A program made the position numbers and the translations under genes. 43,334 bases of DNA from Desulfobacterales bacterium (lineage in GTDB: Bacteria > Desulfobacterota > Desulfobacteria > Desulfobacterales > SpSt-501), in contig JAUQXK010000016.1 in NCBI GenBank assembly GCA_030834695.1, positions 1-43,334 of the forward strand. Direction: 5' to 3'. Positions 1-43,334 of this stretch are shown here, piece after piece (the first letter of the stretch is position 1; the number at the start of each line of letters is the position of its first letter). The notes beneath the pieces were generated by a model. It was not told where the DNA came from, did no database searches, and was given only the letters and a program-made list of their open reading frames with translations.

Positions 1-500
1 TGGACCGCGGCCTGCTGGACGGGGCGGAGTTTAACAACGCCACTTCCGACCGACTGCTCGGCTTCGCCGATGTGTCGAAGGTGTGCATGCTGCAGAGCTA
101 CCACCAGAACGCCGAGTCGTTCGAGATCCTGTTTAACAAGACCAAGTACAACGCCCTGCCGGACAAGATGAAGGCCATCATCGAGAACGCCGTGGAGGCC
201 GCCTCGGCCGACCTCTCCTGGAAAGCGGTCGACCGCTACTCGAAGGACTACGTCGAACTGCAGACCAAGGACAAGGTCAAGTTCTACAAGACCCCCGACC
301 CGATCCTGCAAAAGCAGCTAGATGTCTTCGACCAGGTTGCGGCCAAGAAGTCGGCCGAGAACCCCCTGTTCAAGGAGATCGTGGAGTCCCAGAAAGCGTT
401 TGCCGAGCGCGCGGTCCCCTGGGACCAGGATACCAACGTCAGCCGGCGCATGGCGTACAATCATTATTTCGCCAAGAAAGCCCCGGCGAAGAAAAGCTAA
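1..500 (+). CDS. dctP: TRAP transporter solute-binding protein DctP, C-terminal part (cut by window start)
   Basis: This is the 3' end of a periplasmic TRAP-family binding protein. The reading frame is open from base 3 and begins with DGAEFNNATSD, the segment after which DctP proteins carry the ligand-pocket loop; SYHQNAESFEILFNK, also typical of DctP, follows. The C-terminal half is helical and Lys/Glu-rich and ends KKAPAKKS. About half to two thirds of a usual DctP (330-380 residues) lies upstream, so signal peptide and substrate-defining Arg are not visible. It is followed by dctQ and dctM in the same direction, with an 89-base spacer that folds into two hairpins. It should bind an organic anion (often a carboxylate) and deliver it to the DctQM permease. 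The substrate cannot be deduced here. Confidence 0.9.
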   Translation, partial: DRGLLDGAEFNNATSDRLLGFADVSKVCMLQSYHQNAESFEILFNKTKYNALPDKMKAIIENAVEAASADLSWKAVDRYSKDYVELQTKDKVKFYKTPDPILQKQLDVFDQVAAKKSAENPLFKEIVESQKAFAERAVPWDQDTNVSRRMAYNHYFAKKAPAKKS

Positions 501-559
501 GTGGTTTTTAACCACCATTCGGTCAGCCATCCGGGTGCCGTCCGCCCCCGGATGGCTGA
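501..559 (+). promoter_or_regulatory. Two consecutive stem-loops between dctP and dctQ (attenuator or mRNA-stabilising)
   Basis: Right after the dctP stop, GTGGTT-TTT-AACCAC forms a 6-bp hairpin (501-515). Next comes a perfect 13-bp stem, 523-535 with 547-559 (TCAGCCATCCGGG and its complement), with an 11-nt loop. Only three T follow, so it is a weak terminator at best. Such hairpins after a binding-protein gene usually lower permease expression relative to the binding protein, by partial termination or by protecting the upstream message from 3' decay. That role is inferred from position. Confidence 0.7.
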
Positions 560-589
560 TTTATCGTTGACTTTCAGGCAGGATCGAAC

Positions 590-1216
590 ATGCAGAAATT
601 GCTGCTTACCGTCGACAAGATCAGCACGTTTGTGGGCCAGACGTTTTCCTGGCTCATCGTGGGGCTTACCTTTCTCATCACTTACGAAATTTTCTCGCGT
701 TACGCGCTCGACGCCCCGCATGCCTATGCCTTCGATATGATGCTTCAGATGTACGGGACCCTGTTCATGATGTCGGGCGCCTACACGCTGTCGAAAAACA
801 GCCACGTGCGCGGGGACGTGCTCTACGGCTTCTTCCCGCCGCGGCTGCAGGCCGGCCTAGACCTGACGCTGTACGTCGTTTTCTTCCTGCCGGGGGTGTG
901 CGCCCTGTGCTGGGCTGGTTACACGTATGCCGCCGAGTCCTGGGCCATCCGGGAGTACTCAAGTATCACCTCTGAGGGACCGCCGATTTACCCGTTCAAG
1001 ACCGTCATCCCGGTCGCCGGGGCGTTCCTGCTGGTGCAGGGGATCGTCGAGATGATACGCTGCGTGATCTGCCTGAAGCGGGGTCAATGGCCCTCGCGCG
1101 TGCAGGACGTGGAGGAGGTCGACGTCGACAAGCTGAAGGAAATGGTGCACGTCAAGGACGAGGACATCGCCAAGCTCGATGAGTTCGTGACGGCCAAGAA
1201 AGGGAGCGACTCGTGA
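590..1216 (+). CDS. dctQ: TRAP transporter small permease subunit DctQ
   Basis: A 208-residue integral membrane protein with four predicted helices: about residues 18-40 (FSWLIVGLTFLITYEIF), 50-70 (MMLQMYGTLFMMSGAY), 85-110 (LTLYVVFFLPGVCALCWAGY) and 140-160 (VIPVAGAFLLVQGIVEMI). The sequence SRYALDAPHAYAFDM and the HVRGDV motif after helix 2 are typical of DctQ. The C-terminal tail (residues 165-208) is cytoplasmic and rich in Glu, Asp and Lys (VEEVDVDKLKEM), longer than in many DctQ. It forms the small membrane subunit that partners DctM. Its stop overlaps the GTG start of dctM (GTGA), indicating coupled translation. Confidence 0.92.
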   Translation: MQKLLLTVDKISTFVGQTFSWLIVGLTFLITYEIFSRYALDAPHAYAFDMMLQMYGTLFMMSGAYTLSKNSHVRGDVLYGFFPPRLQAGLDLTLYVVFFLPGVCALCWAGYTYAAESWAIREYSSITSEGPPIYPFKTVIPVAGAFLLVQGIVEMIRCVICLKRGQWPSRVQDVEEVDVDKLKEMVHVKDEDIAKLDEFVTAKKGSDS

Positions 1217-3147
1217 AAAAGGAAGTTTGGTTCGGACTTTCCATCATGGCCGTGGTGGTGATGATCGTGTTCGCTGTGATGCCCGCCCCGTCGCAAATGA
1301 CCAACGGCCACCTGGGCCTGCTGATGCTGGCGATGATCGTGATAGCGATCATGCTCGGCTTTCCCACGGCGTTCACACTGATGGGCATGGGCACGATGTT
1401 CACCTTCATGTTCTACATGAGTGCGAACCCTTCCACGGCATTGGCCCGTACGCTCGACCTGATGGTGCAGCGCGCCTATGCGGTCATGAACAACGACGTG
1501 CTGATCTCGGTGCCTCTGTTCGTCTTCATGGGCTACCTGGTCGAGCGCGCCAACCTGATCGAAAAGCTGTTCAAGAGCCTGCATCTGGCAACCTCGCGCA
1601 TCCCTGGATCGTTGGCCGTCGCGACGGTCGTGACCTGTGCGGTCTTCGCCACCGCCACCGGGATCATCGGCGCCGTGGTGACCCTGATGGGTCTGCTCGC
1701 GTTTCCGGCGATGCTCAAGGCCGGCTACAACATCCGGCTGGCTGCCGGCGCCGTGACCGCGGGCGGCACTCTCGGCATCCTGATCCCGCCCTCGGTGCTC
1801 CTGATCCTCTACGGCGCCACCGCCGGCGTGTCGGTGGTGCAGCTTTACGCCGGCGCTTTTTTCCCGGGCATCATGTTGGCGTCGCTCTACGTCTGCTGGA
1901 TCATCATCAACGCGAAGCTCAGACCCGGCATCGCGCCGCCGCTGTCTGAAAAAGACCAGCGCGTGGATCTCCCCAGATTCGCGGAAATCATCTCCAGGAT
2001 CAGCAGCAACGCTATGGCAGGGCTGATCACTGCGCTCAAGGGCAAGCGCAACGCCGACGTCCCCCTGCGCACCCTGGTCAACCACCTGGTCATCGTTCTG
2101 CTGCCGGCGCTGGCGGCCGCTCTGTTCATGGGTTCGATCTATCTCACCCTGACTGCGCCAGACTACGTGGTGCCGAGTGAGTTGCAGGAGATGGGCTTCG
2201 CAGCACAGGAAGAGAAGACCGAGGGTCTGGAGGAGCCGGAAGAGGAAGCCAGTGGGCTGCAGGAGCCCCCGGTCGAGGGCGGGCAGGAGACTCCGGCTGC
2301 GGCCGGAGCCGTTACCGAAATCCCGAAGGCGTCCGCTGCGGCGGAGGCGGACCAGCCAAACGCAGCGGAGGTTGCGGAAGGGGAGCGCAAGCCCGTTCCC
2401 ACCGCTTACTGGGTCACGCTCGGCATCGTCGCGGCGGGCCTCGCCGTCTTCTATGCGATTTTCACTTTCGTTCGGCTCGAGATCTTCAAGATGCTGCTGA
2501 CGTCGTTTTTTCCGCTGGCGCTTCTGATTCTCGGGGTCCTCGGCTCCATCGTCGTCGGCCTGGCGACGCCGACCGAGGCGGCGGCGATGGGATCGTTCGG
2601 GGGGTTTGTGCTGGCGGCCGCCTACCGGCAGCTCACCTTCGGCCGGATCAAGGAATCGGTGTTTCTCTGTGCCAAAACCAGCGCCATGGTGTGCTGGCTG
2701 TTTGTCGGCTCGAGCATTTTCGCAGCGGCTTTCGCGCTGCTTGGCGGGCAGGAGATCATCAACGCATGGGTCAAGTCGCTCGACATGACGCCGGTGCAGT
2801 TCATGCTCCTGGCCCAGGTCATCATCTTCCTGCTCGGCTGGCCCCTGGAGTGGACCGAGATCATTGTCATCTTCATGCCGATCTTCATCCCGTTGCTGTC
2901 GTACTTCAACATCGATCCGTTGTTTTTCGGCCTGCTGGTGGCGCTCAACCTGCAGACGGCCTTCCTGTCGCCACCGGTGGCCATGGCCGCCTTCTACCTG
3001 AAAGGGGTGGCGCCGCCGCATGTTTCACTGAACCAGATCTTCATGGGGATGATGCCGTACATGGCGATTCAGGTGCTCGCGCTGTTCCTGCTGTACATGT
3101 TCCCGCAGATCGGGTTGTGGCTGCCGTCTTTGGTGTATCAAGGATAA
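1213..3147 (+). CDS. dctM: TRAP transporter large permease DctM with long acidic insertion
   Basis: The large TRAP permease subunit, which drives substrate import with a cation gradient. The GTG start at 1213 overlaps the dctQ stop and has AAGGGAG upstream. Hallmarks are GFPTAFTLMGMG near residue 50, GGTLGILIPPSVLLILYGA near 185-205 and GLATPTEAAAMGSFGG near 450. At 644 residues it is about 200 longer than a usual DctM (about 425). The extra material sits mid-protein, between PPLSEKDQ (about 240) and the FPLALLILG helix (about 430). It holds one added hydrophobic helix (about 290-315), a low-complexity Glu/Pro/Ala linker (about 320-396, for example GLEEPEEEASGLQEPP) and a second added helix (about 397-420). 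The rest of the permease is intact. Confidence 0.93.
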   Translation: MKKEVWFGLSIMAVVVMIVFAVMPAPSQMTNGHLGLLMLAMIVIAIMLGFPTAFTLMGMGTMFTFMFYMSANPSTALARTLDLMVQRAYAVMNNDVLISVPLFVFMGYLVERANLIEKLFKSLHLATSRIPGSLAVATVVTCAVFATATGIIGAVVTLMGLLAFPAMLKAGYNIRLAAGAVTAGGTLGILIPPSVLLILYGATAGVSVVQLYAGAFFPGIMLASLYVCWIIINAKLRPGIAPPLSEKDQRVDLPRFAEIISRISSNAMAGLITALKGKRNADVPLRTLVNHLVIVLLPALAAALFMGSIYLTLTAPDYVVPSELQEMGFAAQEEKTEGLEEPEEEASGLQEPPVEGGQETPAAAGAVTEIPKASAAAEADQPNAAEVAEGERKPVPTAYWVTLGIVAAGLAVFYAIFTFVRLEIFKMLLTSFFPLALLILGVLGSIVVGLATPTEAAAMGSFGGFVLAAAYRQLTFGRIKESVFLCAKTSAMVCWLFVGSSIFAAAFALLGGQEIINAWVKSLDMTPVQFMLLAQVIIFLLGWPLEWTEIIVIFMPIFIPLLSYFNIDPLFFGLLVALNLQTAFLSPPVAMAAFYLKGVAPPHVSLNQIFMGMMPYMAIQVLALFLLYMFPQIGLWLPSLVYQG

Positions 3148-3180
3148 AAATCCGATGCCCCGCGGGGGCATCGGATTTTT
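3146..3180 (+). terminator. Rho-independent terminator after dctM
   Basis: A perfect 16-bp stem (3146-3161 with 3165-3180) with loop GCG. The A5 at the 5' base pairs with the T5 at the 3' base, so the structure can work in both directions. The dctM stop TAA lies in its first bases. It ends the dctPQM operon; the next gene begins only 37 bases later. Confidence 0.93.
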
Positions 3181-3217
3181 ATAAGAACACCCGGAAAAAT
3201 TATAGGATGAAGAAACG

Positions 3218-4180
3218 ATGAAACCTAAAATATTGGTGACGCGCGAGATTTTTGACGACGTGCTGGATTATCTGCGCCAGCACTTCGATGTGGCCGACAA
3301 CCAGGCGGACACGCCCATGGATGCCGGGACGCTGGCCAAAAACCTGGCCGACAAGACCGGGGCCATGACCACGCTGGTGGACCGGGTCGACGCGCAACTT
3401 CTCTCCGGCTGCCCCAAGCTCAAAGCGGTGTGCAACATCGCCGTCGGCTTCAACAACATCGACCTGGGAGCCTGTTCGAAGGCCGGGGTCATGGCCACCA
3501 ACACGCCCGGCGTCCTGGACGACAGCACCGCGGACTTCACCTGGGCGCTGATCCTGTCCACGGCCCGACGAGTCGTGGAGTCCGACGCGCACGTGCGGGC
3601 ACGGCAGTGGAAGGGCTGGTACCTCAAGCAGTTCCTGGGTGCGGACGTGCACCACGCCACCCTGGGCATCCTGGGCTTCGGACGCATCGGAAGACGGGTG
3701 GCGCGCCGGGCGATGGGCTTCGACATGACGGTCCTGTATCACGATACCCAGCCGGCCGACGCGGCGACGGAGCGTTCCTGCAACGCCGCCTACGTGAGCA
3801 TGGACGAACTCCTGGCCCGCGCCGACATCCTGACCATTCATGTGCCCTACGCCCCGTCGACCCACCACGTGGTGGGGGCGCCGGAGCTGGCCAAGATGAA
3901 ACCCGGGGCCATTCTCATCCACGCCTCGCGCGGCGGCGTGGTGGACGACGCGGCCCTGGTGGCGGCCCTGAAAAGCGGCCGGCTGGCCGGCGCCGGCCTG
4001 GACGTCTACGAGAACGAACCCGCTCTGAACCCGGAGTTCCTGGCCATGAAGAACGTGGTCCTGACGCCCCACATCGCCAGCTCATCGGAAGCCACCCGCC
4101 ATGCCATGGCGATGCTGGCCGCCCAGAACCTGGTGGCGGCACTGACTACCGGAAGGCCGCCCAATCTGCTCAACCCATAG
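3218..4180 (+). CDS. D-2-hydroxyacid dehydrogenase (glyoxylate/hydroxypyruvate reductase type)
   Basis: NAD(P)-dependent reductase of 2-oxo acids to D-2-hydroxy acids, 320 residues, full length. The N-terminal catalytic half includes NIAVGFNNIDL (73-83). The Rossmann domain has LGFGRIG (152-158). Catalytic residues are Arg238 (HASRGGVVDD), Glu267 (ENEP) and His285 (TPHIASSS). The ATG at 3218 is preceded by AGGA. It starts 37 bases after the dctM terminator, so it either has a compact promoter or relies on read-through. Placement after a TRAP operon suggests the imported compound or its product is a hydroxy or oxo acid; this is inference. The closest family members are GhrB/TkrA-like reductases, but cofactor and substrate cannot be settled by eye. 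Confidence 0.9.
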   Translation: MKPKILVTREIFDDVLDYLRQHFDVADNQADTPMDAGTLAKNLADKTGAMTTLVDRVDAQLLSGCPKLKAVCNIAVGFNNIDLGACSKAGVMATNTPGVLDDSTADFTWALILSTARRVVESDAHVRARQWKGWYLKQFLGADVHHATLGILGFGRIGRRVARRAMGFDMTVLYHDTQPADAATERSCNAAYVSMDELLARADILTIHVPYAPSTHHVVGAPELAKMKPGAILIHASRGGVVDDAALVAALKSGRLAGAGLDVYENEPALNPEFLAMKNVVLTPHIASSSEATRHAMAMLAAQNLVAALTTGRPPNLLNP

Positions 4181-4305
4181 CAAAACGGCGCTGCGGGCCG
4201 TGATCCGGCGTTGCACGGTCTCTTGTAAATGCTCACATATCTTGCGATATGCTGCGCTTTCCAAGAGGCCGTGCGCCTTGGCTGACGGCCCGGGGCGCCG
4301 TTTTA
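4181..4305. repeat. Palindromic interspersed repeat, family 1 copy A
   Basis: About 125 bases forming one long imperfect palindrome. The ends are AAAACGGCGC (4182-4191) and its exact complement (4295-4304), and the arms pair most of the way to a centre near 4243. A second copy of nearly the same length and sequence, in the same orientation, lies at 26451-26593. The copies share GGGCCGTGATCC, GCGTTGC and the block around GGCTGCGC/GGCTGAC. There is no open reading frame. It follows the dehydrogenase stop directly and could act as a terminator. Confidence 0.85.
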
Positions 4306-4358
4306 CAAAACCCGGCCGCTTTTTACGTCAGAGGCTTCGGTGAATCTGATCTGTTTTC

Positions 4359-4437
4359 TGTGGGAGCGGCTTTCCAGCCGCGATCGGACCGGCAAATACC
4401 CCCGAACCTAGGATCGTGGCTGGAAAGCCACTCCCAC
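4359..4437. repeat. Palindromic interspersed repeat, family 3 copy A
   Basis: Inverted arms GTGGGAGCGGCTTTCCAGCC (from 4360) and the near-complement ending CTCCCAC (4437), with about 30 bases between. The same arms appear in a shorter copy at 8025-8075. It resembles REP-type elements. It lies just upstream of the amidase gene; I see no clear promoter in the remaining bases 4306-4358. Confidence 0.82.
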
Positions 4438-4465
4438 GAAGAGAACCTTCGGTAGGAGAATTCTC

Positions 4466-5812
4466 ATGAACTCGATACCGCTCCATTGCATGGGGCTTCG
4501 TGAGGCCGCGCAGGCCATCCGCCGGGGCGAGCTCAGCAGCGATGAGCTGACCCGCGCGCTGCTCGCCCGCATCGAACGGCACGAAAGCACCGTGCGGGCT
4601 TTTCAATGGATGGATCCCCAGCGAGCGCTGGACCTCGCGCGCCGGGCCGACCGCCAATTGAAATCCGGCGATCAGCTGGGTCCCCTGCACGGCATCCCCC
4701 TCGGCATCAAGGACATCATCGCCACCCAGGACATCCCGACCACCATGGGCTCGCCGATCTATGCCGGCCACTTGCCGGCCCAATCGGCGGCGCTGGTCCA
4801 GCGGGCCGAAGCTGCCGGCGCCTTCGTGTTGGGAAAGACCGTCACCACCGAGTTCGCCTATTTCACCCCCGGGAAAACGCGCAACCCCTGGAACCCGGCC
4901 CACACGCCCGGCGGATCCTCGAGCGGATCGGCGGCGGCGGTCGCCATGGGGTTTCTGCCGGGAGCGGTCGGCACCCAGACGAACGGCTCGATGATCCGAC
5001 CCGCGGCCTTCTGCGGCGTCGTGGGATACAAACCGACGGCGGGCTTCATCGCCCTCGCCGGCGTGCACCCCTTCAGCCCCAGCCTGGATCAGCCGGGCGT
5101 ATTCACCCGCAGCGTGTCCGACGCCGCCCTTTTGGCGGCGGCGCTCATGGAAAGAGAGGACACGGATGCGGTCAGCGGCGAGGGGATACCGGACGATATC
5201 GCGCCGCGGGTGCACCCCCCGCGGCTGGCGGCCGTGCGCTCTCCGGTCTGGCATCTGGCGGATCCGCAGGCCCAGGAGCATTTCTTGAAAATGGTGGCGC
5301 ACCTGCGCTCGGCCGGAGCACCGGTCGAGGAGCTGGAGTTGCCGCCGTCGTTCAAGGACGCCCATGCCGTGCATCGAACCGTCATGGTTGGCGAGGGGGC
5401 GCGGATATTCGCGGATCTGCAGGGCCGCGACCGCGCCCGGCTCAGCCCGCGGTTGAACGCCCTCATCGACGAGGGCCGAAGCATTTCGGATGCCGACCTG
5501 TCCCGGGGGTTGGAGAAACAGAGGGAGTTCGCCGGGGAACTGGATGCTTTTCTGAAGGACTTTGACGGGGTCGTCACCCCATCCGCCCTCGGAGAGGCGC
5601 CCGCGGATCTGACGCAGACCGGAGATCCGGCTTTCTGCACCATCTGGTCGCTCGGCGGTGTGCCCGCTGTCACGATCCCTGCGGGGCGCGGTGTGACCGG
5701 CCTGCCCCTCGGCCTGCAAATCGTAGGCCCGCGGCGCGCGGACGGGCAGGTCCTCTCGGCGGCTCTCTGGTGCGACGAACGGATCGGCTGGGGCCAGCGG
5801 ATCGTCGATTAG
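4466..5812 (+). CDS. Amidase signature family hydrolase
   Basis: A 448-residue enzyme of the GatA/FAAH amidase family, which hydrolyses carboxylic amides by a Ser-cisSer-Lys triad. The residues visible are Lys82 (GIKDII), Ser151 in GGSSSGSAAAVA, and the nucleophile Ser175 (TNGSMIRPA), 24 residues on, the spacing seen in FAAH. The usual GGSIR core reads NGSMIR. The ATG at 4466 has TAGGAGAA upstream. It is shorter than GatA and has no gatB or gatC neighbour, so a catabolic amidase is more likely than the tRNA amidotransferase subunit. Its stop codon overlaps the stop of the convergent malate synthase-like gene. Confidence 0.9.
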   Translation: MNSIPLHCMGLREAAQAIRRGELSSDELTRALLARIERHESTVRAFQWMDPQRALDLARRADRQLKSGDQLGPLHGIPLGIKDIIATQDIPTTMGSPIYAGHLPAQSAALVQRAEAAGAFVLGKTVTTEFAYFTPGKTRNPWNPAHTPGGSSSGSAAAVAMGFLPGAVGTQTNGSMIRPAAFCGVVGYKPTAGFIALAGVHPFSPSLDQPGVFTRSVSDAALLAAALMEREDTDAVSGEGIPDDIAPRVHPPRLAAVRSPVWHLADPQAQEHFLKMVAHLRSAGAPVEELELPPSFKDAHAVHRTVMVGEGARIFADLQGRDRARLSPRLNALIDEGRSISDADLSRGLEKQREFAGELDAFLKDFDGVVTPSALGEAPADLTQTGDPAFCTIWSLGGVPAVTIPAGRGVTGLPLGLQIVGPRRADGQVLSAALWCDERIGWGQRIVD

Positions 5813-7716
5813 CCGAAGTCCGGATTCTCGGTCAGCCGCGTGCCGTCGCGCCCGAAGGCGGTCAGATACGCATCGATGCGCTGGTTCGCGCGCCCGAGGT
5901 CGTGGTTGTTCAGGTTGAGGTTGAGCAGGTCGATGTACCACGGCGCCTTGAACGGGCTCTTGACATAGCGCTCCACGATCGCGCGGGCGATCGGCAGGGT
6001 GGTTGCCTTCGAATCGTCGTGGACGTCCCGGTTTCCCGCCCTTTGCAGTTTCTCGTATTCCTCTTCCATCAGCCGCTCGAAAAATGCGGGAGTAAATGCG
6101 TCGCCCGCCCTCACGCCGCTTGACGGATCGTCTGCCGTAAAGCGCGCCTGCTTGTGCAGCCACTCCCACAGAATGCTGAGGCGGATCTCGCCGGTCGCCA
6201 TGTCCTCCATCAGGTAGAGCTCGTCGTCGTTGCCGAAGTAGTCGGCCGGCTTGATCGCCGCGGCCTGAAACCCCCGGCCGAAGGCGTTGCCGTACTGCAG
6301 GGCGATCGAAAGCAGATCGCGGGCGCCGCGCACCGTGCGCGGCGCCGGCTCGAGCAGGATCAGGTCGTCGGCGTCCTTTGGTTCGTAGGTGAGCGGCGGA
6401 AAGGCGCGGCCCAGCTGGTTGTCGGCACCGGCCTTCTCCCAGACCGGCCGGACGATGTGGACCATCTTCCAGTGCGCCACCCATTTGCCGCTGGCGCCTC
6501 CCCGCTGCTCGCTCTCGCCGCCGGCGACCGCGCGCTTCATTCCGACCGCGATGCCTTTTTCCGAGCCGACCGGGATGTTGGGCTGCATGCCGCCCTGCCA
6601 GAGCGCGCAGCGGCCGTTGCGGTCGGGTGTGTTCACCGCGCGCCGCACCCGGTCTTCATAGACCCGCATGTAGCCGTATTTCATGGTGATGGCATCGATG
6701 TTGGGGTTGTGGAAGCCCGGGTCCCAGGCGAGCGCGTCGGCGACGCTGTTGATGTAGTCCCAGCGGCCGGTGTTGAAGCCGACGAAGCGCGGGCCGAGCG
6801 CGGCGCGGATCTCCATCAGCTGGTAGCACGCCTCGATCTGCTCGACCAGGACATAGGCCTTCACCGTGCCGACCGCCAAACCGAGGTGCTGCTCGAGAGC
6901 GCTGAGGATGTCGTGCCACAGCGCGGCTTCCTCGGCGGTTTGGATCTTGGGCAGGTAGAGGACGATCGAGCGACCCTCGCCGGTCAAGGTCCGGTGGTTG
7001 TTGACGACGTAGAGGGCGGCGTCGACGATCGCGGCCGAAAAGCCGGAGCCGTTCCGGTCGCGCACGTGGCGGTCGTCGAGGTGCAGGCCCCGGGGTCGAT
7101 AGATGCGGGTGGTGAAATCGAGCTGTTTCTTCCAGTCGGAAATGATCTCCCGGCCGAAGAAGCCGCTGGACCAGGCGTTCATCTCCGCGGCGACGGCCGC
7201 GGCGACCCGCAGAAACGCCTCCTGACGCGCGAAGGCGACCATGAGGTTGCGCTGGTTGTCGAGCGACATGGCATCCACCTGGCCGAGGGCGTCCTCGCCG
7301 TCGAACATCCAGCCGTCGGCGCCGGAAAGCAGGGCATAGGCCACGTTGCGGATGCCGGCTTCCACCGTCGCGCGCGGCCGGGTGGCCGGGCCGGTGCCCT
7401 GGACCCACTGGCGCTGCAAATCGTGGGGGATTTCGGAGCCGTCGAACCGGCCTTCGCGCGCCTGCTGCACGGTGAGCGTGGTGCGCGGGATCGGGGCGGC
7501 CGGGTCGAGGAAACCGATCCGCCGGTTCTCCCGGAAGCGCACCGCCCGGCGCTCGATGCGTTCACGCATGATCCGCTGGCGTTCGACGTTGAACCCGGCC
7601 AGGGCCTCCAGCGCGTCGAGCGCCGCCCGGGTCAGCACGTCCGGGTAGTGATCCAGAATGCCCTTGCGAAACCGCAAGCGGCCGGAGCTTCCCGCTGTCA
7701 TGGTTTTTGAGCTCAC
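5809..7716 (-). CDS. Malate synthase family protein (acetyl-CoA + glyoxylate condensing type)
   Basis: Long (about 635 residues) member of the malate synthase superfamily. Visible motifs are DGWMFDGEDALG (near 135), IYRPRGLHL (near 210), LPKIQT (near 255), GFNTGRWDYINS (near 315, the family signature), GGMQPNIPV (near 385), WVAH (near 415) and LMEDMATGEIRLSILWEW (near 505), which carries the Asp used as catalytic base in known malate synthases. Usual malate synthase A is about 530 residues; the extra length is spread between motifs and at the C-terminus. I chose the GTG at 7716 because GGGGAGGA lies 5 bases upstream; an ATG at 7734 lies before this site and one at 7701 after it. No isocitrate lyase is nearby, so a role with glyoxylate from another source, or a related CoA ester, is possible. 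Confidence 0.82.
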   Translation of the reverse strand: MSSKTMTAGSSGRLRFRKGILDHYPDVLTRAALDALEALAGFNVERQRIMRERIERRAVRFRENRRIGFLDPAAPIPRTTLTVQQAREGRFDGSEIPHDLQRQWVQGTGPATRPRATVEAGIRNVAYALLSGADGWMFDGEDALGQVDAMSLDNQRNLMVAFARQEAFLRVAAAVAAEMNAWSSGFFGREIISDWKKQLDFTTRIYRPRGLHLDDRHVRDRNGSGFSAAIVDAALYVVNNHRTLTGEGRSIVLYLPKIQTAEEAALWHDILSALEQHLGLAVGTVKAYVLVEQIEACYQLMEIRAALGPRFVGFNTGRWDYINSVADALAWDPGFHNPNIDAITMKYGYMRVYEDRVRRAVNTPDRNGRCALWQGGMQPNIPVGSEKGIAVGMKRAVAGGESEQRGGASGKWVAHWKMVHIVRPVWEKAGADNQLGRAFPPLTYEPKDADDLILLEPAPRTVRGARDLLSIALQYGNAFGRGFQAAAIKPADYFGNDDELYLMEDMATGEIRLSILWEWLHKQARFTADDPSSGVRAGDAFTPAFFERLMEEEYEKLQRAGNRDVHDDSKATTLPIARAIVERYVKSPFKAPWYIDLLNLNLNNHDLGRANQRIDAYLTAFGRDGTRLTENPDFG

Positions 7717-7800
7717 ACGATCCTCCCCAAGCATGGGTCAGGGTTTTAGGCCGAAGGCGGAAGGATTTTTTACCTGATATTAATCGTTTCGAAATAGTCC

Positions 7801-7875
7801 GTCATGCCGGACGTGATCCGGCATCCAATAAGGGTTGAATTCACTGGATGCCGGCTAAAAACATGCCGGAATGAC
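7801..7875. repeat. Palindromic repeat, GTCATGCCGGA type
   Basis: Inverted arms GTCATGCCGGACGTGATCC (from 7801) and a near-complement ending CATGCCGGAATGAC (7875), each enclosing GGATGCCGG-type sub-repeats. One copy is present in this window. Similar palindromes with CCGGCATGAC ends are common intergenic repeats in Proteobacteria-like genomes. It occupies part of the 378-base gap 7735-8112. Confidence 0.75.
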
Positions 7876-8024
7876 GACGTAAAGACAATTATGAGACCCT
7901 TAATAACCTTCCATCTTCAGCCGATCTACGCCGGTATCGGACAATAAACCGTAGGACAGCAGCTGCCAGTGTCAAGCATGCCATGGCGCGGGGCGCCACA
8001 TTATCGGCAAGAACTTTTTTTTTG
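7876..8024. other. Intergenic stretch without recognised features
   Basis: This is the remainder of the 7735-8112 gap, between the two palindromic repeats. It is AT-richer than its surroundings, has no open frame with a ribosome binding site, and ends in a run of nine T (8015-8023). I see no tRNA, sRNA or convincing promoter. Confidence 0.5.
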
Positions 8025-8075
8025 GTGGGAGAGGCTTTCAGCCTCGATCGGCGCGGCTGGAAAGCCGCTCCCACA
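8025..8075. repeat. Palindromic interspersed repeat, family 3 copy B (short form)
   Basis: GTGGGAGAGGCTTTCAGCC (from 8025) pairs with GGCTGGAAAGCCGCTCCCAC (ending near 8074) across a short centre. It has the same arms as the copy at 4359-4437 but without the longer middle. Both copies continue on one side into CTCCCACAGAAAA or its complement, so the element is slightly longer than the stem. It lies downstream of the SDR gene and may end its transcript. Confidence 0.82.
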
Positions 8076-8112
8076 GAAAATGACCCAACTTACTTGGAAG
8101 AAAAGCCGGGCT

Positions 8113-8868
8113 TCACCCGCGCCCGACGAACGGCATTTTCGTCGCCATGATGGTCATGAACTGCACGTTGGTGTCGAGCGGCAGGCCGGCCATGTAAAGC
8201 ACCGCGCTCGCCACGTGCTCGAGGTCCATCATCGGTTCGACGGCGATCTGGCCGTTGGCCTGCGGAACCCCCTTGGCCATGGGTGCGGCCAGTTCGGTGC
8301 GGGCGTTGCCGATGTCGATCTGGCTGCAGGCGATGTCGTAGCGGCGGCCGTCGAGCGCGATCGACTTGGTCAGGCCGGTGATGGCGTGCTTGGTCGTCGT
8401 GTAGGCCGTTGAATACGGCCGCGGGGCATGGGCCGAGATCGAACCGTTGTTGATGATGCGTCCGCCGCGCGGGTCCTGGGCTTTCATCATGCGGAAGGCC
8501 TCGCGCGCGCACAGGAAGGAGCCGGTCAGGTTGATGTCCACCACCGCCTGCCACTGTTCGACGGACAGCGCGTCGATCTCGATGCCGGGGACGAAAATGC
8601 CGGCGTTGTTGAAGAGCAGATCCAGCCGACCGAAGCGCGCCCCCACCGCCGCAAAGAGCGCCTGCACCGACCCGGCGTCGCTGACGTCCGTCGGGACGAT
8701 CAGCGTTCGAGCCGCGCCGCCGGACTCCGCCGCCGTCTGCTCGAGCGGCTCCCGCCTCCGCCCGGCGAGCGCCACGCAGTATCCGTTGCGCAGCAGCGCC
8801 AGCGTAGCCGCTTTGCCGATGCCGGTGCCCGCGCCGGTGACGATTGCAATGCGATGATGGTCTGCCAT
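8113..8868 (-). CDS. Short-chain dehydrogenase/reductase (SDR)
   Basis: A classical 251-residue SDR. It has the nucleotide-binding TGAGTGIG (11-18), NNAG (87-90), Ser143 (NNGSIS) and the YxxxK pair Tyr156/Lys160 (AYTTTK). Arg37-Arg38-Arg39 after beta-2 (GRRRE) favour NADP(H). The substrate is not predictable. The ATG at 8868 is preceded by AAGGAGG. It is the last gene of the minus-strand run that begins beyond 14 kb, 26 bases after the membrane-protein gene. Confidence 0.92.
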
Positions 8869-8894
8869 GGTTCAGCCTCCTTCGGTTCAGTTGG

Positions 8895-9482
8895 TCACTT
8901 GTGATTTTGGCGAATGTCGGCCGCCGCGGCGGCCAGAACGATGAAGATGCCGCCCAGTTCGAGGACCCAATTCATCCGCAGATGGAGGATCCGCACATCC
9001 AATAGTTGATCGACGTGGTGAAAGCTGGCCGCGCGGATGATGATGAAGCTGAGGAGAAAAAACAGCCCGATGAACGCCAGCATGAATCGTCGGAACCCGC
9101 TCCGCATGAAAAAGACAAACGCTAAAAAACCAGCGGAAGCCAGCATGCCGAAACAGACAATGAACCAGAACTGCACGGAGCGGCGCTGTTCCATCCAGCC
9201 CTGATGCCGCGCCACCTGCCGGCCGATTTCGGTGAACAGCGTCTGGAGATCCAGCTGCTTGTTGATCGCCAGCAGGACCATGAACAACCCCACGCAGCCC
9301 CAGAAAAAAACCGATCGGCGGTCATTCTCGGGGTGATGCCGGGCGGCCCAAAAAGCCAGAATGGCGCCGGCAAAATAGGCGCCGACGGTGAACCACCCCA
9401 TGAGGGAAGGGTCTCCGATCGTGGGGTGCCACTGGCCCATCAAGTATTCCAGCGACCACAGCGGAGAGGGGTTCATCGGCAT
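8895..9482 (-). CDS. Conserved multi-pass membrane protein of unknown function
   Basis: About 195 residues with five hydrophobic helices: MGWFTVGAYFAGAILAFWAA, SVFFWGCVGLFMVLLAI, FWFIVCFGMLASAGFLAFV, FMLAFIGLFFLLSFIII and LELGGIFIVLAAAAAD. Charged or polar conserved-looking pieces lie between them (NKQLDLQ, RAASFHH, RMNWVLE). The open frame extends upstream to 9698, but that part is out-of-frame overlap with the OsmC fusion gene and is Arg/Ser-rich. I therefore start at the ATG 9482 (an in-frame ATG at 9476 is equally good), which still overlaps or abuts the end of the OsmC gene. Function is unknown; relatives I recall are uncharacterised and sometimes mislabelled isopropylmalate isomerase. 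Confidence 0.72.
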   Translation of the reverse strand: MPMNPSPLWSLEYLMGQWHPTIGDPSLMGWFTVGAYFAGAILAFWAARHHPENDRRSVFFWGCVGLFMVLLAINKQLDLQTLFTEIGRQVARHQGWMEQRRSVQFWFIVCFGMLASAGFLAFVFFMRSGFRRFMLAFIGLFFLLSFIIIRAASFHHVDQLLDVRILHLRMNWVLELGGIFIVLAAAAADIRQNHK

Positions 9483-9501
9483 TTTCGATGGATGGATCCG
9501 T

Positions 9502-10722
9502 TCATCCGCCCAACCGCGTCCGGATCTGCACTTCGGACGTGAGCGTGCGGTGCACCGGGCAGCGGTCGGCGATCTGCAACAGGCGCTGTTTCTGATCGGC
9601 ATCCAGCGGACCCTCGATCTCGATTTCGCGTTCGATTCGGTCCAGCATGCCTTCGTGGGTTTCACAGGTCTCGCATTCGGCGGCGTGGATCTTGTCATGC
9701 GTCAGGCGGACGGTGGCGGCCTCCAGGGGCCAGCCCTTGCGGTCGGCGTACATGCGCAGCGTCATGGCGGTGCACGCGCCGAGCGCTGCGACCAGCAGAT
9801 CGAAGGGGCTCGGGCCTTGGTCGGTCCCGCCGACCTGGACCGGCTCGTCCGCCACCAGGCTGTGGCGGTTTATCAGAACCTCGGTCAGAAATCCGCCCGG
9901 CCCCGTGCGGGCGGTGATGCGTTGATCCGTGCCGGGGCTCTTAAAGGTGGCCGGACGCACCGGTGCAAGGTAGCGCCGGGCCCAGGTCGCGATTACGGCG
10001 CCGGCATAGCGGGAGTCAGCCAGGTTCGACAGCAGGTGGTCGGCTTGGTCGAGCGAGACGAAGCTCTTGGGATGGCGCGCCGCCTGGAAGATGCGGCCGG
10101 CGTTTTCGATTCCGACCACATCGTCGAGCGGCGAATGCATGACCAACAGCGCCCGGTTCAGGTCGCGAATGGCGGCCTCCGGGTCGATCCCCGCGAGGTC
10201 GTCCAAAAATTTTTTTCGCAGGGTGAAGGGCCGGCCGGCGATGGTCACTTCGGCTTCGCCCTTGGAGACGATCGTGTCGGCGGCCGAGCCCAGCGTTTTA
10301 AAGACATGTCGGGGGTCTGCCGGGGCGGCGATGGTCACCACCGCCCGGCAGGAAGGAATCGCGGCCGCCGCCTGCAATACGGCGGCCCCTCCGAAGGAAT
10401 GCCCGATCAACAGCCGAGGGCTTTCGAATCGCGCGGTCAGAAACTCGGCCGCGGCGATCAGGTCCGCCACATTGGACCGCAGGCTGGTGTCCGCGAAGTC
10501 GCCGCCGCTTTCGCCCAGGCCGGTGAAGTCGAAGCGCAGCACGCCAATCCGCTCGCGCGTGAGCGTGCGCGAGATGTGATAGGCCGCCTTCAGGTCCTTG
10601 GAGCAGGTAAAGCAATGGGCGAAAACGGCGTAGGCGATGGGGGCGCCGTCGACCGGCAGATCCAGGATGGCCGACAGGCGCTGCCCCCCGGGGGCGGGGA
10701 TCTCGAATTTTTGAAGCGGCAT
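9502..10722 (-). CDS. Alpha/beta hydrolase - OsmC-like peroxidase fusion
   Basis: A 406-residue two-domain protein. Residues 1-250 form an alpha/beta hydrolase with nucleophile Ser109 (GHSFGG), Asp200 (SPLDDVV) and His229 (ADHLL). Residues 265-406 form an OsmC-type domain with the two redox cysteines Cys317 (GACTAM) and Cys388 (RCPVHRTL), the thiol peroxidase pair that reduces organic hydroperoxides. CETCETHE (350-357) adds two more cysteines. This fusion is known in bacteria, but its substrate is not established. It lies back to back (0-base gap) after the GalT-like gene, so the two are co-transcribed. Confidence 0.93.
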   Translation of the reverse strand: MPLQKFEIPAPGGQRLSAILDLPVDGAPIAYAVFAHCFTCSKDLKAAYHISRTLTRERIGVLRFDFTGLGESGGDFADTSLRSNVADLIAAAEFLTARFESPRLLIGHSFGGAAVLQAAAAIPSCRAVVTIAAPADPRHVFKTLGSAADTIVSKGEAEVTIAGRPFTLRKKFLDDLAGIDPEAAIRDLNRALLVMHSPLDDVVGIENAGRIFQAARHPKSFVSLDQADHLLSNLADSRYAGAVIATWARRYLAPVRPATFKSPGTDQRITARTGPGGFLTEVLINRHSLVADEPVQVGGTDQGPSPFDLLVAALGACTAMTLRMYADRKGWPLEAATVRLTHDKIHAAECETCETHEGMLDRIEREIEIEGPLDADQKQRLLQIADRCPVHRTLTSEVQIRTRLGG

Positions 10723-11775
10723 CTATTCGCCTCCGTCCAGGTGTGGGGTCTCCTGAAATGCGGGCCGGATCATGGCGGCGATCTCCTCCGGAAAGCCGAC
10801 GCAGATGCTTTCGTTGTAAAGCGTCCGCAGCGCAGTCGTATCCGGTGTAGCCAAGATCGGATTATAGTAGATCCGCGGCGAAAAAACCATGTGAAGCCGG
10901 GCGAACCGGTCCGATTCGGTTCCGGGGAAGAAGCACACGTTGAAGCTGTAGATGCCCATCCGATCGTAGGCCGCCATGGCGGACGCGAGGCCCTGGGCGA
11001 TTCCGGCCACATCCGCCTCGGTCAGATCCAGCATCACGCGGCAGTCATCGACCACGGCCACCACGTCGCCGGCGACGCTGAAGGGCGCGAAGTTCGCCAG
11101 CCAGGAAATCCGGCCCCGGCGGCCGAGAAAACGCTTAACTTCGGCGCGCTCCACCTGGACCAGGTCGTCCCAGTACGTGCGGCCGTTCGCCCGGAAATAG
11201 GCCGCGGCCGCCGTCAGCTCTTCGCGCAGCTGATTGGGGGCGGTCGAACTGGCAAAAACCTGCAGGTGCGGGTGGATGAGGGAGCTGCCGGCGGCCGGCA
11301 TGTAATTCCAGCTGAGCAGGTGGTAAACCGACTCCGGGTGGCCGATGGCGTGCACGCGGCGGTAGAAGTCCATGGCGAGCCGGATGCCTCCGGCGATGCG
11401 CGCCGGCTCGATCTCCGCCATGGGGGTGTAGTGGCGGCTGCCGAGGGTGGCGACCGCTCCCAGGCCGTCATAGGGCGCGAGGTTGGGGAACAGCACGTGG
11501 TCACCGCGGAAGAAGCGGCCCTCCGGCGCGATGTCCGCCGGAAAGCAGGGGGTGGCCTTCAGCACCCGATCCGGGCAGAAGGGGCAGTTGCTGTCGGTTC
11601 CGGCCACGAGCCGGTCGAGGTCGGGCTTTTTCCACTGCAGCCGCATGAAATGACAGATGCGCGCGGTTCTTCCGGTGAGCGGGTCGGTCCGGACCTCGAC
11701 CGGGATGGCCCTGGGCTGCATGGCGTTGGCGGGGTCCAGGATGACGGCCTCTTTCTTCGTCACTTCGAATTGCAT
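10723..11775 (-). CDS. Galactose-1-phosphate uridylyltransferase-like (HIT superfamily) protein
   Basis: A 350-residue member of the GalT branch of the HIT superfamily. Cys64 and Cys67 (NCPFC) look like the first half of a zinc site, and HPHLQ (168-172) is the catalytic HxHxQ; His170 corresponds to the nucleotidylated His of GalT. The N-terminal RTDPLTGRTARIC matches the substrate loop of GalT. No other Leloir pathway gene is present, so the acceptor may not be galactose 1-phosphate; a general nucleotidyl or ADP/UDP-sugar transferase is possible. It sits between a ferredoxin-reductase-like gene (18-base gap) and the hydrolase-OsmC gene (directly adjacent). Confidence 0.8.
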   Translation of the reverse strand: MQFEVTKKEAVILDPANAMQPRAIPVEVRTDPLTGRTARICHFMRLQWKKPDLDRLVAGTDSNCPFCPDRVLKATPCFPADIAPEGRFFRGDHVLFPNLAPYDGLGAVATLGSRHYTPMAEIEPARIAGGIRLAMDFYRRVHAIGHPESVYHLLSWNYMPAAGSSLIHPHLQVFASSTAPNQLREELTAAAAYFRANGRTYWDDLVQVERAEVKRFLGRRGRISWLANFAPFSVAGDVVAVVDDCRVMLDLTEADVAGIAQGLASAMAAYDRMGIYSFNVCFFPGTESDRFARLHMVFSPRIYYNPILATPDTTALRTLYNESICVGFPEEIAAMIRPAFQETPHLDGGE

Positions 11776-11793
11776 CCGTATCCTCCTGCGGTT

Positions 11794-12480
11794 TCAGTAG
11801 AAGATCTCGGTGTAGACGAGCGATCCCTGAAATCGCTCGTCGACCAGAAGGGTCACGTCGCGGATCATGTCCTGGCGTCCGCAGAGATAAAAATCGTAGG
11901 GCCGCGGCGGCAGCTGGTCCCGGAGGTAGTCGGTCACCCATCCGGAAACGTGCGCGGCGTCGGCCGGCCGGCTCGCGGACAGGCAGGCGATGTAGGCGGC
12001 CGCACGGGTCTGGATGAAATCCCGGTAGTAGAGGTCGGCGGGCGTTTCGACGCCGTGGAGCAGCGTGAACCCGGATACCCCGGAGCCGGCCATGGCGCAG
12101 AAGGGGGCGATGCCGGTGCCGGTGGCGACGAACACGGCCGGATGGGCGGAGGCTTTGAACGTAAAATAGCCGTGCGGACCGGTGAACGCCACGGCCGTTC
12201 CGACGGCGGCCAGGGCCAGCTGCTCCGATAGCCGGCCGTGCTCCACCCGGCGGATGCACAGGCGGAGGCCGTCCTCGGCCGGGGCGGATGCGATCGAGTA
12301 GTCGCGCTGCGCCGCGGCATAGTCCAACTGCAGCCGCTGGCCGGCCAGGAAGCTGAAGTGCGGCGGTTTGGCCAGGGTCAGCTCGAACGCATTCGCTGAC
12401 AGCCGGCGGTTCGCCGTGATGTGGGTGGCGAAGCACCCGGCGGTTTTCAAACCGGCGGCCGGCGGCCTCACCGTTTCCAT
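11794..12480 (-). CDS. Ferredoxin-NADP reductase-like FAD/NAD(P)-binding oxidoreductase
   Basis: A 228-residue flavoprotein of the FNR fold. The N-terminal FAD-binding barrel carries RDYSIAS (59-65, the RxYS motif). The NAD(P) domain has ATGTGIAPF (119-127) and YLCGRQDMI (near 195), and the chain ends ...EIFY with the terminal aromatic that stacks on the flavin. No ferredoxin or iron-sulfur domain is attached. It overlaps the cobalamin adenosyltransferase gene by 13 bases, so the two are translated together. A plausible but unproven job is supplying electrons for cob(II)alamin reduction ahead of adenosylation. Confidence 0.88.
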   Translation of the reverse strand: METVRPPAAGLKTAGCFATHITANRRLSANAFELTLAKPPHFSFLAGQRLQLDYAAAQRDYSIASAPAEDGLRLCIRRVEHGRLSEQLALAAVGTAVAFTGPHGYFTFKASAHPAVFVATGTGIAPFCAMAGSGVSGFTLLHGVETPADLYYRDFIQTRAAAYIACLSASRPADAAHVSGWVTDYLRDQLPPRPYDFYLCGRQDMIRDVTLLVDERFQGSLVYTEIFY

Positions 12481-13037
12481 AAGCGGTCCTCGATGCCCTG
12501 GACGCGATTGATGTGGCGGGCCAGCACGAAGAAATAGTCGGACAGGCGGTTGAGATAGACGATCGCGCGTTTCATCTGTTCGGCGGCCGCGGCGTCCGTT
12601 ACGCCGGCGGCGAGCCGTACGACGCGGCGCTCGGTCCGGCGGCAGACGGTGCGGGCGATGTGCGCCCAGGCGGCGCCGGGATGCCCGCCGGGCAGGATGA
12701 ACCCTGCCAGCGGCGGAAGGCCGGCGTCGAACCGGTCGATGCCGCGTTCAAGGCCCGCCGCGCCGTCCGGATCGAGCGGCAGCAGGGCCGCGGCGGCCGG
12801 GGCCCCGGGGGCGGTGGCGAGCCAGGCGCCGATGGCAAACAGCTCGGACTGGATTTCGTGAAGCTCCGGCCGGAGGTCGTCGCAACCCTGGGGCAGGCTG
12901 GCGATCAGGGCCCCGATCCCCGCGTTGAGCTCATCCAGGTCGCCGTAGGTTTCGATGCGTTCGTTGTCTTTCGGCACCCGCTCGCCGCTGAAAAGGCTGG
13001 TCTTCCCGCGATCCCCGCTGCCCGTGTAAATTTTCAT
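12468..13037 (-). CDS. Cob(I)alamin adenosyltransferase, PduO type
   Basis: Transfers the 5'-deoxyadenosyl group of ATP to cob(I)alamin, giving adenosylcobalamin. 189 residues, the normal length. The N-terminal TGSGDRGKTSLFSGERVPKD is the ATP-binding segment, followed by ETYGDLDELNAGIG. The C-terminal half has RTVCRRTERRVV and YLNRLSDYFFVLAR, which form the helical bundle and the cobalamin pocket. I start at the ATG 13037, which has GGAGGG 5-6 bases upstream; a longer in-frame start at 13058 lacks this. It is 17 bases downstream of the PLP dehydratase and overlaps the FNR-like gene. No B12-dependent mutase is visible in the window. Confidence 0.93.
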   Translation of the reverse strand: MKIYTGSGDRGKTSLFSGERVPKDNERIETYGDLDELNAGIGALIASLPQGCDDLRPELHEIQSELFAIGAWLATAPGAPAAAALLPLDPDGAAGLERGIDRFDAGLPPLAGFILPGGHPGAAWAHIARTVCRRTERRVVRLAAGVTDAAAAEQMKRAIVYLNRLSDYFFVLARHINRVQGIEDRLWKR

Positions 13038-13054
13038 GCGACCCTCCGGTGCCG

Positions 13055-14023
13055 TCATTCGCCGGCCAGAATCTCCCGCATGGTGGGGCCGTCGATGTTG
13101 CCGCCGCTCAGGACGACGCCCACCCGTCCGCGGGCCTGGGTCTTGCCGCTCAGCAGCGCCGCCAGCCCCAGGGCGCCGGAAGGCTCCACCACGAGCTTCA
13201 GGCGGTAGAACAGGAAGCGAACCGCGTCCCGGATGGCATCCTCGGACACGGTTTGCATGGCATCCACGAACCGCCGCACCAGGGGAAACGTAATCTTCCC
13301 CAGGCTGGGCGTGCGCGTGCCGTCGGCGATGGTCGGCGGGTTTTTGACGGTCTGCAGGCTGCCGCTGTAAAACGAGCGGGTGGCGTCGTCGGCCACTTCC
13401 GGCTCGACGCCGCAGACCCGGCACGGTGCGCTCACCCCTTTGGCGGCGATGGCGCAGCCGCTCAGCAGCCCGCCTCCGCCGCAGGGCACCAGCAGCAGGT
13501 CGAGCCCGCCGGCCTGTTCGCAGAGCTCCAGCGCCGCGGTGCCCTGGCCGGCCACGACGTCGATGTGGTCGAAGGGCGGGACCATGGTGTAGCCGTGCTG
13601 CTGCTGAAGCTCCCGGGCGATTTCCTCGCGGCTTCTCGCCTCGGGATCGTAGCGGATCACGCGGGCGCCGTAGCCTTCGGTCGCCTGGCGCTTGATGGCC
13701 GGCGCGTCCTCGGGCATGACCACGCAGGTGTCGATGCCGAGCAGCCGGCCCACGAGCGCGACGGCCTGGGCGTGATTGCCCGAGGAAAAAGTGACGACGC
13801 CGCGGCGGCGTTCCTCGGCCGAAAGCCGCGACATGGCGTTGTAGGCGCCGCGAAACTTGAAGGCGCCGATGCGCTGAAAGTTTTCGCATTTCAGAAACAC
13901 ATCGGCCCCGAGGCGTTCGTTCAGGTGGCGCGAGGTCATGACCGGGGTGCAGTGAGCCACCCCGCGCAGGCGCGCGCCGGCGTCCTTCACCATGGCAAAG
14001 AGTTCGTCCAGGGGTTGATCCAT
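13055..14023 (-). CDS. PLP-dependent threonine/serine dehydratase-like protein
   Basis: A fold-type II PLP enzyme of 322 residues. The Schiff-base lysine is Lys56 (GAFKFRGA), the substrate loop is SSGNHAQA (80-87) and the phosphate-binding loop is GGGGLLSG (about 180-187). It lacks the C-terminal ACT domain of biosynthetic IlvA, so it belongs with catabolic threonine ammonia-lyases, serine racemases or hydroxyaspartate dehydratases. The ATG at 14023 has AAAGGAG ten bases upstream. It is the first gene of a tight minus-strand group (dehydratase, adenosyltransferase, FNR-like, GalT-like, hydrolase-OsmC, membrane protein, SDR). Confidence 0.9.
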   Translation of the reverse strand: MDQPLDELFAMVKDAGARLRGVAHCTPVMTSRHLNERLGADVFLKCENFQRIGAFKFRGAYNAMSRLSAEERRRGVVTFSSGNHAQAVALVGRLLGIDTCVVMPEDAPAIKRQATEGYGARVIRYDPEARSREEIARELQQQHGYTMVPPFDHIDVVAGQGTAALELCEQAGGLDLLLVPCGGGGLLSGCAIAAKGVSAPCRVCGVEPEVADDATRSFYSGSLQTVKNPPTIADGTRTPSLGKITFPLVRRFVDAMQTVSEDAIRDAVRFLFYRLKLVVEPSGALGLAALLSGKTQARGRVGVVLSGGNIDGPTMREILAGE

Positions 14024-14093
14024 CTCATCCGTTCTCCTTTTTCCGGCCGGCGCCGGTCCTGCCCATTCGATGGCCTGCAAACGTCGTCCCTTA

Positions 14094-14220
14094 TGATGGC
14101 TTCGTAAAAGGGCCAAGGTCAAGGCGCGCAAGTCTCGCGGCGCGAGGCGTACTTTCCGTACGCCGCAGCGACCGCGAGATGAAGCGCAACGCCGAAATTG
14201 GCCCTTTTACGAAGCCATCA
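14094..14220. repeat. Palindromic interspersed repeat, family 2 copy A
   Basis: 127 bases with a perfect 22-bp terminal inverted repeat (TGATGGCTTCGTAAAAGGGC... at 14094-14115 and its complement at 14199-14220) and an inner palindrome GGCGTAC-N5-GTACGCC. A second copy in the same orientation lies at 42076-42204. Its right end supplies the TGA stop of the lipoprotein gene (14218-14220, minus strand). There is no coding capacity; it looks like a non-autonomous mobile or REP-like element. Confidence 0.9.
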
Positions 14221-14775
14221 CCATTGATCCGGCGGCAGCGGCACCCACGGGTAGTCGTCCTCGCGGACGGCGGCCCAGTAAAGATCGCCCGAGTTCCGCC
14301 AGGGATCGAGCACGAGCCCGCTCTCGAACGGCTGGTTCCAGGCGGTGATGACCACACTGTTATGCTCGTACAGGTCGCTGCCCTTGTGGGCCACCCCCCA
14401 GTGCAGCCGGTAGGTTCGCAGGCTCAGTGCCTGCAGGCGCTTCATCAGGTCCTCGGTCCAGTGGAAGCAAAGACCGCGCTCGCGGAACCCCATTTGAATG
14501 AGCAGATTGTGCCAGCGCGCCGGCGTTGCCACGCGATAGTCGTCGGCCAGCCGATAGGAATCGGTCACCGCCGCGTGCGCCACGCGGCGGGCTTCGTCCG
14601 GGTCGGTGGCCGTCCCGAGCCCTTTCAGACGGCCTTGAAGGGAGGCGATCTTGGATTCGATCCGGGCCGCCTCCAGGGGAGCTGCGGCGCGCGGACCGGC
14701 ACAGCCTGACAGCCAGGCCGCCGCGCATACGGCCCAAACCGCTTTCCATGCCCAGGTGTGCAGCCATCGATCCAT
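14218..14775 (-). CDS. Putative lipoprotein of unknown function
   Basis: 185 residues. The signal peptide with TM-like core WKAVWAVCAAAW ends in the lipobox LSGC, giving lipidated Cys25. The mature part has a short helical region (ARIESKIASLQGRLKG) and a compact domain with GLCFHWTEDLMKRLQAL and HNSVVITAW (near 140-150), reminiscent of small papain-like or transglutaminase-like folds (Cys-His-containing), but I cannot confirm a family. The stop codon lies at the edge of a palindromic repeat, so the last residues may have been set by that insertion. The start ATG at 14775 lies 5 bases beyond the stop of the uracil-DNA glycosylase gene. Confidence 0.78.
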   Translation of the reverse strand: MDRWLHTWAWKAVWAVCAAAWLSGCAGPRAAAPLEAARIESKIASLQGRLKGLGTATDPDEARRVAHAAVTDSYRLADDYRVATPARWHNLLIQMGFRERGLCFHWTEDLMKRLQALSLRTYRLHWGVAHKGSDLYEHNSVVITAWNQPFESGLVLDPWRNSGDLYWAAVREDDYPWVPLPPDQW

Positions 14776-14780
14776 ACGAG

Positions 14781-15512
14781 TCAAAACCGGATGCCCAATG
14801 CAGCCAGCTCCTGGTTGGCCAGGGACTCCCAGCCGCGATTGGCCTTCGGGTTGGCCGGGCTCGGGTGGGTGATCCCTCCGATCTTCGGCGGCAGACCCTC
14901 CAGCGCGATGTGCGCGCGCTGAGCCGCAAACCGTCCGATGCCGACCACGTGTGCGGGCTTCAGGTGGGCGATCGTTCGGCGCAGGGCGCGGTCGCAGGCC
15001 GCAAACAGCGGGCGGGCCTCGGCCGTCTTGAGCTTGTCGGGCGTCAGGTTGGCCCCGCTTTCCGCCATGAACATCAGGGGGCAATAATTGGCGACGAAAA
15101 ACCTCCTGAAAAACACTTCGGCGGCGCCGAAGTTCTTCCGGGCCCAGCCCCAAAGCCGCTGCCCGCTGACTTCCCGGCGGGTGCAGTCGAAGCCGAGGAC
15201 CGGCCGCCGGGGGTGCAGCCGGCGGGGCTGGCCCACCGGTGCGTGGATTCCCATCCAGTCGCGGACGGCGCCGACTTCACCGAAGGGGATACCGGTCTGG
15301 GCCATGCCCCAGGGGCCCGGGTTCATCCCCACCAGCACAATATCCTTGGGCCGCTTCCCGTAGCGCTGCAGGTATTGGCGATGGGGCGCTCGGGCGTATT
15401 CGAGCGGGTTGTAGACCTGCGCGACGGGAGGACCGAAGCGCAGCTCCTGCAGCTCGTTCGTCAGTTCAAGGGCAATGCGGTCGAGCGTCATCGCGGCGCA
15501 GCCTCGTCTCAT
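14781..15512 (-). CDS. SMUG-type uracil-DNA glycosylase
   Basis: Single-strand-selective monofunctional uracil-DNA glycosylase family: it excises uracil from DNA in base-excision repair. About 243 residues. The motif VGMNPGPWGMAQTGIPFGEV is almost the textbook SMUG1 motif 1 (Asn64 with this start), and HPSPANPKANRGW is motif 2 with the catalytic His. YCPLMFMAESGANLTP lies between them. The ATG at 15512 overlaps the upstream gene's stop as ATGA, which favours coupled translation; an internal ATG at 15491 (MTLDRIALEL) is an alternative start. SMUG enzymes are less common in bacteria than Ung but are known in environmental lineages. Confidence 0.9.
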   Translation of the reverse strand: MRRGCAAMTLDRIALELTNELQELRFGPPVAQVYNPLEYARAPHRQYLQRYGKRPKDIVLVGMNPGPWGMAQTGIPFGEVGAVRDWMGIHAPVGQPRRLHPRRPVLGFDCTRREVSGQRLWGWARKNFGAAEVFFRRFFVANYCPLMFMAESGANLTPDKLKTAEARPLFAACDRALRRTIAHLKPAHVVGIGRFAAQRAHIALEGLPPKIGGITHPSPANPKANRGWESLANQELAALGIRF

Positions 15513-16147
15513 CCCCGGGAAAGCCCCACGCAAAAAAAGATCACGCCCCATACCTGGATCAGGTGAAAGACGCCGTTGTGATCGAACGCCCAGATCAACT
15601 TGACCTGCAGGTTGCGGGCGGCCTGGGCGGCCGCGGCGGCCAGGCTGGCCGCCGCTCCGGCCGCCATCCAGCCGGCGCCCGCGGATCCGGCCTGTACGGC
15701 CGACCCGGCATAGACGCCCAGCGCCAGGACCAGCACCAGGGCCTGGTAAACGATAAAGACGATAAAGAGCCCCGCGAACGCACGGCTCACGGCGTAGATC
15801 AGCAATCCGGATAGGAGCAGGGCCGGCAGCACGCGGCCGGCCGCCTCTGCGCCGAACGCGTCGAAGACCACGGCGACCCCGAGCAGCGATATGGCCATGC
15901 TCAGGCAGGCCGTCAAGATCCGCCACAGCCAGATGCGCGGCCGTTCGGCGAGAACCAGGCCGTGATAGGCCGCGCCGAGCGCCGCGGCCAGCGCGATGAG
16001 CGCAAAGATCCAGGACCACAGATGAAGTTTCCAGGCAACGGCGGGCGCGAGCGACTGCAGCCGAACGATTCCCGCGGCCGCCGCCAGGCAGAGCAGGACA
16101 TCGGTCGCGGCCGTGGTGCGTTCGGTCGGTCTATCGTTGAGTCTCAT
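15509..16147 (-). CDS. Integral membrane protein of unknown function
   Basis: 212 residues with six to seven hydrophobic helices (for example DVLLCLAAAAGIV, SWIFALIALAAALGAAYHGLV, ILTACLSMAISLLGVAVVF, LIYAVSRAFAGLFIVFIVYQALVLVLALGVY). It ends with KLIWAFDHNGVFHLIQVWGVIFFCVG. The conserved-looking His residues in YHG and HNGVFHLIQ recall the DUF6962 or CREST-like membrane families. No function is assigned. It overlaps the downstream glycosylase by 4 bases (ATGA) and the upstream small gene by 17 bases, so all three form one transcription unit. Confidence 0.75.
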   Translation of the reverse strand: MRLNDRPTERTTAATDVLLCLAAAAGIVRLQSLAPAVAWKLHLWSWIFALIALAAALGAAYHGLVLAERPRIWLWRILTACLSMAISLLGVAVVFDAFGAEAAGRVLPALLLSGLLIYAVSRAFAGLFIVFIVYQALVLVLALGVYAGSAVQAGSAGAGWMAAGAAASLAAAAAQAARNLQVKLIWAFDHNGVFHLIQVWGVIFFCVGLSRG

Positions 16148-16376
16148 CGGTCGGCGCCGGGCGGGCCTTGGAACGTTTCGGCTCGGCCAGGCAATACGTC
16201 GGTTCGCTGTCGGGCCCGCAGAGAAAGGAGGCGTCCATGCGTTCCAAAACCCCCTCGGCCACCCGCCGCTCGAGCTCCTCGCGGGTCCCCAGGTGATGCC
16301 CGGGATAATAGACGCCGCGCTTCATCTTGGCCAGGATCGGATCGGGTACGGGTGTTTGCTGCGAGTCGGCGGGCAT
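16131..16376 (-). CDS. Small conserved-looking hypothetical protein
   Basis: 81 residues, soluble and charged, with PDPILAKMKRGVYYPGHHLGTREELERRV and two cysteines in SFLCGPDSEPTYCLAEP. It starts 4 bases after the aldolase stop and overlaps the membrane protein by 17 bases, which supports translation. I do not recognise the family. Confidence 0.6.
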   Translation of the reverse strand: MPADSQQTPVPDPILAKMKRGVYYPGHHLGTREELERRVAEGVLERMDASFLCGPDSEPTYCLAEPKRSKARPAPTDETQR

Positions 16377-16380
16377 GGGG

Positions 16381-17136
16381 TCACTCCCGCCGGGCCGATG
16401 TCCGCGCTGCCAGCGCGGACTGGGCCAAATAGTTCAGGTCGGTGCCCATGCCGATCAACGTGTACCCCTGCCGCAGGTAGTCCCGGGCCGATTCGGGGTC
16501 CGAACAGTAGATGCCGAGCTTCAGTCCGGCCGTGAGCGTGGCGTCGCGCACCTTGCGGATGGCGGCCTGGACCTCGGGGTCCTGGACCTGGCCGGGCTTG
16601 CCCATGCTGGCCGAAAGATCATAGGGCCCCACGAAAATCGCGTCGATTCCGGGTACGGCGGCAATCGCGTCGATGTGGTTGACGGCCTCGATGTGTTCGG
16701 CTTGGACGATGGCCGCGATCTGGCGGTTGGCGCCGGCCACGTAGTCCTGGAATCCGACCCCGTAGCGCTGGGCGCGCGCGAGGCCCATGCCGCGGGTCCC
16801 CTCCGGTGCATAGCGGCAGGCGCGCTGGACGCGGGCGGCGACCTCGGGCGAATTGACCAGCGGCACCAGCACGCCGGCCGCTCCGATGTCGAGCGCCTTC
16901 TTGATCCAGACTTCCTCGTTGGACGGCACGCGCACGACGCAGGGGCAGCGCCGGCCGACCGCCTGGAGCATCCGCTGGGCCGTCAAGACGTCATAGGGTC
17001 CGTGTTCGGTGTCGAGGATGAGCCAGTCGTAGCCCACCTCCGCAAACAGCTCGGCCGATTCGGGGCACGGCAGGCAGATAAAGGCGCCGACGAACGCGTC
17101 GCCGCGGGTCAAGCGCGTCTTGAAATCGGTCAACAT
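16381..17136 (-). CDS. HpcH/HpaI family aldolase (class II, metal-dependent)
   Basis: A 251-residue pyruvate-type aldolase. The catalytic His45 (DTEHGPYD), Arg70 (VVRVPS), metal ligand Glu148 (IVQAEHIEAV) and metal ligand Asp174 (FVGPYDLSASMG) fall almost exactly at the positions known in HpaI (His45, Arg70, Glu149, Asp175). The family cleaves 4-hydroxy-2-oxo acids to pyruvate and an aldehyde, or does related chemistry on 2-keto-3-deoxy sugars. It is 16 bases downstream of the DUF2520 gene and 4 bases upstream of the small hypothetical gene. Substrate unknown. Confidence 0.92.
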   Translation of the reverse strand: MLTDFKTRLTRGDAFVGAFICLPCPESAELFAEVGYDWLILDTEHGPYDVLTAQRMLQAVGRRCPCVVRVPSNEEVWIKKALDIGAAGVLVPLVNSPEVAARVQRACRYAPEGTRGMGLARAQRYGVGFQDYVAGANRQIAAIVQAEHIEAVNHIDAIAAVPGIDAIFVGPYDLSASMGKPGQVQDPEVQAAIRKVRDATLTAGLKLGIYCSDPESARDYLRQGYTLIGMGTDLNYLAQSALAARTSARRE

Positions 17137-17152
17137 GGCAGCCCTCGCCGGT

Positions 17153-18010
17153 CTAATGTTTCAGCAACGCCTGCATTTCCTCGGCCCGGTCGGCCGTCAG
17201 GGAGCCCTTGTCCTGCCCGATGGGAATCGTGAACCCCCCGAGTTCCTTGTAAAGCGGCAGCAGCTCGGGTGCGTATTTTTCGAGCGCGGCCAGATGCCGG
17301 CGGATGGTGGCGACATCACCGCGGGCGATCGGGCCGGTGAGGCACTTGGGGAAGCCGACCGTTTCGATGTTGGCCAGGGTTCCGCGCAGCAGGGGCATGT
17401 ACGCCTTGATGGCGTCGGCCGGCGTCTTGCCGAAGTTGCGCCAGAGGTCGGTCGCCAGCTTGATGATGGTGGTGAAATAGTTGCAGGCGATGGCGGCGGC
17501 CGCGTGGTAGAGCACCTTGTCTTCGGAGGTCAGATAAACGATGTCGCCCTTGAGGGCCCGCGCCATTTCGGTCAGGGTGGTTTTGAGCGGCTCCTCGGCC
17601 TCGATGGCGAAGGTCGAGCCGGGCAGGTTGGCGATGGCCTGCTCGATCCCGGCGAAGGTCTGGCACGGGTGGATTGAGCCCACCCGGGCGCCCTGTTGCC
17701 GGGCGGCCTCCAGCGACTGCACCGTGCTCGCTCCGCTGCAGTGCACCGCCATCTGATGCGGCCGCCATTTCAGCTCGGAACTCACGCGGGGGATGAAGTC
17801 ATCCGCGGTGGTGATGAACACCACATCGACCGTATCGGCCAGATCCTGGGCGGTCTTGAAAACCCGGCATCCGGGCACCAGGCGTGCGAACCGCTCCGCC
17901 GCCGCCGGGCTGATGTCCGCCACGGCGGCCACCGCATAGCCCTGCTCGGACAACCGGACGCCAAAGGTGGTGCCGACCGGTCCGGCCCCGATGAAACCCA
18001 ATTTCAGCAT
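17153..18010 (-). CDS. Rossmann-fold protein with DUF2520 domain
   Basis: 285 residues. The N-terminal NAD(P)-binding domain starts LGFIGAGPVGTTFGVRL (GxGxxG) and has VFITTADDFI, as in ProC-like dehydrogenases. The C-terminal helical DUF2520 half includes IHPCQTF (near 120), HAAAAIACNYFTTI (near 175) and RGTLANIE. It resembles a pyrroline-5-carboxylate or ketopantoate reductase-like enzyme, but the family has no settled activity. It shares an operon with the HpcH/HpaI aldolase. The ATG at 18010 has GAGGAGG upstream. Confidence 0.85.
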   Translation of the reverse strand: MLKLGFIGAGPVGTTFGVRLSEQGYAVAAVADISPAAAERFARLVPGCRVFKTAQDLADTVDVVFITTADDFIPRVSSELKWRPHQMAVHCSGASTVQSLEAARQQGARVGSIHPCQTFAGIEQAIANLPGSTFAIEAEEPLKTTLTEMARALKGDIVYLTSEDKVLYHAAAAIACNYFTTIIKLATDLWRNFGKTPADAIKAYMPLLRGTLANIETVGFPKCLTGPIARGDVATIRRHLAALEKYAPELLPLYKELGGFTIPIGQDKGSLTADRAEEMQALLKH

Positions 18011-18082
18011 GTGTCTGCCTCCTCAAGCATCATCGGGCATCCCCGGCTCGGGACGCCCGATGTCGAACGGCCTGCGCCGCAT

Positions 18083-18526
18083 TTATTTGAACATCTTGCC
18101 GACGGCCTGGCCGTAGTCCTGGCAGGCGCGCTGGCCGTCCGGCGCGCTGACGACCGGCTCCTTCAAGTTGAGGGCGCCGAGGTTCACCATGTCCATTTTA
18201 AAGACGTGCTGCATGGTGTCGTAGATCATCTGCGCCGATTCGCCGCTGTGCGTGGAGGAACCGAAGGCCCCACCCATTTTGCCGACCAGATTGGCTTTTT
18301 CGGCGATGAACAGGAAGGTCTTCATGCCGGCGGTGATGTCCTTGTGATACGTCGGACAGCCGAAGACATAGCCGTCATAGCCGGCTAGCCCTTTCTCGTC
18401 CCGGATGTCGGCGACCTTCTTCACGTCGGCGGCGTGGCCCGCGAAACGGATTCCCTCGGCAACGTACTCCGCCATTTTCTCCGTGCTGCCCGCCCGGCTT
18501 ACATATGCGACCAATACCTTCTTCAT
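18083..18526 (-). CDS. Flavodoxin
   Basis: 147 residues with the flavodoxin fold. The FMN phosphate loop is SRAGSTEKMAEYVAEGI (10-26), the second loop is FGCPTYHKDIT (55-65) and the third is FGSSTHSGES (88-97). It is an electron-transfer protein, possibly partnering one of the reductases in this region. The ATG at 18526 follows AAAGGAGG. The 72-base gap to the DUF2520 gene holds a GC-rich hairpin (18031-18062) without a T-tract. Confidence 0.92.
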   Translation of the reverse strand: MKKVLVAYVSRAGSTEKMAEYVAEGIRFAGHAADVKKVADIRDEKGLAGYDGYVFGCPTYHKDITAGMKTFLFIAEKANLVGKMGGAFGSSTHSGESAQMIYDTMQHVFKMDMVNLGALNLKEPVVSAPDGQRACQDYGQAVGKMFK

Positions 18527-18594
18527 ACAGCGCCCTCCTTTGGCCTAAATGGCACGATCGGGCTGGAATCTCAAGCCCGGCCCAAACCGATCGA

Positions 18595-18879
18595 TTACTT
18601 TTTCCCGACCAGTTGATCGAAGATCTCCACCTCGATGGCCGGACAGGTGGTGAAGGCAATTCCCGTCAGCCTTGCGAGGGCCACGGAAGCCTTGACGGCA
18701 TCCTCGATGCTCGGGAGCTGGACGCAGATCATGAGGTCGTATTCGCCCAACAGCACGTGCATGGCGTTGACCTCACCGCCCATTTTCTTGATTTCGGCGA
18801 CCGCCGCCTGAGTTCGCTCCGCACTGATTTTCTGGATGGATTCGGGGGTGTATCTGCCGAACATGAAATAGGTTGCCAT
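18595..18879 (-). CDS. GYD domain-containing protein
   Basis: 94-residue small ferredoxin-like-fold protein. It has GRYTPESIQKI, EIKKMGGEVNAMHVLLGEYDLMICVQLPS and GIAFTTCPAIEVEIFDQLV, where the family name motif GYD reads GEYD. GYD proteins are of unknown function and often sit next to redox genes. AAAGGAGG lies 5 bases upstream of the ATG. It is 68 bases upstream of the flavodoxin gene, with which it may be co-transcribed. Confidence 0.88.
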   Translation of the reverse strand: MATYFMFGRYTPESIQKISAERTQAAVAEIKKMGGEVNAMHVLLGEYDLMICVQLPSIEDAVKASVALARLTGIAFTTCPAIEVEIFDQLVGKK

Positions 18880-19001
18880 GCGCCCCTCCTTTGGGTCGTC
18901 GGGTTAAGAGTTGCTTGACCAGCCGTTCAATGCCATCGCTGGGATGAGTCCTGGACCCTGTCGAGCGGCCGGATCCTGAGGCTGTCCGGCTCCTCTCCCT
19001 A

Positions 19002-20585
19002 TCAGAAACCGACGGCCTGCCCGTCCTTGCGCCGGTCCGAAGCGGCTGCGTAGCCGTCGGCCAGCCGCCAGATCAGCTGCCCGCCGCCGAAGAGCGATTC
19101 GGGTGCGTCGGTGGTCACCGAATGGCCGCGCCGGCGCAGACCCTCCGCCACCGCCGGCGCAAAACCGGCTTCGAGCTGCACGCTGCCGTCGGCGGAAACG
19201 TGCCAGCGCGGAGCGTCGCAGGCGGTCTGGGGGTTCTGGCCGTAGTCGAAAATCCGGGTCATCATCTGCACGTGCCCCTGGGGCTGCATGTGGGCTCCCA
19301 TGACGCCGAAGCTCATGAGCGCCCGGCCGTCCCGGGTGACGAAGCCCGGAATGATGGTGTGGAACGGGCGCTTGCCGCCGGCCACGCAGTTGGGATGGCC
19401 GTTCTCCAAAACGAATCCCAGGCCGCGATTCTGCAGGGCGATGCCGGTGCCGGGCACCACCACGCCGGAGCCGAACCCCATGTAGTTGGATTGGATGAAG
19501 GAGACCATCATACCGGATTCGTCGGCGGCGGTCAGGAAGACCGTGCCGCCGCCGGACGGCGATGGGCCGGGCGGCGCGGCGGTCCGGTCCATGCGGATCG
19601 CCGCCGCCCGGGTCGCCAGCGCGTCGGCGCGCAGCAGGTCGCCGGGCGGCATGGGCATGTGATCGATGTCGGCAACCTGGCGGAACACGTCGGCGAAGGC
19701 GCTTTTCATGGCCTCGATCTGCAGGTGGATGCTGTCGACGGAATCGACCGGAAACCGCTCCAGGTCGAAATGGCGCAGGACCCCCAGGGCGATGAGCGCC
19801 GCAATCCCCTGGCCGTTCGGCGGGATCTCGTGCAAGGTGACCCCCCGGTACTCGACGGCCAGCGGTTCGACCCAATCGGCGGCATGCCGGGCCAGGTCGT
19901 CCAACGTCAGGGCGCCGCCCTCGGCCGCCGCGCAGGCCGCCATCCGGCGAGCGATCGGCCCGCGGTAGAACGATTCGCCGCGGCTGGCCGCGATTTCGGC
20001 GAGGGTGTCGGCCTGGGCCGGGCAGCGGAACAGTTCGCCGGGCTGCGGGGCCCGGCCACCCGGGAAAAAGGTGCGGTTGATCTCGGCAAAGTGCGGGTAA
20101 AGCGCTTGGGCCTGCTGCCAGCGCCGGGCCGTGATCGGCGATACCGGGAAGCCGCCGCGCGCATAGGCGATGGCCGGCTGGAACAGCTCCGCAAACGGAC
20201 GCTTTCCGAAGCGGTCGGATAGGGCCGCCCAGGCGGCCACGGCACCGGGCACCGTAACGGTGTCCCAGCCCAGCGCCGGCATCGCGGGCCTGCCGGCAAA
20301 ATGCTGCGGCGACCATGCCTGCGGCGACCGGCCGGAGCTGTTCAGGCCGTGAAGGGCGTTTCCGTCCCAGAGGATGGCAAAAGCGTCGCTGCCGATGCCG
20401 TTGCTGGTCGGCTCGACCACGGTGAGCGCAATGGCGGCCGCGAGGGCCGCGTCCACGGCGTTGCCGCCGGCGAGCAGCATGCGCAGCCCGGCCTGCGCGG
20501 CCAGGGGCTGAGAGGTGGCCACCGCGTTGCGCGCCAAGACCGGCATTCGACGAGAAGGATAGGGGAAGTCCCAGGAAAACGTCAT
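19002..20585 (-). CDS. ggt: Gamma-glutamyltransferase family protein, cytoplasmic type
   Basis: 527-residue Ntn hydrolase precursor. The large-subunit half includes GGNAVDAALAAAIALTVVEP (near 40-59) and GIGSDAFAILWDG. The predicted autocleavage and nucleophile Thr is Thr348 in GGGTVFLTAADE, followed by VSFIQSNYMGFGSG and the C-terminal half. It has no signal peptide, so unlike periplasmic Ggt it is probably cytoplasmic, like the YwrD/acylase-type branch. It hydrolyses or transfers gamma-glutamyl or similar acyl groups; whether glutathione is the substrate is uncertain. It is the sole gene between two gaps of 104 and 122 bases. Confidence 0.88.
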   Translation of the reverse strand: MTFSWDFPYPSRRMPVLARNAVATSQPLAAQAGLRMLLAGGNAVDAALAAAIALTVVEPTSNGIGSDAFAILWDGNALHGLNSSGRSPQAWSPQHFAGRPAMPALGWDTVTVPGAVAAWAALSDRFGKRPFAELFQPAIAYARGGFPVSPITARRWQQAQALYPHFAEINRTFFPGGRAPQPGELFRCPAQADTLAEIAASRGESFYRGPIARRMAACAAAEGGALTLDDLARHAADWVEPLAVEYRGVTLHEIPPNGQGIAALIALGVLRHFDLERFPVDSVDSIHLQIEAMKSAFADVFRQVADIDHMPMPPGDLLRADALATRAAAIRMDRTAAPPGPSPSGGGTVFLTAADESGMMVSFIQSNYMGFGSGVVVPGTGIALQNRGLGFVLENGHPNCVAGGKRPFHTIIPGFVTRDGRALMSFGVMGAHMQPQGHVQMMTRIFDYGQNPQTACDAPRWHVSADGSVQLEAGFAPAVAEGLRRRGHSVTTDAPESLFGGGQLIWRLADGYAAASDRRKDGQAVGF

Positions 20586-20689
20586 GGTGTCTGCCTCTCT
20601 GGAAGAAGATGCTTACAGACAATCGTCGCAAAGGTCAATTTGAAAGAGGCCCCGGATGTCTGCGGGTGCCGGGAGGACGCGTGGGGAGT

Positions 20690-21067
20690 TCAATCGATGA
20701 ACTCGGCGATCACGCTGTGCTTGCGCTTGATCTCGTCGATCATGCGGTCCTCGCGCCGCAGTTTGACGATGGCGCGGACGATCAGGTAGGCGCCCAGGGC
20801 CAGCAGCAGGGCGTTGATCACCATCACGACGATGAACAAGTGCAGGACGTCGAGAATCTCATAGTAGCGCGATGTGGCCACCAGCACGCCTAAGATCGAC
20901 AGCGGGATGGCAAAAACCGCGATGCCGGTTCGCAGGCTGGCGAGCGAGGTTCTTTTTTCCGCCAGGATCAACTGGACCTCGTTGATGATGATCCCCGGCG
21001 GGCAGGAATCCGCACGCGGTTCATCCGCCGCGGCATCGCGACCGTCGGCTGGAGGGTCGGCTGCCAT
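20690..21067 (-). CDS. DUF202-like small membrane protein
   Basis: 125 residues. After a polar N-terminus comes NEVQLILAEKRTSLASLRTGIAVF, which matches the LAxERTxLAxxRTG signature of YidH/DUF202 proteins. Two helices follow (FAIPLSILGVLVATSRYY and LFIVVMVINALLLALGAYLIV) and a charged tail (KLRREDRMIDEIKRKH). Function is unknown. Only one base separates its ATG from the stop of the SIMPL gene (TAA-c-ATG), so the pair is translationally coupled. Confidence 0.78.
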   Translation of the reverse strand: MAADPPADGRDAAADEPRADSCPPGIIINEVQLILAEKRTSLASLRTGIAVFAIPLSILGVLVATSRYYEILDVLHLFIVVMVINALLLALGAYLIVRAIVKLRREDRMIDEIKRKHSVIAEFID

Positions 21068-21068
21068 G

Positions 21069-21842
21069 TTACTTCTGCGGGCCGACCAGGCGGAAGCGCA
21101 CCTGCACCCCGGCGCTGACCTGGACCTGGCCGGGTTGGATCGGAGTGCCGGCGGCGGACGGTGCGGCCAGCCGCCGCTCCGCGGGATAGGACACCGGACC
21201 GCTTTCTTCGCGGACCTCGATCACCTCGCCCACCTGCAGGTTGAGCGCGGCGGCCAAGGCTTCGGCCTTGCTGCGGGCCTCCTGGGCCCCCAGCTGCAGG
21301 GCCTTTTGACGGTACTTGAGATCGTCGCGGAGGTCGAACGTCAGGCCGTTGAGCTGGTTGGCACCCGCGGCAATGCCGGCATCGATCACTCCGCCGACGC
21401 GCTCCAGGTCGTCGATGTGCACCCGCACCGTATTGGCGGCGCGGTAGCCGACGATGCGCGGGGCTTCCGGGTCCTGGCCGGTCCGGGGGGCGGGGTGGGA
21501 ATAGACCGGTTGGAGGGAGAGCCCGGCGGTGCGGATCTTCTCATCCGGGATGCCCTGCGCCTTGATGTCTTTGATGACCCGCTGCATGATCTGCCCAATC
21601 TGTTTCTGGGCGTCCTGGGCCTGCTTGCTCTCGACCACGGCGCCGAGGCTCACCGTGGCACGGTCGGGCGTTGCCGCCACCTCCGCGTTTCCGCTGACGG
21701 CGATGACCGGAACGCCCGGCCCTGCGACCGGACCGCTCTGGGCCATGGCCGCCGCGGCGAGCATCCAGGCGACCAGCGCAGCGGCCGCGGCCACGCCTAT
21801 CGAAAGCGATCGTTGGGGGGACATGCTTTTCAACGGTTTCAT
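21069..21842 (-). CDS. SIMPL (DUF541) domain periplasmic protein
   Basis: 257 residues. An N-terminal signal sequence (SLSIGVAAAAALVAWMLAAAAMAQS) is followed by the SIMPL domain, with VSGNAEVAATPDRATVSLGAV (near 50) and VRVHIDDLERVGGVIDAGIAAGANQLNGL (near 145-170). This places it in the outer-membrane-stress-associated YggE-like family, whose biochemical role is unclear. I start at the ATG 21842, which has AGAGGAA upstream and leads directly into the signal peptide, not at the earlier in-frame ATG 21932. Confidence 0.88.
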   Translation of the reverse strand: MKPLKSMSPQRSLSIGVAAAAALVAWMLAAAAMAQSGPVAGPGVPVIAVSGNAEVAATPDRATVSLGAVVESKQAQDAQKQIGQIMQRVIKDIKAQGIPDEKIRTAGLSLQPVYSHPAPRTGQDPEAPRIVGYRAANTVRVHIDDLERVGGVIDAGIAAGANQLNGLTFDLRDDLKYRQKALQLGAQEARSKAEALAAALNLQVGEVIEVREESGPVSYPAERRLAAPSAAGTPIQPGQVQVSAGVQVRFRLVGPQK

Positions 21843-21966
21843 GACGGGTTCCTCTCCGCTGGGGGTGTACCGATCGGCAGCGCCAAAGTAAGCATGAAAT
21901 CCGCCGACGCCAGCCCATGATCGTGCGTTCACTGCCGCATACCCCGCCCGGTCGGACCGAGGCGTG

Positions 21967-22539
21967 TCAGGCGGCGGGACGGCCGGTCAGGCGGTTCGCC
22001 AGCATTTCCACATCGCGCCAGACATAGCGCAGCGACGCGATATCCACCCCGCCGGGCATGCGCTTGATTTGGCGCGCCACCACGTCTCCCTTGAACCGGT
22101 CGTAAAAGCCTCGGGCCGCCTGGTTGGCTTCAAAGACCCAGAGGTGGAGCGGCCACCCCGGTTCCATCGACCTCAGCCAGCGCGCGGCTTCGGCGAAAAG
22201 CCGTCGGCCCAGCCCTCGTCCGTGGATATCGGGGCGCACATGCAGATTGTCCAGGCAGGCCCCCCATTCGGGTTCCTCATCAAGCAGGAGGCATACGAAT
22301 CCGGCGAGGCCCCGAGACGCCTCGGCCAGGAGGATGAGGCGGCGATTCCTGCCGGACGGCGACAGGCGTTTTTTCCACAGCTCCAGCCGCTCGGCGGCGA
22401 TCGCACCATCCAGATACGAGTCGGGCAAGATGCCGCGGTAGGCGTGGCGCCAGCTGGCGGTGTGAAGGGCGGCAATGCCTGTGCCGTCAGACGCATCGGC
22501 CGATCGAAAGGCGATGGAATCATCCGGGAGGTCGATCAT
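21967..22539 (-). CDS. GNAT family N-acetyltransferase
   Basis: 190 residues with the GNAT fold. The start of the core is IAALHTASWRHAYRGILPDSYLD, beta-4 is ACLDNLHVRPDIHGRGLGRRL (the acetyl-CoA pyrophosphate loop reads HGRGLGRR, canonical Q/RxxGxG/A), and LWVFEANQAARGFYDRF is the C-terminal motif. The acceptor is unknown. The ATG at 22539 lies inside the end of the Ntn-hydrolase gene (20-base overlap) and has no good ribosome binding site, so it is probably translated by coupling. Confidence 0.9.
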   Translation of the reverse strand: MIDLPDDSIAFRSADASDGTGIAALHTASWRHAYRGILPDSYLDGAIAAERLELWKKRLSPSGRNRRLILLAEASRGLAGFVCLLLDEEPEWGACLDNLHVRPDIHGRGLGRRLFAEAARWLRSMEPGWPLHLWVFEANQAARGFYDRFKGDVVARQIKRMPGGVDIASLRYVWRDVEMLANRLTGRPAA

Positions 22540-23425
22540 GGCAGAGTTCGCTGTCCAATGGAATTCGGTCGCGGTCCCCGCTGAGGGCCGCCTCGACGGA
22601 AATGCGGCAGACCTGCTCGGGTTCGCCGGGGTCGGCGGTTTTGAGGTAAAGCTGCGGGCTGCCGGCGGCCGGCACGGATACCAGCCAGGTGGCCAGGGTG
22701 CGTTTATGGGCAGGGCTGGCTCCGGTGCGCCAGATGCTGTTGTCGGGCCCGGCGACGGCGTCTGCGCTGAAACGGATGAAATCGTCGACGGTAAACGGCG
22801 CCGGAGGGTCTTTCAGCAGCTCGCTCATGCGGGCATAGCGCTGCGTGCTGCTGGCACCGGGTTTCCGTTTGAGATCCGGCGGATCGAGGATGCAGTAGTG
22901 GTTCGTGTGGAGCAGCGTGCCGGCATCCTGGCGGCGGACCGAACGCCTGCCTTCGGCCGCAACCTCGATCCAGGCGATCTCCTTGCGGTCGCCGGCCAGA
23001 TAAAACACCGGGCGGCGCAGCAGCTTGATCTGGTTCAGCAACTCGTCGACGCTCGCACACGTGGTCAGAAAAAAGCTCATCAACTCTTTTTTCTGGCGGG
23101 CTGCTTTTCGCTGGGTGCCGGGCACCTGGCTGGCCGTGGCGCTGACGATGACGAGGCCCTTTTCGTTCACCCCGGCCTTGACGCCGGGCTCGGCTCCGCC
23201 GACCGCTTTCAGGAGGAGCGCCCGGTATCCCTGCGCCGGTCTCAGGACGGACAGCTCCTGGCGGTGATCCGGGGTCCAGTCGCGGTTCTTGGCGACCAGC
23301 GTGCCTCCGCCCTCGACCGCCGTTCCGGCGGCGCCCCACAGGGTGCAGGCTGCCGCCGGCTGCGAACCGAGCAGCCACAGGAAGACCCCCATCCACGCCC
23401 ATCGGCTCCGGCCCGGTTTCGGCAT
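22520..23425 (-). CDS. Secreted Ntn hydrolase, C45/choloylglycine hydrolase-like
   Basis: 301 residues. The signal peptide (SRWAWMGVFLWLLGSQPAAA) is followed directly by Cys27 in ACTLWGAAGTAVEGGGTLVAKNRDW. In this superfamily the nucleophile is an N-terminal Cys and NRDW a signature, so signal-peptide removal itself would expose the catalytic Cys27. A downstream pattern, VNEKGLVIVSATAS and LHTNHYCI, fits the acyl-transferase/penicillin-V-acylase fold. It likely hydrolyses an amide or acyl conjugate in the periplasm. AAAC is a weak lipobox alternative. The gene overlaps GNAT and follows the PPC protein by 24 bases. Confidence 0.85.
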   Translation of the reverse strand: MPKPGRSRWAWMGVFLWLLGSQPAAACTLWGAAGTAVEGGGTLVAKNRDWTPDHRQELSVLRPAQGYRALLLKAVGGAEPGVKAGVNEKGLVIVSATASQVPGTQRKAARQKKELMSFFLTTCASVDELLNQIKLLRRPVFYLAGDRKEIAWIEVAAEGRRSVRRQDAGTLLHTNHYCILDPPDLKRKPGASSTQRYARMSELLKDPPAPFTVDDFIRFSADAVAGPDNSIWRTGASPAHKRTLATWLVSVPAAGSPQLYLKTADPGEPEQVCRISVEAALSGDRDRIPLDSELCHDRPPG

Positions 23426-23449
23426 GCTGTTTCCCTTCGGCCCGCCGGT

Positions 23450-23941
23450 TCAGGCGGCTTGGCCCAGAAAAATATCCAGGGATTTGGAGTGCGGATCCAT
23501 GGCGGCATGGGCATGGTCCGCCCCCGCCACCAGAATCGCGACCACCACCTTGATGCCGCAGACGGTGCCCTCCGTCAGGTGGCCGCCCAGGGTGACCACG
23601 GTCTCGTTGTGGACCGTGGAGGCGGCGAAGTGGGCATGGATCTCCGTGCCCCCGTCGGCGCGGGGGGCGATCCATCCCGTCAAGGACACGAGTTCCATGG
23701 GCGCCGCGATTTCCAGGTAGAGGCGGTCCTCCGGGTTTACCGGGAATTTTTCCGGAAACACCCTCAAGTTTCGAAAAACCGCCTTTCGAAGGGCCCCCAG
23801 CCCTGAAACGAAAACCCCGGCTTGCACCCCCTCCGCCTGCACCCCCTCCGCGATGGCCTGCAACAGGTCCGATCCGGGCTTGATCCTGAATTGCAGGACG
23901 CGCTGGATCGGCGCTGAACCGATACATTCAATCGACGTCAC
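23450..23941 (-). CDS. PPC/DUF296 domain protein
   Basis: About 163 residues. The PPC (plants and prokaryotes conserved) fold is recognised from VFVSGLGALRKAVF, LYLEIAAPMELVSLTG, GTEIHAHFAAS and LGGHLTEGTVCGIKVVV. Bacterial PPC proteins are stand-alone trimers of unknown role; one metal-binding His cluster may be EIHAHF with GGHL. I chose the GTG at 23941 because GGGGAGG precedes it by 7 bases; the ATG at 23956 falls within that site. It contains a 15-base tandem duplication giving EGVQAEGVQA. It lies between the GntR regulator and the C45-type hydrolase. Confidence 0.85.
   Translation of the reverse strand: MTSIECIGSAPIQRVLQFRIKPGSDLLQAIAEGVQAEGVQAGVFVSGLGALRKAVFRNLRVFPEKFPVNPEDRLYLEIAAPMELVSLTGWIAPRADGGTEIHAHFAASTVHNETVVTLGGHLTEGTVCGIKVVVAILVAGADHAHAAMDPHSKSLDIFLGQAA
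23823..23852 (-). repeat. 15-base tandem duplication inside the PPC gene
   Basis: TGCACCCCCTCCGCC is present twice head to tail (23823-23837, 23838-23852; one mismatch at the last base), adding five residues in frame (EGVQA twice). It looks like a replication-slippage product. It is in frame, so the protein is intact. Confidence 0.85.
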
Positions 23942-23973
23942 TAAACACCTCCCCATCCGGACAAACCGGGATC

Positions 23974-24005
23974 ACATTCGAAATCCGAAGCACGAAATTC
24001 GAAAC
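23974..24005. repeat. Direct repeat flanking gntR, downstream copy
   Basis: ACATTCG...GACGAAATT-type A-rich sequence, 32 bases, 26 of 32 identical and in the same orientation as 24754-24785 on the other side of the regulator gene. It starts 32 bases after the PPC start codon region and ends 12 bases before the GntR stop. Short hexamer-based spacers of this kind (cgaaattcgaaac) recur in some Desulfobacterota genomes. Confidence 0.75.
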
Positions 24006-24017
24006 AAATTCCAATGG

Positions 24018-24746
24018 TCAAAACGAAAATCCTCTCCGCTTGCGGTAGATCCCTTCCAGTCGGGCCAACTGCTGGCCCATGTTGTCCAGGTGTCGTCGCA
24101 TGGCTTGGGCGGCGGCAGGACCGTCATGATCCAGAATGGCGCGCAGGATCTCGGCATGTTCCTTCGGCCGGTGGATCACTTTCTTGACCGGCTTGACCTC
24201 CAGGATCACTTCGCCCGTCAGCCGAAAAAGCGCGCTGGCGGTGGCCTGCAGCAGTCGGTTCCCGCTCAGTTCGGCCAGGAGGTAATGAAACATCAAGCGG
24301 TTGGAAACCACCTCCGCATGCGAATCGCTGTCTTCCTGTTCGGCGTCGAGGGCCTCCTGCAAACGCCGGGCGCCCTGGTCTTCGATGCGCACGGCGGCGA
24401 TTCGAGCGATTTCGCACTCGATTAAAAGGCGGGCCTGGACCAGCTCCGCCACCGACACCCGGTTGTAGAGGAAGAGATCCAGGAAGGCGCTGTTGAGGTG
24501 GTCCAGGGACAGATCGGTCACATAGGCGCCGCCGGTGGGGCCCTGCAGAATTTTGACCAGACCCTTGATTTCAAGCTCCCGGACCGCTTCGCGCACCACC
24601 ACCCGGCTGACCTGGAACTGCTCGGTCAGCTCCCGTTCGGTGGGCAGGCGTTCGCCGGGCTTGAATCGGCCGGAGAGGATCGCCGCCTTGAGCTGGCTGA
24701 CGATTTCGACCGCGATGCGGTTCTGCTTGACGGGCATGAAGACCAT
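24018..24746 (-). CDS. GntR family transcriptional regulator, FCD (FadR) subfamily
   Basis: 242 residues. The winged HTH occupies about 8-75 (QNRIAVEIVSQLKAAILSGRF, PGERLPTERELTEQFQVSRVVVREAVRELEIKGLV), with the GntR signature PTERELxxxxxVSRxxVREAV. The FCD ligand domain occupies about 95-235, with the metal-ligand-type positions in LLIECEIARIAA and FHYLLAELSGN. FCD regulators sense organic acids and usually repress neighbouring transport and catabolic genes. It is divergent from the tctC-tctB-tctA operon, which it most likely controls through the palindrome at 24831-24844. No strong ribosome binding site precedes the ATG; a second in-frame ATG lies at 24737. Confidence 0.92.
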   Translation of the reverse strand: MVFMPVKQNRIAVEIVSQLKAAILSGRFKPGERLPTERELTEQFQVSRVVVREAVRELEIKGLVKILQGPTGGAYVTDLSLDHLNSAFLDLFLYNRVSVAELVQARLLIECEIARIAAVRIEDQGARRLQEALDAEQEDSDSHAEVVSNRLMFHYLLAELSGNRLLQATASALFRLTGEVILEVKPVKKVIHRPKEHAEILRAILDHDGPAAAQAMRRHLDNMGQQLARLEGIYRKRRGFSF

Positions 24747-24753
24747 TGCGGTA

Positions 24754-24785
24754 ACATTCGCATTACGAATGACGAAATTGGAAAC
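24754..24785. repeat. Direct repeat flanking gntR, upstream copy
   Basis: Partner of 23974-24005 (26 of 32 bases identical, same orientation). It contains the small palindrome CATTCG-CATTA-CGAATG (24755-24771), which could be a second regulator site, since it lies 8 bases upstream of the gntR start. Confidence 0.75.
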
Positions 24786-24816
24786 TACGGAATCGGGTGC
24801 CGGCCTGCAAATGAGC

Positions 24817-24844
24817 TTGACACGGTTGAGGTTATCTGTATAAC
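24817..24844 (+). promoter_or_regulatory. Predicted sigma-70 promoter of tctC with overlapping palindromic operator
   Basis: TTGACA (24817-24822), a 16-base spacer and TATAAC (24839-24844) make a near-consensus promoter for the tctCBA operon. The palindrome GTTAT-CTGT-ATAAC (24831-24844) covers the -10 box, so a protein bound there would block RNA polymerase. The likely protein is the divergently encoded GntR/FCD regulator, a family that binds short dyads of this kind. The motifs are seen; their use is inferred. Confidence 0.75.
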
Positions 24845-24890
24845 GTTAGTCCAAATGAGTCAAGAACACTTACTCAAAGGAGGTTTCGCC

Positions 24891-25853
24891 ATGCGTAGAT
24901 GCTGCGTGGGGGTGCTGGTGGCAATGATGGTCGTCCTTTGCGCGGCGGGTATGCCCGCCGCTCAGGAAATCAAAGGCCCCATCAAGATCGTCGTGCCGTA
25001 CCCGGCGGGCGGCGGCTCGGACGTGGTGGCCCGGCTCATCGCGGACAAACTGAAGGATTCCCTCGGCCAGACGGTGATCGTGGAAAACAAGCCCGGCGCC
25101 GGCGGCCGCATCGGTACGGAATACGCCAAGGGCCAGCCGGCGGACGGCGCCACGATGCTGCTGGTGAACCCGGCCCTGTTCGTCGTGGCGCCGGTGGTTT
25201 TCTCCAAGCTGGCCTATGATCCGGACGCCGACTTCGCACCGGTGTCTCTCATCCAGATCTACCAGTTCTGCGCCTCGGTGCCGCCCGTTTCGCCGATCAA
25301 GGACGTGAAGGGCCTGATCGAATGGATCAAGAAAAATCCGAACCAGGCCAACTACGGATCCCCGGCCGCCGGCAGCCTGCCGCATTTTTTCGGCCTCATG
25401 ATCGGCAAGGCGGCGGGAGTTGAAATGGTGCATTCCTCCTACAACGGGTCGGGCCCGCTGGTGACCGCATTGATCGGCAACCAGATCCCCATCGGCGTCG
25501 ATGCCTATGATGCCCAGTCGGCCTACCACCCGGACAAGATCCGCATTCTGGCCACGGCCGGGACCTCCCGGAAGCAGCCGGACATTCCCACCTTCAAAGA
25601 GGCCGGGTTCCCGGAGATTGAAGGGGTGGGCTGGAACGCCCTCGTCGTGCCGGCCAAGACCCCCAAACCCGTCATCGACAAGCTGAGCGCGGCCGTCGTC
25701 AAGGCGGTGCGGTCGCCGGATGTCGTCGAGAAAATCAAGGGCATGGGCAGCGATCCGGCCGGCACCACGCCGGAGGAATGCAGCGCCGTTTTCAAGAAAG
25801 ACCGTGAGCGCTGGGTGCCGATCATCAAGGCGTCCGGGTTCAAAGCCGAATAA
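24891..25853 (+). CDS. tctC: Tripartite tricarboxylate transporter (TTT) solute-binding protein TctC
   Basis: 320 residues. The signal peptide (VGVLVAMMVVLCAAGMPAA) ends about residue 23. The mature domain begins GPIKIVVPYPAGGGSDVVARL, the defining TctC/Bug segment, then VENKPGAGGRIGTEYAK and, near 295, a normal family C-terminus. It is a periplasmic binding protein for carboxylates or other organic acids. AAAGGAGG lies 7 bases before the ATG at 24891. The open frame reads further upstream, but only this start gives a signal peptide. It heads an operon with tctB and tctA. Confidence 0.95.
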   Translation: MRRCCVGVLVAMMVVLCAAGMPAAQEIKGPIKIVVPYPAGGGSDVVARLIADKLKDSLGQTVIVENKPGAGGRIGTEYAKGQPADGATMLLVNPALFVVAPVVFSKLAYDPDADFAPVSLIQIYQFCASVPPVSPIKDVKGLIEWIKKNPNQANYGSPAAGSLPHFFGLMIGKAAGVEMVHSSYNGSGPLVTALIGNQIPIGVDAYDAQSAYHPDKIRILATAGTSRKQPDIPTFKEAGFPEIEGVGWNALVVPAKTPKPVIDKLSAAVVKAVRSPDVVEKIKGMGSDPAGTTPEECSAVFKKDRERWVPIIKASGFKAE

Positions 25854-25982
25854 GCGGCAGGGTGTGGCCTTCATCGCTCCGGCGATAAAATACGCCCGAT
25901 TCGGCTATATCACGCATCGCCGTACCTCGGTTGACGCTGTGCCCGTTATGGCCCAAGCAACCGGGAACCCAAGGGGTTTTTC

Positions 25983-26450
25983 ATGCGCATCCGGCATCCG
26001 AAGGATTTTCTGACCGGTGTGATGTTCGTTTTTTTCGGTGCGGCGGCCATGGCCTTGTCATCCGGCCTGACGATCGGCGGCGCTGCGAAGATGGGACCGG
26101 GGTATTTCCCGCTCGTGCTCGGCGGGTTCATGGTCGTGCTCGGTAGCGTCATTCTGCTGAGAGGGATCGCGGGGGCCCAGGGATCCCCCGGGTGGCCGAT
26201 CCTGCAGCTCAAGCCCGTGGCGATCATCCTCGTTGCGGTGGTTCTTTTCAGCCAGATCCTGAAGCCCCTGGGCCTGCTGCTGTCGACCGCCGTCCTCGTC
26301 GTTCTCGCCAGCCGGGCCAGCCATGAGTTTCGTTGGAAGGAAGCGCTCCTGAATGCCGCCGCGCTGACCGCCATCGTGCTGGTGGTGTTCGTCTACTTTC
26401 TCGATTTTCAAATGCCGGTGTGGCCGTCTTTCCTTTCCGGCCGCCTCTAA
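25983..26450 (+). CDS. tctB: TTT small membrane subunit TctB
   Basis: 155 residues, four hydrophobic helices, starting MRIRHPKDFLTGVMFVFFGAAAMALS. GPGYFPLVLGGFMVVLGSVIL (near 40-60) is the TctB signature. It forms the membrane complex with TctA. It begins 129 bases after tctC with AAGGGG upstream and ends at the edge of a palindromic repeat that separates it from tctA. Confidence 0.93.
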   Translation: MRIRHPKDFLTGVMFVFFGAAAMALSSGLTIGGAAKMGPGYFPLVLGGFMVVLGSVILLRGIAGAQGSPGWPILQLKPVAIILVAVVLFSQILKPLGLLLSTAVLVVLASRASHEFRWKEALLNAAALTAIVLVVFVYFLDFQMPVWPSFLSGRL

Positions 26451-26593
26451 CAGGGTGATGAAAAACGGCGCATCGGGCCGTGATCCTGCGTTGCGTGACT
26501 CTCGTAAACGCCCACCTATCAGCCGATAGGCTGCGCGTTCCAAATCGTCACGCGCCTCGGCTGACAGCCCGCTGCTTGCTTTTCATCGCCCTG
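26451..26593. repeat. Palindromic interspersed repeat, family 1 copy B, between tctB and tctA
   Basis: Starts right after the tctB stop. The terminal inverted repeat is CAGGGTGATGAAAA / TTTTCATCGCCCTG (13 of 14 paired; 26451-26464, 26580-26593). The interior aligns along its full 122-123 bases with copy A at 4182-4304. It sits inside a transporter operon, so it will be transcribed and fold; it could set the tctA:tctB ratio. Confidence 0.88.
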
Positions 26594-26618
26594 AAAAACG
26601 ACCGCGGGTGGTATTTTC

Positions 26619-28133
26619 ATGGAACTGCTGTCCAATCTGGCTCTCGGATTCCAGACCGCCGTTACCCCCATGAACCTTCTTTACTGCCTGGTCGGAGCCC
26701 TGATCGGCACCCTCATCGGGGTTCTGCCGGGCATCGGTCCGGTTCAGACCATCGCCATTCTTTTGCCCACCACTTTCGCCCTGCCGCCGGTCTCGGCGCT
26801 GATCATGCTGGCGGGCATCTATTACGGCGCCCAGTACGGCGGGTCGACGACGTCCATCCTGGTGAACGTGCCAGGCGAGGCCTCCTCCGTGGTGACCTGC
26901 CTCGATGGGCACCAGATGGCGCGCCAGGGGCGGGCCGGTGCGGCGCTGACCATCTCGGCCCTGGGCTCGTTCGCGGCCGGCTCGTTCGCCACCCTGGTCC
27001 TGGCCGTTCTGGCGGTGCCGCTGTCCGAACTGGCGTTCCAGTTCGGACCGGCGGAGTACTTCTCGCTCATGGTCTTCGGCCTGATCGGGTCGGTCGTGCT
27101 GGCCTCCGGGTCCATGCTCAAGGCGGTCGGCATGATCGTGCTGGGGCTGCTCCTGGGGATGATCGGCACCGATGTCACCAGCGGCGCGCACCGCTTCACC
27201 TTCGGCATTCCCGAGCTGGCCGACGGCGTCGGGTTCGTATCCCTGGCCATGGGGCTGTTCGGTATCTGCGACATCATCAACAGTCTCGAAAAGCGCGAGA
27301 CGCGCGACATCCTGAAAAGCAAGCTTACCGGGCTGTGGTTGAAAAAGGAGGACCTTCGCATGGCGGCGCCGGCCGTGCTGCGCGGAACCCTGTGCGGTTC
27401 GCTTTTGGGGATTCTGCCGGGCGGCGGGGCCATCATTTCCTCGTTTACGGCCTACATGATCGAGAAGAAGTGCGCGCGCGACCCGGAACGCTTCGGCCAG
27501 GGCGATATTCGCGGGGTGGCGGCCCCCGAATCGGCCAACAACGCCGCGGCCCAGACATCGTTCGTGCCGCTGCTCACGCTCGGCATCCCGCCCAACGTCA
27601 TCCTGGCGATGATGGCCGGCGCCATGATGATCCACGGCATCCAGCCGGGCCCGCGGGTCATCACGAGCAACCCGGCGCTTTTCTGGGGCGTCATCGTTTC
27701 CATGTGGCTCGGCAACGTCATCCTCGTGGTGCTGAACCTGCCGCTGGTGGGGATCTGGGTGCGGCTGCTCTCGGTCCCCTACCGCCTGCTGTATCCCGCG
27801 ATCCTGGTGTTCTGCTGCATCGGGCTCTACAGCGTAAACAACAACACGTTCGACATCGGGCTGACGGCCCTGTGCGGATTGCTCGGGTACGTGTTCCACA
27901 AGCTCGAATGCGAACCGGCCCCGCTCATTCTGGGCTTTGTCCTGGGCCCCATGCTGGAGGAAAACCTGCGGCGGGGCATGCTGCTTTCGCGCGGAGATCC
28001 GTCCGTGTTTTTTACGCGTCCCCTGTCGCTGGTCTTTCTCGTCCTGGCGGCGGGCATGCTGATCGCGGTGGCTCTGCCGGCCATTCGCCGCGGCCGGGAA
28101 AGGGCCTTCAAAGAAGACTATACTAACGTTTAG
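26619..28133 (+). CDS. tctA: TTT large membrane subunit TctA
   Basis: 504 residues, about 12 helices, full length. The start MELLSNLALGFQTAVTP is followed by the family motifs GTLIGVLPGIGPVQTIAIL (near 33-51) and YGAQYGGSTTSILVNVPGE (near 68-86). A second copy, LGILPGGGAIISSFTAYMIEKK, lies near 265-287. These two half-repeats form the transport core. The substrate is delivered by TctC. Only 13 bases separate it from the sulfotransferase-like gene, with which it shares a transcript. Confidence 0.95.
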   Translation: MELLSNLALGFQTAVTPMNLLYCLVGALIGTLIGVLPGIGPVQTIAILLPTTFALPPVSALIMLAGIYYGAQYGGSTTSILVNVPGEASSVVTCLDGHQMARQGRAGAALTISALGSFAAGSFATLVLAVLAVPLSELAFQFGPAEYFSLMVFGLIGSVVLASGSMLKAVGMIVLGLLLGMIGTDVTSGAHRFTFGIPELADGVGFVSLAMGLFGICDIINSLEKRETRDILKSKLTGLWLKKEDLRMAAPAVLRGTLCGSLLGILPGGGAIISSFTAYMIEKKCARDPERFGQGDIRGVAAPESANNAAAQTSFVPLLTLGIPPNVILAMMAGAMMIHGIQPGPRVITSNPALFWGVIVSMWLGNVILVVLNLPLVGIWVRLLSVPYRLLYPAILVFCCIGLYSVNNNTFDIGLTALCGLLGYVFHKLECEPAPLILGFVLGPMLEENLRRGMLLSRGDPSVFFTRPLSLVFLVLAAGMLIAVALPAIRRGRERAFKEDYTNV

Positions 28134-28146
28134 GAGGCATGACCCA

Positions 28147-29589
28147 ATGACTTATCCCAGTATCTTTCCCACCGGAGCAACCCTCTACGACCCCAGCCGG
28201 TGCTGGAACGGCTATACCGTGTTTCAGGCCAAGGAGGTGGGGGCGCTGCTGATCGACATGAACGGCGGCGAGGTCCAGCTGTGGAAGGAGCTGCACGGGA
28301 TGCCCAACCGGCTCCTGCCGGGCGGTCATCTGATCGGCAGCACCGGTGAGCGCAGCACGGCCTTCGGCAGCCAGGACGGGATCGACCTGGTCCAGGTGGA
28401 CTGGGACGGCAACGTGGTCTGGCGCTTCAACCAGTATGAATTCATCGAGGACCCGGGCGAAGCGCCGCAGTGGATGGCCCGCCAGCATCACGACTACCAG
28501 CGGGAAGGCAATCCGGTGGGCTACTACGCCCCGGGCCTGGAACCGCTGGCGGACCGGGGCAACACCATGATCCTCGCGCACAAGAACGTCAGGAATCCCG
28601 CCATCTGCGACAAGCCGCTCCTGGACGACAGCATCATCGAAGTCAACTGGGAGGGTGAAGTCATCTGGGAATGGGTGTGCAGCGATCATTTCGACGAGCT
28701 GGGCTTGCGCGAGGACGCCAGGAACCTCCTGTTCCGCAATCCCAACTGGCTGAAATCGGGGGGCGGCGTCGGCGACTGGATGCACATCAACTCCATGTCG
28801 CTGCTGGGACCCAACCGCTGGTTCGACGCCGGGGACAACCGCTTCCACCCGGACAACATCATCTGGTGCGCGCGGGAGTCCAACATAACGGCCATCGTCG
28901 ACAAGCAGACCGGCCGGATCGTCTGGCGCCTCGGACCCAACTACGACGAGACCCCCGAGCTGCGGCGGCTGGGTTGGATCATCGGCCAGCACCACGCCCA
29001 CATGATCCCCCGCGGGCTCCCCGGCGAGGGCCACATCCTGGTTTTCGACAACGGCGGCTGGGCCGGCTACGGGTCGCCCAATCCCGGGTCGCCCACGGGC
29101 TTCCGCAACGCGCTGCGCGATTATTCGCGGGTGCTCGAAATCGATCCGGTCTCGTTGCAGGTCGTCTGGCAGTACACGCCGGTCGAGGCCGGGCTGGCGT
29201 TCCCCGTGGATGCGAACCGCTTCTACAGCCCGTTCATCAGCTCCGCCCAACGCCTGCCGAACGGCAACACGCTGATCACCGAGGGCTCGGGCGGCCGCAT
29301 CATCGAGGTCACCGCCGGCCATGAGACGGTCTGGGAGTACATCAGCCCCTATTGGGGCCGGATGTTGAAGATCAACATGATCTATCGCGCCTACCGGGTG
29401 CCCTACGAATGGGTGCCGCAAATCGAAAAGCCGGCCGAGCAGGCGATCGAACGCATCGACGTGACGCGCTTTCGGTTGCCGGGAGCCTCGCCGCGGGGGG
29501 CGCGGCGTACGGTGGACGTCGCCGGTGTATTGCCGTACCGGCCGGATGCGGCTCTTTGCGTGCGCACCGACGTGGCCGAAAGCCCTTGA
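28147..29589 (+). CDS. Arylsulfate sulfotransferase-like beta-propeller protein
   Basis: 480 residues of the ASST family, which moves sulfo groups between phenolic esters without PAPS. Blade repeats with the pattern G-x-V-V-W recur: GNVVWRFNQYEF (near 88), GEVIWEWVCSDHF (near 170), GRIVWRLGPNYDE (near 256), LQVVWQYTP (near 338) and HETVWEYISPYW (near 392). Candidate active-site histidines sit in DWMHINS (His213) and QHHAHMIP (282-285). No signal peptide is visible (MTYPSIFPTGATLYDP), whereas the characterised E. coli enzyme is periplasmic, so it may act in the cytoplasm. AGGAGG lies 9 bases before the ATG. It follows tctA by 13 bases and precedes the Grx/radical-SAM-like gene by 11. Other propeller enzymes are possible alternatives. 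Confidence 0.82.
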   Translation: MTYPSIFPTGATLYDPSRCWNGYTVFQAKEVGALLIDMNGGEVQLWKELHGMPNRLLPGGHLIGSTGERSTAFGSQDGIDLVQVDWDGNVVWRFNQYEFIEDPGEAPQWMARQHHDYQREGNPVGYYAPGLEPLADRGNTMILAHKNVRNPAICDKPLLDDSIIEVNWEGEVIWEWVCSDHFDELGLREDARNLLFRNPNWLKSGGGVGDWMHINSMSLLGPNRWFDAGDNRFHPDNIIWCARESNITAIVDKQTGRIVWRLGPNYDETPELRRLGWIIGQHHAHMIPRGLPGEGHILVFDNGGWAGYGSPNPGSPTGFRNALRDYSRVLEIDPVSLQVVWQYTPVEAGLAFPVDANRFYSPFISSAQRLPNGNTLITEGSGGRIIEVTAGHETVWEYISPYWGRMLKINMIYRAYRVPYEWVPQIEKPAEQAIERIDVTRFRLPGASPRGARRTVDVAGVLPYRPDAALCVRTDVAESP

Positions 29590-29600
29590 GGAAATGCCGA

Positions 29601-30443
29601 ATGAGCCTGATTCTCTTTACGGCGACCGGCTGCGCGCGATGCCAGATCGCCAAGAAGTTCATGCGCGAGAAGGACCTGGGCTTCGCCGAGCACGATGCGG
29701 TCGGGGAGGGGAAAGAGCTTTTCGGGAAATTCTACCGGGCGCACCGCGCGGCCATCGTTCGAGGAGCCGAAGGCATCGAATTTCCGGTCCTGGCGGACGG
29801 TCCCGAAGTCCGGCAGGGTGTCGCCGCGGTCATCGCCTGGCTGCAGGCCGGGGCTCGGCTCGACGGGTTCATCGGCCGCAGCGACGTTTCCAGGGGCTGG
29901 GTCGGGGGCCTGCATGTTTCGAAAGGGGATCCTGCCGCGATGGAGGACCTGGTCGGCGTCCTCGGCTTTTTGAAGCGAAACGGTTTGAAGCTGCAGTTGG
30001 ACACCGACGGCCGGAACGCGGCGGTTCTGGAGCACCTCCTGGCGCAAGGCCTGGGAGACCGGGTGGTCATGGAACTGAAAGGCCCCAGAGCGCTATACGC
30101 GGCGATGACGGGAGGGTCGATCGAACCGGAAGAGGTCCATCGCAGCATGGTGCGGGTGGCTGGATTTCCCGAGCACCGGTTTGAGACCACGGTTGCGCCG
30201 GTTGCGCGGACGGCAGAGGACTCGGAGGGCATCCGTTACCTGACCCCGGATGAGGTCGCCGAAACCGCGTTGTGGCTGAAAACGGCCACGGGCAGCCATC
30301 GCCAGCCCTACGTCCTGCATGTTTTTGACCCTCAGGCCGACCCCGACGACCGCTTCCGTTCGGTTGAAATGCTCACGCCGGCCGTTCTGTTACGCCACCG
30401 CAGCGCCGCCCGCAGGCACCAGGTCCTGACCGAGATCGAATGA
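29601..30443 (+). CDS. Glutaredoxin-like domain fused to a radical-SAM-like domain lacking the iron-sulfur motif
   Basis: 280 residues. Residues 1-85 read as a glutaredoxin/thioredoxin-like domain: ILFTATGCARCQIAKKF with CxxC at 11-14, then FPVLADG. Residues 86-260 follow the second part of NrdG/PflA-type radical-SAM activases. VSKGDP (106-111) stands where SGGEP is usual, LGFLKRNGLKLQLDTDGRNA (121-140) matches the kLDTNG strand, VVMELKGPRALY (155-166) matches VAMDIKAP, and RFETTVAP (193-200) matches EFRTTVVP. The CxxxCxxC cluster segment that should precede VSKGDP is absent, its place taken by the CxxC domain. So it cannot be a normal radical-SAM enzyme. GAGGA precedes the ATG at 29601. It ends the tct-ASST operon. 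Function unknown. Confidence 0.75.
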   Translation: MSLILFTATGCARCQIAKKFMREKDLGFAEHDAVGEGKELFGKFYRAHRAAIVRGAEGIEFPVLADGPEVRQGVAAVIAWLQAGARLDGFIGRSDVSRGWVGGLHVSKGDPAAMEDLVGVLGFLKRNGLKLQLDTDGRNAAVLEHLLAQGLGDRVVMELKGPRALYAAMTGGSIEPEEVHRSMVRVAGFPEHRFETTVAPVARTAEDSEGIRYLTPDEVAETALWLKTATGSHRQPYVLHVFDPQADPDDRFRSVEMLTPAVLLRHRSAARRHQVLTEIE

Positions 30444-30623
30444 CGCCGTCGATTCGGCGCCGGGATGGTGGAGGCCCGGAAACGCCTTCATGCAACCGTC
30501 TCTCTTCTAATTCGGCCCGCCGCTGCCCATTTTGAGCATTATGTTTCAATTTCCGCCGATTGGAGCGCTTCTTGATTGAGAACCGAAATTTTTTGCCGAT
30601 AAGATCGACAGGAGTGCACCACC

Positions 30624-33311
30624 ATGGAAACCGAAGGCAAGCAGACTGAAACGGCGTTGCGCGAGAGCGAGGAAAGGTTTCGTCACATCGTAGAATCCTT
30701 GCCCGATGCCATTCTGGTCCGCCGCGCTGGAGTCATTGTTTACGCCAATTCGGCGGCGCTCAAGCTCTTCCGGGCGAGCGATGCAGATGAGCTGGTCGGG
30801 AAGAATTATTTGGACCTGGTTCATCCCGATGACCGGCCTGAATCGATCGAGCGGATCCGCAAGGGGCTCAGCGAAAATTGGATTGCCCCGCTGCGCCAAC
30901 ACCGCGTGTCGACGCTGGACGGCCAGGTGGTGCAGGTGGAGTCCTGGGGCGTGCCCGTCCAGTATCAGGGTCAGACCCAACTCTTCGGAATCCTCCGCGA
31001 CATTACAGATCGCAAGCGGACCGAACAGTTGCTGATGCGTTCCGAACACGAAAAGGAAATGATCCTGAACTCCATTTTCGAAAATTTCGTCTACTTTGAT
31101 CCGGAACTTCGAATCCAGTGGGCGAATCAAGCGGCTGCGCAGTCCGCCGGCAAGACGCCGGCGGATTTGCTCGGCCGTCATTGCTACGAAATCTGGCATC
31201 AGAGCAACGAGCCCTGCCAGAATTGCCCGGTCGTCAAAGCCCGAGAAACCGGATTGCCGCAGCAGTTGGAAACGACGACCCCGGACGGGCGTCACTGGAT
31301 CGGACGGGGCTATCCGGTTTTCGACGATCATGGAAAACTGGTCGGCATGACGGAGCTGGCCCAGGACATCACCCAGCGAAAGAAGGCTGAGGACGCACTC
31401 CGGATCAGCGAGGAGAAATACCGCTTGCTGATCGAAAACCAGGCGGACATGGTGGTCAAGCTCGATCTTCAGGGCAACTTCCTTTTCGTGAGTCCCAGCT
31501 ATTGCGAGGCCTTCGGTGAATCCGAGCAAGCGCTGCTCGGCAGGCCCTTTTTGCCGATGGTCTACGAGGAGGATCGGGAAGCGACGGCCGAGGCCATGAA
31601 AGCGCTCTACCATCACCCCCATGCCTGCTATCTCGAGCAACGGCTCATGACGCGGTCCGGACTGCGGTGGATCGGTTGGGCCGATAAGGCGCTGTTGGAC
31701 GAAGATGGGCAATTGGCGGCCATCATCGGCGTGGGACGCGATATCACCGAGCGGAAGCAGGCGGCCGAGGCGTTGAGGGAAAGCGAGGCGCGCTTCCGCA
31801 CCGCATTTGAAAACACCGCAGTGGGGATGGCACTGATCGCTTTGGACGGAGCGGCCATCGAAGTCAACACGGCCGTGGCGCACATGCTGGGTTACACGAA
31901 GCAGGAGCTTTTTGGCGGAACGATACGGGACGTCATGCACCCGGATGATTTTGAAGCCCACCGGCTTCTTTTCAAGAGGCTTTTGGAGGGGGAGCTGCCG
32001 TACGGAGACAGTGATCGTCGTTTGATTTGCAAGAACGGGGTCATCATCAATACCCAGATCTGGTCGACCATTCAACGGGACGAGCACGGGAAGCCGCTCT
32101 ATATGGTCGCGATGGTGCGCGACGTGAGCGCACAGGTCCGTGCCCAAAAAGAAAAAGATCAGCTGCAATCCCAGCTGCTGCAAGCCCAGAAAATGGAGGC
32201 GATTGGAGCCCTGGCGGGAGGAATTGCCCACGATTTCAACAATATTTTATCTGCGATTATCGGTTTTACGGAGCTGTCCACGTTAAGCGAAGGCGCACCG
32301 GTTGAATATCTACAGGAGGCATTGAGGGCGGCCCATCGCGCCCGGGATCTGGTGAAGCAGATTCTTTCCTTCAGCCGGCAGGCGGATGAAGAGCGAACTC
32401 CGGTTGATGTCGGCATGATCGTACGGGAGGTTGTCAAATTTCTGCGGGCCAGCATCCCCGCCACCATCGACCTCAACTACCGAATCGACGATCCGGCGGG
32501 GGCTGTTTTCGGGAATTCGGTTGAGCTGCACCAAATCCTGATGAACCTGGCAACCAACGCCGTTCACGCCATCGGCGAGAATCCGGGGAGCATCGACATC
32601 GAGGTGCAGGGCGCGACCCTGACGGATGAAGACAAGGACGGCTGTTTCGACCTGGATACGGGCTCGTATGTGCGTCTTGCGGTCAGGGACACCGGACGAG
32701 GAATTCCGCTGGAAATGCAGGAGCGGATTTTTGATCCCTATTTCACGACGAAAGAAAAGGGGGTCGGCACCGGCCTCGGCCTGGCGGTGGTCAGCGGAAT
32801 TGTAAAGAAATGCAACGGAGCCGTCCGGGTCGAAAGCGCGCCCGGGAAAGGGGCTGTCTTCAAAGTTTGGCTGCCGAAGGTCAAATTGACATCCGGTCGG
32901 CCGGAAAAGGAAAAAGTGCCGCCCTGCGGCGGTTCCGAGAGCATTCTGTTCGTCGACGATGAAAGGATGCTGGTTGACATCGGGGAGAAGATTCTGACGC
33001 GGCTGGGGTACGATGTCGTTACGAGAACCAGCCCGATTGAAGCGCTCGAGCTGTTCAAGGCCAACCCGAAGAGGTTTGACATCGTCATCACGGATCAAAC
33101 CATGCCGGGAATGAGGGGCGACGTATTGGCGGTCGAGTTGATGAGAATCAATCCGGAGATTCCCGTCATCCTTTGCACGGGCTACAGTCAGCAGCTTGAC
33201 CAAGTCAAAGCCCAAAAAAAAGGGATCAAAGCGCTGGTCATGAAACCGCTCCTAATCGACGAGATCGATCGCGCGATCCGCAGCGTGCTAAAATCCAAAA
33301 AAGAGAATTGA
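30624..33311 (+). CDS. PAS-rich hybrid sensor histidine kinase with C-terminal receiver
   Basis: 895 residues, no membrane segment, so a cytoplasmic sensor. Four PAS/PAC units lie at about 13-133, 138-255, 262-383 and 386-510. The second contains HQSNEPCQNCPVVKA with a CxxC that could bind metal or react to redox. HisKA is at about 525-590 with His536 (GGIAHDFNNIL). The HATPase is at about 630-750 with N-box LMNLATNAVHA and G-boxes DTGRGIP and GVGTGLGLA. The receiver is at about 770-890 with Asp824 (VITDQTMPG). HDFNN-type kinases with a terminal receiver pass phosphate onward or feed it back. It lies 180 bases after the Grx-fusion gene; I see no clear terminator or promoter in that gap. Confidence 0.95.
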   Translation: METEGKQTETALRESEERFRHIVESLPDAILVRRAGVIVYANSAALKLFRASDADELVGKNYLDLVHPDDRPESIERIRKGLSENWIAPLRQHRVSTLDGQVVQVESWGVPVQYQGQTQLFGILRDITDRKRTEQLLMRSEHEKEMILNSIFENFVYFDPELRIQWANQAAAQSAGKTPADLLGRHCYEIWHQSNEPCQNCPVVKARETGLPQQLETTTPDGRHWIGRGYPVFDDHGKLVGMTELAQDITQRKKAEDALRISEEKYRLLIENQADMVVKLDLQGNFLFVSPSYCEAFGESEQALLGRPFLPMVYEEDREATAEAMKALYHHPHACYLEQRLMTRSGLRWIGWADKALLDEDGQLAAIIGVGRDITERKQAAEALRESEARFRTAFENTAVGMALIALDGAAIEVNTAVAHMLGYTKQELFGGTIRDVMHPDDFEAHRLLFKRLLEGELPYGDSDRRLICKNGVIINTQIWSTIQRDEHGKPLYMVAMVRDVSAQVRAQKEKDQLQSQLLQAQKMEAIGALAGGIAHDFNNILSAIIGFTELSTLSEGAPVEYLQEALRAAHRARDLVKQILSFSRQADEERTPVDVGMIVREVVKFLRASIPATIDLNYRIDDPAGAVFGNSVELHQILMNLATNAVHAIGENPGSIDIEVQGATLTDEDKDGCFDLDTGSYVRLAVRDTGRGIPLEMQERIFDPYFTTKEKGVGTGLGLAVVSGIVKKCNGAVRVESAPGKGAVFKVWLPKVKLTSGRPEKEKVPPCGGSESILFVDDERMLVDIGEKILTRLGYDVVTRTSPIEALELFKANPKRFDIVITDQTMPGMRGDVLAVELMRINPEIPVILCTGYSQQLDQVKAQKKGIKALVMKPLLIDEIDRAIRSVLKSKKEN

Positions 33312-33343
33312 CAACCCGCCTCCCGTCTGGTTAATTAATTTCG

Positions 33344-33385
33344 AATTCCGAAAGAATTTTGATTTATATTCCGGTATTCGGAATT
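33344..33385. promoter_or_regulatory. AT-rich inverted repeat upstream of the IclR gene
   Basis: AATTCCGAA (33344-33352) and its exact complement TTCGGAATT (33377-33385), plus a direct repeat GAATTTTGA (33354-33362, 33381-33389), in the most AT-rich gap of the region. IclR regulators bind AT-rich dyads near their own gene, so this is a candidate operator, but it could also be a member of the A-rich spacer repeats seen around gntR. Confidence 0.5.
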
Positions 33386-33446
33386 TTGACCGCCCCTTCA
33401 GCCGGTTGAAATTTCAGCTCTAGCTTCCATTCCAGGTTGCCGGAGG

Positions 33447-34229
33447 ATGCCCGTGAAAGATCGGGACCATGTCCAATCGATTGCCAAGTGCTTCACTCTC
33501 CTCGGCCATCTGGCCGCGCCGGATTCGCCTTTCACGCTCGATGACCTCACCCGGAAAACCCGTTACCACAAGACCACCTGCTTCCGGTTTCTGAAGACCA
33601 TGCGTCAGCTCGGGCTGGTCGAGCAGAACATGGACAAGAAGACCTATCACCTGGGTCCCGCGATGGCGGCACTCGGCCTGAAGGCGCTCAAGGGCTTGAA
33701 CCTGCGCCGGGCGGCGTTGCCGGTGATGCAGGCGCTGCGGGATGAGACGGAGGAGACGGTCAATCTTTCCCTGCTCAGCGGAACCGAGATCATCTTCGTC
33801 GAGCGGGTTATGTCGGACTATCTCGTCAACGCGAACATCAACGTGGGCGACCGGTTGCCGGTATACTGCGCCAGCATGGGTAAAGTCATCCTGGCCTTCA
33901 TGCCCGAACCGCACGCTGATGCCATTCTCGGCCAACTGGATTTTAAATCCAGGACCGAGCGCACGATTGTCTCGGCCGCCGCGTTCAAGAAGGAACTCGC
34001 GGAAATCAAAAACCGGGGGTATGCGCTCAATAACGAAGAGCTGGAAAGAGGCCTGCGGGCGGTCGCAGCCCCGATCATCGGTTATACGGGGGAGGCATTT
34101 GCCGCCATCAATATCGCCTGGACGACGGCCCGGCGCCCCTCCCGGCGGACGTTCACCGAATTCGCCGCCAAAGTGGTCCGGGCGGCCGAACAGATTTCAC
34201 TGGCCATGGGGTACATTCGGCAGTCGTAA
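33447..34229 (+). CDS. IclR family transcriptional regulator
   Basis: 260 residues. The N-terminal winged HTH (about 7-60) has SIAKCFTLLGHLAAPDSPFTLDDLTRKTRYHKTTCFRFLKTMRQLGLV and YHLGP. The effector-binding domain (about 80-250) has GTEIIFVERV, INVGDRLPVYCASMGKVILAF (ligand loop) and RGYALNNEELERGLRAVAAPI. These proteins sense carboxylates or aromatics and control adjacent catabolic genes, here most likely the CoA-transferase and TAXI-TRAP genes that follow in the same direction. It ends 63 bases before the CoA-transferase. Confidence 0.94.
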   Translation: MPVKDRDHVQSIAKCFTLLGHLAAPDSPFTLDDLTRKTRYHKTTCFRFLKTMRQLGLVEQNMDKKTYHLGPAMAALGLKALKGLNLRRAALPVMQALRDETEETVNLSLLSGTEIIFVERVMSDYLVNANINVGDRLPVYCASMGKVILAFMPEPHADAILGQLDFKSRTERTIVSAAAFKKELAEIKNRGYALNNEELERGLRAVAAPIIGYTGEAFAAINIAWTTARRPSRRTFTEFAAKVVRAAEQISLAMGYIRQS

Positions 34230-34292
34230 ACTGGGACGGGCCCCCAAAAGATCCCATGGACATGTCATTCCAAACGGTTCGCTGAGGGTTGC

Positions 34293-35498
34293 ATGCACGC
34301 AAACTTGAAAAAAGGCGCTTTGGACGGGATTCGGGTCATCGACATGACCCGCGTATTGGCAGGGCCCTATTGCACGCTGCTGTTGGGCGACATGGGGGCG
34401 GAAATCATCAAAATCGAAGTGCCGGGCCATGGGGACGACACGCGCAAATACCCTCCGTTCATCGGGTCCGAAAGCGCTTATTTCATGAACCTCAACCGAA
34501 ACAAGAAGAGCCTGACGCTGAACCTGAAGGCCGCGGAGGGGAAAGCGGTTTTTCTGGATCTGGTCAAACGCTCCGATGTCCTCATCGAGAATTTCCGGCC
34601 CGGGACCATGGACGACCTGGGGATCGGCTATGCCGCGCTGAAAGCCGTCAACCCCAAGATCATTTACTCCTCGATATCCGGCTTCGGGCATACCGGACCG
34701 TACAAGGATCTGCCCGGATACGACATCATCGGCCAGGCCATGGGGGGCATCATGAGCGTGACCGGCTGGCCGGACAGCCCGCCAACTCGGACCGGCACCG
34801 CGATTGCCGATATCCTGGCGGGACTTTGCGCCGGCATCGGAATCCTGAGCAGTCTCATCGCCGTGCGCAACGGCGGCCCGGGCCAGAAGGTGGACATCGC
34901 GCTGGTCGATTCGGTGGTTTCAGCGATGGAGACGATCATCCAGATCTATCTGGTTGAAAAGCGAATCCCCCAGAGGACCGGCAACCGCTATGAATTCATC
35001 TATCCCTATGACACCTTCAAAGCCAGGGACGGCTGGGTGGTGATCGCCGTCGGCAACAACAAGTTATGGGAAATGTTTTGCGACGCCATCGGCATGCGCC
35101 GCCTTCTGGAAGACCCGACCTACAAAGACAACTACGACCGCGTCAAGGCCCATGCGGCGGTCAAGCGGATCGTGGAGGAGTGGACGGGAACCCGGACCGT
35201 CCGGGAGGTCGTCGATTTCCTTTTGTCCAAGGCCATCCCCTGCGCGCCGCTGTACACGGTCAAAGAGGTGGTCGAGGACCCGCATATCGCCGATGCCCGC
35301 CGCATGATCCGCGAGATCGATCATCCGCTGGCCGGTCGCACCAAAGTCATCGGCTCGCCGATCCATCTTTCGGAAACGCCGGCGGAGGTGCACGCTCCGG
35401 CGCCGCTCCTCGGAGAGCACAGCGTGGACATATTGAAGGGCATCCTGAATTATTCCGAGGAGCGGGTGGCGGCATTGCAAAAGAATCACATCATTTAA
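34293..35498 (+). CDS. Class III (CaiB/BaiF, formyl-CoA type) CoA-transferase
   Basis: 401 residues, full length. The N-terminus is LDGIRVIDMTRVLAGPYCTLLLGDMGAEIIKIE. The nucleophilic Asp is Asp173 in TGTAIADILAGL, at the place of Asp169 of Frc, with FGHTGPY, PGYDIIGQAMGG and GPGQKVDIALVDSV around it. It transfers CoA between organic acids through an Asp-anhydride intermediate. Between an IclR regulator and a TAXI-TRAP importer, it probably activates the imported acid, using acyl-CoA of the pathway as donor. The specific substrate is unknown. Confidence 0.94.
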   Translation: MHANLKKGALDGIRVIDMTRVLAGPYCTLLLGDMGAEIIKIEVPGHGDDTRKYPPFIGSESAYFMNLNRNKKSLTLNLKAAEGKAVFLDLVKRSDVLIENFRPGTMDDLGIGYAALKAVNPKIIYSSISGFGHTGPYKDLPGYDIIGQAMGGIMSVTGWPDSPPTRTGTAIADILAGLCAGIGILSSLIAVRNGGPGQKVDIALVDSVVSAMETIIQIYLVEKRIPQRTGNRYEFIYPYDTFKARDGWVVIAVGNNKLWEMFCDAIGMRRLLEDPTYKDNYDRVKAHAAVKRIVEEWTGTRTVREVVDFLLSKAIPCAPLYTVKEVVEDPHIADARRMIREIDHPLAGRTKVIGSPIHLSETPAEVHAPAPLLGEHSVDILKGILNYSEERVAALQKNHII

Positions 35499-35566
35499 CG
35501 ATGTCCGACTGGAGTGCAGCATGCATAACTGGCCATTCAACCGTGTCGCATGAAAGGAGAAATGTC

Positions 35567-36562
35567 ATGAAGCCTCTCAGGATCGTCGCCGCTGCTTTCG
35601 TCTTCGCATCGATCACGGCCGCCATCGGGCTGCTTCCCGTCGACGGCTGGGCCGCCTCCAAGAAACTGCTGGCCATGGGCTCGACGCAGTCCTCGTCCAG
35701 CCACTACGCGTACTTCGTGGCCGTCGCCAAGGTGATCAACGCCCGTGTGCCGGATGTCAACATCTCGGTGGTGGAAACCGGCGCCTCGGTGGACAACATC
35801 AACCGGATCAAGAAAGGGGATCTGGACCTGGGGATGACGACCATCCACCTCCAATACCAGGCCTACCACGGCCTGGAAGCCTGGAAGGACAAGCCCATCA
35901 AAGACCAGTACGTCATGTGGGTCTACCAGCCGGCGCCGCAGAATTTCGTCGTGCGCGAGGACAGCGGCGTCAAAACGGTTTACGATCTGGCGGGGAAGCC
36001 CTTCAACCCGGGGATCCGGGGGTCGGCCACCGAAAAGACGGTGGAGGCCATCCTGGACGCGCTCGCCGTAACGCCCAACTGGGTGAGGGGCGGGACCGAG
36101 GATGCGATCGCCTCCATCAAGGACAAGCGGGTCGTGGGCTACGTGAAATCCGGAGCCGGGGTCGACAGTCTGGACGCCTCCACGCTGGATCTCGCCACCT
36201 TCACGTCCATCCGCCTGCTGGGCTTCACCGAGGAGGACATCGCCAAGGTCAAGGCGAAGTATCCCTACCTCAGCCCGATCGCCATGCCCAAGGGGATCTA
36301 CAAAGACTCTCCGGCCTACAAGACGTTCGCCATGCTCATCGGCACAGTGGTAAAAAAGGACTTGTCCGAGGACCTGGTCTACCGGATGGTCAAGGCCGCC
36401 TGCGAGGGGTTTGACGAGCAGGTCGCCGCCTATCCCTCCATTAAAGGCGTCAGTCTTCCGCAGCTGACCCTGGAAACCTGCAACGTTCCGCTGCACCCCG
36501 GCGCGATCAAGTATTACAAAGAAATCGGACACAAGATCCCGGAAAACCTGATCCCGAAATGA
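35567..36562 (+). CDS. TAXI family TRAP transporter solute-binding protein
   Basis: 331 residues. The signal peptide (RIVAAAFVFASITAAIGLLPVDGWA) cleaves near residue 28. The TAXI domain follows: LLAMGSTQSSSSHYAYFVAVAKVIN, VVETGASVDNINRIKKGDLDLGM (near 75-100), FNPGIRGSATEKTVEAI and the C-terminal lobe with LHPGAIKYYKEIG. TAXI proteins bind small dicarboxylates or amino acids such as glutamate. AAAGGAG lies 8-12 bases before the ATG at 35567; the earlier in-frame codons belong to overlap with the CoA-transferase. Its stop overlaps the permease start (ATGA). Confidence 0.94.
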   Translation: MKPLRIVAAAFVFASITAAIGLLPVDGWAASKKLLAMGSTQSSSSHYAYFVAVAKVINARVPDVNISVVETGASVDNINRIKKGDLDLGMTTIHLQYQAYHGLEAWKDKPIKDQYVMWVYQPAPQNFVVREDSGVKTVYDLAGKPFNPGIRGSATEKTVEAILDALAVTPNWVRGGTEDAIASIKDKRVVGYVKSGAGVDSLDASTLDLATFTSIRLLGFTEEDIAKVKAKYPYLSPIAMPKGIYKDSPAYKTFAMLIGTVVKKDLSEDLVYRMVKAACEGFDEQVAAYPSIKGVSLPQLTLETCNVPLHPGAIKYYKEIGHKIPENLIPK

Positions 36563-38556
36563 GGAAAGCGGATGCCATGCCTACAGGCGAAACCTCGGTC
36601 GATGTCAACGAGCTGATCCACATCGTTCCCGAAAAAGTGGATGTCAAAGACCCGGACCAGGCGGTGGCCAGAACCCTAAAAGGGCCGTTCTCGGTCCTGG
36701 CAGCGGGTCTGTCCGTTCTATTTGCGATCTTCCAACTATACACCGCCTTTGCCGGGGCCTTCCCGGACCTGATCCAGCGCAGCATCCACATGGGGTTTGC
36801 CATCGTTCTGGCCTTTCTCCTGTATTCCGCTTCCGGCCGATCCCCCAAAGACCGCCCGTCGATGGTGGACGCCCTGGCGATGGCTTCGGGAGCGGTTGTC
36901 TGCATGTATGCCGCCTTCAACTACGACCGCATCATGATGAATCCGGGCATATCCAGCGACTGGGATCTGGCGCTGGGAATCATCGCCGCCGTCATCGTCC
37001 TGGAGATGACCCGCCGGATCCTCAGCTGGATCATGCCGGCCATCGCCGTTCTGACGATCCTCTACGCGTACTTCGGCCAGGCTCTGCCCGATGTCATCGC
37101 CCACCGCGGATTCAGCGTCAGCTACATCCTGGAGACGCTGTACATGTCGACCTCCGGCCTCTGGGGCACCGTGACGGGGGTCTCGGCCACGGTCGTGGCG
37201 GGCTTCCTCATCTTCGGGTCGGTTCTTTACTACACCGGGGGCGGGGAAATTTTCGTCGATCTGGCCAAGGCCCTCGCCGGCCGATCCTACGGCGGACCGG
37301 CCAAGGTCAGCTGCATATCGAGCGCGCTCTTCGGAACCATTTCGGGCAGCGCCGTCGCCAACGTCGTGGTCGACGGGGTCTTCAACATCCCGTTGATGAA
37401 AAAGCTGGGCTACAAGCCGGAATTCGCGGCCGCCGTGGAGGCCACGGCCTCCACCGGCGGCCAGATCATGCCGCCGGTGATGGGGGCGGGAGCCTTCATC
37501 ATGGCGGAACTGATCCACGTGGCCTACCTGAAGATCGCGCTGGCGGCGGTGGTTCCGGCGCTGCTGTATTATCTCGGGGTGGCGGCCTCGATCCATTTCG
37601 AAGCGCGGAAGTCCAACCTGATGCGAATCCCCAAAGCGTTGATCCCCTCCGTGAAAAAGACCCTGCCTAAAGGCGCCCCGCTCTTCATCCCGGTCACGCT
37701 GCTCATCTATCTCCTGCTCGACGGCCGGGACCCGACCAGCTCGGTGTTCTGGGCGACGATGGCCTCGGTGGGGCTGTATTTCGCGACCGTTCGAAGCCGG
37801 GCCGTATTGAAGGAAAGGGCCCGGAACATGGTCGGGGCCATGGAGGCGGGCGGCAAGTCCGTCGTCCTGGTGGCGAGCCTCTGCTGCTGCGCCCAGATCG
37901 TGATCGGCATGGTGAACCTCTCCGGGCTGGGGATCAAGATGTCGGAGCTGGTCATCGGGCTCAGCATGGGGGTTGAATTTTTAGGGCTTTTTTTCACCAT
38001 GATCGTGTGCCTCATCCTCGGCATGGGCCTGCCCACGACGGCGGCCTATGTTTTGGCGGCATCCGTGGCCGGGCCCGCCCTCGTCAAGCTGGGCGTGGTT
38101 CCGATGGCCGCGCACCTGTTCGTGTTTTATTTCGCCATCATTTCCGCCATCACGCCGCCGGTCTGTGCGGCGGTCTATGCGGCCACGGCGATCGCCCGCT
38201 CGAACTGGCTCCAGACCGGCTGGCTGGCCGTCCGCATGGGGCTGGCCGGATTTGTCGCCCCCTTTCTGTTCGTCTACCGCCCGCAGATCCTGCTGATCGG
38301 GTCCCCCATGGACATCCTGTGGAACTGCCTGGTGGCGGGCTTGGGCGTTCTGGCGCTGGCGGGAGTGGCGATCGGCTATTTCGGAGACAAATGCCGGTGG
38401 TATGAGTGGGTGCTGCTGGCCGCCGGGGCGCTGCTGCTCCTCAAGCCCGGCCTGGTCTCGGACCTGGTCGGCATTGCGGTGGTCGGGATCATTTTCGGGC
38501 TGCAGAAGAAAAGGCATGCCGCCGCGGAAGCGGCGACCCAGCCGGCCACCGGATAG
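36559..38556 (+). CDS. TRAP transporter fused permease (4TM DctQ-like + 12TM DctM-like)
   Basis: 665 residues, typical for the TAXI-associated fusion. Residues about 45-190 form the DctQ-like bundle (FSVLAAGLSVLFAIFQLYTAFAG, YASFNYDRI region). Residues about 200-655 form the DctM-like core, with SGSAVANVVVDGVFNIPLMKKLGY (near 255-280), STGGQIMPPVMGAGAFIMAEL (near 295-315), GMGLPTTAAYVLAASVAGPAL (near 490-510) and ITPPVCAAVYAATAIARSNW. It pairs with the TAXI protein upstream (4-base overlap). An alternative start is the ATG at 36577 with GAGGA ten bases upstream. Confidence 0.94.
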   Translation: MRKADAMPTGETSVDVNELIHIVPEKVDVKDPDQAVARTLKGPFSVLAAGLSVLFAIFQLYTAFAGAFPDLIQRSIHMGFAIVLAFLLYSASGRSPKDRPSMVDALAMASGAVVCMYAAFNYDRIMMNPGISSDWDLALGIIAAVIVLEMTRRILSWIMPAIAVLTILYAYFGQALPDVIAHRGFSVSYILETLYMSTSGLWGTVTGVSATVVAGFLIFGSVLYYTGGGEIFVDLAKALAGRSYGGPAKVSCISSALFGTISGSAVANVVVDGVFNIPLMKKLGYKPEFAAAVEATASTGGQIMPPVMGAGAFIMAELIHVAYLKIALAAVVPALLYYLGVAASIHFEARKSNLMRIPKALIPSVKKTLPKGAPLFIPVTLLIYLLLDGRDPTSSVFWATMASVGLYFATVRSRAVLKERARNMVGAMEAGGKSVVLVASLCCCAQIVIGMVNLSGLGIKMSELVIGLSMGVEFLGLFFTMIVCLILGMGLPTTAAYVLAASVAGPALVKLGVVPMAAHLFVFYFAIISAITPPVCAAVYAATAIARSNWLQTGWLAVRMGLAGFVAPFLFVYRPQILLIGSPMDILWNCLVAGLGVLALAGVAIGYFGDKCRWYEWVLLAAGALLLLKPGLVSDLVGIAVVGIIFGLQKKRHAAAEAATQPATG

Positions 38557-38557
38557 G

Positions 38558-38744
38558 CACCTCCCGTGGGAGGAGATCCAGTCCGGCCGCAAAGAGTTGC
38601 AGGCCTCCCGGGAAGAGCTCAAATCCACCGGCGAGGAGCTGACCACCTCCAAGGGGGAGTTGCAGTCGCTCAACGAGGAGCTGCAGACGGTCAACCAGAT
38701 CTTCGGACATCACCAAGACCAATGCATTGGAGGCCCAACTGCGA
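38558..38744 (+). pseudogene. Decayed fragment of a CheR/PAS sensor (coiled-coil linker and PAC end)
   Basis: Immediately after the permease stop, the frame from 38558 reads LPWEEIQSGRKELQASREELKSTGEELTTSKGELQSLNEELQTVN. This matches the diagnostic coiled-coil (EELxSxNEELxTxxEELQSLNEELQTVN) of CheB/CheR-PAS fusion kinases. Near 38700 the match jumps to another frame, which reads DITKTNALEAQLR and then stop, the usual C-terminal end of a PAC domain in such proteins. So about 45 residues of linker are joined, with a deletion and a frame change, to a PAC tail. There is no start codon or ribosome binding site. It is a relic of a larger sensor gene that was lost or moved. Confidence 0.8.
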
Positions 38745-38789
38745 TAGCCGCCTGGCTGAGGCGGGCCAATTCGAGAATAAAGGGGCGCC

Positions 38790-41378
38790 ATGAATAAAAA
38801 CAAAACCGCAACCGGGGGGCTGTCCGAACTGCGCCGCCGGGCGGAGGCGCAGCTGCGAACGGCGAAGACGAAAGGATGCCCGGCGCGGACAGAGGCTGAT
38901 GCGCAGCGGCTCGTGCACGAACTGCAGGTGCACCAGATCGAGCTGGAGATGCAAAATACGGAGCTCGTGCAGGCGCGAGCGGAGCTCGAAGCGGCCCTAT
39001 GGGAGTATACTGACCTCTACGACTTTGCGCCGGTGGGCTATTTTTCCCTTGGTCGCGACGGGGCGATTCGTCGGGTGAATTTGACCGGAGCGCTCCTTCT
39101 GGGGGTGGAGCGCGCCCGGCTGACGGGCCGGTGGTTCGGGACTTTCGTGGGCATGCCGGACCGTTCGGTCTTTAGCGCCTTCCTGGAAGAAGTGTTTGCG
39201 GGCCAAGCGCCGGAAGTGTGCGAGGTGGCGATTCGGGGTGAAGGGAAGGGACCGCTTGCTGTGCATATCACGGCCACGGTTTCGCAAGGCGGGTCGGAAT
39301 GCCGCCTCATGATGGCGGACGTCAGCAAGCTCCGACAGGCGGAGAAGGCCTTGCGGCAGAGCGAGTCTCTTCTGGCCAGGTCGCAAGAGATCGCGCATGT
39401 TGGAAGCTGGATGTTCGATGTCGTTGCCCACCGGCTTACCTGGTCGGACGAAGTCTACCGAATATTCGGCTTGAAGCCACAGGAGTTTAGCCCAACCTAC
39501 GAAGCTTTTTTCGAATCCGTCCATCCGGACGATCGGGCGGCTGTTGATGCCGCTTACACCGGCTCGATTCGTGAAGGAAAAGGCACGCATGAGATTGATC
39601 ACCGGATCGTTCACAAACACACGGGGGAAGTTCGTTGGGTTCGCGAAAAATGCATCCATGAGCGCAACGACTCAGGGCAGATCGTCCGCTCGATCGGCAT
39701 GGTGCAGGACATCACCGACAGAAAACAGGCGGAGCTTGAGCGGGAAACAACGGTCAAGTTCCTGGAAAAGGTGAATTCCTGCCGGACCACCGGGCAATTG
39801 ATCGAGACCGCCATCACCTTTTTTCAGCATCAGTCCGGCTGCGAGGCCGTCGGCATAAGACTCGCCCAGGGGGAGGATTTTCCCTATTACGAAGTCCGCG
39901 GGTTCCCGGCAGCGTTCGAAAAGGCTGAAAGCCGCCTGTGCTCTCGGGACCCGAACGGAGCGATTCTTAGGGATGATGTCGGAAACCCGGTTCTGGAGTG
40001 CATGTGCGGCAACGTGATCCAGGGTCGATTTGACGCCTCAAAGCCCTTTTTCAGCGAAAAGGGCAGCTTCTGGACCAACAGCACGACCGAGTTGCTCGCC
40101 AGCACCAGCGAAGCGGACCGGCAGGCACGCACCCGCAACCGTTGCCACGGCGAGGGGTATGAGTCGGTGGCCCTGGTGCCGCTGTGGCTGGGGGCGGAGA
40201 GGCTGGGGCTGCTGCAGCTCAATGACCGGCGCAGGGGGCTTTTCACGGCTGAATTGGTTGCGCTGTGGGAGAGGATGGCCGGATACCTGTCGGTGGCGCT
40301 GGCGAAGCTGCGCACGGAGGAGAAGCTGCGAACCAGCGAGCTGAATCTCAAGACCCTGTTCGATGCCATCGACCAAAGCGTCTTTCTCTTCGACCGCGAC
40401 GGAACCGTGCTGGCTGCAAACAGGACCTTCGCCGCCCGGCTGGGCAAACGCGTCGAGGACTGCGTCGGCCGATCGGCTTTTGATCTGGTGCCGCCCGGCA
40501 TCGCGGCCGGCCGCAGGGCCATCAGCCAGAAGGTGATCGATACCGGCCGGCCGCAGGTATTCGAAGACCAGCGCGATGGACGCTGGATGAATCACAACTT
40601 CTGGCCGGTCCTCGGCGCCGCGGGCGCGGTGGAGCGGCTGGTGGTTTTCGCCATGGACATCACCGAGCGCAAACTGGCGGAGGAGACGCTGGAGCATTCC
40701 CGGCAGATGCTGCAGGGATACGCGGCATACCTGCAGGAAACCATCGAAAACGAACGCCTCCGGATGGCCCGCGAGCTGCACGACGATATCGGGCAGAGGC
40801 TTTCGGCCCTGAAGATGGACCTCGGCTGGGTCAAACGCCGCCTGCCGCCGGACCGGTCGGATGCAGCCCGCAAGCTGGAGGAAATGAGCGAGCTCATCAC
40901 CGAGGGGGTGCAGACGGTCAAGGCCATCTGCGCCGACCTGCGGCCGGGCCTGCTCGAAGAACTGGGCCTGCAGGCGGCACTGGAATGGGCCGTGGCGAGG
41001 TTCCAGGAGCGCAGCGGAATCACGACCTCGCTGAAGGTCGGCGGTTCGCAACTGAACGTTGACGCCGGCATGTCGATTGCGATCTACCGCATCGTGCAGG
41101 AGGCTTTGACGAACATCGTCCGCCATGCCGCCGCCGGCCGGGCCGAGGTCCGGCTCCGCCGGGAATTGAATTGGTTGATCCTCGAGGTGGAAGACGACGG
41201 CAGGGGCCTGCCGGGCCATCCTCAAGGCGCCCCCCAGTCCTTCGGAATCATCGGCATGCGCGAACGGGTGCGTTCGTTCGGCGGGGAGTTCAATCTATCC
41301 GCCGGCAAGGAGCGGGGGGCTGTCATTCGCGCGAGATTTCCCCTGCCTCCGTCCGAAACATCGGCTGAACTTCATTGA
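38790..41378 (+). CDS. PAS/GAF sensor histidine kinase, NarL-type (HisKA_3)
   Basis: 862 residues, no membrane segment. The N-terminal helical segment (QRLVHELQVHQIELEMQN) leads into PAS1 (about 65-185, DFAPVGYFSLGRDG). PAS2 is at about 195-320 (DDRAAVDAAYTG, GEVRWVREKCIHE), followed by a GAF-like domain (about 325-510) with many Cys (VLECMCGNV, RNRCHGEG). PAS3 is at about 520-650. The HisKA_3 domain is at about 655-730 with His664 in MARELHDDIGQRLSALKMDLG, and the HATPase is at about 755-850 with N-box EALTNIVRHA and DDGRGL. The family works with LuxR-type response regulators, and such a gene follows 15 bases later. The ATG at 38790 overlaps the end of the decayed fragment's long frame. Confidence 0.94.
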   Translation: MNKNKTATGGLSELRRRAEAQLRTAKTKGCPARTEADAQRLVHELQVHQIELEMQNTELVQARAELEAALWEYTDLYDFAPVGYFSLGRDGAIRRVNLTGALLLGVERARLTGRWFGTFVGMPDRSVFSAFLEEVFAGQAPEVCEVAIRGEGKGPLAVHITATVSQGGSECRLMMADVSKLRQAEKALRQSESLLARSQEIAHVGSWMFDVVAHRLTWSDEVYRIFGLKPQEFSPTYEAFFESVHPDDRAAVDAAYTGSIREGKGTHEIDHRIVHKHTGEVRWVREKCIHERNDSGQIVRSIGMVQDITDRKQAELERETTVKFLEKVNSCRTTGQLIETAITFFQHQSGCEAVGIRLAQGEDFPYYEVRGFPAAFEKAESRLCSRDPNGAILRDDVGNPVLECMCGNVIQGRFDASKPFFSEKGSFWTNSTTELLASTSEADRQARTRNRCHGEGYESVALVPLWLGAERLGLLQLNDRRRGLFTAELVALWERMAGYLSVALAKLRTEEKLRTSELNLKTLFDAIDQSVFLFDRDGTVLAANRTFAARLGKRVEDCVGRSAFDLVPPGIAAGRRAISQKVIDTGRPQVFEDQRDGRWMNHNFWPVLGAAGAVERLVVFAMDITERKLAEETLEHSRQMLQGYAAYLQETIENERLRMARELHDDIGQRLSALKMDLGWVKRRLPPDRSDAARKLEEMSELITEGVQTVKAICADLRPGLLEELGLQAALEWAVARFQERSGITTSLKVGGSQLNVDAGMSIAIYRIVQEALTNIVRHAAAGRAEVRLRRELNWLILEVEDDGRGLPGHPQGAPQSFGIIGMRERVRSFGGEFNLSAGKERGAVIRARFPLPPSETSAELH

Positions 41379-41393
41379 GAAAGGGTAGGCAGC

Positions 41394-42026
41394 ATGATCC
41401 GGATCCTGATCGCCGACGACCACAAGCTGTTCCGGCGCGGGCTCAGGCAGACCATCGAGGACGCCGAAGGCCTGAAGGTGGAGGACGAGGCCTCGAACGG
41501 CGCCGAGGTATTGACCAAAATCGCCCAGAAATTTTATGACGTGGTCGTTCTGGACATCTCCATGCCCGGCTCGAACGGCCTCGAGATTCTTAAACAAATC
41601 AAGGATTCCAGCCCCAAGACCGCGGTATTGATGCTGAGCATGCACTCCGAGGAGCAATTCGCCGTCCGGGCCTTCAAAGCTGGGGCTTCGGGCTACCTCA
41701 CCAAGGAAAGCGACGAAGAAGAAATCATCCGGGCGATCCGCAAGGCATCCCAGGGGGGTCGGTATGTGACTCCGGATTTGGCGGAGAAACTGGCCGAAGC
41801 CCTATCCACCGGCCCCGGGCGGACGCCGCACGAATCGCTTTCGGACCGCGAATTCCAGGTGTTCCGCCTGATCGCTCAGGGGAAAAGCCTGTCGGAAATC
41901 GCCCAGGAACTGCACCTCGGCTCCACCACCATCAGCACCTACCGCACGCGCATCCTCGAAAAGACCGGTTTGAAGAACAACTCCGAGCTCACCCGTTACG
42001 CCGTCGAACACCGCTTGATCGATTAG
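41394..42026 (+). CDS. NarL/FixJ family response regulator (REC + LuxR HTH)
   Basis: 210 residues. The receiver occupies about 1-120 with Asp8/Asp9 (IADDHK), phospho-acceptor Asp54 (VVLDISMPG) and Lys105 (GYLTKES). The LuxR-type HTH occupies about 143-205: LSDREFQVFRLIAQGKSLSEIAQELHLG and STYRTRILEKTGL. It is the probable partner of the kinase encoded 15 bases upstream. A perfect 7-bp inverted repeat upstream of the next gene (42209-42226) is a candidate target. Confidence 0.95.
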   Translation: MIRILIADDHKLFRRGLRQTIEDAEGLKVEDEASNGAEVLTKIAQKFYDVVVLDISMPGSNGLEILKQIKDSSPKTAVLMLSMHSEEQFAVRAFKAGASGYLTKESDEEEIIRAIRKASQGGRYVTPDLAEKLAEALSTGPGRTPHESLSDREFQVFRLIAQGKSLSEIAQELHLGSTTISTYRTRILEKTGLKNNSELTRYAVEHRLID

Positions 42027-42075
42027 CCCGCCGTACCTTACCCGATTCACACCTCAATGCAGGCAGTCATTCGAA

Positions 42076-42204
42076 TCGATAGCTTCGTAAGGAGGCCAAG
42101 ATCAAGGCGCGCGAATCTCGTGCCGCGAGGCGTACTTGCCGTACGCCGCAGCGGCAACGAGATGACGCGCAACGCAGAGATTGGACTATTTACGAAGTCA
42201 TCGA
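42076..42204. repeat. Palindromic interspersed repeat, family 2 copy B
   Basis: About 129 bases, same orientation and over 80 percent alike by eye to the copy at 14094-14220. The end repeat is TCGATAGCTTCGTAA / TTACGAAGTCATCGA (42076-42090, 42190-42204), with inner GGCGTACTTGCCGTACGCC. It fills much of the 342-base gap between the response regulator and the receiver gene. Apart from this repeat and the operator-like dyad at 42209-42226, the gap 42227-42368 shows nothing I can name. Confidence 0.88.
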
Positions 42205-42208
42205 CTCT

Positions 42209-42226
42209 TGTCGTAGAAATACGACA
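42209..42226. promoter_or_regulatory. Operator-like perfect dyad TGTCGTA-GAAA-TACGACA
   Basis: A perfect 7-bp inverted repeat around GAAA, 18 bases in all, located 142 bases before the receiver-only gene and 5 bases after the end of a palindromic repeat. LuxR-HTH (NarL-type) regulators bind dyads of about this size, and one is encoded just upstream. It is too short, and has no T-tract, to be a terminator. The use as operator is inferred. Confidence 0.5.
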
Positions 42227-42368
42227 GGATGTCGCCGTTTGCCCTGCCTCGGCGGCGTTAAGCCGCTACAAATAAAACCTAATCGCAACGGTGCCGCTAT
42301 GAGGCCAACCGCGATAACATGTCATTCGTTGAACTGATTTTTCCGGTTATCAGCCGACGAAGGCGAAC

Positions 42369-42776
42369 ATGAAGATTTTGATCGTGGACGATTCAGAACC
42401 CTTGCGCAGCAGCCTGAAAGGCCTGTTGAGGGATCTGCCCGGCGCCGAGCTCGTCGGCGAAGCTGCCGGCGTGCACCAAGCCGTTTCAAGAATTCTCGAA
42501 GCTCAACCCGACGTGGTCATTCTGGATATCCGGCTGCCGGACGGCTCCGGGCTGGAGGTTCTGAAAACGGTGCGCTCAAGGGCCCCGGCCACCCGCTTCA
42601 TCGTCTTCACCGGCTGCCCGGCCGATCCGTACAAACCGCTCCTGCTGAACGAGGGAGCGGCCAATTTTTTCGAAAAATCGATCGATGAAGAAAAGCTGAT
42701 GAGCTGCCTGCAGGCGCTGCTTGAGGGCGAGGCACTCCCTGCCCGGCGCCAACATCCAGAAACCGACCCCAGTTAA
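42369..42776 (+). CDS. Stand-alone response regulator receiver protein
   Basis: 135 residues, one CheY-like receiver domain only. It begins MKILIVDDSEPLRSSL (acidic pair Asp7/Asp8), with Asp53 (VILDIRLPDG) as the phosphorylation site and Lys near 103 (NFFEKSID). A short basic-acidic tail of about 20 residues follows. It has no output domain, so it works as a phosphate carrier or by protein contact. The MASE3 sensor gene starts 16 bases later, suggesting one transcript. Confidence 0.93.
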   Translation: MKILIVDDSEPLRSSLKGLLRDLPGAELVGEAAGVHQAVSRILEAQPDVVILDIRLPDGSGLEVLKTVRSRAPATRFIVFTGCPADPYKPLLLNEGAANFFEKSIDEEKLMSCLQALLEGEALPARRQHPETDPS

Positions 42777-42792
42777 CGCAAGGGAGGGGAGC

Positions 42793-43334
42793 ATGAACAG
42801 CCGGTCCGGCATTGCAACTGAAGGACGATCGATGGCCGTCGGTGTCATCTCCGCGCCGGCGCCTCGAACGATCTTCCGGATCGTCAGCGTGATCGCGGCC
42901 GCCGCGGCAGCGACGGCGGGATTGTATGGGTTCAGCCGTCAGAACTACCTGCTGTTTCACAGCCTCGCCGAGTTGCTCTCCATCGCCGTGGCCTGGGGCG
43001 TTTTCATGCTGGTCTGGAACTCGCGGCGCTTTGTGCAGAACCAGGCCCTGCTATTCCTTGGGATCTCACTGGCGTTCATCGGATTTTTGGACCTGCTGCA
43101 CACCCTGGCCTACAAGGGCATGGGGGTCTTTGGGGAGGGGGGTGCCAACCGGCCCACCCAACTTTGGATTGCGGCGCGGTATGTCCAGGCGTTGGCCCTG
43201 TTGGCCTTTCCGCTGCTGTTCGGCAGCCGCTTGCATCCGGCAGGGGTGTTCGCGACCTTGGCGCTGGTCACGGGTGCGCTGCTCCTCGCCATATTTGCCT
43301 GGAACGTATTTCCCGCGTGCTACGTCGACGGTCA
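42793..43334 (+). CDS. MASE3-domain membrane sensor, N-terminal part (cut by window end)
   Basis: The frame is open from the ATG at 42793 (GGGAGGGGA just upstream) to the window end, 180 codons so far. The segments FSRQNYLLFHSLAELLSIAVAWGVF, FLGISLAFIGFLDLLHTLAYKGMGVF and QLWIAARYVQALALLAFPLL are the hallmarks of the MASE3 membrane sensory domain. About five helices are visible. Such proteins usually continue with PAS domains and a histidine kinase or GGDEF output; that part is outside the window. It is adjacent to the receiver gene, consistent with a signalling operon. Confidence 0.9.
   Translation, partial: MNSRSGIATEGRSMAVGVISAPAPRTIFRIVSVIAAAAAATAGLYGFSRQNYLLFHSLAELLSIAVAWGVFMLVWNSRRFVQNQALLFLGISLAFIGFLDLLHTLAYKGMGVFGEGGANRPTQLWIAARYVQALALLAFPLLFGSRLHPAGVFATLALVTGALLLAIFAWNVFPACYVDG

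Follow-up and report, generated by a model that had tools for sequence, protein, structure and literature searches.

A glutaredoxin-like domain stands in place of the iron-sulfur cluster region of an NrdG2-like radical-SAM barrel in a conserved family of fusion proteins, and nearly all the genes of this family lie close to a gene for an arylsulfate sulfotransferase (ASST)-like protein that carries a cysteine in its C-terminal tail. We propose, with about an even chance of being right, that the fusion protein serves a cytoplasmic tail-cysteine ASST as its dedicated dithiol partner and that, by analogy with known sulfite-releasing systems, it would resolve an S-sulfocysteine on that enzyme and set sulfite free. 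One member of the family is encoded in the window, that is the whole stretch of 43,334 nucleotides analysed here (Desulfobacterales bacterium, assembly GCA_030834695.1, contig JAUQXK010000016.1).

Results

Organization of the locus

The features of the locus are collected in Table 1. The operon is read in the order TctC, TctB, TctA, ASST-like gene, fusion gene, and only 11 bp separate the last two genes. The start of TctC was placed, by choice, at the methionine of an apparent signal peptide. The sequence cluster to which the GntR-type regulator belongs is present in 7 of the 27 compared loci.

Table 1. Coordinates of genes, domains and residues at the fusion-gene locus of the window.
Feature	Positions	Strand	Remarks
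GntR-type regulator, divergent from operon	24018..24746	-	name given by inspection
TctC, solute-binding protein	24891..25853	+	Pfam TctC 5.2e-52
TctB, small membrane subunit	25983..26450	+	Pfam TctB 1.1e-17
TctA, large membrane subunit, tripartite tricarboxylate-type transporter	26619..28133	+	Pfam TctA 2.6e-160
ASST-like partner gene	28147..29589	+	480 aa; Pfam Arylsulfotrans 6e-20; catalytic residues conserved
His213 codon, ASST-like	28783..28785	+	aligned with E. coli ASST His356
Arg243 codon, ASST-like	28873..28875	+	aligned with E. coli ASST Arg374
His282 codon, ASST-like	28990..28992	+	falls on the sulfated His436 of E. coli ASST in the alignment
Cys471 codon, ASST-like; core-group cysteine in the C-terminal tail	29557..29559	+	49/49 core, 0/17 distant
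Glutaredoxin-NrdG2-like fusion gene	29601..30443	+	280 aa, ORF exact
Glutaredoxin-like domain, residues 1-88	29601..29864	+	NrdH-redoxin/glutaredoxin fold; 16/88 residues invariant
CARC (CxRC motif), codons 11-14	29631..29642	+	no variation at C11, R13 and C14 among 17 members aligned
NrdG2-like partial barrel without Fe-S motif, residues 97-280	29889..30440	+	NCBIfam, profile-profile, predicted fold

The C-terminal part is NrdG2-like and lacks the cluster loop

No Pfam model reached its cut-off on the fusion protein. Its N-terminal part gave weak matches to Pfam glutaredoxin (PF00462; E 0.032, 14.9 of the 22.9 bits) and to NCBIfam Uxx_star (E 0.004), both under the cut-offs. On the C-terminal part, the NCBIfam model NrdG2 (TIGR02495) matched residues 97-213 with an E of 3.6e-11, also under its cut-off (42.8 versus 131.15 bits), Pfam Radical_SAM gave an E of 0.28, and a PDB sequence search with the protein of the window returned weak matches only. 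Profile-profile comparison (hhalign) of 17 family members with 7 NrdG2 proteins aligned columns 97-269 with a probability of 99.6 and an E of 8e-24. By profile comparison, the C-terminal two thirds of the fusion protein is homologous to NrdG2, from strand beta-2 to the end. Strand beta-1, the cluster loop with its CxxxCxxC motif and helix alpha-1 of NrdG2 are missing, and the glutaredoxin domain occupies their place.

Structure prediction of the fusion protein gave a mean pLDDT of 87.1 and a pTM of 0.84. The alignment behind this model included 9 NrdG2 C-terminal fragments from viral contigs, which prime the barrel, so that the fold agrees with the profile homology and is not an independent discovery of it. 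Residues 98-280 superposed on the PFL-activase domain 3can (Z 13.7, rmsd 2.6, 156 aligned of 161) and on PFL-activase 3c8f (Z 11.5, rmsd 3.3, 175 aligned), and residues 1-84 on the NrdH-redoxin 1h75 (Z 10.6, rmsd 1.9, 72 aligned of 76). Other high structure matches were the radical-SAM proteins NifB, Mmp10 and RlmN and the N-domains of glutathione transferases; the first Foldseek row for the same model was biotin synthase, and lipoyl synthases were also present. From three family sequences only, the N-terminal domain came out well, with glutaredoxins and NrdH-redoxins as its matches; confidence in the C-terminal half was low (mean pLDDT 59.5), and the Foldseek rows shown match the glutaredoxin half. 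Residues 98-280 are predicted to form a partial TIM barrel of the PFL-activase kind, devoid of the beta-1 unit.

These results agree with an original prediction made on the same DNA. It had placed the gene exactly where the open reading frame lies on the plus strand, as the last one of a transporter-sulfotransferase operon, and had read its product as a CxxC redox domain fused to a radical-SAM-like part; the gene order, the CARC residues and the predicted glutaredoxin fold all match this description. It had also described a C-terminal part that follows the NrdG/PflA activase pattern, with the CxxC domain in place of a missing CxxxCxxC, which the NrdG2 alignment and the absence of the latter motif from all family copies confirm. 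The partial TIM barrel that it expected over residues 86-280 corresponds to the PFL-activase-like barrel predicted for residues 98-280.

Conservation of the fusion family

The family was found to comprise 27 copies in 25 genomes belonging to two phyla. CxxxCxxC occurs in none of the 27 copies fetched, while CxRC is present in 26 of them and CxKC in the 27th (genome G708). The GGEP-type SAM-binding motif is intact in a single copy, which is not that of the window. As the motif that defines the radical-SAM superfamily is absent, a functional member of that superfamily was rejected as a description of the protein.

Among 58 relatives searched, the 7 genomes of the window's genus all carry the fusion gene, divided over two contigs in one of them; in the other 51 genomes of the order, matches, where present, omit the CxRC region. 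In the window's phylum, a full-length fusion match was obtained in 12 of 395 genomes. The remaining matches in this list cover the barrel part only, and the seven of these that were read (L041-L046 and L048) all contain CxxxCxxC. In Moorella's phylum the fusion was present in 7 of 299 genomes, two carrying it twice and one (G708) in a truncated form. A pattern scan of viral contigs and a plasmid search at E 1e-8 revealed no relative of the fusion protein.

Invariant positions are concentrated in the redox domain (16 of 88, versus 8 of 192 in the remainder) and include C11, R13, C14, K18, R49, R54 and P62. Compared with the nearest relative, dN/dS was 0.20 overall, 0.064 for the redox domain and 0.30 for the remainder. 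The barrel thus appears to be under selection, but a looser one, as would befit a role in binding or as a scaffold more than one in catalysis.

Linkage to the ASST-like gene

Neighbourhoods were counted by profile searches of all frames. An ASST-like gene was found on the same contig, at most 10.4 kb away, for 26 of the 27 fusion copies (a count that takes in genome G600, where the ASST is a contig-end piece, and G110, where the match positions of the ASST search were used); the two genes are directly adjacent in 15 cases and their order differs among lineages. The 27th copy is that of G708, a genome with no ASST match. There the match to the fusion ends at residue 206, beyond which the frame continues into an apparent transporter fragment; the flanks correspond to those of one Moorella locus. 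This copy is a truncated remnant in a genome devoid of the ASST-like gene.

Among the 395 genomes of the window's phylum, an ASST of this profile is encoded in 12 of the 12 fusion genomes versus 25 overall (hypergeometric 2e-16), and among the 299 genomes of Moorella's phylum in 6 of 7 versus 16 overall (hypergeometric 6e-8); both values call for caution, since some of the genomes are related (7 share one genus, 7 a second) and do not amount to independent trials. The fusion gene is absent from 13 of the 25 ASST carriers in the first sample and from 10 of the 16 in the second, which indicates that these ASSTs do not all need the fusion protein. Distance matrices of the ASST and fusion proteins correlated over 20 loci (r 0.78), a value reached by none of 2000 permutations and to which shared descent contributes.

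The original prediction had suggested that the gene may serve the sulfotransferase pathway, and the linkage speaks in favour of this, as 26 of the 27 copies have an ASST-like gene no more than 10.4 kb away. Its idea of a repurposed barrel in a redox or binding protein is supported, as a proposal about role, by fold, motif loss and linkage. Homologues with an intact CxxxCxxC, beside which the copy of the window would be a decayed one, were not encountered among the 27 members fetched.

The ASST-like partner and its tail cysteine

The ASST-like protein of the window scored 72 bits with Pfam Arylsulfotrans, over the cut-off of 24.2. In Pfam at E up to 1 it matched two ASST models only, and no APS/PAPS reductase model. 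The profile of the family finds solved sulfotransferases weakly (9kf4, E 3e-9); a PDB sequence search with the window's protein gave no matches. The alignment to E. coli ASST (3elq) was made via the larger PF05935 ASST encoded beside the ASST-like gene in genome G450, and the residue numbers H213, R243 and H282 were counted from it. All three residues are kept in 65 of the 66 full-length homologues fetched, the exception having an unresolved residue at H282. According to a review (PMC13426309), the ASST site consists of His252, His356, Asn358, Arg374 and Thr501, and His436 of the E. coli enzyme is transiently sulfated. By inspection of the N-terminus, a signal peptide was seen neither on the ASST-like protein nor on the fusion protein, from which we infer that the ASST-like protein is probably cytoplasmic.

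Downstream of the last propeller motif, a cysteine followed by V, I or L is present in 49 of 49 full-length core sequences fetched. No cysteine aligned at this position in 17 of 17 distant homologues, 6 of which have one elsewhere past the last propeller motif. Core sequences were those with a profile score of at least 698 and distant ones those with a score of at most 607; this score includes the tail, and the core group contains many closely related sequences. A tree built from the propeller columns only unites 51 core sequences, two of them plasmid-borne, in one clade with a support of only 0.37. Four of the seven plasmid-borne homologues listed were examined subsequently, and they followed the same rule: those of Cetobacterium somerae and Paenibacillus cellulositrophicus are core sequences with the tail cysteine, and those of Tolypothrix and Methylosinus are distant ones without it. 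In the window's phylum, two ASST carriers devoid of the fusion gene (G285 and G250) have a core-type ASST.

The tail-cysteine count left out five ASST pieces of less than 380 residues (two cut ends counted elsewhere, one contig-end piece from G600 and two from the G679 copy with internal stops). Also outside this count are homologues of the ASST that were detected without being fetched, such as further copies in G132 and G220, and the larger PF05935 ASSTs of loci L096 and L103, in which a Cys-Val near the C-terminus was placed in the tail columns by MAFFT. A further cysteine of the family, C178, is almost invariant and is replaced in loci L095 and L097. As an alternative to a catalytic part, the tail cysteine could be structural or regulatory.

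Thioredoxin, sulfite and lipoyl neighbours

At five loci devoid of the fusion gene a thioredoxin was found instead, fused to the ASST in two of them. In genome G693, genes for an SsuA-like binding protein, an ASST, an O-acetylhomoserine-sulfhydrylase-like protein, an AsrC-like sulfite reductase and a thioredoxin follow one another (the NCBIfam names SsuA, OAH sulfhydrylase and AsrC are under their cut-offs, the Pfam domains over). In G450 and G602 the genes for ASST, thioredoxin and thioredoxin reductase adjoin, the reductase being over the TIGR01292 cut-off. The ASST of G691 carries a thioredoxin domain at its end (residues 501-601, E 5.8e-21), and that of Cetobacterium somerae is built likewise (residues 498-597, E 3.1e-11). 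The tail cysteine precedes the thioredoxin domain by about 24 residues in the two fusions, and a gene for a flavin disulfide reductase is located upstream. Most of the fetched core ASST loci that lack the fusion gene have no thioredoxin nearby, and no thioredoxin homologue was detected at E 1e-8 in the stretches fetched around the 27 fusion copies.

In Moorella's phylum dsrA was over its cut-off in 7 of 7 fusion genomes versus 41 of 299 overall (p 6e-7), and in 11 of the 16 ASST carriers of this sample (p 2e-7). On the window's side the count covers the fusion carriers alone, and dsrA was over the cut-off in 16 of 18; of the remaining two, G387 has two half matches and the genome of G005 is 85% complete. 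Of the five ASST carriers among the 16 that lack dsrA, four encode an SsuA-like protein next to the ASST and seem to be assimilatory.

An orphan GcvH (lipoyl H-protein) is encoded in the cluster of 13 of the 27 fusion copies, 7 of these in one genus, and dihydrolipoyl dehydrogenase (Lpd) in the cluster of 11; Lpd is here the best label per frame, and a disulfide reductase that matches Lpd best carries the same label. One G598 cluster adds LipB and LipA. All fusion carriers in which a GcvH is an orphan encode at least one further GcvH elsewhere, and the ESxK lysine is kept in the 12 H-protein sequences inspected. Neither GcvH nor Lpd was found in the clusters of the window's genus, G345, G325, G447 and G600. 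In G110 and G539 the H-protein is part of a complete gcv operon; it therefore proves nothing there, and a tie to glycine cleavage is possible. The transporters encoded in the clusters are diverse.

Discussion

Proposed cycle

APS/PAPS reductase passes activated sulfate to a cysteine of its C-terminal tail, and thioredoxin, a dithiol protein, then releases sulfite. The tail-cysteine/dithiol logic that we propose would be similar by analogy, here with an unrelated ASST-type enzyme that uses a catalytic histidine and with an organic sulfate, not a nucleotide, as donor. The reactions and their sequence, the type of substrate and the function of the barrel are inferred, as follows. An organic sulfate ester would enter via the transporter of the operon. 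His282 of the ASST-like enzyme would accept the sulfuryl group, in the manner of His436 in E. coli ASST, and the enzyme would hand it over to its tail cysteine to give S-sulfocysteine. Cys11 of the CxRC domain, or a thioredoxin in other organisms, would then attack, so that sulfite leaves and a disulfide forms. Reduction of this disulfide would fall to dihydrolipoyl H-protein and dihydrolipoyl dehydrogenase in clusters that encode them, or else to a housekeeping reductant. The sulfite would be taken over by a dissimilatory (Dsr) or an Asr-type sulfite reductase.

The invariant R13, K18, R49 and R54 would suit an anionic sulfo group. As to the barrel, it would have kept the peptide grip of the activase without cluster and SAM motif, and may present the ASST tail to the CxRC motif, much as PFL-activase holds its peptide; according to its title, entry 3cb8 is PFL-activase solved with a bound peptide substrate. 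Direct sulfo transfer from the ASST to a lipoyl arm was ranked second once the thioredoxin partners and the tail cysteine had been seen, and it was ranked lower because the orphan lipoyl carrier is absent from 14 of the 27 clusters.

Taken as a whole pathway, this would be a hitherto undescribed form of organosulfate reduction, in which a tail-cysteine ASST and a dithiol partner supply sulfite to Dsr or Asr and bypass ATP sulfurylase and APS reductase, with the glutaredoxin-barrel protein as the partner in one branch and a lipoyl feed in some organisms. We rate this broader proposal tentatively, at somewhat less than an even chance.

Other readings of the locus

The ASST could also carry out ordinary or sulfatase-like sulfuryl transfer, to a small acceptor or to water, with the fusion protein as a redox sensor or regulator. 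Its catalytic residues are present, known ASSTs sulfate phenols and alcohols according to PMC11576661 and PMC13426309, and the diversity of the cluster transporters means that substrates may be diverse too. We nevertheless consider this reading unlikely, since it leaves unexplained the tail cysteine of the core group, the two thioredoxin-ASST fusions and the gene run with sulfite-reductase-like and sulfhydrylase-like members.

Slightly less likely still is a DsbL-like helper, where the CxRC protein would act outside turnover as an ASST-specific thiol oxidase, isomerase or chaperone for an ASST disulfide. According to PMC13426309, dsbA is contiguous with astA in several bacteria, and the title of a paper cited there presents DsbL/DsbI as a specific dithiol oxidase system for the periplasmic ASST of uropathogenic E. 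coli; these partners are periplasmic, oxidising proteins of the DsbA type. The present locus resembles those systems in that an ASST with the same catalytic residues is paired with a dedicated CxxC protein, and the near invariance of C178 would supply a second cysteine for a disulfide. It differs from them in that no export signal was seen on either protein and in that the partner is of glutaredoxin type and fused to a barrel. Moreover, the cytoplasm of an anaerobe is reducing, the redox neighbours are reductases of the Lpd and TrxR type, and C178 is replaced at two loci whereas the tail cysteine is kept in all 49 core sequences.

A third reading, which we hold to be improbable, would make the fusion protein an accessory of lipoate or glycine-cleavage metabolism that serves the lipoyl H-protein in loading, sulfur insertion or re-reduction, the link to ASST being indirect. 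The orphan GcvH in 13 clusters, the one G598 cluster that holds LipA and LipB, the LipA-containing gcv operon close to the fusion copy of G110 and the lipoyl synthases listed by Foldseek all point in this direction. However, an ASST accompanies 26 of the 27 copies and an orphan H-protein only 13, and lipoyl synthase needs Fe-S clusters, whereas CxxxCxxC is absent from the fusion family. A degraded radical-SAM gene without function is hardly credible and was rejected: the cluster motif is indeed lost and the SAM motif eroded, but the 27 copies in two phyla, 26 with CxRC and none of those fetched with CxxxCxxC, are listed without internal stops, dN/dS is 0.20, and the window's genome encodes a separate NrdG2 with CxxxCxxC.

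Relation to known systems

Each single domain of the system is already known. The fusion protein shares with NrdG2 and PFL-activase (TIGR02495; 3can, 3c8f) its C-terminal homology from beta-2 on and the same predicted fold; it differs from them by the glutaredoxin domain in place of beta-1 and CxxxCxxC, by a GGEP motif kept in 1 of 27 copies, and by a sulfotransferase gene as usual neighbour. With NrdH-redoxin and glutaredoxin (1h75, PF00462) it has in common the fold of residues 1-84, a CxxC at the start of helix 1 and a proline before the next strand; it stands apart through CxRC, the invariant K18, R49 and R54, and scores under the Pfam and NCBIfam cut-offs. The sHdr and lipoate-binding proteins of sulfur oxidisers are reported as likewise a case of a lipoyl carrier recruited to sulfur metabolism, but the direction here would be reductive. 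The combination of glutaredoxin and barrel, its pairing with a tail-cysteine ASST and a route from organosulfate to sulfite were not found in searches of the open-access PMC literature, where absence is weak evidence.

Significance

Whatever the mechanism, the family presents a radical-SAM barrel that has been kept by selection after losing the motif that defines its superfamily, the lost piece being replaced by a redox domain, and it allows one to ask what radical-SAM barrels do beyond radical chemistry. If the proposed dithiol-partner mechanism is correct, proteins annotated only as 'aryl-sulfate sulfotransferase' would gain a physiological role. Anaerobes would then respire organic sulfates as ready-made activated sulfate and save the ATP of sulfate activation. 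The sulfur cycle would thereby gain an additional entry point, and sulfated compounds of plants, algae or hosts would be a source of sulfide.

Other genes of the window and of the fetched loci

In the window, the gene for a multi-PAS histidine kinase is found immediately 3' of the fusion gene. The cluster downstream is a separate organic-anion uptake locus that adjoins the sulfotransferase operon.

Two fetched loci (L065 and L069) encode a divergent arylsulfotransferase-like protein (ASST); a porin and a DASS-type transporter are encoded beside it, and an ASST of the tail-cysteine type belongs to the same cluster. This pairing suggests one periplasmic and one cytoplasmic step. Larger ASSTs matching PF05935 (L096 and L103) also carry Cys-Val close to the C-terminus; no obvious signal peptide was found in them.

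Coordinates of the features (L, fetched loci with their own coordinates; G, genomes)
Feature	Location	Remarks
Multi-PAS histidine kinase, C-terminal receiver	window 30624-33311	same strand as fusion gene; named by inspection only
IclR regulator, CoA-transferase family III, NMT1_3 (TAXI-type) binding protein, DctM transporter	window 33447-38556	
Divergent ASST, apparent signal peptide	L065 5937-7355; L069 12743-14134	signal peptide by inspection
Larger PF05935 ASSTs, 629-638 aa	L096 9285-11174; L103 9777-11693	adjoin tail-cysteine ASST and thioredoxin genes
Small Uxx-star-like glutaredoxin	L114 1179-1469	Moorella sulfitireducens
AprA/fumarate-reductase-like flavoprotein, 665 aa	L071 12307-14304	Moorella sulfitireducens; 3' of ASST and fusion genes
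Truncated fusion gene	L079 9324-10187	
Core-type ASST copy	L111 4124-5551	G679
gcvT-gcvH-gcvPA-gcvPB-lipA operon, flanked by fusion gene and ASST gene	L063 2705-8273 / G110:C4:686223-687644	

The glutaredoxin gene of Moorella sulfitireducens has an in-frame TGA inside the active-site motif (TPTUPTC) and a second one close to its end. It probably encodes a selenoprotein, one of the kind that NCBIfam lists as NF041212.

Altered copies were also observed. The truncated fusion gene, from a genome without ASST, continues in frame into an apparent MFS transporter fragment, and the core-type ASST copy in G679 contains internal stops and looks like a pseudogene.

Finally, in L063 the fusion gene is separated from that of the ASST by a complete glycine cleavage operon, and the ASST genes of L101 are likewise adjoined by a gcv operon. 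These arrangements might be a sign that glycine cleavage is connected with the ASST-fusion module.
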